50,029 nt of DNA from Bacteroidota bacterium. GTDB taxonomy: Bacteria; Bacteroidota; Ignavibacteria; Kapaibacteriales; UBA961. The stretch is from assembly GCA_020852855.1 (NCBI GenBank), contig JADZAA010000104.1:1-50029 (forward strand). The letters run 5' to 3'. Under the pieces are notes generated by a model. It saw only the letters and a list, made by a program, of their open reading frames with translations. It ran no database searches and was not told the origin of the DNA. How positions within the stretch are numbered: the stretch's first letter is position 1; every line of letters starts with the position of its first letter. This document shows positions 1 to 50,029 of the stretch, in pieces. The translations under genes and the position numbers were made by a program.

Positions 1-1521
1 AATTTTGGTACGGACGGCTTTAATTTACTGCGGAACAAAGGTGCTTTTTTTGCTTCGACATATTTCTCGCACGCCAAAAACATTACGGCTTTAGGACATT
101 CTATTTTGCTAACCGGTTGTAATCCCGCAAAAAACGGTATTGCCGGCAATGATTTTATTGATGACTCCTGCAACTGTTTGCGCTATTGCGTAGCCGATGA
201 TACAGCAAGAATTTACGGCATTGACAGCCCTATAGGACGCTCGCCGATTCTTCTTGCCGTACCTGCTCTCGGCGACTTACTCATTGCAAAATATCCCGGA
301 AGCAAAACGGCGGCTGTTGCTATGAAAGACCGCGCCGCTATTCTGATGGCCGGCCACAAAGCACGAACTGTTCTTTGGTTTGAACCCGACATCGGCAAGT
401 TTACAACTTCCACTTATTATACGTTGCCGCGCTGGATGGAGTCGTTTAATCGCCGCTATAACTGCAATCGTTACGCCGGCCGGCAATGGCAGGCAACTCT
501 GCCCGACGGTAAGCAGGACGACGTGGAGTTTGAAGCAGATTTTCCCGGCGGCGGGCGCGTATTCCCGCATAAAATTCCCGAAAAAACTACCGATAAAAAC
601 TTTGTTAAAGCCTTTCTGCATACGCCAAGTGCGGTAGAATTGCTGTTCGATGCGGCAAAATCTGCAATAATAGAAGAAAAGCTCGGCATTGACGACCAAC
701 CCGATTTACTTTGCGTAGGAGTTTCGACAACCGATTTTATAGGGCATAATTTTGGGCCGGACAGCCGCGAAATCGAAGAATTATACGTTCAATGCGACCT
801 GATTCTATCGTCGTTCATTAAATTTTTGGATGAGCGCGTAGGGCGTGAAAATTACGTTTTGGTTCTTGCATCCGACCATGGGGTGTCCCCTATACCTGAA
901 CTGATTCGACAGTTCGGAAGCCAACCGATTGATGCCGGAAGATTATCTTATTCAATAGCAACCGATGTCATAAAGCATCGTTTTGATTCGATATACGGCC
1001 CGCAAAGCAACGGAACGCAATGGGTACGTTTTTTTGACCCGCCGAATATTTACTTGAACGAAGCAGTTCTTGAATCTGCCGGGATAAAAGTTGACGAAGC
1101 CGCGGCCGAAGCCCTAAAAGCCGTTCGCTCGGTGAAAGAATTGGCGTATACGGCAACGGTTGCCGAAATTGTTGCAGGTAAGATACCAGAAGGCTGGCCG
1201 GAAGAATTTGCACGGCTTATGCGCAACGACATTTACCCCGGGCGTTCCGGGCATTTAGTAGTATTTCCCGGACAGTATTGGCTTTACGGCGACGAACCGA
1301 GTTCTCACGGCACATTCTACGATTACGACCGTTTTGCAACGATGGCGTTTTTAGGCGGTGAAATTTCAGCAAAACGCATAGACAGCAGAGCCGACCCGGC
1401 CGATATTGCTCCGACTCTTGCGGCTCTTTTAGGCGTTTCAATGCCGGATACGGACGGTGCCGCCCGTACCGAAATTATCAAAACGCCGGCAACAAAAAAC
1501 AACCGAAAGAAGAAAAAATAA
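1..1521 (+). CDS. Alkaline phosphatase family protein (PafA-like / type I phosphodiesterase), 5'-truncated by window edge
   Basis: Reading frame is open from base 1 (NFGTDGFNLLRNKGAFFASTYFSHAKNITALGHSILLTGCNPAKNGIAGNDF...), with later VGVSTTDFIGHNFGPDS, LASDHGVSPIPE and SSHGTFYDYDR metal-site motifs. The track's 106 start is only an internal TTG. Confidence 0.85.
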   Translation, partial: NFGTDGFNLLRNKGAFFASTYFSHAKNITALGHSILLTGCNPAKNGIAGNDFIDDSCNCLRYCVADDTARIYGIDSPIGRSPILLAVPALGDLLIAKYPGSKTAAVAMKDRAAILMAGHKARTVLWFEPDIGKFTTSTYYTLPRWMESFNRRYNCNRYAGRQWQATLPDGKQDDVEFEADFPGGGRVFPHKIPEKTTDKNFVKAFLHTPSAVELLFDAAKSAIIEEKLGIDDQPDLLCVGVSTTDFIGHNFGPDSREIEELYVQCDLILSSFIKFLDERVGRENYVLVLASDHGVSPIPELIRQFGSQPIDAGRLSYSIATDVIKHRFDSIYGPQSNGTQWVRFFDPPNIYLNEAVLESAGIKVDEAAAEALKAVRSVKELAYTATVAEIVAGKIPEGWPEEFARLMRNDIYPGRSGHLVVFPGQYWLYGDEPSSHGTFYDYDRFATMAFLGGEISAKRIDSRADPADIAPTLAALLGVSMPDTDGAARTEIIKTPATKNNRKKKK

Positions 1522-1556
1522 AAAAGCCCGGACTGAATGTAATCGTTCGGGCTTTT
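1522..1556. terminator. Bidirectional rho-independent terminator between convergent genes
   Basis: AAAAGCCCGgac...gttCGGGCTTTT inverted repeat immediately after the phosphatase stop. Confidence 0.85.
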
Positions 1557-1601
1557 ATCATTTGCGGCTTGTTATGCTATACCGATAATGCGCTTTATTC
1601 T

Positions 1602-3155
1602 TTACTTCATAGCTTCGGGATTTTTCTGAATTAACGGAAAGGAAGTTTTGCCGAACTTTATTGTTTCGAGTTTGCCTATCAATGCCTGCGTAGACATTTC
1701 CGACATTCCCATAAATGTTTTCGGATAAACACCAATCCAAACAATAAATACAGTAATAGGAATAAGTTGCCAATATTCGGCACGGGAAAGGTCTTTCAAT
1801 GTGGTATTGGCCGGATTTTCGAGCGGGCCGTACATAACGCGCTGGAACAACCACAGAAGATATACGGCCGCAAAGATAACGCCGCTTGTACCGATTACCG
1901 CAAGCCAAGGATTGTTCAGAAATTGCGATTTATACGCGCCGAGCAATGTAAGAAATTCACCTACAAATCCGTTCAAGCCGGGCAAACCGACCGAAGCGAA
2001 CATTGCAATGGTGAACAGCACGGCGAATTTGGGCATAACTTTCGTAATACCGCCAAACTCCGCTATATCGCGCGTATGACGACGCTCGTAGAGTACGCCT
2101 ACACACAAGAACAGCATACCTGTTGAAAGTCCGTGGTTGACCATTTGAATTATCGCGCCTTGTACGCCCTCGGGAGTCATTGAAAATATGCCGAGCACTA
2201 CAAATCCCAAGTGACTGACAGAAGAATACGCCACTAATTTTTTCATATCGGTTTGTGCCATGGACACGAGTGCGCCATATACAATTCCAATCACGGCCAA
2301 CCATGAAATCGGGACGGCATATTCGAAAGCAGCCTGCGGAAACAAATCCAAGTTAAAGCGTATCAGTCCGTAAGTTCCCATTTTAAGCAATACTCCGGCC
2401 AGAATAACCGAGCCGGCCGTGGGTGCTTGCACGTGAGCATCCGGCAACCAGGTATGTAATGGAAACAGCGGCACTTTAATACAAAACGACAATGCGAACG
2501 CAAGGAAAAGCCATGCTTGAATATCGGCGGGAATTGCAGGTGCAAATTCGCGAAGCTTAATTAAATCCGCCGTAAATTGTCCGCCGTGGGCATGGCCGTA
2601 AAGTATGCCTAGACTTATAATTGCCACAAGCATAAACAGCGAGCCGGCAATCGTGTAAATAAAGAATTTAACCGCAGCGTATATTCTGTCTTTTCCGCCC
2701 CAAATGCCGATAAGGAAGTACATGGGAATCAGTATCAATTCCCAGAACACATAGAACAAGAATGTATCGAGAGCCATAAAAACGCCCGTCATGGCGAATT
2801 GCAGCAGGAGCATCATAAAATAATACTCCTTTTCGCGTTTTTTAATTGCTCCGAACGAGCTGAGAATTGCAATCGGGCTGATAAACGTAGTGAGCAAAAC
2901 AAGCAACATACTCATACCGTCAACACCAATTCGGAAACCGGCATCGAAAGTCGGAATCCACGTTGCATCCAGCACCATCTGGAAGCCGGAATTAGAACGG
3001 TCGAACTCCGGTATTAAAAGCAACGATGCTAAAAATGACAGAACCGACACAGACAATGCTGTCGTACGCAACGCCTTGCTTTGGTCGCGTTTGATAAACA
3101 GCATAGCTGCCGAGCCGAGCAACGGCAAAAACAATGTAACGAGCAACATGCCCAT
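1602..3155 (-). CDS. nuoM: NADH-quinone oxidoreductase subunit M
   Basis: 517 aa polytopic; FWELILIPMYFLIGIWGG, PLFPLHTWLPDAHVQAPTAGSVILAGVLLKMGTYG, DMKKLVAYSSVSHLGFVVLGI. Confidence 0.95.
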   Translation of the reverse strand: MGMLLVTLFLPLLGSAAMLFIKRDQSKALRTTALSVSVLSFLASLLLIPEFDRSNSGFQMVLDATWIPTFDAGFRIGVDGMSMLLVLLTTFISPIAILSSFGAIKKREKEYYFMMLLLQFAMTGVFMALDTFLFYVFWELILIPMYFLIGIWGGKDRIYAAVKFFIYTIAGSLFMLVAIISLGILYGHAHGGQFTADLIKLREFAPAIPADIQAWLFLAFALSFCIKVPLFPLHTWLPDAHVQAPTAGSVILAGVLLKMGTYGLIRFNLDLFPQAAFEYAVPISWLAVIGIVYGALVSMAQTDMKKLVAYSSVSHLGFVVLGIFSMTPEGVQGAIIQMVNHGLSTGMLFLCVGVLYERRHTRDIAEFGGITKVMPKFAVLFTIAMFASVGLPGLNGFVGEFLTLLGAYKSQFLNNPWLAVIGTSGVIFAAVYLLWLFQRVMYGPLENPANTTLKDLSRAEYWQLIPITVFIVWIGVYPKTFMGMSEMSTQALIGKLETIKFGKTSFPLIQKNPEAMK

Positions 3156-3407
3156 ATATTCATCCTAAAATATGTTTGTTGTGCATTTGCGCGAAGACCG
3201 TTAGAGCGCGAGTAATTACGGAAACCGCAAATCGCCGGAATCTTCTTCGGATATTTCTGTACTATCTGTAAATTGCTTTTCTTACAAACGGATAATTCGG
3301 AATTTCGTTCGAGATTTTACAACGATGGGCAGCTCCGCCCGAATCTTTTTTCGATAACACTCCGAAATTTCCGTTTCTTTTCATTCCACGCACGGGATAA
3401 CGAAAAT

Positions 3408-5369
3408 TTATCCAACGGCTAACCACGTAAGTATAACCACAATGCCCGCAATCATCAGCAGTGCATAGTTTTGCGTTACGCCCGACTGGATACGCCTAAG
3501 CGACTCGCCGGCACTTTGCGTTGTTTTTGCCGCACCGTTTATCAAGCCGTCTACTATTTTTACGTCGAACACTTTCCAGAGAAATCGTTCGGAAAATTGA
3601 TAAATAAATGAAACGACAAGTGCTTGATAAATTTCATCTATGCGATATTTATGCAACAGCAGATTATAAGCACCTTTGAATTTTCGGGCGAGTTCGGCCG
3701 GCTTTTCCGATTCTTCTTTATACAATTTCGAGGCAAGCAGAATTCCGGCTGTTGCTATTGCTATCGAAGCCGCCATCAGCACATATTCAATGGCATGAAT
3801 GCTGTGATGTTCGCCGCGGCCGAGTATTCCGTTCGCTTGCGAGAAAATAGGGCCAAGCCAATTTTCCAACAAATTCGGATGGTCACTTGCAAAAAAGCCC
3901 AATGCATACGGCACGCCGAGAAAACCGCCTACCACCGATAAGAATGCCAATACGTTTAACGGCAATGTCATTGTAACGGGCGACTCGTGCGGGTGCAGGC
4001 GATGGTGGTCGAACCGCTCCTTGCCGCCGAATGTAAGATAATACAGACGGAACATATAAAACGCCGTGCAGAAAGCAGCTATAGCCAGAATTATCCACAT
4101 CGGGCCGTGTCCGCCATGCTCAAATGTCATCCAAAGTATTTCATCTTTGGAGAAAAATCCGGCTAATGGCGGAATACCGGAAATTGCTATCGTTCCAATT
4201 AAAAATGTTCTGTGTGTTACGGGCATATATTTTTTCAGTCCGCCCATTTTTTGAATGTCTTGTTCCTCGTGCATTCCGTGAATTACCGAACCCGAACCAA
4301 GGAAAAGCAGGGCTTTGAAAAATGCGTGCGTCATTACGTGGAATACGGCGGCGGTAAACGCGCCTACGCCAAGTGCTGCGAACATAAAGCCTAATTGACT
4401 TACCGTAGAATATGCGAGAACTTTCTTTATGTCGTTTTGCACTATGCCGATTGTTGCCGCCACAAGAGCCGTAGTTACTCCCACAACTGCAACCACCGTC
4501 ATTGCGTCCGGCGCAAGGGCAAACAGCGTGGCATTACGAGCAACAAGAAAAATCCCGGCCGTAACCATAGTAGCCGCGTGAATAAGCGCGGAAACCGGAG
4601 TCGGTCCCGCCATTGCATCGGGCAACCATACGGCAAGAGGTAATTGTGCTGATTTTCCGGTACTGCCCAAGAACAGAAGCAAAGCTATTGCCGTCATTAT
4701 ACCCGCGTCGGGCGGCGCAACGGCAGCAGCTGTATTGACCGCATTGTATTCTAATGTTCCGAACGTCTTGTAAATCAAGAACATGGCAATAAGTACGCCG
4801 AAATCACCGATACGATTGGCTATAAATGCTTTATTGGCGGCATCGCCGGTAAATCTGATATTTACACCTTCAAATTTTCTGTCGTACCAAAAGCCTATAA
4901 GCAAATACGAGCATAATCCTACGCCCTCCCAGCCGAGAAATGTCAGCAGGAAATTATTTGCCAGCACAAGGTTAAGCATCATGAAAATGAATAAATTCAG
5001 ATAGGCGAAAAAACGCGGATAGCTTTTATCGCCGTGCATATAGCCCATCGAATAGATATGTATCAGCGTTCCTATGCCCGTGACAATAAGTGCGTACACT
5101 ATTGAAAGCTGGTCAACCTGATAGGCAACATCTACATTGAAGTTTCCGGCGGCCAGCCAAGAAAATATATATGTAGTGTGAGAGCGTGCGTCTGCGGGCA
5201 GGCCTGTAAGCGTAAAAAACAGCGTTGCGGCTACGGCAAACGACAGTCCTACGGCCGCGCTTGCTATTCCGCCGATAAGAGCCTCGCTCTTAAGTTTTTT
5301 ACCGAAAAATCCCGTTATCAAAAAGCCGATTAACGGAAATAAAGGAATAAGGTACGCCAAGTCGAGCAT
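3408..5369 (-). CDS. nuoL: NADH-quinone oxidoreductase subunit L
   Basis: 653 aa; GWEGVGLCSYLLIGFW, GKSAQLPLAVWLPDAMAGPTPVSALIHAATMVTAGIFLVAR, DIKKVLAYSTVSQLGFM. Confidence 0.95.
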   Translation of the reverse strand: MLDLAYLIPLFPLIGFLITGFFGKKLKSEALIGGIASAAVGLSFAVAATLFFTLTGLPADARSHTTYIFSWLAAGNFNVDVAYQVDQLSIVYALIVTGIGTLIHIYSMGYMHGDKSYPRFFAYLNLFIFMMLNLVLANNFLLTFLGWEGVGLCSYLLIGFWYDRKFEGVNIRFTGDAANKAFIANRIGDFGVLIAMFLIYKTFGTLEYNAVNTAAAVAPPDAGIMTAIALLLFLGSTGKSAQLPLAVWLPDAMAGPTPVSALIHAATMVTAGIFLVARNATLFALAPDAMTVVAVVGVTTALVAATIGIVQNDIKKVLAYSTVSQLGFMFAALGVGAFTAAVFHVMTHAFFKALLFLGSGSVIHGMHEEQDIQKMGGLKKYMPVTHRTFLIGTIAISGIPPLAGFFSKDEILWMTFEHGGHGPMWIILAIAAFCTAFYMFRLYYLTFGGKERFDHHRLHPHESPVTMTLPLNVLAFLSVVGGFLGVPYALGFFASDHPNLLENWLGPIFSQANGILGRGEHHSIHAIEYVLMAASIAIATAGILLASKLYKEESEKPAELARKFKGAYNLLLHKYRIDEIYQALVVSFIYQFSERFLWKVFDVKIVDGLINGAAKTTQSAGESLRRIQSGVTQNYALLMIAGIVVILTWLAVG

Positions 5370-5471
5370 AACTCTATAGGCTTAGTTATACATACATTGT
5401 TGTATTTTCCACGTAAGAAGTGCGTAAATATACACGCTTCTGTTTTCAAGATAAGTTCACGAGCGCAGCTT

Positions 5472-6368
5472 TTATGTTTCGGCAAAAACTTCACGCTCAA
5501 AACCAATTTCTACATTTTGGAACTGAATCCGCATTGTTTCGTCAATTATCATCATTGCGTTGCGCTCTACTTTCATCCAGTCCGAACGCCGTTGCGTTAT
5601 AGGTTCGGAAGCAACTACTATAGCCGTAGGGCGGCCGTTTGATGCCGGTTCCATTTGGCAAACACCGGCTTGGCAATTATATTCACGCCCGAACATATAA
5701 TAAAGCGTTGCGGGTTGTACGTTAGGATTTGTAGTATAGCGCATCGAAACCAAGCTCGTTCCGTTGGTAACGCATACGTTCAAATAAGAATGCGATTTAA
5801 CGCCACATTCTATCAACAATTCGCTTAGGTCTTCCATGGCACGGTACAGCGCGTACACCATTTCATCACAACTTACCTCACCCGAAGGGTCTTCGATATG
5901 ATTGAGGAACAGTCCGAAAAAATGTTCTGAATCCGTGGATCCCAATATGGCATCGTAAGCCACATCGTTCAGGTCACGCAACAGTTTACGTCGAATTTCC
6001 TTAAACCCGCCTATCATGCCGTTGTGCATGAACATAAGTTTGCCGCATGAGAACGGGTGCGAGTTGAACTCTTCGACTACCATGCCGGGCGAAGCTGCTC
6101 GTATATGCGCAAACATTAGCGGCGTATAAATTTTTTTGGCGAGACTCCGCAGATTATGGTCGCTCCAAGCGGGCTTTATGCTGCGGAACACACAAGGCTC
6201 ATTATCAATTTCCGGTGCGTACCAACCGATTCCGAAGCCGTCGCCATTAACGGCAACCGACATTTCTCCGGCATTTACGCTTTGGGCGTTTATAAGCGAA
6301 AATTTAGGCTTATACAACAAATCGTCGGCTATAACCGGCGTTCCGATATAGGCAATAAAACGGCACAT
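5472..6368 (-). CDS. Class II glutamine amidotransferase (YafJ/Dug3-like)
   Basis: 298 aa starting MCRFIAYIG (N-terminal nucleophile Cys); NGDGFGIGWY, AHIRAASPG, NSHPFSCGKLMFMHNG. Confidence 0.85.
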   Translation of the reverse strand: MCRFIAYIGTPVIADDLLYKPKFSLINAQSVNAGEMSVAVNGDGFGIGWYAPEIDNEPCVFRSIKPAWSDHNLRSLAKKIYTPLMFAHIRAASPGMVVEEFNSHPFSCGKLMFMHNGMIGGFKEIRRKLLRDLNDVAYDAILGSTDSEHFFGLFLNHIEDPSGEVSCDEMVYALYRAMEDLSELLIECGVKSHSYLNVCVTNGTSLVSMRYTTNPNVQPATLYYMFGREYNCQAGVCQMEPASNGRPTAIVVASEPITQRRSDWMKVERNAMMIIDETMRIQFQNVEIGFEREVFAET

Positions 6369-6492
6369 TTGACAACCTCCGAGTGAGAGGGGCTAAATTT
6401 ACGAAACCTTGCCCGCTTAACCAACAGCAAAATAATAAAAAATCCGCCCGACGCGGCCGGTCGAACGGATTACAAGCCGTTATTCAAAAGGC

Positions 6493-7182
6493 TCATGCAG
6501 CCGCCCGCTCGGCACAATATGTTTCGTATACGCCGTCGAGCAACAGATTTAGGGCATCGGCCGCTTCGCGAGCCGCATCAAGTGCCACTTCTTTTTGCTG
6601 ATCGGTTTCACATAACCGTATAAGTGCTTCGCGAGTAACGGTGCGATGTATTTCATCGGCCTTTTCGTGAACTTCAAAGAAAATCAGCGCATCTTCCGAA
6701 TTTAAGCCGTAGTATTTTTTCAATCCTTCTATCTTTGTAGTGCTGACTTCCGGTATTTGCGATTCGTAGGCATATAGTGCGGCAAGTCCTTCAACGGGAT
6801 TTTTGCGCCCTGCCAAGTCTTTCAGTATTCTTACGGATTCCTTAGTATGGGGCAAGTATTTCCGCGCCGCCATTTCATCACGACTTACGCCCAAAGCATC
6901 TCCGAAACGCCTCCAAAGCTCAGGGTGATTATCCGGCCCGTGCTCCTCTTCAATCAGATTTTCAAGAAGCATCTGACGAATTTCCATATCCTCGCAATTA
7001 GCATGAGTTGCACTTACGTAGGTCGGGAAATAATAAACTTGCCAATAATATTCCATCGCATAATGCCGCAACATATTCAGGTCAAGTTTGCCCTCGCTCC
7101 ACATTTGATAGAACGGGTGGTGCAATAAATGTCGTTCTCCGATTACGGAGTCAAGACTCGCAAGAAATTCTTCGTTCGACAT
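6493..7182 (-). CDS. CADD-family (TenA/PqqC-like fold) di-metal oxygenase; putative pABA-forming protein
   Basis: 229 aa; AMEYYWQVYYFPTYVSATHANCED, LIEEEHGPDNHPELWRRFGDALGV, ALYAYESQIPEVSTTKIEGLKKYYG, FFEVHEKADEIHR match the CADD family pattern as I recall it. Confidence 0.75.
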   Translation of the reverse strand: MSNEEFLASLDSVIGERHLLHHPFYQMWSEGKLDLNMLRHYAMEYYWQVYYFPTYVSATHANCEDMEIRQMLLENLIEEEHGPDNHPELWRRFGDALGVSRDEMAARKYLPHTKESVRILKDLAGRKNPVEGLAALYAYESQIPEVSTTKIEGLKKYYGLNSEDALIFFEVHEKADEIHRTVTREALIRLCETDQQKEVALDAAREAADALNLLLDGVYETYCAERAAA

Positions 7183-7231
7183 CTTAAACTACTCCTTGAA
7201 AAAAGGCATGTAACACTACGAAATTTAGGCA

Positions 7232-7239
7232 CAAAGATA
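7232..7239 (-). promoter_or_regulatory. Bacteroidota-type -7 element (TATCTTTG on minus strand)
   Basis: Plus strand CAAAGATA about 50 bp upstream of the CADD-family start. Confidence 0.5.
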
Positions 7240-7340
7240 CGTATTTTTAGTGTTTTCGCACGTATTTTCTATGTGTGTTGCTACGTTGCCTTGCGTTCCC
7301 CGATTATTGCGGCTGTTTTTAACTGGCGCAACAAACTGCT

Positions 7341-8963
7341 TTATTTTGCACACTTATTTTGCAACGCAGCCTTGATAAAACCGATAAAAATCGGATGTCC
7401 GGTAACGGCGCGCGATTGCAATTCAGGGTGAAATTGCGCTCCAACAAAGAATGGGTGCCCTGGCAACTCTATTGTTTCCACAAGCGTTGAATCGGGTGAA
7501 AGTCCGCTTAGAACCATGCCTTTTTCCTCGAGAATTTGCCTATACGCATTATTAACCTCATAGCGGTGCCGATGGCGTTCGGATATTAACTCGCGGCCGT
7601 ATAATTGATGAATCAGCGTGTCCTTCTTTAATATGCACGGATACGCTCCCAAGCGCATAGTACCTCCTTTATCAACGATTTGTCTTTGATTGGGAAGCAA
7701 GTCGACAACGCTGTTTTTAGTCTTTTTGAATTCGCTTGAATTTGCGTCTGCAATTCCGCATATGCTCCGTGTAAATTCAATTACCGCGCATTGCATTCCC
7801 AAACAAATTCCGAAAAACGGAATATTATTCTCACGCACATATTTTATTGCTTCGATTTTTCCCTCGATGCCGCGATTGCCGAATCCGGGCGCAATCAGCA
7901 CACCGTTCAGCTCTTGCAGCATTTCTGCGACATTTTCTCGCGTAACCTCTTCCGAGTTAATCCATTTTATATTTACCCGTGCATTATTTATTGCACCGGC
8001 GTGTATAAACGCTTCAACAATACTTTTGTAGGAATCTTGCGTTTGCATATATTTTCCTACCAAACCGACAGTTACATCGTGTTTAGGATTTTTGATGCGT
8101 TGTACGAATTTAGACCAATTTTCCATATTCAGCGGATAATCGGGTTTGGACTCCGGCGAGCGCACATTCATTTTCCGCAGAATAATATCGTCTAAATTGC
8201 GCCTTGAATAGAATATCGGAACTTCGTAAATGGTTTCCACATCAAGTGCTTCTATAACCGAATCTTCCTCCACATTGCAAAAAAGAGCGATTTTGGAGCG
8301 TATTTCCTTGTTTAATCTCTGCTCCGTGCGGCACAGCAGTATATCGGGGCGGATTCCGTTTTCCATCAACACCTTAGCCGAGTGTTGCGTCGGCTTGGTT
8401 TTAAGCTCGCCGGCGGATCGCACATAAGGCACGTAGGTCAAATGTATGTTCAGCGTATTTCGTGCTCCTTTTTCCAAGCAAATCTGGCGAACAGACTCCA
8501 AAAACGGCAACGATTCTATATCGCCTACGGTGCCTCCTATTTCGATTATCACAAAATCGTATTGCTTGTCGAACAGCGTCATTCTGCGCTTTATTTCGTC
8601 GGTTATATGCGGAATAACTTGCACGGTTTTTCCGAGATAGCCGCCCTTGCGCTCGCGTGTAATTACCTCGAAATATGCTTGACCAGCGGACGCGCTGTTA
8701 TAGCGTGTGGTCGGAACGCCGAGAAACCTCTCGTAATGTCCCAAATCAAGGTCGGTTTCGGCTCCGTCGTCTGTTACATATACCTCGCCGTGCTGATGCG
8801 GACTCATCGTACCGGGGTCAATATTGATATACGGGTCGAGTTTTATAATCGTTACGCCGAACCCGCGTTGCTTCAGCAGCAGTCCGATAGATGCCGAGGC
8901 GATGCCTTTGCCAAGCGACGACAAGACACCGCCCGTAATGAAAATGTATTTTGTTTTGGGCAT
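7341..8963 (-). CDS. pyrG: CTP synthase
   Basis: MPKTKYIFITGGVLSSLGKGIASASIGLLLKQRG, GGTVGDIESLPFLE, GFGNRGIEGKIEAIKYVRENNIPFFGICLGMQ. Start trimmed from 9071 to 8963 (MPKTKY). Confidence 0.97.
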   Translation of the reverse strand: MPKTKYIFITGGVLSSLGKGIASASIGLLLKQRGFGVTIIKLDPYINIDPGTMSPHQHGEVYVTDDGAETDLDLGHYERFLGVPTTRYNSASAGQAYFEVITRERKGGYLGKTVQVIPHITDEIKRRMTLFDKQYDFVIIEIGGTVGDIESLPFLESVRQICLEKGARNTLNIHLTYVPYVRSAGELKTKPTQHSAKVLMENGIRPDILLCRTEQRLNKEIRSKIALFCNVEEDSVIEALDVETIYEVPIFYSRRNLDDIILRKMNVRSPESKPDYPLNMENWSKFVQRIKNPKHDVTVGLVGKYMQTQDSYKSIVEAFIHAGAINNARVNIKWINSEEVTRENVAEMLQELNGVLIAPGFGNRGIEGKIEAIKYVRENNIPFFGICLGMQCAVIEFTRSICGIADANSSEFKKTKNSVVDLLPNQRQIVDKGGTMRLGAYPCILKKDTLIHQLYGRELISERHRHRYEVNNAYRQILEEKGMVLSGLSPDSTLVETIELPGHPFFVGAQFHPELQSRAVTGHPIFIGFIKAALQNKCAK

Positions 8964-9052
8964 AATCGCCTCGAAATATGGAAGCGTGTTAAGTTGTGCA
9001 AATATTGGACTGACAGCGAAGTTATTCCGAACAAAACTTCGCAAAAACAGTA

Positions 9053-9083
9053 AAAAAGAGGCGCATAGCATACGCCTCTTTTT
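9053..9083 (-). terminator. Rho-independent terminator downstream of icd
   Basis: AAAAAGAGGCG catagcata CGCCTCTTTTT perfect inverted repeat, 27 bp past the icd stop. Confidence 0.85.
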
Positions 9084-9109
9084 ATGAGGAAAAATATATT
9101 TCTACAATT

Positions 9110-10378
9110 TTACATAGCCGCAATTACTGCGTCGCCGAACTCGGAGCATTTAACTTCCGTTGCACCGTCCATCAAGCGTGCAAAATCGTAAGTAACTGTT
9201 TTATTGGCTATTGCGCCGTTCATGCCTTTGATTATCAGGTCGGCGGCTTCGTTCCAGCCAAGATATCGGAACATCATTTCGCCGGAAAGAATCACCGATC
9301 CCGGATTTACTTTGTCGAGCCCTGCGTATTTGGGTGCAGTTCCGTGCGTAGCCTCGAAAATCGCGTAGCCGTTATCGTAATTGATATTTGCGCCCGGAGC
9401 AATGCCGATACCGCCTACTTGTGCGGCCAAAGCATCGGAAATATAATCGCCGTTCAGATTCAGCGTGGCTATTACGTCGTATTCCGCAGGGCGCGTCAGA
9501 ATTTGTTGCAAAAATGCATCGGCAATAACGTCTTTAACCAATAATTTATCGCCCGACGCACCGTCGCAATCGTCCCAACCGACTGCAACATCGGAAAATT
9601 CCGAGCGCACAAGTTCGTAGCCCCAATCACGGAAAGAACCTTCGGTAAATTTCATGATATTGCCTTTATGCACAAGCGTTACATTCTTGCGGCCTTGGCG
9701 CAAAGCATATTTCAAAGCAGCGCGGACAAGCCGTTGCGTACCGGGTTTGGACACGGGTTTTACGCCTATACCGATTTCATCGGGTTCGCTTGCACCGAAG
9801 CGTATTTTTTTTGCGAGTGCGGGAAATTCCGCCGCCATATAATCCAACATTTTTCGCGCTTCCGGCGTGCCGGCTTTAAATTCTATGCCTGCATAAATAT
9901 CTTCGGTGTTTTCGCGGAAAATTACCATATCTACTTTTTCCGGATTTTTTACCGGCGAGGGAACACCCTTGAAATATACCACAGGACGCAAGCAAACATA
10001 TAGGTCGAGCAACTGCCGCAACGCTACGTTTATGGAACGTATGCCGCCGCCGACCGGCGTGGTAAGCGGGCCTTTTATGCCTACTACATATTCTTTTACG
10101 GCTTCCAGCGTGTCATCGGGCAACCAAGTATTTTCGCCGTAGACTACATTGGATTTTTCGCCTGCGAATATCTCGAACCATACGATAGATTTTGCGCCGT
10201 TGTATGCCTTTTGTACGGCAGCGTCGAATACTTTATGCGATGCCGCCCAAATATCCGGCCCTGTGCCGTCGCCTTCTATAAACGGTATTATCGGATTATT
10301 CGGAACATTCAGCGAGCCGTCTTCATTGACGGTTATTTTGCGGCCTGTTTGCGGTGCTGCAAGTTTTACGTATGCCAT
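9110..10378 (-). CDS. icd: NADP-dependent isocitrate dehydrogenase
   Basis: [92 protein letters not shown]. Start trimmed from 10465 to 10378. Confidence 0.95.
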
Positions 10379-10434
10379 GAGATTCAAAAAAAGAAAGGAT
10401 TGAAGATTAAAGGTAAGTTGCTTTCGACGGGGTG

Positions 10435-10442
10435 CAAAAGTA
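10435..10442 (-). promoter_or_regulatory. Bacteroidota-type -7 element (TACTTTTG on minus strand) for icd
   Basis: Plus strand CAAAAGTA about 57 bp upstream of the trimmed icd start. Confidence 0.45.
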
Positions 10443-10577
10443 CGGAAATTAGCGCAAAAAAACAATGCAGGTTATGCTATATGCATGGTTGTTGCTATAA
10501 GTTCGCAACGCTACATCAATATAGTCAAGTTACGGCAATACCGTCGTAATTGATTGAAAAACAGAAAATAACAGATT

Positions 10578-11276
10578 TTATTCCGGCGTAAACCTGGCAC
10601 GAAGCTCGGCGCGTTCCTTGTCGACTGCTTTGGTTGTACGGCCGGTGTCGCTTTGTTTAAGGCAGAACAGCACTTTTTCTTCGGGATTAAGCCCTGCTGC
10701 GGCGGCGGACGGTAATTGTGCAATTCGCGCCAATGTATTATCATGCACAGCAAAGCCCGCTTGTTCGGCAAAATACCCGCTTACGCCGCGCATCAGCAGC
10801 CAACCGCCGCGGCGCAACAGTCCGTAGATATTCTGAATTGCATCACATTCTTCGGGCGAACCGGTTACATAGCGCGACATAATTACGGCATCGGGCGTTT
10901 CGAGTAAATCGGCTTTCTCGGAATTGACTATATCGGCAAAACCGAACTCGATTACTCGCAGTCCGTCAGTTGCGTCGAATTGACGTAGCAATGCTTCCTG
11001 CGGCTCGATTAAAAGAACGGTTTGCCCCACGTTCGCTAAAAGTCGCGACGAATAACGAACAACTGCCGCCACCAGCCGAAGCGTTGCATCGGCACCGCAA
11101 TGCGGGCATATTGTTTCCGCACCGTATTTTTCTTTCGGCGAATAATTTGCAAGGCAACACGCGCATAAAACTACGGTAGATGCATTTTTTTCTTCAATCT
11201 CAGTGGGCGCAACCGACACAGATGCGTCAGGCGATTTCGGCTTATTCGAACCGAACAGTGAAGAAAGCCATTTCAT
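10578..11276 (-). CDS. Hypothetical protein: zinc ribbon plus degenerate methyltransferase-like domain
   Basis: 232 aa; CxxC(X18)CPHC zinc ribbon (LCACCLANYSPKEKYGAETICPHCG) followed by VLLIEPQEALLRQF...ADLLETPDAVIMSRYVTG...LRRGGWLLMRGV resembling the post-motif-I half of class I SAM methyltransferases. Confidence 0.45.
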   Translation of the reverse strand: MKWLSSLFGSNKPKSPDASVSVAPTEIEEKNASTVVLCACCLANYSPKEKYGAETICPHCGADATLRLVAAVVRYSSRLLANVGQTVLLIEPQEALLRQFDATDGLRVIEFGFADIVNSEKADLLETPDAVIMSRYVTGSPEECDAIQNIYGLLRRGGWLLMRGVSGYFAEQAGFAVHDNTLARIAQLPSAAAAGLNPEEKVLFCLKQSDTGRTTKAVDKERAELRARFTPE

Positions 11277-11302
11277 AATTTCCGTTAATTATATTGTTAC
11301 GG

Positions 11303-11380
11303 TTTCAACACTCGAATTGAGTTATTTTTAATTAGTCGCATTATTGTTTGCAATTCGTTGTTTTTTTCAACACTCGAATT
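11303..11380. repeat. Exact 16-bp direct repeat TTTCAACACTCGAATT
   Basis: Occurs at 11303-11318 and 11365-11380. Confidence 0.85.
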
Positions 11381-11524
11381 CAACGGCCAAGAGCAAATGT
11401 TTAGATAATTAAAAAGTAGGATTAGGATCCAAACTCGACCAAAGATTATCACGAATCGACGAGCATAATGTTTCGGATATGCAAACATCTAACAGTCAAT
11501 TGAAATTGAATATTAGAATCTGCC
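11376..11524. repeat. Diverged intergenic repeat, copy 1
   Basis: gaattcaacggccaagagcaaatgtttagataattaaaaagtaggattagg...cgaatcgacgagcataatg (11376-11470), then ttgaaattgaatatt...gaatctgcc. Confidence 0.75.
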
Positions 11525-11595
11525 ACCTTATTTAATACTGTAATTCTTAAATTTCCATACAATATTACGCAAAACCAAGAAATTTTGTAAATCTT

Positions 11596-11832
11596 GAATT
11601 CAACGGTCAAGTGCAAAGGTTTAGATAATTAAAAAATAGGATTAGGCTTCAAACCCGACTATTGGTTATCGCGAATCGGCGGCATAATGTCGTTGCTTGC
11701 GGATTAGAGTGCGCAACCATGGCAGGAAAATAGAAAGCAAAAAGTTCCGAATGTCAGAACAGCAAGTCAAGTATTCCCAATGTTTTTACAGGCTGTTGAA
11801 ATTGAACGTTGAAGCAACCTGTTGAATCTGTC
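11596..11832. repeat. Diverged intergenic repeat, copy 2
   Basis: gaattcaacggtcaagtgcaaaggtttagataattaaaaaataggattagg...cgaatcggcggcataatg (11596-11689), then after a longer gap ttgaaattgaacgtt (11796-11810) ... gaatctgtc (11824-11832). Confidence 0.75.
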
Positions 11833-11888
11833 GTCTGTTTTTTTGATTGTTTTGTTCATTATTCTGTTCGATTTTTCCAAGAAAACCT

Positions 11889-11896
11889 TATCTTTG
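11889..11896 (+). promoter_or_regulatory. Bacteroidota-type -7 element TATCTTTG
   Basis: TAnnTTTG 32 bp upstream of the outer-membrane protein ATG. Confidence 0.5.
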
Positions 11897-11927
11897 CACT
11901 CTAAGTTTGCACCTTTTTGAAAAAACT

Positions 11928-12701
11928 ATGAAATTTCTGCTGGGTTTGCTTTTACTCTCGGGCTTCATTTTATCTGCTGCACCGTCGGTTTCGGCACAAG
12001 ATGAAGACTTGGACAAACTTTCTTTCGAGGAAACCCCGCTCGTCGACCAAGAATCACCTTATTTCGTTATTGGCGGCGGATTTATAGCCACGTGGCATTT
12101 CTCGAATTTCGATGAAATTCACAAGAATACGCGGCTTGATAACTTTGCAAGTGCCGATATGAAAGCACCCGTATTCTTAAGTGGCGGTGCAGGATTTGTG
12201 GCAATTCCATATCTGCCCAATTTCCGCGTGGGAGTATTTGCTGCCGCCGGAGGCAAGCAGGTTTCCGCAACATCAAGCGATACGATAAGAACTTTGAATT
12301 ATTCTTTGGGCTATACCGGCGGCTCGATTGACTACGCGGTACAAGTAACGAAAAAATTGACCATTCTGCCCGGCCTGAATATAGGCGGCGGTACAATTAC
12401 AATAGAAACAGGACAAACCGTAGGCAAACGCGATTACACCACAGAACTTGGTACACCGACAAATACCAATAATTTCTATGGTAAAATGACCGGCGGCTTC
12501 GCTTTTGTACAGCCGAATCTCAATATAGAATACAGCGTTACAAGCGTATCTCTATTGAGAATAAATGCAGGATATATGCTCGGATTTATGGGAGCATGGC
12601 GGGCGGACAGAGCCGAAACCGAAATTGTTAATGTGCCGAAAGAAATTAATTCTAACGGACTTACATTCCAGGTCGGACTGTTTTTGGGATTGTTCAATTA
12701 A
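11928..12701 (+). CDS. Outer-membrane beta-barrel protein with signal peptide
   Basis: Trimmed start MKFLLGLLLLSGFILSAAPSVSAQ; alternating glycine/aromatic strands and C-terminal GLTFQVGLFLGLFN ending in an aromatic-rich strand. Confidence 0.65.
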   Translation: MKFLLGLLLLSGFILSAAPSVSAQDEDLDKLSFEETPLVDQESPYFVIGGGFIATWHFSNFDEIHKNTRLDNFASADMKAPVFLSGGAGFVAIPYLPNFRVGVFAAAGGKQVSATSSDTIRTLNYSLGYTGGSIDYAVQVTKKLTILPGLNIGGGTITIETGQTVGKRDYTTELGTPTNTNNFYGKMTGGFAFVQPNLNIEYSVTSVSLLRINAGYMLGFMGAWRADRAETEIVNVPKEINSNGLTFQVGLFLGLFN

Positions 12702-12718
12702 ATTCAGAATAAATATAA

Positions 12719-12792
12719 GGGCCTATAACTCAATTGGTTAGAGTAGCGGACTCATAATCCGTTAGTTGGGGGTTCAAGTCCCTCTGGGCCCA
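12719..12792 (+). tRNA. tRNA-Ile2 (anticodon CAU, lysidine-type) rather than elongator Met
   Basis: Cloverleaf GGGCCTA...TGGGCCC, discriminator A; anticodon loop CTCATAA (CAT at 12753-12755); C4:G69, C5:G68 and A37/A38 fit TilS substrate determinants. Confidence 0.85.
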
Positions 12793-12794
12793 CA

Positions 12795-12823
12795 AAAAAG
12801 CCGAACGTTATGTTCGGCTTTTT
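12795..12823 (+). terminator. Rho-independent terminator after tRNA
   Basis: AAAAAGCCGAAC gttat GTTCGGCTTTTT. Confidence 0.9.
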
Positions 12824-12848
12824 ATGTATTACTTGAATTCGTGAACAG

Positions 12849-13121
12849 ATGAATAATTTGAACATGGAAACAAGCCGCAGATTTAAAATGCGGATTTCGG
12901 CAAATACTCTGTATCCGTTTGGCGGATGCAGATGGATTGTGCCCGGGTTATTTTGGGGAATGTCTTCGTATATTTTTACGTATTTGATATTCCCGATAAT
13001 GGCAGGGGAAAGCATAACATTAAGAAAAGTTCTTATAGGAATTCCGATTTATATTATATTCGGTCTCGGATTTGGTTATGCAATGAAATTGATAAACAGA
13101 AGGGAAAAAACTGATAAATAA
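12849..13121 (+). CDS. Small membrane protein, hypothetical
   Basis: 90 aa with two hydrophobic segments (IVPGLFWGMSSYIFTYLIFPIMA; VLIGIPIYIIFGLGFGYAMKLI). Confidence 0.5.
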   Translation: MNNLNMETSRRFKMRISANTLYPFGGCRWIVPGLFWGMSSYIFTYLIFPIMAGESITLRKVLIGIPIYIIFGLGFGYAMKLINRREKTDK

Positions 13122-13288
13122 AAACTGTTCAAGATTGTTTTTCGAATAATAGAAATACTACGCCGAATTAATTATAGATTGCGGAGATTCAGAAGCCCCA
13201 AACCAAACATTGGCAAACCATATTTCAGCCAAATAGAAATTCCCGAACAACTTCTCTATTTAAGTCTGTAATTTACAGGTAGTTAATC

Positions 13289-13660
13289 TTACCAAAACCC
13301 AAGCTCGAAACGCGCTTCCTCACTCATCATAGTTTGGTCCCACGGCGGTTCAAAAGTTAATTCTACGTGTACGCTTTTAATTCCCGGTGTATCAAGGACT
13401 TTTTCCTCCACTTCACCCGGAATCATGCCTGCGGCAAAGCAACCCGGCGAGGTAAGCGTCATAACAACCTCTGCGTGATTATCACCCGACACAACTACCG
13501 AATAAATAAGACCGAGTTCAAATATATTAACGGGAATTTCCGGGTCATAAACAGTTTTAATTGATTCAATTACACAGTCGCGCAATTTATCGTAATCAGT
13601 CACTTCTTGTGCGTCCGGCTGCGCATCGGGTAAATTTGACGGTATATTGTCTTCAGACAT
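13289..13660 (-). CDS. DUF59 / MIP18-family metal-sulfur cluster assembly factor (SufT-like)
   Basis: VYDPEIPVNIFELGLIYSVVV...VVMTLTSPGCFAAGMIPGEVEEKV...VELTFEPPWDQTMMSEEARFELGFW. Confidence 0.85.
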   Translation of the reverse strand: MSEDNIPSNLPDAQPDAQEVTDYDKLRDCVIESIKTVYDPEIPVNIFELGLIYSVVVSGDNHAEVVMTLTSPGCFAAGMIPGEVEEKVLDTPGIKSVHVELTFEPPWDQTMMSEEARFELGFW

Positions 13661-13708
13661 ATTTTTTACGTTTTGATGCTGATAAAAGACGGATTTTTAT
13701 CCGATTAT

Positions 13709-14179
13709 TCAGTTTACTTTATCTTCGGTAGATGCTTCGCGCTGTCCGCGTAAAGCGGCGCGAAGGGTATGCCAAGCCAAGCTGGCGCATTTCACTCTAG
13801 AAGGAAATTCTCTAACACCCGAAAAAACCGCTAATTTACCCATTACTTCTTCGTCAACGGGCTCGTCGCCGTCATGGGTTACAAGCTCGTGGAATTCCTC
13901 AAAAAGATGCTCGGCCTCTTCTGGCGTTTTGCCCTTGAGCATAGTAGTCATAATCGAAGCGGAAGATTTGGAAATGGCACAGCCGGCACCGCTGAATTTT
14001 ATGTCGGAAATAACTCCGCTTTCAATAGTAAGGTCGACGTGGATTTGGTCGCCGCACAACGGATTTACCCCGTCGGCCGAAAAAGTTGCGGACTCAAGTT
14101 TTCCGAAATTTCGCGGATTTTTATTATGGTCGAGAATAACTTGCTGGTAAAGTTGCTGCAATTTGTCCATTGCCGCCAT
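13709..14179 (-). CDS. sufU: SufU-type iron-sulfur cluster assembly scaffold
   Basis: MDKLQQLYQQVILDHNKNPRNFGKLE...NPLCGDQIHVDL...FSGAGCAISKSSASIMTTMLKGKT...FPSRVKCASLAWHTLRAAL; three conserved Cys. Start trimmed from 14410. Confidence 0.9.
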   Translation of the reverse strand: MAAMDKLQQLYQQVILDHNKNPRNFGKLESATFSADGVNPLCGDQIHVDLTIESGVISDIKFSGAGCAISKSSASIMTTMLKGKTPEEAEHLFEEFHELVTHDGDEPVDEEVMGKLAVFSGVREFPSRVKCASLAWHTLRAALRGQREASTEDKVN

Positions 14180-14254
14180 TGCGTTATTATGTTGTAATAC
14201 TTTCTTACAAAGACGATTAGAGCTTGTTTTTCGTTCAGTCGTGCGTTTTTTTGG

Positions 14255-14262
14255 TAATTTTG
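14255..14262 (+). promoter_or_regulatory. Bacteroidota-type -7 element TAATTTTG
   Basis: TAnnTTTG 53 bp upstream of the CDF transporter start. Confidence 0.45.
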
Positions 14263-14314
14263 CCGTAGATTCTCTATAAAATAGTGCTTTTACATACATA
14301 ATTTTTACAAAATA

Positions 14315-15298
14315 ATGGCCGGTGATAATTCTTGCGACCGACACACACATAACAATGCGAACAGCAAACATCACAGCCATGACCATTGCAGCCATGACCA
14401 TCACTCGCATATAGCGGGCGACGCGCGTGCATTGACTATAGCCATAGCTTGCACCGGGCTGATTTTCTTAGCCGAAGTTGTCGGCGGATATATTTCAAAC
14501 AGTATGGCACTGCTGTCCGACGCCGGACACATGTTGTCCGATGTAGCGGCACTGGGCATCGCTCTTTTCGCGCTCAAAATGTATGAACGGTCGCATAATG
14601 ACGCGGAAAAACGGAAACGATTTACTTTTGGGTTTCGCAGGCTTGAAGTATTGGCTGCTCTCGTAAACGGTGTTGCTTTATTGGGTATTTGTGTTTTTTT
14701 GGCTATAGAGTCTGTAGAGCGTCTTATCTCACCCGAACAAGTAGATGTTGATACTATGATGATAACTGCAACCATTGGATTAATTGCCAATGGAATCAGT
14801 GCCATGGTATTGCATCGCTCGCATCATCTAAGCGCACGAAGCGCGTATTTACATGTATTAGTCGACTTACTTTCATCAGTAGCGGTAATAGCAGGCGGAC
14901 TTGCAATGCGCTTTACCAATATCGTATGGATTGACCCCGTGATTTCCATAATCATCTCGGCAAGTATTGTGCGCAGTGCATACCGGCTTGTTAAATCTGC
15001 CGGAATAGTGCTGATGGACTCTGCTCCTCGAGGTATAAATTCGGCCGACATTACAGCCTCGGTTGTGGAAATATCCGGAGTACAAAGCGTGCATGACGTT
15101 CATATTTGGGAAGTCAGTCCGGGCAAATCGGCAGTAAGCGCACATATTGTCCGCACCGGAAACGAAAGTTCTGAAATAATACTCGATAGAGTTCGCGATA
15201 TGTTATTGCGGAAATTTCGTCTGGAACATTCTACTCTTCAAGTTGAGTCCGCTCTGTTTTCCGAACAGAACTCTTGCGATAATTGTTCTTTGCACTAA
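14315..15298 (+). CDS. Cation diffusion facilitator family transporter (ZitB/CzcD-like)
   Basis: His-rich N-terminus (HSHDHCSHDHHSH); NSMALLSDAGHMLSDVAALGIALFALKM; HVLVDLLSSVAVIAGGLAMRFTNIVWIDPVISIIIS; VHDVHIWEVSPGKSAVSAHI. Confidence 0.93.
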   Translation: MAGDNSCDRHTHNNANSKHHSHDHCSHDHHSHIAGDARALTIAIACTGLIFLAEVVGGYISNSMALLSDAGHMLSDVAALGIALFALKMYERSHNDAEKRKRFTFGFRRLEVLAALVNGVALLGICVFLAIESVERLISPEQVDVDTMMITATIGLIANGISAMVLHRSHHLSARSAYLHVLVDLLSSVAVIAGGLAMRFTNIVWIDPVISIIISASIVRSAYRLVKSAGIVLMDSAPRGINSADITASVVEISGVQSVHDVHIWEVSPGKSAVSAHIVRTGNESSEIILDRVRDMLLRKFRLEHSTLQVESALFSEQNSCDNCSLH

Positions 15299-15342
15299 TT
15301 GCCGTCATACACCGGTAAGTTTATTCCGTTCACCTTCAAACT

Positions 15343-16062
15343 ATGGACATATCTTCCGTTCGATTTATTTACTTCGATATTGACGATACTTTGCTTGACC
15401 ATGCGGCGGCGGCGGCGGGTGCATTGCAGGAGACACACAGCAAATTTTCGAGTGATATTGGATATATTCCTTTCAATGCTTTTATCGAGCGATTTCAAAT
15501 AGAGAACAGTGCCGTATGGCTGGCTATGGCACGCCGCGAACTAACTCCCGAAGACGTTAAATTACAGCGTTTTACGCGAACACTTGCACATTTGACAGGA
15601 GAACGCGCCGAGTCGTTCAATCAAATAGGCAAAGCATTAAGCAAAACTTTTTTGGAGCATTACGGTCAATTTTGGAAACTTTTCGCCGGTGCGGAGGAAG
15701 CACTTACAGCCGCAGAAAACATAGCTCCGACAGGTTTATTGTCCAATGGTTTTCCCGAGCAACAATACGGTAAATTACGTCATTTCGGCTGGGAGAATCG
15801 CTTTGCGGCCGTAGTGCTTTCCGCCGATGCAGGCGCGATGAAACCCGAACGAGCTATTTTTGAATTTGCAGGCAATGCAGCCGGAATAGGAAGTCCGAAC
15901 GAGTTACTTTATATAGGCGACACTTACGAAACAGACGTGGAAGGAGCAAAAAACGCGGGCTGGCAAACTATTTGGCTAAATCATGGCAACAAAGCGGAAA
16001 ACGGTAACTCGGCAGACTTAACCGTATCATCGCTCAAAGAATTGCCGTTTTTTTTGAAGTAG
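15343..16062 (+). CDS. HAD-superfamily hydrolase (YjjG-like)
   Basis: FIYFDIDDTLLDH motif I, LLSNGFPEQQYGKL motif II, YIGDTYETDVEGAKNAGWQTIWLN motif IV. Confidence 0.9.
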   Translation: MDISSVRFIYFDIDDTLLDHAAAAAGALQETHSKFSSDIGYIPFNAFIERFQIENSAVWLAMARRELTPEDVKLQRFTRTLAHLTGERAESFNQIGKALSKTFLEHYGQFWKLFAGAEEALTAAENIAPTGLLSNGFPEQQYGKLRHFGWENRFAAVVLSADAGAMKPERAIFEFAGNAAGIGSPNELLYIGDTYETDVEGAKNAGWQTIWLNHGNKAENGNSADLTVSSLKELPFFLK

Positions 16063-16078
16063 AAGCCAAGTTGCTTTT

Positions 16079-16558
16079 TTGCCAATGAATTATGCAGTAT
16101 TTTGTATCGGAAAAACGGCTGTTGGCTACGTTGCCGACGGCTGTGCCGATTACGCCCACCGTTTGAGGCATTATGGCTCGTTTTCATGGCATATCTTGCC
16201 TGATATTAAAAATAAAGCCTCATTGCCTCCGGAAATTCTTGCACAAAAAGAGGGCGAAGCGTTTCTTGCCGAACTTACTTCTTCCGATGTAGTGATTTTG
16301 CTCGATGCGGCCGGACGGCAATTCGATTCGCCCGCATTTGCCCGATTCATACAAAAAATTGCCAATACGGGAACAAAACGACTATGTTTTCTCATCGGCG
16401 GTGCATACGGATTCTCGCCGCAAATTGAGCATCGTGCTTCCGAACGAGTTTCGCTTTCGGCTCTTACTTTTCCGCACGATTTGGTCAGATTAATTTTTGC
16501 CGAGCAACTCTATCGTGCCATGACAATACTGCGCGGCGAGAAATATCATCACGAATAA
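16079..16558 (+). CDS. rlmH: 23S rRNA (pseudouridine1915-N3)-methyltransferase
   Basis: LRHYGSFSWHILPDI, LAQKEGEAFLAELTSSDVVILLDAAGRQFDSPAFARFI, RLCFLIGGAYGFSPQIEHRASERVSLSALTFPHDLVRLIFAEQLYRAMTILRGEKYHHE. Confidence 0.95.
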   Translation: MPMNYAVFCIGKTAVGYVADGCADYAHRLRHYGSFSWHILPDIKNKASLPPEILAQKEGEAFLAELTSSDVVILLDAAGRQFDSPAFARFIQKIANTGTKRLCFLIGGAYGFSPQIEHRASERVSLSALTFPHDLVRLIFAEQLYRAMTILRGEKYHHE

Positions 16559-16562
16559 GCCT

Positions 16563-16602
16563 AATTGCAACAAAGCCGCTTGAAAGCGGCTTTGTTGCAA
16601 TT
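16563..16602. terminator. Bidirectional terminator, 19-bp perfect inverted repeat
   Basis: AATTGCAACAAAGCCGCTT GA AAGCGGCTTTGTTGCAATT between convergent rlmH and PstS-like gene. Confidence 0.8.
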
Positions 16603-16639
16603 TCCGATAACGAAACGATTACGTTTCTTCTCCCCAATT

Positions 16640-17068
16640 TTAATGTTTGGCCAGCACCTTTACATCGCCGGTTACTTTCCCGACGCTGACGTATCCGATG
16701 GCACCGGGCGTAGAGGCAACTTTCTTAATCATCTCATCTTCTGTCGCAATAGTTGCCGGCGGATTTCCATTACCTGTAAGTTTTGCTTTCAGCCAAACTT
16801 TTTTGCAATCGGCAAACGATTTTCCGACAAAAGAGTAGAATTTCGATTTTGCGGCACCGTCTTCGCCCAGGTCGAAAAGAACAACGGTAGATCCGCCGAA
16901 TTGCTTCTGGTCAAGCATAACTATATTTGCCAACGTAGCGGCGTCAATAGAACCGGCTGCAACAGATTTATTGGCAATAACCGCCATAGTTTGCCCCGAA
17001 AGACGCGGTGTTACGAACGCAAGTGCAACAAATATTGCCGCAACTAAGGATATCTTTAAATACTTCAT
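16640..17068 (-). CDS. Small secreted PstS-like (phosphate ABC substrate-binding) domain protein
   Basis: 142 aa with signal peptide; ANIVMLDQKQFGGSTVVLFDL, SFVGKSFADCKKVWLKAKLTG, VASTPGAIGYVSVGKVTGDVKVL. Confidence 0.65.
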   Translation of the reverse strand: MKYLKISLVAAIFVALAFVTPRLSGQTMAVIANKSVAAGSIDAATLANIVMLDQKQFGGSTVVLFDLGEDGAAKSKFYSFVGKSFADCKKVWLKAKLTGNGNPPATIATEDEMIKKVASTPGAIGYVSVGKVTGDVKVLAKH

Positions 17069-17095
17069 AAGGTTTGCTCCTATTTCTGGAATATA

Positions 17096-18322
17096 TTAGA
17101 ATGCGACGCTGACTCCACCGTAAACGGAGAAGATACTAAGGTCGTAAATCGGTTTACCGTCTATTCCCATGGTCTTGAATGGTTCGGCATTGGGGAATTT
17201 CGCGCTTAATTGTGTACGATACAGTTGTAGTTTGAGAACAACGTTATCATTGGCGCGGTATCCGAAGCCGCCGGAAATTCCGACAAGATTCTCTTTAAGA
17301 ACAGAACTGAAATTGTCCTTAAACGAATTGAATACTCCGTATACATAGAGTTGGTCGTTGATGTCGTATTGCAGCGAGGCAAAATAGAATAATTTATTCA
17401 TATCGCCTCCGAGCATTTGATTTGCTTTAATAACGGCCAACTGTGCATCTGTAAGAGTATAATTAACCATAATAAGTTCTGCGTTAAGCGTAAGGCCGCC
17501 GGTTGAATAGGATAAATCTGCACCGACACGCATACGAGGAATATCCCCGTTACCTACGCCTGGGCTGTTAAGCGTAGTGTCTGCGCGATGATTATCCGAA
17601 TCCATAGTTAAAGAAGCACCCAATTTCAAACCGCCGGAGCGAACACCCACGCGCGCACCGATAGTTTTAAGGGATACCAGGCTGGTTCCGGTAGCGTCCG
17701 GTCTGAATTCCATTGGCTTTTTATCCGAAACAATATAGGAATCTTCGGCTTCGCCCACATATACGGCATAGTCAATTTTGGAGTCGCCAGCCGGAAAGAA
17801 TCCATACGCTTGGACAAGTCCGCGTGAAGGCAAATAGTCTTCGGGAGGGAGCAAGCCGCTCAACGAAGTTTCATATACAAACGGCCTTATGATATACGGC
17901 AATAGCGGCATACGGTTGTATATTTCATATAAATTGTTGAATTGCGGCAGAAATAATCCCGCCTTGATGTTGAAAGAGTTTGAACCTTCATATTTTACGA
18001 AAGCTTCTTGCAAATTCAAACTTCCCCAGCCGCGGTCGCTCGAATACGAATTAACGAACTCAAGATTGACAAATGCGCCGAAATTATTGCCAAGATCTTT
18101 CGAGGCAAATATATTCGCTTGTTGCAACGAGAACACGCTATTATCAATGTTCATCTCCTGCGTTACCGCTCCGGGCATGGGCAGGGTTTGCTTCTGCGTT
18201 CTAAACGAATGCGTAGCGAAGCTTTGGAAAAATCCAAAAACTTCGATGTCACTTTGAGCAAATGATGGAACGGCGCATAATATTGCCATAACGGCTACGC
18301 CAAGAAAACGTAAAGACTTCAT
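17096..18322 (-). CDS. Outer-membrane porin-like beta-barrel protein
   Basis: 408 aa, signal peptide MKSLRFLGVAVMAILCAVPSFAQ; NLQEAFVKYEGSNSFNIKAGLFLPQFN; C-terminal Phe. Confidence 0.7.
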   Translation of the reverse strand: MKSLRFLGVAVMAILCAVPSFAQSDIEVFGFFQSFATHSFRTQKQTLPMPGAVTQEMNIDNSVFSLQQANIFASKDLGNNFGAFVNLEFVNSYSSDRGWGSLNLQEAFVKYEGSNSFNIKAGLFLPQFNNLYEIYNRMPLLPYIIRPFVYETSLSGLLPPEDYLPSRGLVQAYGFFPAGDSKIDYAVYVGEAEDSYIVSDKKPMEFRPDATGTSLVSLKTIGARVGVRSGGLKLGASLTMDSDNHRADTTLNSPGVGNGDIPRMRVGADLSYSTGGLTLNAELIMVNYTLTDAQLAVIKANQMLGGDMNKLFYFASLQYDINDQLYVYGVFNSFKDNFSSVLKENLVGISGGFGYRANDNVVLKLQLYRTQLSAKFPNAEPFKTMGIDGKPIYDLSIFSVYGGVSVAF

Positions 18323-18388
18323 ACTTTACCTCCACAAAATAAAAAAATGCTGCGGAACGAACACCGCAGAGTATCTTTTGTTTAACAG

Positions 18389-20086
18389 CTATCGCCCTCG
18401 TAGTTGATGCTGCGTTGTTTGAGCGGAATACCCCCCGCTCGATACAGTAAAATTACCGATAATAGTTTGCAGATCTGACGTAAGTTTGTTCAAATCTTCG
18501 ATAGTGCGGGCGATTTCTCCTATGCTGCCCGACATTTCGATAGACGCAGACGACAATCCCTCGATATTGATAGCAATTTCTTGGCTGGTACATGCCTGCG
18601 TTTCCGAAGCCTGCGAAACCGTCAGAATAGTTGCCGTAACGCTATTGGTGCGTTCGCTTACTACTTGCAACGTTTCGCTTGTGCCGGACGACTCGCTTTG
18701 TATTTGGCGTATTTTATTTTGGATTTCCTTTGTGGCTTCGTGAGTGCGCTCGGAAAGTTTACGCACTTCATCGGCAACTACCGAGAAGCCCCGCCCTGCT
18801 TCACCCGCTCGTGCCGCTTCAATAGCGGCATTTAAAGCAAGCAGATTAGTTTGGTCGGTTATATCGCGAATAAGTGAGATAATTTCACCGATTTCTTCGC
18901 TGCTTTGCGCCAATGAAGCAACCCGTTCTCCTGATGCTTTCACCGCATTGAGTGCTTCATTAGCTTGGTCGCGCGCCTTTATTGACTGCTTGGTATTTTC
19001 AGTAATCGTATGCGACATTTCTACTACAGAATTGGCTATCGAACGCGATTGGCGGGATTGGTCATCGGCTGTGGCGGCCATTTCCGTACTTGCCGCACTA
19101 AGTTGAGTAGCTACGCTTGCAGCAGATTCAATGGCACTATTGACCTGCAACACTAAATTGCGAATATTGCTTACAGCCCGATTAAAACCATCGAAAAGTC
19201 GCCCGATTTCATCGTCGCTATTAACCGGAACGGCAACACCTAAATCGCCAAGCGCGAATTTCTCCATAGCCGCCAAGATTTCATTGATGCTGTCCGAAAG
19301 GTATTCTTGCTGATGCACCGAAACTTCGCGCGCTTTCTCCACTTGGTCAAGCAATGAATGTACGCGGTCGACCAACACATTATACGCACCGTATAATTTG
19401 GCTATAGTGTCGTCGCGCTCGGCTACGAGCTCCCGTGTAGTTTCGCCACGGCCGAATGCTTCCATTTCTTCCAGCATACGGCTAACCGATATATCAAGAT
19501 ATTTTCCTTCTGCGGCAGCCTCGCTATGTATACGTGCCGCTATTCTACGCATAATAAGAAGAATAATACCTACGCCTGCAACAAGTATTATTATATTCAT
19601 CAATGCGCCGTCGCGCACATCCAATGCCAACGTGTTGTTCGTCCCTTCCAACGAATAAACAACCGCTACACGACCGTATTTGGTACCGTCGGCTTTCGCA
19701 TCGACTGCAACGGTCAGAGTCCGTCCGTCCGAACTCGCCCCAAGCGATTTACCGACAGATTTCTTATCAATGGAGTATTTGACAGCCGAGTCTACAATGA
19801 TAGTATTTGTTTCGTCCAATACTGCTACATATACTACCGAAGTATCTTTCAAAGCATCGCGGAAAGCGTAATTAACCAAATCGAAATTGGAGTTTTTAAG
19901 AGCAAAAGCAGTAGAGGTGGCCAGGGCATTGCACTTGCTCTCAACGTATTTTTCAATGCCCGCCATTACAGACTTTTTCTGTTGTGACGGAAAATACGTC
20001 AATCCGAAAACTATGGGGATACAAAGAACAAGAGTGCTGACTGTTACTAACTGTACTGTTAGCGACGAACGGAACCAACGAAACAT
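18389..20086 (-). CDS. Methyl-accepting chemotaxis protein
   Basis: 565 aa; two TM helices, periplasmic cache-like region, HAMP-like segments and MCP hairpin tip [47 protein letters not shown] (sequence reads [51 protein letters not shown]). Confidence 0.95.
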
Positions 20087-20202
20087 CGGTGTTCCTCAAA
20101 ATGTAGGCAATATATGGTTTAACGTATCGTTCTTAAATTAACATTATACGTTTGGTGCAACAGAAGTAATTTCCCCCTCCCCCGTTTAGTTCTGTCTTAT
20201 TA

Positions 20203-20210
20203 CAAAAATA
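20203..20210 (-). promoter_or_regulatory. Bacteroidota-type -7 element (TATTTTTG on minus strand) for MCP operon
   Basis: Plus strand CAAAAATA 117 bp upstream of the MCP start. Confidence 0.4.
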
Positions 20211-20334
20211 CGGCAAGTTGGAAGATATTGTACATTTTTTTTATCAAGCAGATTAGATTATGGCTTACAGTCATATTTCATCATATCATCTCTAAAAAAA
20301 GGTATTCAATTACTTTTATTGTTAAAATTATGCT

Positions 20335-20342
20335 TATATTTG
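20335..20342 (+). promoter_or_regulatory. Bacteroidota-type -7 element TATATTTG
   Basis: TAnnTTTG 42 bp upstream of the standalone DUF2249 ATG. Confidence 0.5.
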
Positions 20343-20383
20343 TACCATAATGTTCGTTTTGTTCATCAATTTTTGATTGCATT

Positions 20384-20623
20384 ATGGAAACCAATGCGGA
20401 AAACATACTAAATGTAACCTTGATAGAGCCAAGGTTCAAACATTCCACTATTTTTGCCCGCTTCGACGAATTGAACGGTGGAGAAAGTCTGACTATTCAT
20501 AACGACCACGACCCTAAGTCGCTATATTATCAATTGCTTGCAGAGCGCGGCGATATTTTCGCTTGGGAATATCTTGAGCAAGGCCCCGAATGGTGGAAAG
20601 TGAAAATCAGCAAGAATAAATAA
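20384..20623 (+). CDS. Standalone DUF2249 domain protein
   Basis: 79 aa; NVTLIEPRFKHSTIFARFDELNGGESLTIHNDHDPKSLYYQLLAERGDIFAWEYLEQGPEWWKVKISK. Confidence 0.85.
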   Translation: METNAENILNVTLIEPRFKHSTIFARFDELNGGESLTIHNDHDPKSLYYQLLAERGDIFAWEYLEQGPEWWKVKISKNK

Positions 20624-20684
20624 AAAACAGAATCGTTTATAAACAAAAAAAACGATTCATTTACCAACTAACTCCAATTACCCG

Positions 20685-21638
20685 ATGGAAACAGCCACAG
20701 AGAACATCTTGAATGTAACCTTGATTGAACCAAGGTTCAAGCATCCCACAATTTTCTCCCGTTTTGACGAATTGAACGAAGGCGAAAGTTTGACCATTCA
20801 TAACGACCACGACCCTAAGCCGCTATATTATCAATTATTAGGCGAGCGCGGCGATATTTTCACTTGGGAATATCTTGAGCAAGGCCCCGAATGGTGGAAA
20901 GTAAAAATCAGCAAGCGCGTAATGGGCGCAGGCGGAGAAACTCTCGGAGAAATTGCCGCCAAAGATGTGCGCAAAGCACAAATCTTCAAAAAATACGGAA
21001 TAGACTTTTGTTGCGGCGGCAAAAAAACGGTAAAAGAAGCGTGTGCCGAAAAAGGTTTGGACGTAAAAACAGTAGAAGAAGAATTGCAAAAAGCCGATAA
21101 AGTCGAAAATGCACGTCCCTTGCCTTATAATGAATGGGAACTCGATTTTCTTGCCGACTATATCGTTAATATGCACCATGCATATCTCAAGAAAAATCTT
21201 CCCGATATTAAAGCGTATGCCTACAAGGTGATGCGAGTACATGGAGCGAATCATCCGGAATTGCTGAAAGTATATCAATTAACGGAAGATATAAGCTCCG
21301 AATTGACTGCACACATGCAAAAAGAGGAACATATTCTGTTTCCGTTTATCAAGCATTTGACATCTGTAAAAAACGGTACGCAAAAGCTTGAGCGAGGTGC
21401 GTTCGGAAGTGTGCAAAACCCGGTTTCCATGATGGAACATGAGCATAAAATGGTGGGCGATTATTTAGATGAGTTGCGCCAATGCACCAACGAATATACG
21501 TTGCCTCCCGATGCTTGCGCCAGCTACAGCCTGCTTTATAGAATGCTCGACGAAATGGAGGACGACGTGCATTTGCATATTCATTTAGAAAACAACATAC
21601 TTTTTCCCAAAGCCGTTAAATTGGAAAAAGAGTTGTAG
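20685..21638 (+). CDS. ric: DUF2249 fused to iron-sulfur cluster repair di-iron protein (RIC/ScdA/YtfE-like)
   Basis: N-terminal DUF2249 copy, then GEIAAKDVRKAQIFKKYGIDFCCGGKKTVKEAC (ScdA_N) and hemerythrin-like HHAYLKKNLPDI...HMQKEEHILFPFI...MMEHEHKMVGDYLDELR...HLHIHLENNILFPKA. Confidence 0.93.
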   Translation: METATENILNVTLIEPRFKHPTIFSRFDELNEGESLTIHNDHDPKPLYYQLLGERGDIFTWEYLEQGPEWWKVKISKRVMGAGGETLGEIAAKDVRKAQIFKKYGIDFCCGGKKTVKEACAEKGLDVKTVEEELQKADKVENARPLPYNEWELDFLADYIVNMHHAYLKKNLPDIKAYAYKVMRVHGANHPELLKVYQLTEDISSELTAHMQKEEHILFPFIKHLTSVKNGTQKLERGAFGSVQNPVSMMEHEHKMVGDYLDELRQCTNEYTLPPDACASYSLLYRMLDEMEDDVHLHIHLENNILFPKAVKLEKEL

Positions 21639-21700
21639 CAACTGCGCCGACATAGGCACACATTGACTCTGCCGGATTCAAGTTGTTCTTTATTGATGAG

Positions 21701-21740
21701 AGCGCGTTAGAATTACCGATTAGCGCGCTTTTATCTTTAT
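21701..21740 (+). terminator. Probable rho-independent terminator after ric
   Basis: AGCGCGTTA gaattaccgat... TAGCGCGCT followed by TTTATCTTTATT; 9-bp stem with one G-U. Confidence 0.6.
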
Positions 21741-21795
21741 TGAATAATTTTTCTGAAAATCAAACGTATTTCCGAATAGAACCTTTAACTGCGTA

Positions 21796-21803
21796 TATTT
21801 TTG
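21796..21803 (+). promoter_or_regulatory. Bacteroidota-type -7 element TATTTTTG
   Basis: TAnnTTTG 21 bp upstream of the cupin start. Confidence 0.5.
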
Positions 21804-21823
21804 CAATTCTTAAACTATGACTT

Positions 21824-22156
21824 ATGGAAGGTTATATTGGCAGAACCGAATGGAAAGAAGGAAGAGTAAAAAACTTTTTCGGTAAGGATTTGCTGTCTTT
21901 GGATAATGGATCGGTGAAATTAGTAAGGGTTGTTTCGCAGGCCATATATCCCGAACACATTCACCCCGACAGAACAGAATATGTTTATGTACTTAAAGGC
22001 TTCCCGAATTTTCAGATAGACCAAGAGGAGTTTTCGGCAAAGCCCGATGAATTCTACGTCTTTCCGTCAAAGGTGAAGCACGCAATTCGCAATTATTGCG
22101 ACAGCGAATGTCTGTTATTGGTTGGAAATATCAAAGATATTGACACCGGCTTATGA
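21824..22156 (+). CDS. Small cupin-domain protein
   Basis: 110 aa; IYPEHIHPDRTEYVYVLKGFPNFQIDQEEFSAKPDEFYVFPSKVKHAIRN cupin motifs. Confidence 0.85.
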   Translation: MEGYIGRTEWKEGRVKNFFGKDLLSLDNGSVKLVRVVSQAIYPEHIHPDRTEYVYVLKGFPNFQIDQEEFSAKPDEFYVFPSKVKHAIRNYCDSECLLLVGNIKDIDTGL

Positions 22157-22965
22157 ATACTACCATTAACTCCGACACAAAAATTGCAGATATTCTTAGG
22201 TCGCATCCCGATGCATTGGAAGCAATAATAAGTATTTCGCCTAAATTTAATAAGCTTCGCAATCCATTATTAAGACGACTTATGGCTTCCCGAACGTCAA
22301 TAAGCATGGCAAGCAAAATCGGCGGATGTTCGGCAAATGATTTTTTCGACAAATTACAGCCGCTTGGATTTATTATTGACAGAACTATTGCGGCTGACGA
22401 CATGTCCGCACCGAGTACGGTGCCCGAGTTTCTAATTAATATTTCGGCCGATGACATTGTAGAATTAGACGTTCGCGAAATATTGGAATCCGGCAAGGAT
22501 CCGTTTAACTTAATACTTGAACACATCAAGCGTCTGAAAGCAAAACAAGTTCTAAAACTTATAAATAGCTTCGAGCCTATTCCGCTTATTCAATTATTGG
22601 AAAAAAAAGGATATAAAACATATTCGGAAGTCGTTAATGCAGATTTGGTTTTTACATATTTCTTTAACAGCGAACAAATTCCGGCTTATGAACAAGAACG
22701 GCTCGGCTCCGACGAGGATTGGGACGGCATTTCAGATAGGTTCAAGGACAAAATTGTAACAATTGATGTTCGGGCTTTGGAGATGCCGCTTCCGATGCTT
22801 ACGATTCTCGATTCATTAGAAAATCTGCCCGACGGGAAGGCACTTTACGTATATCACAAGCGCATACCTGTTTTTCTTTTGCCGGAATTGCAAGAGCGCA
22901 AATTTGAATACAGGATTAAAGAAATCAGCGACAGCGAAGTTCACCTTTTAATTTTCAAGCCTTAA
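22153..22965 (+). CDS. DUF1858-DUF2249 two-domain protein
   Basis: N-terminal TKIADILRSHPDALEAIISISPKFNKLRNPLLRRLMASRTSISMASKIGGC (DUF1858 / ScdA-N like) and C-terminal VTIDVRALEMPLPMLTILDSLENLPDGKALYVYHKRIPVFLLPELQERKFEYRI (DUF2249). ATGA overlap with cupin. Confidence 0.75.
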   Translation: MNTTINSDTKIADILRSHPDALEAIISISPKFNKLRNPLLRRLMASRTSISMASKIGGCSANDFFDKLQPLGFIIDRTIAADDMSAPSTVPEFLINISADDIVELDVREILESGKDPFNLILEHIKRLKAKQVLKLINSFEPIPLIQLLEKKGYKTYSEVVNADLVFTYFFNSEQIPAYEQERLGSDEDWDGISDRFKDKIVTIDVRALEMPLPMLTILDSLENLPDGKALYVYHKRIPVFLLPELQERKFEYRIKEISDSEVHLLIFKP

Positions 22966-24261
22966 ATGTTTGCGCCCTCTCTAAATTCAGATGCTGTAAA
23001 AACAACTTCTTACAAGGTTGTTTTGCCGTTTTATTTATATGCCTCTTTCTCGTTCCTAATCGCAACTATTTTCTTATTTGCTTCGAGCGAGGCTTTTCTG
23101 AATCATTACTTCCATCCACAAATTTTAGCCATCACGCATATAATGGCTTTGGGATGGGCTACAATGATTATTATCGGTGCCGGACATCAGCTTGTTCCGG
23201 TGCTTATCGAGGGAAAACTTTACAGCAATAAACTCGCTTACGCTTCTTTTGCACTTGCCGCCGTTGGAATACCCCTGCTTGTTCACGGATTTTATTTTTT
23301 CGATATGAACATGCCCGCAAAATGGGGCGGGCGATTTGTCGTATTTGCAATAATCGCTTATTTCATAAATGTTGTTGCAAGCGCGGCGGAAAGCAAAAGG
23401 AAAAATGTTCATTCGGTGTTTGTAATTACCGCGACGGCTTGGCTTCTCATTACTGCATTATTAGGCTTAGCATTAGTTTATAACTTTACTTACGATTTAT
23501 TGCCGCAAAATTCTTTTCATTATTTTTCAGTTCATGCACATATAGGAATAATCGGCTGGTTTCTCCTGCTGGTTATAGGAGTTGCTTCGCGTTTAATACC
23601 TATGTTTTTAATCTCAAAATATACAAATGTGCGATTGCTTTGGTTAATATTCGCATTAATTAACGGCGCATTATTATCTTATATTGTCATATTTTTTATT
23701 TTCCCAAATACAATATCGGCTTTTGTTTCCGTCGGTATGGTATTGGCCGCAGCCGTTTTATTTATTTTTTATTGTCACCAAGCCTATAAGCAACGATTGC
23801 GCCGGCAAGTAGATGAGCAAGTACGAATATCGTTGCTGTCGGCTTTTATGCTCCTGCTCCCGATTATTTTATTATTCGTAATTATTGCTTTGTCGTTTGC
23901 CGCATCAGGAGTGAAAAGCAATCTTATACTCGGCTACGGTTTTGTCGTTTTCTTTGGCTGGCTAACCGCTGTTATTCTCGGAATGACATTTAAAACTATG
24001 CCCTTTATCGTATGGAATAAAGTATACCGCCAACGCTCGGCCGCCGGCAAAACTCCGAACCCGAAGGATTTATTCGATAATTTAATTTTTAAGATAATGG
24101 GGGTTTTATATCTTGTCGGATTTACTCTGTTTACTTTCGGTATAATGGATTCGCAAATAATTTTTCTGAAATCGGGATCTGTTTTTTTAATATCCACATC
24201 GGTTCTGTATAATTGGAATGTCCTGAAAGTGTTTAATCATAAAGCCGTAACAATGCCATGA
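22966..24261 (+). CDS. Polytopic membrane protein, NnrS-like / cytochrome oxidase subunit I-like
   Basis: 431 aa, about 12 hydrophobic segments; LNHYFHPQILAITHIMALGWATMIIIGAGHQLVPVLIEGKLYS and HYFSVHAHIGIIGWFLLLVIGVASRLIPMFLIS carry conserved-looking His in TM segments. Confidence 0.6.
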   Translation: MFAPSLNSDAVKTTSYKVVLPFYLYASFSFLIATIFLFASSEAFLNHYFHPQILAITHIMALGWATMIIIGAGHQLVPVLIEGKLYSNKLAYASFALAAVGIPLLVHGFYFFDMNMPAKWGGRFVVFAIIAYFINVVASAAESKRKNVHSVFVITATAWLLITALLGLALVYNFTYDLLPQNSFHYFSVHAHIGIIGWFLLLVIGVASRLIPMFLISKYTNVRLLWLIFALINGALLSYIVIFFIFPNTISAFVSVGMVLAAAVLFIFYCHQAYKQRLRRQVDEQVRISLLSAFMLLLPIILLFVIIALSFAASGVKSNLILGYGFVVFFGWLTAVILGMTFKTMPFIVWNKVYRQRSAAGKTPNPKDLFDNLIFKIMGVLYLVGFTLFTFGIMDSQIIFLKSGSVFLISTSVLYNWNVLKVFNHKAVTMP

Positions 24262-24584
24262 ACATAGTGTCTAATGACGATACTAAATGTACCGCAGCTA
24301 TCACAAGCCTGAAAGAGGTGATTGACCCTGAAATAGGCCTGAACATAGTTGATTTGGGCCTGATTTATGCGGTAAATTTTATGGAAGAGGAAAAGCGAAT
24401 TATTTGTGTTATGACTTTAACAACCGAATATTGTCCGATGGGCGAATCCATTGTAGATAATACTCGCCAGGCATTACAGTCGTCATTTTCGGATTTCGGC
24501 ACAATAGAAGTTAATTTAACCTTTGACCCACATTGGAGCTATTCAATGATTTCGGAAGAAGGCAGAAAATTTTTAGGAAGATGA
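24258..24584 (+). CDS. DUF59 / SufT-like protein (second copy in window)
   Basis: 108 aa; VIDPEIGLNIVDLGLIYAVNF...CVMTLTTEYCPMGESIVDNTRQAL...VNLTFDPHWSYSMISEEGRKFLGR; ATGA overlap with upstream gene. Confidence 0.85.
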   Translation: MNIVSNDDTKCTAAITSLKEVIDPEIGLNIVDLGLIYAVNFMEEEKRIICVMTLTTEYCPMGESIVDNTRQALQSSFSDFGTIEVNLTFDPHWSYSMISEEGRKFLGR

Positions 24585-24588
24585 GAAT

Positions 24589-25014
24589 ATGCTTAGCTTA
24601 ACTTGCAAGGCCTCTATAAAAGCAATGATTTATCTTAGCTCAAAAACGGAGGCAGAAAAAAAACCAAGCGTCATTGAAATTGCAGAGTTCATTAATGAGA
24701 ATGAACATACAGTCGGCAAACTCTTGCAGAAATTAGTGAAAAAAAAGATTATCAACAGCTCAAAAGGACCAAACGGAGGCTTCTACATAACGGAAACACA
24801 AAAAAATCAGCAGCTTATAAATATTATTTATGCCATAGACGGCAATGATGTTTTTGAACAATGCGGCTTGGGGTTGCGTAAATGTAACGATACCAGACCA
24901 TGCCCTTTTCACAACGACTTTAAACCCGTGCGAGAATTATTCAGAAAAGTATGCATAGAAAAACATATCAGCGATTTATCCGAAAATATGGTATATTCAA
25001 CATTCAAGTGTTGA
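24589..25014 (+). CDS. Rrf2-family transcriptional regulator with putative Fe-S cysteines
   Basis: 141 aa; KASIKAMIYLSSKTEAEKKPSVIEIAEFINENEHTVGKLLQKLVKKKIINSSKGPNGGFYI and CGLGLRKCNDTRPCPFH cysteine triad. Confidence 0.9.
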   Translation: MLSLTCKASIKAMIYLSSKTEAEKKPSVIEIAEFINENEHTVGKLLQKLVKKKIINSSKGPNGGFYITETQKNQQLINIIYAIDGNDVFEQCGLGLRKCNDTRPCPFHNDFKPVRELFRKVCIEKHISDLSENMVYSTFKC

Positions 25015-25051
25015 GAATACCCGGCTGTGAATTTAAGCGTCAAAAAACTCA

Positions 25052-25059
25052 TATTTTTG
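25052..25059 (+). promoter_or_regulatory. Bacteroidota-type -7 element TATTTTTG
   Basis: TAnnTTTG 54 bp upstream of the prolyl oligopeptidase start. Confidence 0.45.
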
Positions 25060-25112
25060 CATTAAAATCATATCGGCCATAGCCGACATTTTCTAATTTA
25101 CGGGATACGTCA

Positions 25113-27221
25113 ATGAAATTCGCCAGCATCCCGCTTCTGTTGCTTCTATCTATGCAATTCCTTGCCGCCCAACCGACTAACAAAACAGCCGAAAAATCTG
25201 TCGAAAAATTTCAACCGCCCGTAACTAATAGAAAGCCTATAGTTGAAACTTTGTTCGGGCATACTCTTACAGATAATTATCGTTGGTTAGAAGACAAAAC
25301 AAGCCCGGAAGTTCGTGAATGGACGCAACGGCAACATCAAGCTACCATAGATTATCTCGCTGTTGCTGCTCCGATAATTCCGGGTATGAAGGAGCGCATT
25401 ATTGACGAGATTGACCGCGATGTTCGCTCATTACCGTTTTTTCGCAGAAAGAAAGAATTTTTCTATGCCCGTAAGAAGGGTGAAAAACAACTTAAACTTT
25501 ATATTAATGAAAGTGGAATTCCGCGCTTGTTATTCGACCCGACCGTGCTGGACGCTACCGGAAAGACAGCAATTTCGGGACTTGATTTCACTCGTTCTGC
25601 CGATCGTGTAGCCGTTTCCGTTCAAATTAAAGGAGCGGAAATAAACACTTGTTATATTGTTGATGTAAATTCCGGCAAGGTTTTGGGCGAACCGCTTAAT
25701 AATATATTCAGTTTCAGCTGGACTTTCGACGAACAGCACGCCTACATCACGATTCGCAACAAAGAGGATATCGCCGCACAAAAACCGCTGAAAACATATC
25801 GCTGGAAAATCGGAACGCTGCAAAACGAAGCAGAATTTCTAATTGCGCCGGATGATGCAAAAGACAACGCTTATGTGTTTGATACCGACGACGAAGACGC
25901 TCACGACAACTATACTTTTTACGGAAAAGGAGATTTTTATTCAGGTACATTTCAAATAAGGAAGATAGGAACAACCGATAAATTAAGTACCGTATACTCA
26001 AGCGATAAGTATCGTGCCACGCCCTCGTATCATAAAGGCAAATTTTATTTTTATACCAATCACGAAGCACCGAACTTTAAGCTAATGACGGTAGAAGCGT
26101 CAAATCCGGAATTTTCAAATTGGAAGACGCTTATTCCCGAAAATGAAACTGTACTTGAAGAATATGAATTTACCTCCGACTACATTATTGTGCGCGATAA
26201 AAAAGACGTTATAAGCCGGCTATTTGCATACGACTACAACGGTAACAGGTTGCGGCAAATAGAGTTGCCAGAAATAGGAAATGTATTGTCAATGTCCTGT
26301 AACAAGCAGTCAAATACGCTGTACGTAACCATTTCGACGTTTACCGCGCCGACAAAACTTTACGCATTGGACGGCAAAACGCTGGCGTGGCGATTCGTAT
26401 ATTCCGAGCCGACAACTCTTGATTGTTCAAACATCGAATCACGCATAGTATTTTACACCGCAAAAGACGGCAAGCGTATTCCAATGTTCATTCATTTTAA
26501 AAAGGGGTTGAAGCAAGACGGTTCAAACCCCGCATTGTTAAACGGTTACGGCGGATTTAATATTGGAATTACACCTGGATTTATCGGAATGTCGTCTATA
26601 TTAATTCAGCGCGGTTTTGTCGTGGCAACCGCAGGCATACGCGGCGGCGACGAATATGGCGAAACGTGGCATCACGAAGGAATGCTTGATAAAAAGCAAA
26701 ATGTTTTTGACGATTATGTTGCAGCGGCGGAATATCTTATTCGCGAAGGTTATACAAAGCCGGAAAAACTCGTTGCTTCGGGGCGCAGCAACGGCGGATT
26801 GTTAATGGGTGCAATAGCAACGCAGAGACCTGAATTATTTCGCGCAATAGTGTGCGGCGTACCGTTGCTCGATATGTTACGCTATCATAAATTTTTGATT
26901 GCGCGTTATTGGATTCCGGAATACGGCAATCCGGACAAAGCCGATGATTTTGAATACCTTATGAAGTACTCGCCTTATCAGAACATTCAATCCGATGTAA
27001 ATTATCCGTCAATGTTTGTATTCGCCGGTGAAAACGATACGCGAGTGGACCCGCTTCATGCCAAAAAATTCGTTGCAGCTCTGCAAAATCGCTCTGCCCA
27101 GAAAAACGCGATAATGCTATACATGGAATTTGACAGTGGACACGGATCCGGAAAATCGGTAGAAAAGCAGGCGGAAGACATTGAGATTCAATATAGATTC
27201 ATAATATCCAATACTCTATAA
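25113..27221 (+). CDS. Prolyl oligopeptidase family serine peptidase (S9A), exported
   Basis: 702 aa with signal peptide; PIVETLFGHTLTDNYRWLED, GRSNGGLLMGA nucleophile, FAGENDTRVDPLHAKKF, FDSGHGSGKS. Confidence 0.95.
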   Translation: MKFASIPLLLLLSMQFLAAQPTNKTAEKSVEKFQPPVTNRKPIVETLFGHTLTDNYRWLEDKTSPEVREWTQRQHQATIDYLAVAAPIIPGMKERIIDEIDRDVRSLPFFRRKKEFFYARKKGEKQLKLYINESGIPRLLFDPTVLDATGKTAISGLDFTRSADRVAVSVQIKGAEINTCYIVDVNSGKVLGEPLNNIFSFSWTFDEQHAYITIRNKEDIAAQKPLKTYRWKIGTLQNEAEFLIAPDDAKDNAYVFDTDDEDAHDNYTFYGKGDFYSGTFQIRKIGTTDKLSTVYSSDKYRATPSYHKGKFYFYTNHEAPNFKLMTVEASNPEFSNWKTLIPENETVLEEYEFTSDYIIVRDKKDVISRLFAYDYNGNRLRQIELPEIGNVLSMSCNKQSNTLYVTISTFTAPTKLYALDGKTLAWRFVYSEPTTLDCSNIESRIVFYTAKDGKRIPMFIHFKKGLKQDGSNPALLNGYGGFNIGITPGFIGMSSILIQRGFVVATAGIRGGDEYGETWHHEGMLDKKQNVFDDYVAAAEYLIREGYTKPEKLVASGRSNGGLLMGAIATQRPELFRAIVCGVPLLDMLRYHKFLIARYWIPEYGNPDKADDFEYLMKYSPYQNIQSDVNYPSMFVFAGENDTRVDPLHAKKFVAALQNRSAQKNAIMLYMEFDSGHGSGKSVEKQAEDIEIQYRFIISNTL

Positions 27222-27276
27222 ACTGTTGAACAACAATCATATAAGCCATATTCACAGAACAGTTTAGCTTACAATT

Positions 27277-28407
27277 ATGATTTCATTTTGGGAACAGGAC
27301 GCGTGTTTCGAAACCGATTGCATAATTATCGGTTCCGGTATAATTGGTTTATCAACAGCTATCGAGTTAAAACAGCAACGACCGCGAGCACGCATAGTCG
27401 TATTCGAACGCGGTCTTTTCGGCGAAGGTGCAAGTACAAAAAATGCAGGATTTGCTTGTGTGGGAAGTTTATCGGAAATTGCGTCCGATATTGACCGTTA
27501 TGGCTCTGATGCCGCATTTTCACTTGTCGAACAAAGATGGCGTGGTCTTTCCATATTACGTAAGCGATTGGGCGATACGGCTATAGAATTTGAGCAATTT
27601 GGCGGATACGAGCTTTTATTTGAAAGTAATTTTACCTCTGTTATAAATCGGCTTGATGAAGTCAATGCCCTGATTTTCGATATTTTTCGCCGCCCTCTTT
27701 TTTCTGCGGTGCCGCAACGTATACAAGACTTTGGCTTTGCCGGAATGCGCGACTTATTATTTAACCCGCTTGAAGGCCAAATCCATTCTGGAAAAATGAT
27801 ACTTTCATTGCGTAATTTTGCCTTGAGTATTGGTGTTGAAATTCTATCCGGAGCAAGCGTAACAGATATAACCGAACACAACAACCGCGTAATTGCCGAA
27901 ATCTGCGTATCGAGCGAGAGGTTGAAATTTACTGCTAACAGTGCCGCCGTATGTACGAACGGTTATCTTAAAAACATTTTACCTAAAATAGATATTTCTC
28001 CCGGGCGAGGTCAGGTTATATTAACCGAGCCTATTGACAAATTGCCGTTTCACGGCGCATTCCATTTTGACGAAGGCTTCTATTATTTCCGTAATGTAGG
28101 CAACAGAGTGTTGTTTGGCGGAGGTAGAAATTTAGATTTTGATGGCGAAAGGACGGAGTGTTTCGGGTTAAGCGAAACTATTCAAACGGCACTCGAACAA
28201 TACTTAAGCGAAATTATACTGCCTCAACATAGAGTTGGTATCGCTTCTCGTTGGTCAGGAATAATGGGTTTCTCCCGGAATAAGTTGCCAATTACGGAGC
28301 ATTACTCACCGCGCATTGTCGTGGGGTTTGGTTGCAACGGCATGGGGGTTGCCTTGGGAAGTATTATAGGCAATGATGTTGCCGAATTACTTGCAAATAT
28401 AGAATAA
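27277..28407 (+). CDS. NAD(P)/FAD-dependent oxidoreductase (DAO/DadA-like)
   Basis: 376 aa; DCIIIGSGIIGLSTAIELKQQRP Rossmann, STKNAGFACVGS, RWSGIMGFSRNKLPITE. Confidence 0.88.
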   Translation: MISFWEQDACFETDCIIIGSGIIGLSTAIELKQQRPRARIVVFERGLFGEGASTKNAGFACVGSLSEIASDIDRYGSDAAFSLVEQRWRGLSILRKRLGDTAIEFEQFGGYELLFESNFTSVINRLDEVNALIFDIFRRPLFSAVPQRIQDFGFAGMRDLLFNPLEGQIHSGKMILSLRNFALSIGVEILSGASVTDITEHNNRVIAEICVSSERLKFTANSAAVCTNGYLKNILPKIDISPGRGQVILTEPIDKLPFHGAFHFDEGFYYFRNVGNRVLFGGGRNLDFDGERTECFGLSETIQTALEQYLSEIILPQHRVGIASRWSGIMGFSRNKLPITEHYSPRIVVGFGCNGMGVALGSIIGNDVAELLANIE

Positions 28408-28422
28408 AAAGTAATTTTACAT

Positions 28423-28905
28423 CTATTCGCCTCGCCGCATTTCACGTTTCATTTCTTCGCGTTTAATAAACTCGCGTTTATCATATTCTTTGCGCCCTTT
28501 TGCCACCGCTAATTCTACTTTTGCAATTCCATGCGTAAAGTATATAGAAAGCGGAATTATAGTTAATCCTTGTTGTTCGGCATAGCGTTTCAGTTGAATT
28601 AGCTCACGTTTATGCAATAATAATTTCCTCTTCCGCTTCGGGATGTGGTTTTCTCGATTTCCGAACGCATATTCTTGTATATGTAGATTTATAAGTATAA
28701 GTTCCAAAGAATACTTCGGTTCAAAGGTTGCGTATCCGTCCTCTATATTACATTTTTTTGCCCGTAAAGACTTTACTTCTGTTCCTGTTAAAACAATACC
28801 TGCCTCGTATCTGTCAAGAATTTCATAATTATGCCGTGCCTTTTTATTAACGGCCACCATTAATTTATCCTCTTTACCGGCTCGTTTTTCGGTTTTTTCT
28901 TTCAT
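28423..28905 (-). CDS. smpB: SsrA-binding protein SmpB
   Basis: NKKARHNYEILDRYEAGIVLTGTEVKSLRAKKCNIEDGYATFE...LLLHKRELIQLKRYAEQQGLTIIPLSIYFTHGIAKVELAVAKGRKEYDKRE. Start may be the MVAVNKK Met at 28860. Confidence 0.96.
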   Translation of the reverse strand: MKEKTEKRAGKEDKLMVAVNKKARHNYEILDRYEAGIVLTGTEVKSLRAKKCNIEDGYATFEPKYSLELILINLHIQEYAFGNRENHIPKRKRKLLLHKRELIQLKRYAEQQGLTIIPLSIYFTHGIAKVELAVAKGRKEYDKREFIKREEMKREMRRGE

Positions 28906-28944
28906 ATTGTTTCCTGCTGTAATTTTTAAGCGAGTATATATCTA

Positions 28945-28982
28945 AAAAAAATGGGCAGCACTCGCAGTGCTACCCATTTTTT
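28945..28982 (-). terminator. Rho-independent terminator downstream of the large T9SS-like gene cluster
   Basis: AAAAAATGGGcAGCACT cgc AGTGCTaCCCATTTTTT, 18 bp past the 29000 stop. Confidence 0.85.
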
Positions 28983-28999
28983 ATTTAGCTTGGTAATTC

Positions 29000-31900
29000 T
29001 TATCTGATTACCGATATTGTTTGTTTCAGGACGGTATTTCCGGCAATTACTTTGCAATAATACTGGCCGGCAGCTAATCCCGACAGATTAAGCTCGATAG
29101 TATTTTCGCCTGCTTTTTGGAAATAAGGAGCAATTGCTTCAACCTCAACGCCCATTGCATTGTAAAGCTTTACGGCAACCATTTCGTCAGATGCAATAGA
29201 GAATTGAACTGTTGTGGTTTCGGTTGCCGGATTCGGCATTACCGATATACCGGTTTCCGCATTGTTCATTTCTTCTATACGAATACGCGATGTATTTGCA
29301 TTTTTTACGAAGACTATCGGGTTAGATGCCGAAATAGTTCCTATTTGCTCACCTGTTTCTGCATCGCTTATAGCGTATTCGCTCGTTGCCGACGGAATAG
29401 ATATACTGCACGGATATTCGACACCTTGAATTTTAATAACGCTCGATGTTGCCGTTTCAAGTGACACATTACTGCTGAAGCGCACGTCGTACATACCTTC
29501 CATCGGTGTCGGCGGTAACTCAAAGAGCGATTTATTAACGGATCCGCGAGTATTGAGATAGAGCGAAGATTGATGTTGTGCATTGTCGCTAAACAATACT
29601 TCAGCACTATTTTTGCGTATATCATCTCTTTCATTTGCAACCGAACTGATTTTCGGCGTAGCCGGTGCGTCTAACTTCAAGTAGCCGTCTTCGGTTACTT
29701 TTATCCAATATCCGATTCCGGGGGACAATTCCGACACTTCTTCATAACCGCGATTTGTTTTGTAAGCATAAACGCCACTCACAAGTTTCGGGAAGAATGT
29801 CTGTATCGGCAAGAAATCAATTTGCGACACAGGCAACGGAACGCTCAATGCTCCGATAGTATTCCAACCGGGGTATAGACGCACATTGAAAAGTTTATCG
29901 TCAATATGCAATATACGCACACCCGCGATTGAACTGTCAATTATGCTTCCGTATTTTACAAAGTAACCTACACCCGGCTTCAAATTGGCTTCATCAGAGT
30001 ATTGACTTTGCGAGAATTTCTGTGCATAATCATTAACCGAGTTCGGATATATTGACTTATATCTGCTGTCGGAAGGACGTACGGGCAATGACAATAAATT
30101 CCAACCGCTGTTTATTACAGGGAATTTTACAACTCGCGGAAGTGTGTATTCTATAACGAACGATTTAATTTTAGCGTCGCGGATAGTGAATGACATACCG
30201 CCTTCGCTATAATTCGGGTCGGGCGTTCCTTGGCGCATATCAACCGAGAAAATAGAGCCATTGAGCGTATCGCGCAAGAATAGTTGCGCTCCGTCGGGAA
30301 GGTCGCGAACATCCCAATGTATAATTATAGGATAATTCTGCGCACCGTCTGCATTAAAGCGACACCAATACAGCAACGTTGTATCAACTGCATAGTTACG
30401 AATATCACGTGAAACGGAGCGTTGTACGAAACCGCCTTCGCTTTGTATCGGAATATCGCCAAGTCCGTCGGGTGCAACTTCATTTCCGAATTCGTCTTTA
30501 AGCCACGGTACGAACCATTTAGCCCAGAATCCTTTCGCATCACCCGATTTTACCTCTCCGAACAAGCTATCCAGACCGTCAGTAGCACGATGTGCCGTAC
30601 CAAATACGAGATTAACCGAATCGCCTATCATTCCGCGTGAGTTATGAACTGTTAATTTCATACCGAATTCACGGCCTACAGCCGGATTACGATATGGTTC
30701 CAGTGGATTGCGGAAATAAATAAAGTTAACTCTTAGGCGAACCGGAGATATCATAGCCGAATTAGTTGTAAAAGTAAGATAACCAACATACACGCCGGAA
30801 TATTCTACATCTGTTTGGCCGCGTATATCATCATCTACGCAGAGAACTCTCATGCCTGTTACTCTTTGCGACGGACGCGAACGATTGGTTGCATCGTTAA
30901 GATCGCCAGGTTGTTCGCCATTAATACCGTTGTCAATGTAAGGTATAACGCCTTGGCGTGTTTGTAACGGAATTGGATTGTTGCCGCCGCCGAGAGTTCT
31001 AAATTTCAGCCATGGTGCGTCGGATTGTACTAATATATTAGTTAATCTCGACCGCTCGGATAAATTCATAACTTGAATATCCCTATATCCTCCACCTTGC
31101 GGAAATTGCGACTCGTCCAATACAATAGGTCGTACTATATTCCATAGAGAGCCGTCGACAGTATTCTCGTCTTCCTTAACTTCCACACTAAGGTCCGTAG
31201 TGGAAATTCCAAAGTCGGTAAATCCGATTTGCGGATTTTTATCCACATTGATATTAACCCAAATTACACCCGGGCGGCTCGGGAAGTCGGCCCAATCGGT
31301 TGTAACACCTGCAAGTCCTATTGTAGGATTATTGTCACGTAAATAGAACTTTTGTTTGTAAGGATTATTCGGGTCAATATTGCTTTGCTTCGGGAACGGA
31401 TCATCGGTACCAACTCTCAGCTCATTAACTGCACCACCATAACGTATTGTATCGTTTGATACATACATCGCAGTTTTATTGGCACCGTTATATACAGTTG
31501 GGTTATTGTTAAAGTTATTCTTCGATAGAATTACCTTAAACTTCAAGTAAGCCAATATTTTGTACTGACCATCTTCTGTTAAAGGTAAACGTCTTGTGGA
31601 TGTTCCACTTACAATAATACGGCGGCCGTATTTGGTTGCTTGGTCTTGTTGCCCTTTGACGTAAACATTATACCGTGTCGGTTCGGGCATATCGTCCCAT
31701 TCGAAGGAAAAGCCACTTCCACCGGTAAGTAATTCATCATTGGGAGCAAATCCATTTGCTTGTACGCCGGCGGCCTCCAAGCTACGGCCGTCGTACATTA
31801 CAGAAAAGGTGAAATCATATATTGGCCATCCTCCATAGCGTGGATCGCTAACAAGATTTGAGTCCCACCACTGATTGTTAATAAAGACAGGCACAAGAAC

Positions 31901-32113
31901 TTCTTGAATCCGATTGTCGGCATTTCCAAGCCAAATACGGCCGTCGGAATAGAAATTGTCGTTAAATCCGTTGTCAGTGCCCGTAAGACTGAGTTTAGGC
32001 AATAACGCCTGTGCGTCTGCCTTCGGCACGAAACTTAGCCAAGCGCAAGCCAGCGCAATAAACAAAGATGTTTGCGCAAGGAATCGCTTCGACATTAGTC
32101 CGAAATGTTGCAT
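29000..32113 (-). CDS. Large secreted protein with T9SS type A-like C-terminal sorting domain
   Basis: 1037 aa, N-terminal signal; C-term GISVMPNPATETTTVQFSIASDEMVAVKLYNAMGVEVEAI...GLAAGQYYCKVIAGNTVLKQTISVIR. Confidence 0.85.
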   Translation of the reverse strand: MQHFGLMSKRFLAQTSLFIALACAWLSFVPKADAQALLPKLSLTGTDNGFNDNFYSDGRIWLGNADNRIQEVLVPVFINNQWWDSNLVSDPRYGGWPIYDFTFSVMYDGRSLEAAGVQANGFAPNDELLTGGSGFSFEWDDMPEPTRYNVYVKGQQDQATKYGRRIIVSGTSTRRLPLTEDGQYKILAYLKFKVILSKNNFNNNPTVYNGANKTAMYVSNDTIRYGGAVNELRVGTDDPFPKQSNIDPNNPYKQKFYLRDNNPTIGLAGVTTDWADFPSRPGVIWVNINVDKNPQIGFTDFGISTTDLSVEVKEDENTVDGSLWNIVRPIVLDESQFPQGGGYRDIQVMNLSERSRLTNILVQSDAPWLKFRTLGGGNNPIPLQTRQGVIPYIDNGINGEQPGDLNDATNRSRPSQRVTGMRVLCVDDDIRGQTDVEYSGVYVGYLTFTTNSAMISPVRLRVNFIYFRNPLEPYRNPAVGREFGMKLTVHNSRGMIGDSVNLVFGTAHRATDGLDSLFGEVKSGDAKGFWAKWFVPWLKDEFGNEVAPDGLGDIPIQSEGGFVQRSVSRDIRNYAVDTTLLYWCRFNADGAQNYPIIIHWDVRDLPDGAQLFLRDTLNGSIFSVDMRQGTPDPNYSEGGMSFTIRDAKIKSFVIEYTLPRVVKFPVINSGWNLLSLPVRPSDSRYKSIYPNSVNDYAQKFSQSQYSDEANLKPGVGYFVKYGSIIDSSIAGVRILHIDDKLFNVRLYPGWNTIGALSVPLPVSQIDFLPIQTFFPKLVSGVYAYKTNRGYEEVSELSPGIGYWIKVTEDGYLKLDAPATPKISSVANERDDIRKNSAEVLFSDNAQHQSSLYLNTRGSVNKSLFELPPTPMEGMYDVRFSSNVSLETATSSVIKIQGVEYPCSISIPSATSEYAISDAETGEQIGTISASNPIVFVKNANTSRIRIEEMNNAETGISVMPNPATETTTVQFSIASDEMVAVKLYNAMGVEVEAIAPYFQKAGENTIELNLSGLAAGQYYCKVIAGNTVLKQTISVIR

Positions 32114-32145
32114 AGACAGTCTCCTCTCTTGACTTGATGAGTATT

Positions 32146-33372
32146 TTAATATTGTAGATATTTTGCAATTACAGATTGAGAACCATTTGTAATGAAATAG
32201 GCACCCTTGGGTAAATCCCGAATACTTGCCGATACGTTACAAGTATAGTATTCGTATGTGTAGCCCAAAACGGAAACAAATGTAGTTTTTTCAATTTGCC
32301 TATCCTTCAGCCATACTTCAATATCAAAATTATATAAAATAGGAATTTGCTCCCGATAAAATAATTCGTCGTTTTCAGTTACAGACATTGGCGCATTGTA
32401 ATATTCAAGGTCTATTATAGTATCCAATAAAACGCCGATACAATTACACGCAGGGATATATGTTGTTAAATAACTGATTTTTGAGCGTAATGTATCATTT
32501 ATAGTAATATTTTTAGATTGTATTCGCACTGACGTTAATATTTGCGATTCGACAATCCCCGATTTAGACGATATAACGTAATCTATTGTATCATTACGCT
32601 GTTTTGCCTGAATATCATAATTTAACGGAACAACAGCTTTTGAATCAAGAATATATGCAAAAGTAGTATCGTGTAAATATATTGAATACTTCAATGTATC
32701 AATGCGTAATTCCGAACCCCAAATATTGGTAATAAACTGTACGCTGTCATTTTGATTTTTATTACTTAGCCTAACCTTATTATATACTTTAGTTTCTATA
32801 ATATTTTTAGGTAACGGCTCTTTTACGGCAATTGTGTCGAGCATCAGCTCATATTGCGCATCGCCTCTTTTTGCAGAAAAATCATACAGAGGTATAAACT
32901 CTTGTAAATATATCGCCGATGTAAGTTTGCACTTCGGATTGTATTTACCGGTAATAATTACAAACGGTTGTTTTCCCTTCAAGTAACCGTTAAATTTTGT
33001 CGCCTGAATATACAATTGTCCCTTGGGAAAAGTTTTTACCTTTGCATAATCGTATTGCTTTGCGTCGGTCTGTTCCGCTAAAGTCCCATTGTAAATAACA
33101 TTTGTAAATGCTATTTCGTCGGGATTATATCTGATGTCAATTTCAAAACCCTGCAAGCTGTCGCTTGCGTAAATCTCGTTAGACGTTACAAGCAATATAA
33201 ATTGATTGTTACCGCAGATATTGGCTCGTTGCGATACTTCCAATTTTACTTTTAACGGTTGCTCCGCTTTACTTCTGCCGGGATTTATTCCCGACAGAAG
33301 TAAAACAAGAGCTAATGCAATCACATTAGGCACATAATACTTAACGCACAACATTGATAATTGCGTTAGCAT
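32146..33372 (-). CDS. Secreted protein with cohesin-like N-terminal region, no evident sorting tail
   Basis: 408 aa; LQGFEIDIRYNPDEIAFTNVIYNGTLAEQ resembles cohesin beta-sandwich strands. Its start overlaps the end of the upstream gene. Confidence 0.6.
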   Translation of the reverse strand: MLTQLSMLCVKYYVPNVIALALVLLLSGINPGRSKAEQPLKVKLEVSQRANICGNNQFILLVTSNEIYASDSLQGFEIDIRYNPDEIAFTNVIYNGTLAEQTDAKQYDYAKVKTFPKGQLYIQATKFNGYLKGKQPFVIITGKYNPKCKLTSAIYLQEFIPLYDFSAKRGDAQYELMLDTIAVKEPLPKNIIETKVYNKVRLSNKNQNDSVQFITNIWGSELRIDTLKYSIYLHDTTFAYILDSKAVVPLNYDIQAKQRNDTIDYVISSKSGIVESQILTSVRIQSKNITINDTLRSKISYLTTYIPACNCIGVLLDTIIDLEYYNAPMSVTENDELFYREQIPILYNFDIEVWLKDRQIEKTTFVSVLGYTYEYYTCNVSASIRDLPKGAYFITNGSQSVIAKYLQY

Positions 33373-36094
33373 TGGTCGTATTTCCCGTCAATCGGGCTAC
33401 ATACATTCCGGTTTCAGCCGCAGATTCATTTATATTCCACACAAATGTACGCGGTCCTTGAGTTAAGGCTCCCGAATATAGTGTTGCTACCGGCCGTCCT
33501 ACAACATCAACGATAGTCAGGTTGTAATGTCCGTCCATAGGAATATTGTATGTTATACTTGCAGTGTTTCCTGCCGGATTCGGCTGTACGATTGTGTTCT
33601 CATCAGAAGAGTTATTCAGTATAACTTGCTGATTTTCTTTTTTCAGTCCATTGAACTCTACATTAGAAACCGAAAGTACAGGCTCAGTACTTTCAACTGT
33701 TATGTATGCTATCGGCTCATTAGACAGAAAGTATCCGTCTGCAGCAAGAGCGAATTTATCGCCATTAGCTTCCGCGAGTACAATATTATCACTATTGCCG
33801 TTCACCGGAGTTACATTAATAATTTTTCCGCTTGCCGACAATTCCAGACCGACAGGGCCGTTTTGCGTTCCATTCAGATAAATCGGAATTGTATAGATAT
33901 TCTGTCCGCTACTGTTTGGAGTGCCAAACACTACATTATTTGCTCTTGAATTTTGGCCATTTACTTTTCCTGCTTCACCGGGAATTGTATCGAATATCCA
34001 CGGCAAAGAGAATACACGACCTGATATGTAGTGAAGAATTAGTGCAGCATCCAATGCATTTGCATCAAAATATATTAAGCGCAACGGTCCTGCATCCGGC
34101 GGCAAACCGGATAAACTTTCCAGCGAGTCGTAACGAATGCGTCTGCCGACAGTATCTCGGTCAATAGTTCTTTTCCATATTGAAGTGTCGCGTAAATTAT
34201 CCCAAGTTCTTGTAGAATAATAATAACGACCATCATGGTTTACATCTGCATGATACGCATTACCGTGTCGCAAAGAATCTTTGCGTATGCTATCGGGCAA
34301 ATTGGCGGTCTTTACTTGCCAGCGTAATACTAAGCGCGAATCATCAACCGTAACGAAACGATTTTGTATCATGCCGGCGTGTTTTCTTGTACGAAGTTGC
34401 GACAATGTAGCATCGCCGTCTCCCCAACCCGGCATGAACCATCTGGGGATAGCGCGGAAGAAAATTCTACGTCCTTCGCCGCTAGTTGAGCCACCTGACG
34501 GCCGCCATATAGTTGTAAGTCGTTGGCTGCTGAAAGCGAACTGCGGCGTATCGTACATCAATCCGTTGATAAAATCACTTAAAGATGAATTAACACCGAA
34601 AGTATTACCTTTAAGACCTACTGCCGCGTTTGTTACAACCGGTGCAGAAGGCAAATTCGGATTACCAACATCTCCATAAGCAAATTCGATACCTCCGGCG
34701 TAGTTGCCGGGGAATTTATCGTCGACACCTTCATATAATACCGCTTGGAAATTTCCTACGCTGGAAGGAACATCTTTTGCAAGAATATTTAAGTTTTTCC
34801 ATTGAATAATCAAACGGCGATTAGGATACGATCCCGTTATCATATATGATATTTCGGAAGGGAGATACGCAATATTATTATAAGTGGCATCGCCTGCTTT
34901 ACGATAATAGTGGTCGCCCCAAAAAGGTGCTACTACGAAATTAGGATATGATGCACTATTTGTAAATAAAGCACTGGAAACATTATTGGCAATGGAACTG
35001 AATATATCGGGATTTTGGAAAGTGGCAAAACCATTTACATTAATCCAGATACTCTGTTGTTTAGAGCCGCCAAAAGTATAATTGAAATTCAGAGCGTTCA
35101 AATCAACACGGTAATAACCATCATCCGGATCAGTTCTCAATCCAAGCGGAGGTTGCTGCGGTATTAATCTCGATTCAAAGTAGGCATAGGGAACTCCCAA
35201 ACTTCTTTGATATGTTTCAAAGCGTATGCGTGCATTTGTATTACCCGACGGCGGCCATACTTGAGTCCGAACTTTACTCGAAGCGGCTTGCGAATTATTA
35301 TTCCAGAGTAAACCGTTAATAAATTCCCCGTTAGAACCTTTAAGCCCCACCGAAGCATTCTCCAGATAACTTAAATTCGACACAACTGCATCGCCATAGA
35401 CAAAATCAATGTCCGGTTGTGAATTTACGTCGGTTGAGTTGTGAGTGCGATCTCTAAACATAGATCTTTCCCACAGAATCAACTGAAAGCTTGCAAAATT
35501 ATGGCGCGATGAGCCGTCGTGATTAATATCCAAGTTGGTCCATTGGATAACTAATTGCCGCTTATTAGGAGCTGTTCCTACAATCTGCCACGACACTTCT
35601 GTTGTATCGGTTACGTATCTGTGATTTCCCCAATAAGGTGCAATTACGTTTAACGGGTCAGTATTTGTGAATAGTGCAGCCGAGTTCGAATATGGTTGAG
35701 CAGGTGCTGCAATTCCTCCGATTATTACAAATCCGTTTGTTGAAACCCATATATTGCTTCCGGCTGGATATGAGTTATTGTCTAACTGCATATTAAACGG
35801 CGTAACAATTTGAAAGTAATCGTCGTCTAAATTTACAGGCGGCGTAAATATTGTTCTAGTCGGAAACGTTGCCGTTAATTCTTGATAAGGCATATCCGAC
35901 AATTGAATAGGCCCGTTGTATCGGCTAATCAAAGTCGAAGGTTCAACGCCAATGTCTTTGTAAAGAGCATTTTGGTTGATAGACGGAGCATCAAACTCAT
36001 CGTAAACTCGCTGCGCAAAAAGCTGACTGCTTCCTATGCTAAGCGAAAGCAATGCTAACAGAAATGATGCTGTCTGTACACATTTAACTTTCAT
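33341..36094 (-). CDS. Large secreted protein with two tandem about 210-230 aa repeats, dockerin-like segment and T9SS-like tail
   Basis: 917 aa; C-term QPNPAGNTASITYNIPMDGHYNLTIVDVVGRPVATLYSG...GMYVARLTGNTTNANAIINVVR; HADVNHDGRYYYSTRTWD and FDANALDAALILHYISGRV. Confidence 0.8.
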   Translation of the reverse strand: MKVKCVQTASFLLALLSLSIGSSQLFAQRVYDEFDAPSINQNALYKDIGVEPSTLISRYNGPIQLSDMPYQELTATFPTRTIFTPPVNLDDDYFQIVTPFNMQLDNNSYPAGSNIWVSTNGFVIIGGIAAPAQPYSNSAALFTNTDPLNVIAPYWGNHRYVTDTTEVSWQIVGTAPNKRQLVIQWTNLDINHDGSSRHNFASFQLILWERSMFRDRTHNSTDVNSQPDIDFVYGDAVVSNLSYLENASVGLKGSNGEFINGLLWNNNSQAASSKVRTQVWPPSGNTNARIRFETYQRSLGVPYAYFESRLIPQQPPLGLRTDPDDGYYRVDLNALNFNYTFGGSKQQSIWINVNGFATFQNPDIFSSIANNVSSALFTNSASYPNFVVAPFWGDHYYRKAGDATYNNIAYLPSEISYMITGSYPNRRLIIQWKNLNILAKDVPSSVGNFQAVLYEGVDDKFPGNYAGGIEFAYGDVGNPNLPSAPVVTNAAVGLKGNTFGVNSSLSDFINGLMYDTPQFAFSSQRLTTIWRPSGGSTSGEGRRIFFRAIPRWFMPGWGDGDATLSQLRTRKHAGMIQNRFVTVDDSRLVLRWQVKTANLPDSIRKDSLRHGNAYHADVNHDGRYYYSTRTWDNLRDTSIWKRTIDRDTVGRRIRYDSLESLSGLPPDAGPLRLIYFDANALDAALILHYISGRVFSLPWIFDTIPGEAGKVNGQNSRANNVVFGTPNSSGQNIYTIPIYLNGTQNGPVGLELSASGKIINVTPVNGNSDNIVLAEANGDKFALAADGYFLSNEPIAYITVESTEPVLSVSNVEFNGLKKENQQVILNNSSDENTIVQPNPAGNTASITYNIPMDGHYNLTIVDVVGRPVATLYSGALTQGPRTFVWNINESAAETGMYVARLTGNTTNANAIINVVR

Positions 36095-36182
36095 GAAAAA
36101 CTCCTTGTTTATATTTTATTGTTTTTTTCATGTTATATCTGCCGCCATATTATTTCTAACATAGCGGCAGACATCGTGTTTA

Positions 36183-39100
36183 TTAGCGAACAAGCATCAT
36201 CGGACGAGTAATACTTACGCCGTTTATTGTCATTCTGCAAAGGTATGCTCCCGTAGCCAATTCTTCGCCATTAGCACCCTTGCCGTCCCAGCTTAGATGA
36301 TATGTACCGGAATTATATTTGCCTTCCGCCAATGTCGCTACATTATTGCCTAATGCATCATACATTGCAATATGAATTTGCGAAGTTGAAGGAACAGAGA
36401 AGTTAAATTCCGTTTTCGACGTAAATGGATTAGGCGTATTCTCCGATATTGACGCACTGGCCGGCATACCGGTTTCTGCCTCATGAACATCACTTACGAA
36501 GTCATAATAAATTATAAAGCCGTCAATGATATCTTGGAATATAGTTATAGTGCATATTCCGGCGTTTTCTTGGAAGTCGCAATTTGCAGAATGGCGACCT
36601 ACCGCTAAACGCATATCATAGTCAAAGTGAGCACCGGCCGCAACAGCGTCGCGTATATGCCACGAGGATCCCGCAGGATTTTTCTGCGCATCATTTCTTG
36701 CCGGTACCAAGTTCTTATCCCAAGAAAGCGTAACAGGATATGCTTGCTGGAACGAACCGGTTAAATTGCCGGCTTGGAATCTTGCTTTATAGACAGCTAC
36801 ACTGCTATCTTTCGGCGTAGCCGTGGGGAATATATTGCGAAGTATACCATTGGTCTTTGCAATAGTCCAACGAGCGTCAAACGCATCTCTCGGCGGAAGC
36901 GGCGGCAATTCATATTCGCAATAGTTAAAGTCAAGCTTTGAATCTTGACCTCCTGAATATTCTCCGAATGTAGCATTGGGAGCCGTACCGAATGTGAGAA
37001 CCTGCATACCTCCTATTTGTTCGTTATTGCGAACAGTAATCGGAACGGTAAAGTCTGTTTTGTCCGAAACTGTTACGTAATAATCAAGGAAACGTGTTTC
37101 TTCACCGTCGGTAACTTGTATGCGAATACGTAATTTTCCATTTACGATTGAACCCTTGACTGCGTCAAGATTCAATCCGCCATTCGAGCGTACAACGATT
37201 TTTTGCAAAGAATCCGTAGGCCCGGTAATGCTAGAAGGCTCAAGCGTCAGATTGATACCGGCCGGCTCTACTACCGATAAAGTTATAGTTTCGCGGCCTG
37301 CCGTCGGATTATCGCGCAACAAATCAATGTCAATAGCTTTCAAAGTGTCAATGTAAGTATCTCCGTCTGCAACACAACGTACAACTGGTGCCGACAGTAG
37401 TCTCGGAATATGATTGGTAGAATCAACTTCAAGAATAAATGTCTTGATGTCCGTCAATCCGCCTGCATCGGTCAATACTATTGTAACAGTATCCGGGTTG
37501 TTATACGGATCGATTTTTCTCGGAGCATCTTTTACACCCGGCGTTCCATATAGAATACCGCTGACAGGATTGATTTGCAACCATTTCGGCGTTTTTTTCA
37601 TATTACGCACATCCCAATAACCGGCTTCTTCAAAGCACGGATCTTTAGGAATTGAATCTTCCTGACTGTCAGCATAAAGAAGTTTGAAACTTTGTGCTTG
37701 ACCGAAGTTCGGGTCATAGTACTGTATTCTACGGTCTCTGTCAAGCAACGTAGGATTGTAATCAACCCCTTCTTTTGCTTTCGGCAATGATTGTGTCGTT
37801 ATCGTAGGTGAAACGTTGACAAATACTTTGCGTGTTTGATAATTCAAACCACTGTGACCGTCATTTACAACGATTGTAATTAATGTATCAACATTCAGCG
37901 CACGGTGCGATTGGTCCCCCGGATAAGCGGGCATCAGCAATCGAAGCGCACTATCACGAGATATTCTGACATTCAGCATACCTTTAACGGTAAAGTCTAC
38001 TGCAAACGGGTCTGCTTGTGTATCACTCGAATCCTTAAACATATACTTATCGGCCATCCAATTGGGACGTACTTGTGCTAATTCGTCATTGGACGTATCA
38101 GCCGGATTTGTCCTGATTGATTTTGAAAGGAAACCATAGGAGGTTCTTCCGTAACGGAAATCCCAATTCTCGAGTTCTTCGGCTTCTCTGTCTTCAATTT
38201 CGTCATCAGTATCGAAATCTACTTGGAAGCGTAGCTTATCGGTTACGTTTGCAACTAAAGTGCCGGGCTCAGGCGGATTACATCCTTCGCTCTTACCTGT
38301 CGCTTGGGTAAATTGCGGCATCGAGTCGGCTACAAAAATCATGAATTTGTAACGTGTAGAGTCCGAATATCCGTAATCAAGCGTATCTTGATTTAGATAG
38401 CGAGCATTACCTGGCTGACTTAACAATACATCGTCGTATTGTTGAGCGTGGAAATAGGATTGATACAAGTAAACAAACTTCGACAAAGTATCTACTATAA
38501 AGACCGAGTCAATGGTCTTTCCTGCGATATTTTTCAATGCATCAACAGTGCGACGGCCAGGTGAATAATTCTTCGCTACAACTTCCATCCACTCGCCGCC
38601 CGGAACAACATACGGGTTTGTCGGTCTTCCTTTAAGCTCGACATAGCCACGCGCTCCGTAATAGGGATTTCTGGAATCTGACGGCCATACGGTATCAGCC
38701 TTTATCCAACGGCGCAATGCAGTCAGTTTATTGTTCGGATCGTTATCCCGTATCGTATCTCCGTAGGGCGATACATACAACGGATACCAGAAGTACTCCA
38801 ATTGATTATAACGCTTGTATGTGGTATCGCCAACCGGACGGTCAAGGTCCAAAGCCCAACGCGGATCGTAGAACATATTGGAGTCTATCGCGGTTATGAC
38901 GAATATCGAATCTCGTGTGCGTGGGTCGTTGTCGTCGGCACGGTTGTATTCCACGTCTTCATTCAAAGTAATTTTATCTTTGAACGTAGATTTATAGAAA
39001 TCGCTGGTATTAGGATTTTCTATTTGTATTTTGCTACCCGTGAAAATCGGAGGTGCAACCGAGTTTGATATTCTAAATCCAAGACCACGTGACAATGCCG

Positions 39101-42100
39101 AATCTACGCCTTCTTTCCAAAGAGCCGTTCTCGACACTACACGAATATAGTCGCCCGGACGCACCGGAAGCGCGTTCCAGCGTTCGCCGGCAAAGTAGCT
39201 TACAATCGTATCTGCATTATTAACACCGCCGGCTAACGACGACGGCATATTCGGACGATTCGTGAATACAACTGCTTGGTTTTGATAGTTGTAACGTATG
39301 CCTCGGCGATTAAGTTCAGGACTCATCGTAAGTTCATAACGACGGCCGCCCAAAGCGGATATATCTTCATTATGCGCCGAATCTGCCAATCTCGGCACCA
39401 AACTCTCAGAGCCGCCGAAATTATACAGACCTTCATAGGTTCTTCTAACACGAGCACTTACTCCGGTACGAGTTGCAGAATCCATAACAAAATCAACTCG
39501 GCCTCTGAATGCTTCGCGAGGATATTCGCCACGATTATTCAGAACAGGTATATCAGTAACTTGCTTCAAATTTGTACGGATATAATCACCCGTTGAGTCG
39601 TTGATAACAAAGAAAACTGTCTCGTTAATCGAATACATATCGTCGTTATTCAGATTCGGGTCTTCTCCTTCATATTGGGCTTGTGCCTCAAGGAACAAAG
39701 GATAGCCAATCGCGTGGGTATATTCATTTACGCGCTGGTCAACCGCAAATTCACCCTGTAAGCGGCTAATTTGCTTCCACAGAACATTCTCTTTTCCGGT
39801 TGCATAATTCAAAGAATCAGTTTGATTGGGATCTTTTGTCATTCTGCGGACATATTTACCCCAAGATTGCTTTCCTGCATCCGTGTATCTGCGAAGTTTC
39901 GGCGGAATACCGACAGCAAAGTCTTCTATAGGCGACATTCTTCTATTCGAATAGTCAGCCGTTTTAATATCTGTACCTTTGTCAAATAAATCGTAGATAC
40001 GACCTTCCATCAACAAGGTGTCGGGTATTAAACCAACTTGTATCGGAGTGTATGTATAACCCGGATATCCGTTTTGCTCAAACGGTCCTTGTTGCGTAGG
40101 GCTGGTACGTTGCGCCGCATTTCTAATGAAGCGCATGTGTGTTTTACCGTTTCCTTGTATAAAGAACGTTTCTTGCGACTGACCGGCTGCGTTACCGGGG
40201 TGGCTGTTAGGCATAATGGTATTAACATTAGCCTCTGTGCGCCCCCAATAGTTCCCTATTAAACTGACGGTAGTACCGCGTCCGATACCGGCTCCGCCGG
40301 ATAGAGTTCCCTTAGAATCCGGGGCATCGGGCAAACGAACTATGAAACGAGCGTCATTATCGTATATCGAATTTGCGGCTATCGAATAACGTGTCAATGG
40401 CAACGGACCGGCCATTTCCCCGTAGATAACAGCACCGGCCAAATCGCTTGATGCAGGATTATCGGGGTTGATATACGGGCCGCCGATATAATCTTGAGTA
40501 CGGCCAATCGGCGACGTTGCTTTGTTGTTGGTCAGTAATGACCTAAACATAACCAAACTTAATTCGTAGTTATCCGAATAAATAGCTGCACCTGTAAATG
40601 CAGTGTTATTTTGCATTCTTACGCGATTGAAATAGATAGAGTCGCTACGGAATCTTCTTTCCATTGTAACACTGTCAAGAATATAAATGGCACCGCCCAA
40701 ACCAACACCATTCTCGCGCATTCCGTTACCTAAGACATCGCGCAAGAAGCCGGGGTGGAAACGCTTTATATCTATTTGCTTCAATCCCATTTGTGTTGTT
40801 CCGCTTCCAAGCAGATTAGCATCCGGATTTGGCTCGGCTATATTATTGTAGAAGCGCGTCAACATTCTAACGTCTGCCGCAACTGCGGTAGTACGTTGAT
40901 TTGTAAACAAGCTGTCCGTAGAAGCAACGTGCATCGCAACTCCGTCGGGAGCGATGTGTATATCATCGGCATCTGATATGAAGAAACGCTTGGACGAAGT
41001 GCGCGGATGTATCATAGCGATAGCACCGCCATTACTGTTCCAAGCTTTATTTCCGTCGAAAGTACAACCTTTTACAACATTCAGGTCGCCATTCATAGAG
41101 TACACGGCACCGCCGCCGCGAACCGTCTTTTTAACTTCAAGCGTTGCATTGGCAGGCAATTCACCCACCACGTTATTCTTGAAATCTGCACGGACTAAGC
41201 GAATATAACGCTGTCCAATCGGAACGGGCGGTTCAATGCTGGGCAAATGAATTGCAATAGCTCCACCGGAATATCCGGCACTGTTGTTGGTAAATCTTAC
41301 GGAGAAGCCCGGGCCATAAGCCTGTGCCAGCGGCAGATCGTTAATAAAGCCGCCTGCACCGTACACGGTCATATTCCGATTAGTATAGATTGCACCGCCA
41401 TGAGCGGCCGCTTTATTATCTTCAAAACTTATTCTGCGTCCGTAGTCGCGCAAGCGCGGATTCGGTACGTCCGAGCCGCCTATAATCGGAGAAGGGCGCT
41501 GGTCAGTATTTCCGTGAACATACACGGCACCACCGCTACCGGCTGTATTTCTAAGAAATTCGGTTGCCAATGTCGGATGACCGCGCAATTGCAAACGACC
41601 TAATGTCTGCATGTGATATATTGCACCGCCCAACGAGTAGCGTTCAATATTATATTGGTTTTGATACGGCGTTTCCGTTGCATTGTCATGGAACGAGCCG
41701 TTAATAATCATTGAGGTATAATTTCCTATGTACAATGCTCCGCCACGCGCCCCGCGCGAGTTCGGATGCAATTGCCTGTTTACTGCTTTGTTATGATGGA
41801 ATACGACAAAATCTTTTGAGCCGAAGCTTCTGAAGCCGAACGGGCCGTCTGCAACACGTATACTATCATTAACACCAAGCCCGACTTCAATTTTCCGGTT
41901 TTCGTCAAGTTCACGGCCGCTAATCAGCACGGCACCGCCGAACGCTTCGTTTTTCCACCATTTTGTATCGTCAAACAGTCCGTAAGGTTTGTTCGTATCG
42001 GTAACAACTCGCTTGCCGCCTATACGCAAAGTATCTATTGCCGAAAGCAATGCCCGATTATTCTCGAACGTAAGCTGACGTATTCTGCCGGTAAAAATAG

Positions 42101-43298
42101 CAAGGCGAGCATCATCTACCAATTGGCGACGACTATCATCGTTTGCAACTGCCGGCTCATATACATTTCTGTCCAATTCGTCTAATTGTACAACACGTTG
42201 CTGTATAGGCGAACCGTCTGCTTCCGTAAGAGCCGGATTTTTATCGCTCCATTGATAATAGCCGATATTCAAATCGGTTGTATCGGGATAAACTCTATAC
42301 GCAGGTACAATGTCTGCACTATCCGGCAAAGGTGCCTGAAGCAATTGTAACGCACCAGCACGATAGCGTGCGGTATTGTTGCGGAATTCGCAGTTTACAA
42401 GCCAAGTTCTCGAGGCAAAACTCGTAAGAGCACCGCCCGCGCCATTGGTAAGCCGATTCATCATCTGGTCTAATTTCAGATAACGCAACTTATCGCTTAG
42501 TTCTAAACGTGCAGTATCGTAAATCGGACGGTTATCTACGGTCGTATCTTTACGGAAATCGCGGAAGTCGCAATCACGGAAAAATGCGGCACGTGCGCCC
42601 GGCAGAACAATAATATGTCCCCATTCACGCGAGTAATCGTTTATCGGCTGTCCGCGAAAAACGATCCTTCGGTTGCCCAAGTTCGCCGGAATGCTCGGGG
42701 TTACCCCGAACAAACGCCGCCATTGCTGGAAACGTATAATGTCGTCGTCCGAATGCAAGCGGGCTGCCGTCCACATCATTGCCCGCATCGGCGAAACTTT
42801 TACACCGTTTGCCCCTTGGCTGTAATAATACTCCGGTGAGGTAAGATTCCGCAACTTTTTCGTTGCGGTATCAAGAATCACGTTAAAAATATAGTCATAC
42901 TTCGCCGGATCAATCGTGGGCTCGTTAATAGATCCTTCGCTAACCACGCTCGAACTCAGAAAGTAACGCGGGTCATTGTATTGCAACAGACCTAATGATG
43001 CCGGGCTTGTACCGTTATACGTTGCCGTCATTCTTCCATCTGCCACAATGCGACCGCCGACCGAATCAATGATTCGACCATTGTCTAAAAAGACAACCTC
43101 CGTTCCCGGCTCAATCAACAGAGTTCCGGCAATCATATATGTGCCGCTTATCTGATAGATAGAGTCCTGGAGGAAGATACGCACTTCATTCGAGGCGATT
43201 CGCCCTGAAACTTGTACGCGTGGTTTTTGTGCATAGCCTATACTTGCCGCCATCAGACAGACAAGTAGAAGCGCACTTAAACGAAACCAACGTTGCAT
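36183..43298 (-). CDS. Giant (2371 aa) right-handed beta-helix / Pmp-like surface protein with T9SS-like C-terminal sorting domain
   Basis: Signal peptide; many GGA[ILV] and FxxN motifs; PIG-like domain GILYGTPGVKDAPRKIDPYNNPDTVTIVLTDAGGL; C-term SENTPNPFTSKTEFNFSVPSTSQIHIAMYDALGNNVATLAEG...GEELATGAYLCRMTINGVSITRPMMLVR. Confidence 0.88.
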   Translation of the reverse strand: MQRWFRLSALLLVCLMAASIGYAQKPRVQVSGRIASNEVRIFLQDSIYQISGTYMIAGTLLIEPGTEVVFLDNGRIIDSVGGRIVADGRMTATYNGTSPASLGLLQYNDPRYFLSSSVVSEGSINEPTIDPAKYDYIFNVILDTATKKLRNLTSPEYYYSQGANGVKVSPMRAMMWTAARLHSDDDIIRFQQWRRLFGVTPSIPANLGNRRIVFRGQPINDYSREWGHIIVLPGARAAFFRDCDFRDFRKDTTVDNRPIYDTARLELSDKLRYLKLDQMMNRLTNGAGGALTSFASRTWLVNCEFRNNTARYRAGALQLLQAPLPDSADIVPAYRVYPDTTDLNIGYYQWSDKNPALTEADGSPIQQRVVQLDELDRNVYEPAVANDDSRRQLVDDARLAIFTGRIRQLTFENNRALLSAIDTLRIGGKRVVTDTNKPYGLFDDTKWWKNEAFGGAVLISGRELDENRKIEVGLGVNDSIRVADGPFGFRSFGSKDFVVFHHNKAVNRQLHPNSRGARGGALYIGNYTSMIINGSFHDNATETPYQNQYNIERYSLGGAIYHMQTLGRLQLRGHPTLATEFLRNTAGSGGAVYVHGNTDQRPSPIIGGSDVPNPRLRDYGRRISFEDNKAAAHGGAIYTNRNMTVYGAGGFINDLPLAQAYGPGFSVRFTNNSAGYSGGAIAIHLPSIEPPVPIGQRYIRLVRADFKNNVVGELPANATLEVKKTVRGGGAVYSMNGDLNVVKGCTFDGNKAWNSNGGAIAMIHPRTSSKRFFISDADDIHIAPDGVAMHVASTDSLFTNQRTTAVAADVRMLTRFYNNIAEPNPDANLLGSGTTQMGLKQIDIKRFHPGFLRDVLGNGMRENGVGLGGAIYILDSVTMERRFRSDSIYFNRVRMQNNTAFTGAAIYSDNYELSLVMFRSLLTNNKATSPIGRTQDYIGGPYINPDNPASSDLAGAVIYGEMAGPLPLTRYSIAANSIYDNDARFIVRLPDAPDSKGTLSGGAGIGRGTTVSLIGNYWGRTEANVNTIMPNSHPGNAAGQSQETFFIQGNGKTHMRFIRNAAQRTSPTQQGPFEQNGYPGYTYTPIQVGLIPDTLLMEGRIYDLFDKGTDIKTADYSNRRMSPIEDFAVGIPPKLRRYTDAGKQSWGKYVRRMTKDPNQTDSLNYATGKENVLWKQISRLQGEFAVDQRVNEYTHAIGYPLFLEAQAQYEGEDPNLNNDDMYSINETVFFVINDSTGDYIRTNLKQVTDIPVLNNRGEYPREAFRGRVDFVMDSATRTGVSARVRRTYEGLYNFGGSESLVPRLADSAHNEDISALGGRRYELTMSPELNRRGIRYNYQNQAVVFTNRPNMPSSLAGGVNNADTIVSYFAGERWNALPVRPGDYIRVVSRTALWKEGVDSALSRGLGFRISNSVAPPIFTGSKIQIENPNTSDFYKSTFKDKITLNEDVEYNRADDNDPRTRDSIFVITAIDSNMFYDPRWALDLDRPVGDTTYKRYNQLEYFWYPLYVSPYGDTIRDNDPNNKLTALRRWIKADTVWPSDSRNPYYGARGYVELKGRPTNPYVVPGGEWMEVVAKNYSPGRRTVDALKNIAGKTIDSVFIVDTLSKFVYLYQSYFHAQQYDDVLLSQPGNARYLNQDTLDYGYSDSTRYKFMIFVADSMPQFTQATGKSEGCNPPEPGTLVANVTDKLRFQVDFDTDDEIEDREAEELENWDFRYGRTSYGFLSKSIRTNPADTSNDELAQVRPNWMADKYMFKDSSDTQADPFAVDFTVKGMLNVRISRDSALRLLMPAYPGDQSHRALNVDTLITIVVNDGHSGLNYQTRKVFVNVSPTITTQSLPKAKEGVDYNPTLLDRDRRIQYYDPNFGQAQSFKLLYADSQEDSIPKDPCFEEAGYWDVRNMKKTPKWLQINPVSGILYGTPGVKDAPRKIDPYNNPDTVTIVLTDAGGLTDIKTFILEVDSTNHIPRLLSAPVVRCVADGDTYIDTLKAIDIDLLRDNPTAGRETITLSVVEPAGINLTLEPSSITGPTDSLQKIVVRSNGGLNLDAVKGSIVNGKLRIRIQVTDGEETRFLDYYVTVSDKTDFTVPITVRNNEQIGGMQVLTFGTAPNATFGEYSGGQDSKLDFNYCEYELPPLPPRDAFDARWTIAKTNGILRNIFPTATPKDSSVAVYKARFQAGNLTGSFQQAYPVTLSWDKNLVPARNDAQKNPAGSSWHIRDAVAAGAHFDYDMRLAVGRHSANCDFQENAGICTITIFQDIIDGFIIYYDFVSDVHEAETGMPASASISENTPNPFTSKTEFNFSVPSTSQIHIAMYDALGNNVATLAEGKYNSGTYHLSWDGKGANGEELATGAYLCRMTINGVSITRPMMLVR

Positions 43299-43406
43299 AA
43301 TACCTCCGCTTGGATGATAGAAACTTTATACTTTTATGAATTTAGATTCTTTTTTGATGCACATCGCACTATCCCGCTCACGGCATAGCGCAACGTAATG
43401 CGTAAT

Positions 43407-44171
43407 TTATTCAATAATCGTGCCAAGCCTTGCTAATGAATTTTTAGCTTCGCCGGCAAACTCCGATGCAGAGTTCTGCATAGACAGATCCGAATAAATA
43501 GATATAGCCTTGTCTTTCATATTCGATTTTTCATAGTTCAGGGCCGAATAAAACTTATATCGTTCTTCCAAGCCTGCAGATTTACCTAAATTGGCTGCGT
43601 CATAATATAAAGCGGCCGCTGACGAATAATCGCCACTTTTTTCTTTACATAAAGCAAGCCCGGCTTTCGAACCTGTTTCCACAACAAGAGCATTGCTTGA
43701 CGACGCATGCTCAAAGTATTCTTGAGCTTCGTCGTACTTTTGCTGTTGCACAAGTGCTGTTCCGGCATAAAATGCGGCAGTTTTTCCGGCTTCCGACCTT
43801 CCATATTCATTAAATATCGTCTTTAACCCAACAACAGATTCGCCGCGCACCTGCTTAGATGGGTCGCCTTCCAATGCTTTAGCCCAATCGCCGGCCTCGT
43901 AATAACCCATTGCGCGTGAAAGTTCTAACGACGCTTGCGTTGCACTTTCCTTGGACGAAGAAAGATAGTACATAACAGCGGCCGCTCCAAGCACAACAAC
44001 TACCGCACCCGCTGCTATTAACTTAATTTTAGAAGTAATAAATTGATTTGCCAAGCGAATTGTTGACGTATCAGCCGACGCAATGCCGGCAGCGTCGCTA
44101 TCAGTATCGGAGGTTTCAGCCCGCAATCCAAGAGCCGTTTCACCGGCTTTGGTTTTCATGGAGTTTGCCAT
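43407..44171 (-). CDS. Membrane-anchored tetratricopeptide-repeat protein (YfgM-like)
   Basis: 254 aa; single TM KLIAAGAVVVVLGAAAVMYYLSS followed by TPR-like AMGYYEAGDWAKALEG, ALVQQQKYDEAQEYFEHAS, ALYYDAANLGKSAG. Confidence 0.65.
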   Translation of the reverse strand: MANSMKTKAGETALGLRAETSDTDSDAAGIASADTSTIRLANQFITSKIKLIAAGAVVVVLGAAAVMYYLSSSKESATQASLELSRAMGYYEAGDWAKALEGDPSKQVRGESVVGLKTIFNEYGRSEAGKTAAFYAGTALVQQQKYDEAQEYFEHASSSNALVVETGSKAGLALCKEKSGDYSSAAALYYDAANLGKSAGLEERYKFYSALNYEKSNMKDKAISIYSDLSMQNSASEFAGEAKNSLARLGTIIE

Positions 44172-44267
44172 ATTTTCAGTATGAGCAGTTCGTCTTGATT
44201 ATTAGTATAAAACAATTATTTATTGGGTGGCAAAACATCGTCTTGCCGCGCCTTGCTTCAGGAAATG

Positions 44268-44341
44268 CGCGCCCGAAGGGAGTCGAACCCCCAACCTTTG
44301 GAACCGGAATCCAACGCTCTGTCCGGTTGAGCTACGGGCGC
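44268..44341 (-). tRNA. tRNA-Arg (anticodon CCG)
   Basis: Minus strand GCGCCCGTAGCTCAACCGGACAGAGCGTTGGATTCCGGTTCCAAAGGTTGGGGGTTCGACTCCCTTCGGGCGCG; loop TTCCGGT, discriminator G; anticodon at 44305-44307. Confidence 0.92.
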
Positions 44342-44382
44342 AAACACCCATTTTTACATAATAGGCATATCACCTGAATATG

Positions 44383-44390
44383 CAAATATA
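44383..44390 (-). promoter_or_regulatory. Bacteroidota-type -7 element (TATATTTG on minus strand) for tRNA-Arg
   Basis: Plus strand CAAATATA 42 bp upstream of the tRNA 5' end. Confidence 0.45.
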
Positions 44391-44528
44391 CCGCTATATC
44401 GGCGAATAAACAACCAAAAACTTTTTCGATTGCAGACATTTCGCCGAAACTCTACTTTTCTTCTATATTTTCAACGTTGGCCTATTTGCACACTGTCAGT
44501 TTTTTTTCACACCCGTTATTTGCACACT

Positions 44529-46757
44529 TCAAAACACTATAACCGACCGAATTGCAGATACTATGTCCTCCTCATTAAGAAGAATAGCCGCTTCTAATGA
44601 CTTTGCAAATCCCACCGGAACGTTTTTTGAAGCGGCTCGTTGCACGGGGGCATCTAAGTATTTAAATAACTCGGTAGTTATTGACGCGGCAACCTCTGCC
44701 CCGAACCCTACATTCAAATAATGCTCATGAGCAACGACCGCACGGCCTGTTTTACGAACAGAAGCAAATACTGTATCTTTATCCCATGGCGACAACGAAC
44801 GTAAATCTATAACTTCACAAGAAATACCTTCGTCTGCAAGCCTATTCGCCGCACGTAGCGACAAATGCACCGCATTACCGTAGCTTACAACCGTAACATC
44901 GGTTCCGGAGCGGCGAATTTTCGCTTTACCGAACGGAATTATAAAATCGTCGCCCGGCAACGAAGCCGAAGACGGACGATAATTGTATAAAAATTTAGGC
45001 TCAAGATACATTGTAGTACCTTTTGAACGAATCGCACTTCGCATCAAGCCGATAGCATCATCTGCAAACGCCGGGCATACTACTCTAATTCCGGGAATAT
45101 GGGCAAAAATCGCGTCAAGCGACTGCGAATGATACAATCCTCCCTGAATATATCCGCCGCTGGCAAGCCTTATGACGACATTCGGCGAAAACTGCCCTTT
45201 TGTGCGCCAATAATCATGAGAACATTCTATAAGCTGCTCCATAGCCGGCCAGAAATAATCGGCAAATTCGGCTCCCTCCACGACTACACGAATATCTTCT
45301 CTGTATCGGCTGAAGCCGTTTGCCGTTCCAACTATAAAATCTTCGGCTATCGGAGCGTTGAAAACTCTGTCGTTGCCAAACTCGTCGAGCATTCCTTTTA
45401 CAACATTGAATATACCCTGCTTTTTCAGCGAAGCGACATCTTGCCCCCAAAGATAAGTATTTGGGTTGCGACGGAACTCCTGCATAAGAGCCGTATTAAT
45501 TGCCTCGCGGAAAGTAAGTTGCGGCTCATTCGGATTATTAACGTAGCGGCTTTCCGAATTATCGTCGTAGCCGACAATAGCTTCGGGCATTAAACACTCT
45601 TTGTAAGATTCCGGCGACGGGTCGGGAGCAATCTCTACTTTATCGGCCGCCGCAAAAATTTGACGCTGATTCTCAGCCTCAATCTCGGTAACTTGTTTTT
45701 CGGTTAAAATTCCGCTTTCAATAATCATAGACCTGAAACGCGGCAACGGATCGCGCGTTTTCATCTCCTCTATCTCTTCTTTTGTACGGTATAATTCGTG
45801 ATTATCAGAATTCGAGTGTGAGCCTATGCGGTCACAGTCTGCATGAACCATTGCGCAACCTTCACCCGATAACACATATTCTCGCGCCTTTTGCATTGCA
45901 CGATAAGAATCGAACGGGTCGCGGCCGTCGCAATTAACTATCAGTAAATTCTTAAAACCCGTAAAATTATCTGAGATACGCGCATTTGCCGTTTGCTCTT
46001 CCACAGGAACTGAAATGCCGTATCCGTTGTTCTGTATAACAAATATAACAGGCAGTTTCTCGCGCGACGCACCGTTAACGGCTTCATAGAAATATCCTTC
46101 CGAGCAAGCCGATTCGCCGCCGGAATAAATAGACACCTCGCCGCCGCTGTATTTCTTTATGGCACGTGCCGTTCCCGCTGCATGAAGGCTGTGATTGCCC
46201 GTACACGACGAACCGTTCTGTATTCTTACCGAAGGTTTAGCGAAATGATTGCTCATGTGCCGTCCGCCGCCGGCTACGTCGCCGTCTTTGCTTAACCCGT
46301 TAAGGATAATTTCCTCAATTGTTAATCCGGCCGATAAGCACGTCATTAAATCGCGGTAATACGGAAACAAGAAGTCTTTGCCGGAACGAAATATCTGACC
46401 GACTGCAAGCTGAATCCCGTCATGGCCTGCGCACGGCGCGTGATACGACCAGCCCTTTGCCATTTTAAGGTATAATGCAGCCTTTTCGTCCAATTTACGG
46501 CCAAGATGCATTAAAGCGTACCAACGCACCACGGTTTCTTTATCGAACCCCGATATATCGAAAGCAGAAAACGGTTTCGTACTCTGTTGCGCCGAAGTTT
46601 GAGCAACGGCTACTGTTCTCGAGGCATTTTTTGTGGCTGCCGATGATGCTTTGCCGCTCTTTGTTTGTTTAGCCGATTGAACGGCTACTTTTGTTTTGCT
46701 CGCGGATTTCGACGTTTGCTCCACATTTGAGGAAGTCGCTTTCTTGGAAGATGCCAT
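44529..46757 (-). CDS. Fused alpha/beta E1 subunit of 2-oxoacid dehydrogenase (pyruvate/branched-chain type) with Lys/Ser/Ala-rich N-terminal extension
   Basis: 742 aa; E1alpha YSGGESACSEGYFYEAVNGASREKLPVIFVIQNNGYGIS; E1beta NTYLWGQDVASLKKQGIFNVVKGMLDEFGNDRVFNAPIAEDFIVGTANG and VIDLRSLSPWDKDTVFASVRKTGRAVVAHE. Confidence 0.92.
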   Translation of the reverse strand: MASSKKATSSNVEQTSKSASKTKVAVQSAKQTKSGKASSAATKNASRTVAVAQTSAQQSTKPFSAFDISGFDKETVVRWYALMHLGRKLDEKAALYLKMAKGWSYHAPCAGHDGIQLAVGQIFRSGKDFLFPYYRDLMTCLSAGLTIEEIILNGLSKDGDVAGGGRHMSNHFAKPSVRIQNGSSCTGNHSLHAAGTARAIKKYSGGEVSIYSGGESACSEGYFYEAVNGASREKLPVIFVIQNNGYGISVPVEEQTANARISDNFTGFKNLLIVNCDGRDPFDSYRAMQKAREYVLSGEGCAMVHADCDRIGSHSNSDNHELYRTKEEIEEMKTRDPLPRFRSMIIESGILTEKQVTEIEAENQRQIFAAADKVEIAPDPSPESYKECLMPEAIVGYDDNSESRYVNNPNEPQLTFREAINTALMQEFRRNPNTYLWGQDVASLKKQGIFNVVKGMLDEFGNDRVFNAPIAEDFIVGTANGFSRYREDIRVVVEGAEFADYFWPAMEQLIECSHDYWRTKGQFSPNVVIRLASGGYIQGGLYHSQSLDAIFAHIPGIRVVCPAFADDAIGLMRSAIRSKGTTMYLEPKFLYNYRPSSASLPGDDFIIPFGKAKIRRSGTDVTVVSYGNAVHLSLRAANRLADEGISCEVIDLRSLSPWDKDTVFASVRKTGRAVVAHEHYLNVGFGAEVAASITTELFKYLDAPVQRAASKNVPVGFAKSLEAAILLNEEDIVSAIRSVIVF

Positions 46758-46800
46758 GTCTATCGAACTTGATATTTAGAATGTAACTGAAAAATTAATG

Positions 46801-46808
46801 CAAAATTA
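46801..46808 (-). promoter_or_regulatory. Bacteroidota-type -7 element (TAATTTTG on minus strand) for E1 gene
   Basis: Plus strand CAAAATTA 44 bp upstream of the E1 start. Confidence 0.45.
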
Positions 46809-46906
46809 CCCTAAAAACAGAAATAAACTCTCCTGTCGGGTACTTATTATCTGCCCAATCACAAAAAAGGTTGGGGACTTTCACGTAAAACAAGCAAATC
46901 TCTCTT

Positions 46907-47824
46907 TTATATAAACGTAAGCCAGCCGCGGGCATCTTCACCTTGTTCAACCACTTCAAAGAATTTTTTCTGAATATTTTTAGTGATTTCGCCTACACTT
47001 CCATTGCCGACCGGGATTCTGTCTACCGAACGAACGGGCGTTATCTCGACTGCCGTTCCGGTAAAGAATATCTCGTCGGAAGTGTAAAGCATAGAGCGCG
47101 GTATGACTTGTTCGACTACCTTACAGCCAAGCTCTTCGGCTATGGTAATAGCAGATGCGCGGGTAATACCCTGCAATATAGAGGCACTCATCGGAGGTGT
47201 GTAAATTACGCCGTCGCTTACAAAGAAAATATTCTCGCCGCTGCCTTCACTCACATTTCCGTTTATATCAAGTCCGATACCTTCGGCATAGCCATGCTGA
47301 TTAGCCTCTATACGAATCAACTGCGAGCTCAAATAATTGCCGCCGGCTTTTGCCGCGGCCGGCATCGAATTGTTCGTAAGACGTTGCCACGACGATACGC
47401 ACACGTCTACGCCTTGTTCATGCGCTTCTTTGCCAAGATATTTGCCCCAACTCCATAGAGCTATCGCCACATCTAAAGGACAAGTCAAAGGATAAACTCC
47501 CAATTCGCCGTATCCTCGATATGCAACCGGCCGCAAATAACAAGCCTCCACTTTATTCCGGCGTATCAGCTCGCAACAAGCATCGCAAATATCTTCTTCC
47601 GAAAACGGTAATTCTCCGCGATAAATTTTGACGGAAAGCGAAAGACGGTGTATATGCTCGCGCAAACGAAATATAGCCGTTCCTTTGCTCGTTTTATAGG
47701 CGCGCATTCCCTCGAACCAACTCGAACCGTAATGCACAACATGAGAGAGAACGTGGATTTTCGCATCTTCCCATGAAACATAATTTCCGTTCATCCAGAT
47801 GTATGGAGTTGGGGTTAATGCCAT
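46907..47824 (-). CDS. ilvE: Branched-chain-amino-acid transaminase
   Basis: 305 aa; [108 protein letters not shown]. Confidence 0.95.
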
Positions 47825-48235
47825 TATTGCCCTCCTTTATTGATGTTTTGCTGGAAAATCCGGCGAATTTCGGGGGGTATCCCCGTTTCTTAGGTTTTAT
47901 TCGGTTGCGATTTCTATTCAATCGCCATTATTTTCTTAGTATAACCCGATATACTTTACGGCTGTTGTAAGATTATGATTTTCAACGCATTATTATCGAT
48001 TTCGGTTTATATTGAGCAGAATTATGTTCTGCGGTCAGGCATATCGAGTAGAATGGCTTGCGTGAAAAAATTCTGCCGTTCGGGTAATATGCATATATAC
48101 GTTTCTATTCTTGCAGTTTTGATCAAACCTCAAATATTTTACCGCGATAATAACGATATTATACTATTTTCTGCACTATATTGAAAGATTTACAATTATC
48201 GCCGATCGCCTTGTGAAACAGAAAACCTCACAGCG

Positions 48236-48243
48236 CAAAGTTA
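48236..48243 (-). promoter_or_regulatory. Possible Bacteroidota-type -7 element (TAACTTTG on minus strand), candidate ilvE promoter
   Basis: Plus strand CAAAGTTA with a TTG (CAA at 48266-48268) 22 bp further upstream. Confidence 0.3.
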
Positions 48244-48366
48244 CGCTTTTTGCTTTTATCTATTGCAATCCATTCAATTTGAGTAAAATCGCAAATTTTT
48301 TCTATATGGTAAAAACAATTTTTTTTCATCCTGCGGCAATTATTCCCGCTGAAAATACGATACAAT

Positions 48367-49527
48367 TTAATCTTCGCAATCCCGCAGAATTTCCTCGAAA
48401 ACAGAGGCTATATTATTGAATCCGCTACGGCTGACGCGGGCGCGAATATTTGCGGCAAAATCAGTGCTTTGCTTCAGAATAAAAAAACGCTCCACACCGG
48501 CGGCTATTTCTTCCGGCGATTCGGGCCCCGAAACAATTCCCGTAATGCCGTCGTCCACATATTGCTCCAATCCGCCTACGCGGGTAACCACAGCCGGAAC
48601 TCCGAAACTGTACGACGTATTCAAAATACCGCTCTGCGTAGCGCTGCGATATGGCTGCACAACCACATCGGCGGCGGCAAAGAAACGCCCGACATCTTCG
48701 TTCGGTATGAATTTATCCCAAAATTGAACAATACCGGCCGTACCGTTAGAGCTGACAATAGACTCATAGGCGACTTTATCATCATAAAACTCGCCCGCAA
48801 CCACAAGTTTGGCACGAGGAACGCGACGCACAATTTCCGGCATTGCTTCGAGCAAAATATCAAGTCCTTTATATTTACGCACATAACCGAAAAACAGCAA
48901 AACATCGTCGTTGTCTGTAAGCCCGAGACGTTTTCGCTCGGCGGATCGGTCAAAACCCGAACCCGCAAGCGAATAATCAAACATCGGAAGCTCGCTGCGA
49001 TAGATTTTTCTGCCGGCGGCAAGTGCGGACAATTCGCGCTCTACCGTATCCGAAAGTGCCATAAAGCACGAGGCATTGCATAATCCTATGCGTGTCAGTA
49101 AACGGTCTATGGTACGTGCTTCGTGCGAAATAAAATTTTCGGTAAGAAACAGTATTTTTCCGCTATAACGGCGTTTTATCAGCGATGAAATTACCCTGTG
49201 ACACGGGCCAAAAAACGGATTCCACCAATCAAACACAACCAAATCGGCTTGCTCGCGACGTATTCTACGCGCAACTTGCAACCAATTAAACGGATTTATC
49301 GAATTAATAATCCGCTCGCTTTTCACATTTTTTACGGATTTTTTGCTTAGGTCGAACTGCGTTGCACCCGGAAAAAGAAACGACGGATAAAGTAACGAAT
49401 AATTCAGCAAAACAACATCGTAATTTTCAAGTAAAGCGTTGTATAAATAAGCGATAAACATCGCATTTCCGCCGCGATAAGGCGGCGCGGGGCCAAGAAT
49501 CACAATTTTTTTGCGTTTAGCGGACAT
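48367..49527 (-). CDS. Glycosyltransferase family 4/GT-B (group 1)
   Basis: MSAKRKKIVILGPAPPYRGGNAMFIAYLY; LLFFGYVRKYKGLDILLEAMPEIVRRVPRAKLVVAGEFY; VGRFFAAADVVVQPYRSATQSGILNTSYSFGVPAVVTRVGGLEQYV. Start trimmed from 49620. Confidence 0.92.
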   Translation of the reverse strand: MSAKRKKIVILGPAPPYRGGNAMFIAYLYNALLENYDVVLLNYSLLYPSFLFPGATQFDLSKKSVKNVKSERIINSINPFNWLQVARRIRREQADLVVFDWWNPFFGPCHRVISSLIKRRYSGKILFLTENFISHEARTIDRLLTRIGLCNASCFMALSDTVERELSALAAGRKIYRSELPMFDYSLAGSGFDRSAERKRLGLTDNDDVLLFFGYVRKYKGLDILLEAMPEIVRRVPRAKLVVAGEFYDDKVAYESIVSSNGTAGIVQFWDKFIPNEDVGRFFAAADVVVQPYRSATQSGILNTSYSFGVPAVVTRVGGLEQYVDDGITGIVSGPESPEEIAAGVERFFILKQSTDFAANIRARVSRSGFNNIASVFEEILRDCED

Positions 49528-49566
49528 ATCACGATTTTTTTTCTTTGAATTGTAGTTCGTATAGAT

Positions 49567-49574
49567 TAAGTTTG
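49567..49574 (+). promoter_or_regulatory. Bacteroidota-type -7 element TAAGTTTG
   Basis: TAnnTTTG 36 bp upstream of the small ORF ATG. Confidence 0.4.
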
Positions 49575-49609
49575 TCGTAAAATAACCGATTATTTTCGGA
49601 GTTCGCACC

Positions 49610-49834
49610 ATGCAAGTCAATTCAGTTCAACCGAACCTGCTCGAAGCAGCTGCACGCAATACGTCTGTTCAGCCGCAAATTCAAGTAAAAGTGCTAAAGC
49701 AGACAATAGACGAAAATTCGCCGCAAGTCCAATTGTTGCAAATGATTCAACAAAATGCACAAGGGCAGCAAAACGCCGTTCAGACGGCACAGCAGCAAAT
49801 CAATTCTGGAAAAAAATTAGATGTTAAAATTTAA
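49610..49834 (+). CDS. Small Gln-rich protein, possibly YjfB-like
   Basis: 74 aa; VQPQIQVKVLKQTIDENSPQVQLLQMIQQ...GKKLDVKI resembles the VLKKALD...L(L/V)DI+V layout of YjfB-like proteins; has own promoter-like and terminator sequences. Confidence 0.5.
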   Translation: MQVNSVQPNLLEAAARNTSVQPQIQVKVLKQTIDENSPQVQLLQMIQQNAQGQQNAVQTAQQQINSGKKLDVKI

Positions 49835-49872
49835 TTTTACATCTACTTTACAATATAGCCTAAAAATTACCG

Positions 49873-49905
49873 CGCCGCTTATCTTTCCGTAAGCGGCGTT
49901 TTTAT
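49873..49905 (+). terminator. Rho-independent terminator
   Basis: CGCCGCTTA tctttccg TAAGCGGCG TTTTTATTT. Confidence 0.85.
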
Positions 49906-50029
49906 TTACATAGAGTTCAATAATTTATTACACAAATCTTCTGCAATTCATTGTTTGGTTTCTGATAGTGCGAAAACATAGTCCAAAATGCCTTCTTCCT
50001 TTCTTCCAAACTTCTCACAAATCTATTAT

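Follow-up and report, generated by a model that had tools for sequence, protein, structure and literature searches.

The window, i.e. the whole stretch of 50,029 nucleotides of Bacteroidota DNA that was analysed, contains seven genes on one strand, preceded by a predicted operator and a promoter element (Table 1). All seven were found where the preliminary description had placed them, with the same open reading frames and spacings, and the domains it had named were verified by Pfam and NCBIfam. Packing is tight: neighbouring genes overlap by ATGA at 22153/22156 and 24258/24261, abut at 22965/22966 and leave 4 nt free in front of the Rrf2 gene. The DUF2249 domain recurs, as had been noted, but Pfam finds it four times and not three, because the DUF1858 protein bears two copies. 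None of the larger ORFs of the window was recognised as a nar gene, and no gene for a kinase, a Crp/Fnr regulator or a denitrification enzyme lies adjacent to the operon.

Table 1. Features of the operon and its upstream region (positions in the window).
Feature	Position	Strand	Evidence or remark
Predicted operator of the linked Rrf2 regulator	20296..20319	+	Palindrome AAAAAGGTATTCAATTACTTTTAT; family consensus ATAAAAGTATTTAAATACTTTTAT; 25.1 bits
Bacteroidota-type -7 promoter element	20335..20342	+	TATATTTG (TAnnTTTG); starts 15 nt past the operator end
drpA-like single DUF2249 protein, 79 aa	20384..20623	+	PF10006, 87 bits
DUF2249-ScdA_N-hemerythrin protein (RIC/YtfE/ScdA type, putative di-iron Fe-S repair protein), 317 aa	20685..21638	+	TIGR03652; DFCCGG
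Cupin_2 protein, 110 aa	21824..22156	+	Pfam
drpB-like DUF1858-DUF2249-DUF2249 protein, 270 aa	22153..22965	+	Pfam; similarity to Thermus drpB
12-TM protein, heme-copper oxidase subunit I fold, 431 aa	22966..24261	+	Predicted structure
DUF59 (MIP18/SufT/PaaD-like) metal-sulfur cluster assembly factor, 108 aa	24258..24584	+	Pfam/NCBIfam; conserved residues
Rrf2-family regulator, 141 aa	24589..25014	+	Pfam; conserved C92, C99, C105, H108

Among the soluble proteins, the drpA-like product is a duplicate of the N-terminal domain of the RIC protein (69 of 79 residues identical). The RIC protein scores above the TIGR03652 cut-off over its full length (248.8 versus 204.7 bits, NCBIfam), with matches to PF04405 (ScdA_N, 81.7 bits) and PF01814 (hemerythrin, 69.1 bits) and the motif IDFCCGG in its translation. 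The drpB-like protein is 29-33% identical to Thermus DrpB over up to 99% of its length (E down to 2e-34), and it has the DUF1858 domain and the two tandem DUF2249 domains that make up DrpB. In a structure comparison, a DUF2249 domain of this protein resembled SirA/TusA over 70 residues (TM 0.71-0.75, at weak E values of 0.02-0.08). With the TusA sulfurtransferase profile PF01206, the DUF2249 domains reached 20 bits (cut-off 28.6), and Met replaces the catalytic Cys (LEMPLP). The DUF59 protein, which had been called SufT-like, lies above the PF01883 cut-off (40 versus 23.5 bits) and has conserved D23-P24-E25 and C59-P60 residues; it thus belongs to the DUF59/MIP18 family, which has a role in Fe-S maturation, but scores below the cut-off for SufT (TIGR03406, 79.4 bits, cut-off 202.6). 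The cupin is a variable passenger; few homologous operons have a cupin gene.

The membrane protein gave no match in Pfam, even at E<1, and the plasmid records examined list members of its family as 'hypothetical protein'. Its predicted structure (pLDDT 87.7, pTM 0.88) has 12 TM helices and the fold of heme-copper oxidase subunit I, the closest structure being CcoN of the cbb3 oxidase (TM 0.73, E 5e-7), and a weak match (1.4e-4) was obtained with the cbb3 profile. Of the two resemblances proposed earlier, the one to COX1 is therefore borne out by the predicted fold, whereas NnrS was rejected (no PF05940 match at E<1, 24% probability in profile comparison). No transporter match was found in Pfam, NCBIfam or the structure comparison, and the protein falls within the heme-copper oxidase superfamily, not within an unrelated transporter family. 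Only two of its histidines, H58 (TM2, 23137-23139) and H190 (TM6, 23533-23535), are invariant across phyla. Subunit I has six His ligands in TM2, TM6, TM7 and TM10; here TM7 and TM10 carry no conserved His, so that there is neither a CuB/FeB site nor the usual second low-spin heme ligand. With these ligands missing and only two histidines invariant, an identity as a canonical oxidase or NO reductase was ruled out, and, as the second low-spin heme ligand of oxidases is absent, any heme binding by the protein is putative.

The regulator is a clear Rrf2 protein (PF02082, 64.4 bits, cut-off 30) in which C92, C99, C105 and H108, spaced C-x6-C-x5-C-x2-H, are kept in 79-80 of 80 aligned sequences. 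Cys3His is the cluster ligand set of IscR. A relationship to NsrR or IscR had been suggested; the three cysteines of the family are present, but the ligand set is IscR-like and not NsrR-like. Nor did the NCBIfam NsrR equivalog model support NsrR identity (22.2 bits, cut-off 182), and the score with the IscR equivalog was likewise below the cut-off (37.4 versus 207.6 bits). With such an IscR-like set, the regulator might respond to Fe-S status, iron or O2 instead of NO. The predicted operator is a 24-bp palindrome covering the promoter; no other site in the window exceeds 4 bits. Such a site scores at least 18 bits in 74 of 97 loci, while 700 kb of shuffled sequence contained no match of 10 bits or more. 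Its presence tracks that of a linked Rrf2 gene (66/72 loci with the gene, 8/25 without, p=2e-8), and the -7 element is placed 12-16 nt past the operator in 52 of 75 sites. Chitinophaga oryziterrae and Ferruginibacter paludis are cultured carriers that have this operator. An operator common to homologous loci supports the earlier proposal of one coupled operon with its own regulator, i.e. one autoregulated unit. A regulon search of the window genome gave no second strong operator site, including around nosZ, qNOR, NnrS and other COX1 genes, and matches with two mismatches were no more frequent there than in the reversed control.

Conservation of the neighbourhood in related genomes, which had been put forward as a check, was observed: dozens of genomes, from more than one phylum, show the same gene order, suggesting that the arrangement is more than chance. 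In same-phylum loci, the core of DrpB, membrane protein and DUF59 protein is collinear in 16 of 17, with DrpB beside the membrane gene in 17/17 and DUF59 in 16/17. Of the 78 loci of the named collection that have the membrane gene, 77 also have a linked gene for DrpB, 70 for DUF59, 68 for RIC and 68 for Rrf2; distant members of the module, in rhizobia and Thermus, are devoid of linked RIC and Rrf2. In line with the nitrogen-oxide theme suspected from the sequence, the neighbours elsewhere include norCB, nirK, nnrS, nosZ, narGHI and Crp/Fnr regulators: a version of the module follows narGHI in Thermus, lies between norECBQD-hemN and nnrS-nirK-Crp/Fnr in Sinorhizobium/Ensifer, adjoins NnrS, pseudoazurin and nosRZ genes in Mesorhizobium and nosZ in locus L038, and is found near norC/norB-like genes in locus L052. 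Crp/Fnr genes are near the module in L038, Thermus, Sinorhizobium/Ensifer and Mesorhizobium. Moreover, NosZ is encoded by 17 of 18 carrier genomes and 84 of 281 non-carriers (p=5e-8 in Fisher's test, without correction for kinship). No association was seen with nirK (3/18 carriers and 45/281 others over the cut-off, p=1), nirS matches were mostly weak and covered a partial propeller, and cNorB of the L052 type was rare (4/299) and did not correlate with the module. The window genome encodes nosZ, NnrS and a qNOR-like gene; nirK and nirS were looked for in it and neither was found.

We propose, with a probability of about one half, that the seven genes form a single unit that is derepressed by NO or Fe-S damage and that protects and restores respiratory metalloenzymes. 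The Rrf2 repressor, carrying an Fe-S cluster, would occupy the palindrome over the promoter, and destruction of this cluster by NO (or another Fe-S-damaging agent) would derepress the operon, whose products may then keep the respiratory metalloenzymes intact, or repair them, while NO or denitrification metabolism is under way. RIC, as a putative di-iron protein repairing Fe-S clusters, would be the soluble arm; in the membrane arm, DrpB and the DUF59 protein would form a complex with the oxidase-like 12-TM protein. In this complex H58 and H190 of the 12-TM protein are probably the ligands of a heme or metal, and the protein might bind NO or pass electrons; DrpB may be docked by its TusA-like domains to the cytoplasmic side of the 12-TM protein, and the DUF59 protein could supply Fe-S or metal. 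The DrpA-type DUF2249 domains would be adaptors linking the two arms.

Two other readings draw on Thermus, where DrpA and DrpB are needed for active nitrate reductase, as described in 2018 (PMC6282519). Without both proteins, NarG is up, nitrate reductase activity falls to about one tenth and nar/dnr expression becomes nitrate-independent (PMC6282519). The authors regarded DrpA and DrpB as nitrate sensors, with DrpA placed in the periplasm and DrpB being cytoplasmic and membrane-associated (PMC6282519). DrpA, DrpB and the membrane protein might likewise be a signalling complex that senses nitrate, nitrite or NO and informs denitrification regulators, RIC and Rrf2 being fellow travellers of the same stimulus. 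The nitrate-independent nar/dnr expression and the Crp/Fnr genes near the module agree with this, and a polytopic partner beside DrpB would provide the missing membrane sensor; sensing alone, however, does not explain a mostly inactive NarG in the double mutant, and the operon in the window has its own Rrf2 protein, with no kinase or Crp/Fnr gene next to it, and we consider such a complex unlikely. We are just as doubtful that the core serves in the assembly of Nar, Nor and Nos, with the membrane protein and the DUF59 protein aiding cofactor insertion, and has no stress function. The linkage of the module, depending on the taxon, to nor, nos, nir or nar genes, the Fe-S maturation role generally known for DUF59 proteins and the reduced NarG activity in Thermus speak for it, and so may COG4309, which we take to be DUF2249. 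In the part of the published account considered here, COG4309 is linked to nor genes in proteobacteria and suggested to matter for NO reductase (PMC1274295). Yet the adjacent enzyme varies by taxon, none for denitrification adjoins in the window, and the presence of RIC and an Fe-S-type Rrf2 protein in one operon points to damage and not to routine assembly. It is highly improbable that the nitrosative theme reflects common genes lying together by chance and that the membrane protein is a transporter of unrelated function: function is deduced from context and the cupin is variable, but the core order is kept in dozens of genomes and across phyla, the loci have an operator in common and the membrane protein is without a transporter match.

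DrpA and DrpB are already known from Thermus (PMC6282519), and DUF2249 proteins have previously been tied to denitrification. A literature search, including one by rhizobial locus tags, turned up no account of the membrane family, of the operator or of the module as a whole. In the oxidase-like membrane protein and the DUF59 factor, the operon offers candidates for partners of DrpA/DrpB, none having been known before; together with a predicted regulator and an exact predicted operator, they allow the DUF2249/Drp role to be tested directly. With the membrane family, a superfamily at the heart of respiration and NO reduction would gain a further branch.

Compared with known systems, the membrane protein is polytopic like NnrS, found in common gene clusters and similar in short H...G...P motifs, but a separate NnrS gene is present in the window genome and beside the module in rhizobia. 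With CcoN and NorB it shares the 12-TM fold and a pseudo-repeat motif, H(x)H-G-GW...P; it differs in the absence of conserved TM7/TM10 His, and the longest sequence alignment is offset by one four-helix repeat. For the docking suggested for DrpB there is a structural precedent in TusA-like YeeD, which docks on a membrane protein, YeeE. The RIC protein has the ScdA_N domain with DFCCGG and the hemerythrin domain of RIC/YtfE/ScdA, but RIC proteins of the module carry one to five DUF2249 domains in front. The regulator resembles NsrR and IscR in its family, its three cysteines and a palindromic site, with H108 as the candidate fourth ligand as in IscR; its predicted half-sites, AAGTAT-N4-ATACTT, differ from gATGyAT-N5-ATrCATc, given for NsrR in the part of the source considered (PMC1274295). 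The same part describes COG4309 as a gene of unassigned function alongside NO reductase under NnrR or NsrR control, a likeness to our locus, but gives the membrane protein and DUF59 no role and contains no such Bacteroidota operator (PMC1274295). Closest is the Thermus cluster, in which drpAB was described as bicistronic (PMC6282519). It differs in that a nar operon is adjacent, RIC and Rrf2 are not linked, and drpB is separated from the membrane gene by genes for a protoglobin and a 4-TM COX1-like protein; DrpA (a single DUF2249) and DrpB (DUF1858-DUF2249-DUF2249) have the same make-up as in the window, and a homologous membrane protein and DUF59 gene follow in the drp cluster.

The seven open reading frames and their overlaps lie where the preliminary description placed them, and the domains it had named (DUF2249, RIC, cupin_2, DUF1858-DUF2249, DUF59 and Rrf2) were all matched by Pfam and NCBIfam, with RIC (DUF2249-ScdA_N-hemerythrin) scoring 248.8 bits against an NCBIfam cut-off of 204.7. 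DUF2249 recurs as described, with four domains in the operon rather than three, because the DUF1858 protein has two. The first DUF2249 gene duplicates the N-terminal part of RIC, 69 of its 79 residues being the same; of the codon differences, 17 are synonymous and 8 non-synonymous, so both copies appear constrained at the protein level.

The proposed grouping of these genes was borne out when the membrane protein was searched against 299 genomes of its phylum. Full-length homologues were found in 18 genomes, including that of the window, and in the other carriers drpB was directly 5' (17/17) and DUF59 directly 3' (16/17) of the membrane gene. In a second sample, the best 80 loci on named genome contigs (almost all Bacteroidota), the gene finder recovered the membrane gene in 78, linked to drpB in 77, DUF59 in 70, RIC in 68 and Rrf2 in 68. 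Linkage of the cupin was seen in only a few loci, and its place is often occupied by a small hemerythrin protein; one to five DUF2249 domains preceded RIC. In a tree, the window's membrane protein grouped with a genome of the same order and several Bacteroidia loci, away from the rest of its class, and the gene was missing from four genomes of its own family; horizontal transfer is therefore likely.

Coordinates of features in the window and in compared loci (L handles)
Feature	Location	Observation
Membrane-protein gene	window 22966-24261	
Operator	window 20296-20319	predicted; 25.1 bits (site included in the matrix, score not blind); sole site in window
-7 element	window 20335-20342	TATATTTG
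Possible second, internal promoter	window 21796-21803	TATTTTTG, within the 185-nt gap 5' of the cupin gene; no operator in the gap
Divergent upstream genes	window 17096-20086	methyl-accepting-chemotaxis-like and porin-like outer membrane proteins (by eye); outside the operon
Unusual oxidase subunit I	L145 (G000:C24:35402-36703), window genome	GHTLVNITLY at TM6 position; possibly an NO reductase of non-canonical type
Four or five tandem DUF2249 before RIC	L118:6735-8699; L067:7184-9181; L056:6990-8729	
Second polytopic protein, 396-398 aa	L038:9964-11154; L039:6756-7952	between DUF59 and RIC; HAHSH and similar motifs; L038 copy without Pfam match
144-158-aa protein, apparently 4-TM	L134:10637-11071; L045-L051 (e.g. 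L046:9933-10388)	in clusters of the 12-TM protein; one third of oxidase subunit I; HxH-G...G...P motif; COX1/DUF2871/NnrS matches
Further palindrome copies	L101:16746; L073:4566	before a hemerythrin (RIC-like) gene; weaker, before a DGC-domain gene

Comparison of upstream regions identified a 24-bp palindrome, ATAAAAGTATTTAAATACTTTTAT, a predicted operator. A matrix built from 57 sites scored at least 18 bits at 74 of 97 loci, and 700 kb of shuffled control gave zero matches of at least 10 bits. The Bacteroidota -7 element TAnnTTTG starts 12-16 nt 3' of the operator at 52 of 75 sites, a spacing that would lay the operator over the -33 region and suggests repression. Of the 72 loci with an Rrf2 gene close by, 66 have the operator, vs 8 of the 25 without (p = 2e-8), several exceptions being truncated contigs. 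C92, C99, C105 and H108, the IscR ligand pattern, are kept among the Rrf2 proteins; scores fell far under the NsrR and IscR equivalog cut-offs. The operator was not found in a second group (L043-L051) from the window's class, five of which (L043, L046, L048, L049 and L051) carry the palindrome TGACTTAAGTCA 64-72 nt 5' of drpA, and at L048, the one second-group locus whose upstream gene was examined, that gene encodes a Crp/Fnr regulator. TGACTTAAGTCA is close to the HcpR/FNR-type consensus TTGACnnnnGTCAA of PMC1274295. From these sites, the module appears to have swapped regulators within one phylum. The additional copies of the 24-bp palindrome at L101 and L073 hint at a small regulon.

The preliminary description had likened the 431-residue membrane protein to NnrS or haem-copper oxidase subunit I. 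The former likeness was not upheld (no Pfam match at E < 1); the latter was, by a weak cbb3-oxidase match in the Pfam/NCBIfam search, by a profile of 18 homologues that matched cbb3 CcoN chains in the PDB (E 3e-7 to 4e-5) and by an AlphaFold model (12 helices, pLDDT 87.7, pTM 0.88) resembling CcoN, other oxidases and NOR (TM 0.73, E 5e-7). A GW...G...P motif recurs in helices 2, 6 and 10, preceded by histidines in helices 2 and 6, and we take this for the pseudo-threefold repeat characteristic of the oxidase superfamily; in one alignment, repeats 1-2 aligned with CcoN repeats 2-3. Across phyla only H58 (TM2) and H190 (TM6) are invariant, H47 and H192 being kept in nearly all Bacteroidota members and not beyond, and no conserved histidine occurs in TM7 or TM10; by its ligands, the protein therefore does not qualify as an oxidase or NO reductase. 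Since H58 and H190 each lie eight residues into equivalent helices, a heme or metal shared between them would be plausible. The 144-158-aa protein may be informative about how the oxidase fold could have arisen through triplication.

Carriage of the membrane gene was associated with NosZ (17 of 18 carriers vs 84 of 281 non-carriers, p = 5e-8, kinship ignored), and in family f13 the six carriers are exactly the six NosZ genomes among the matches listed; nirK showed no association across the same 18 and 281 genomes. Related loci adjoin nosZ (L038), a NirK-like copper oxidase (L036) and norC/norB-like genes (L052). Searches of the window genome turned up NosZ, NnrS and a protein of 792 residues that we interpret as a quinol-dependent NO reductase; they yielded no nirK or nirS. 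On plasmids, tblastn located the membrane protein in Thermus, Rhizobium, Sinorhizobium, Ensifer, Mesorhizobium and Aliarcobacter, in many matches close to a DUF2249 protein, and always annotated as 'hypothetical protein' in the records examined. Thermus thermophilus SG0.5JP17-16 has, in this order, nar genes, a transporter, DrpA, DrpB, a 4-TM COX1-like protein, protoglobin, the membrane protein and DUF59; Sinorhizobium meliloti and Ensifer canadensis have DUF2249, membrane protein and DUF2249 (DUF59 annotated next in the latter), flanked by norECBQD-hemN and NnrS-nirK-Crp/Fnr; the Mesorhizobium module adjoins NnrS, pseudoazurin and nosR-nosZ; in Aliarcobacter only the membrane protein and DUF59 stand side by side. 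We take COG4309 to be DUF2249. All four DUF2249 genes of Haloferax mediterranei are up under denitrification (PMC11218638), and a 2005 paper noted COG4309 with nor genes (PMC1274295).

The operon is real, and its nitrosative/Fe-S repair interpretation is supported in outline. Beyond genomic context, we infer, with a probability of about 0.5, protection or repair with a membrane-docked complex. The DrpB of Thermus is located in the cytoplasm and partly at the membrane, its DrpA in the periplasm; the double mutant has elevated NarG whose activity is down to about a tenth, and the authors proposed nitrate sensing (PMC6282519). An alternative reading, impaired maturation or repair of NarG, is favoured by the conserved RIC, DUF59 and Fe-S-type regulator. 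A sensing core seems unlikely to us, a core devoted to enzyme assembly is likewise improbable, and protection or repair remains our preferred reading.

In the open-access papers searched, we came across no account of the module as a whole, of its operator or of the membrane family. The DrpB model contains alpha/beta domains, one like SirA/TusA (TM 0.71-0.75 over 70 residues, weak E-values) although lacking the TusA cysteine; its top structural match, YeeD in complex with the membrane protein YeeE, is a precedent for a TusA-like domain binding a polytopic partner. The module is one of known parts, RIC, DrpAB and Rrf2, around one uncharacterised membrane family.
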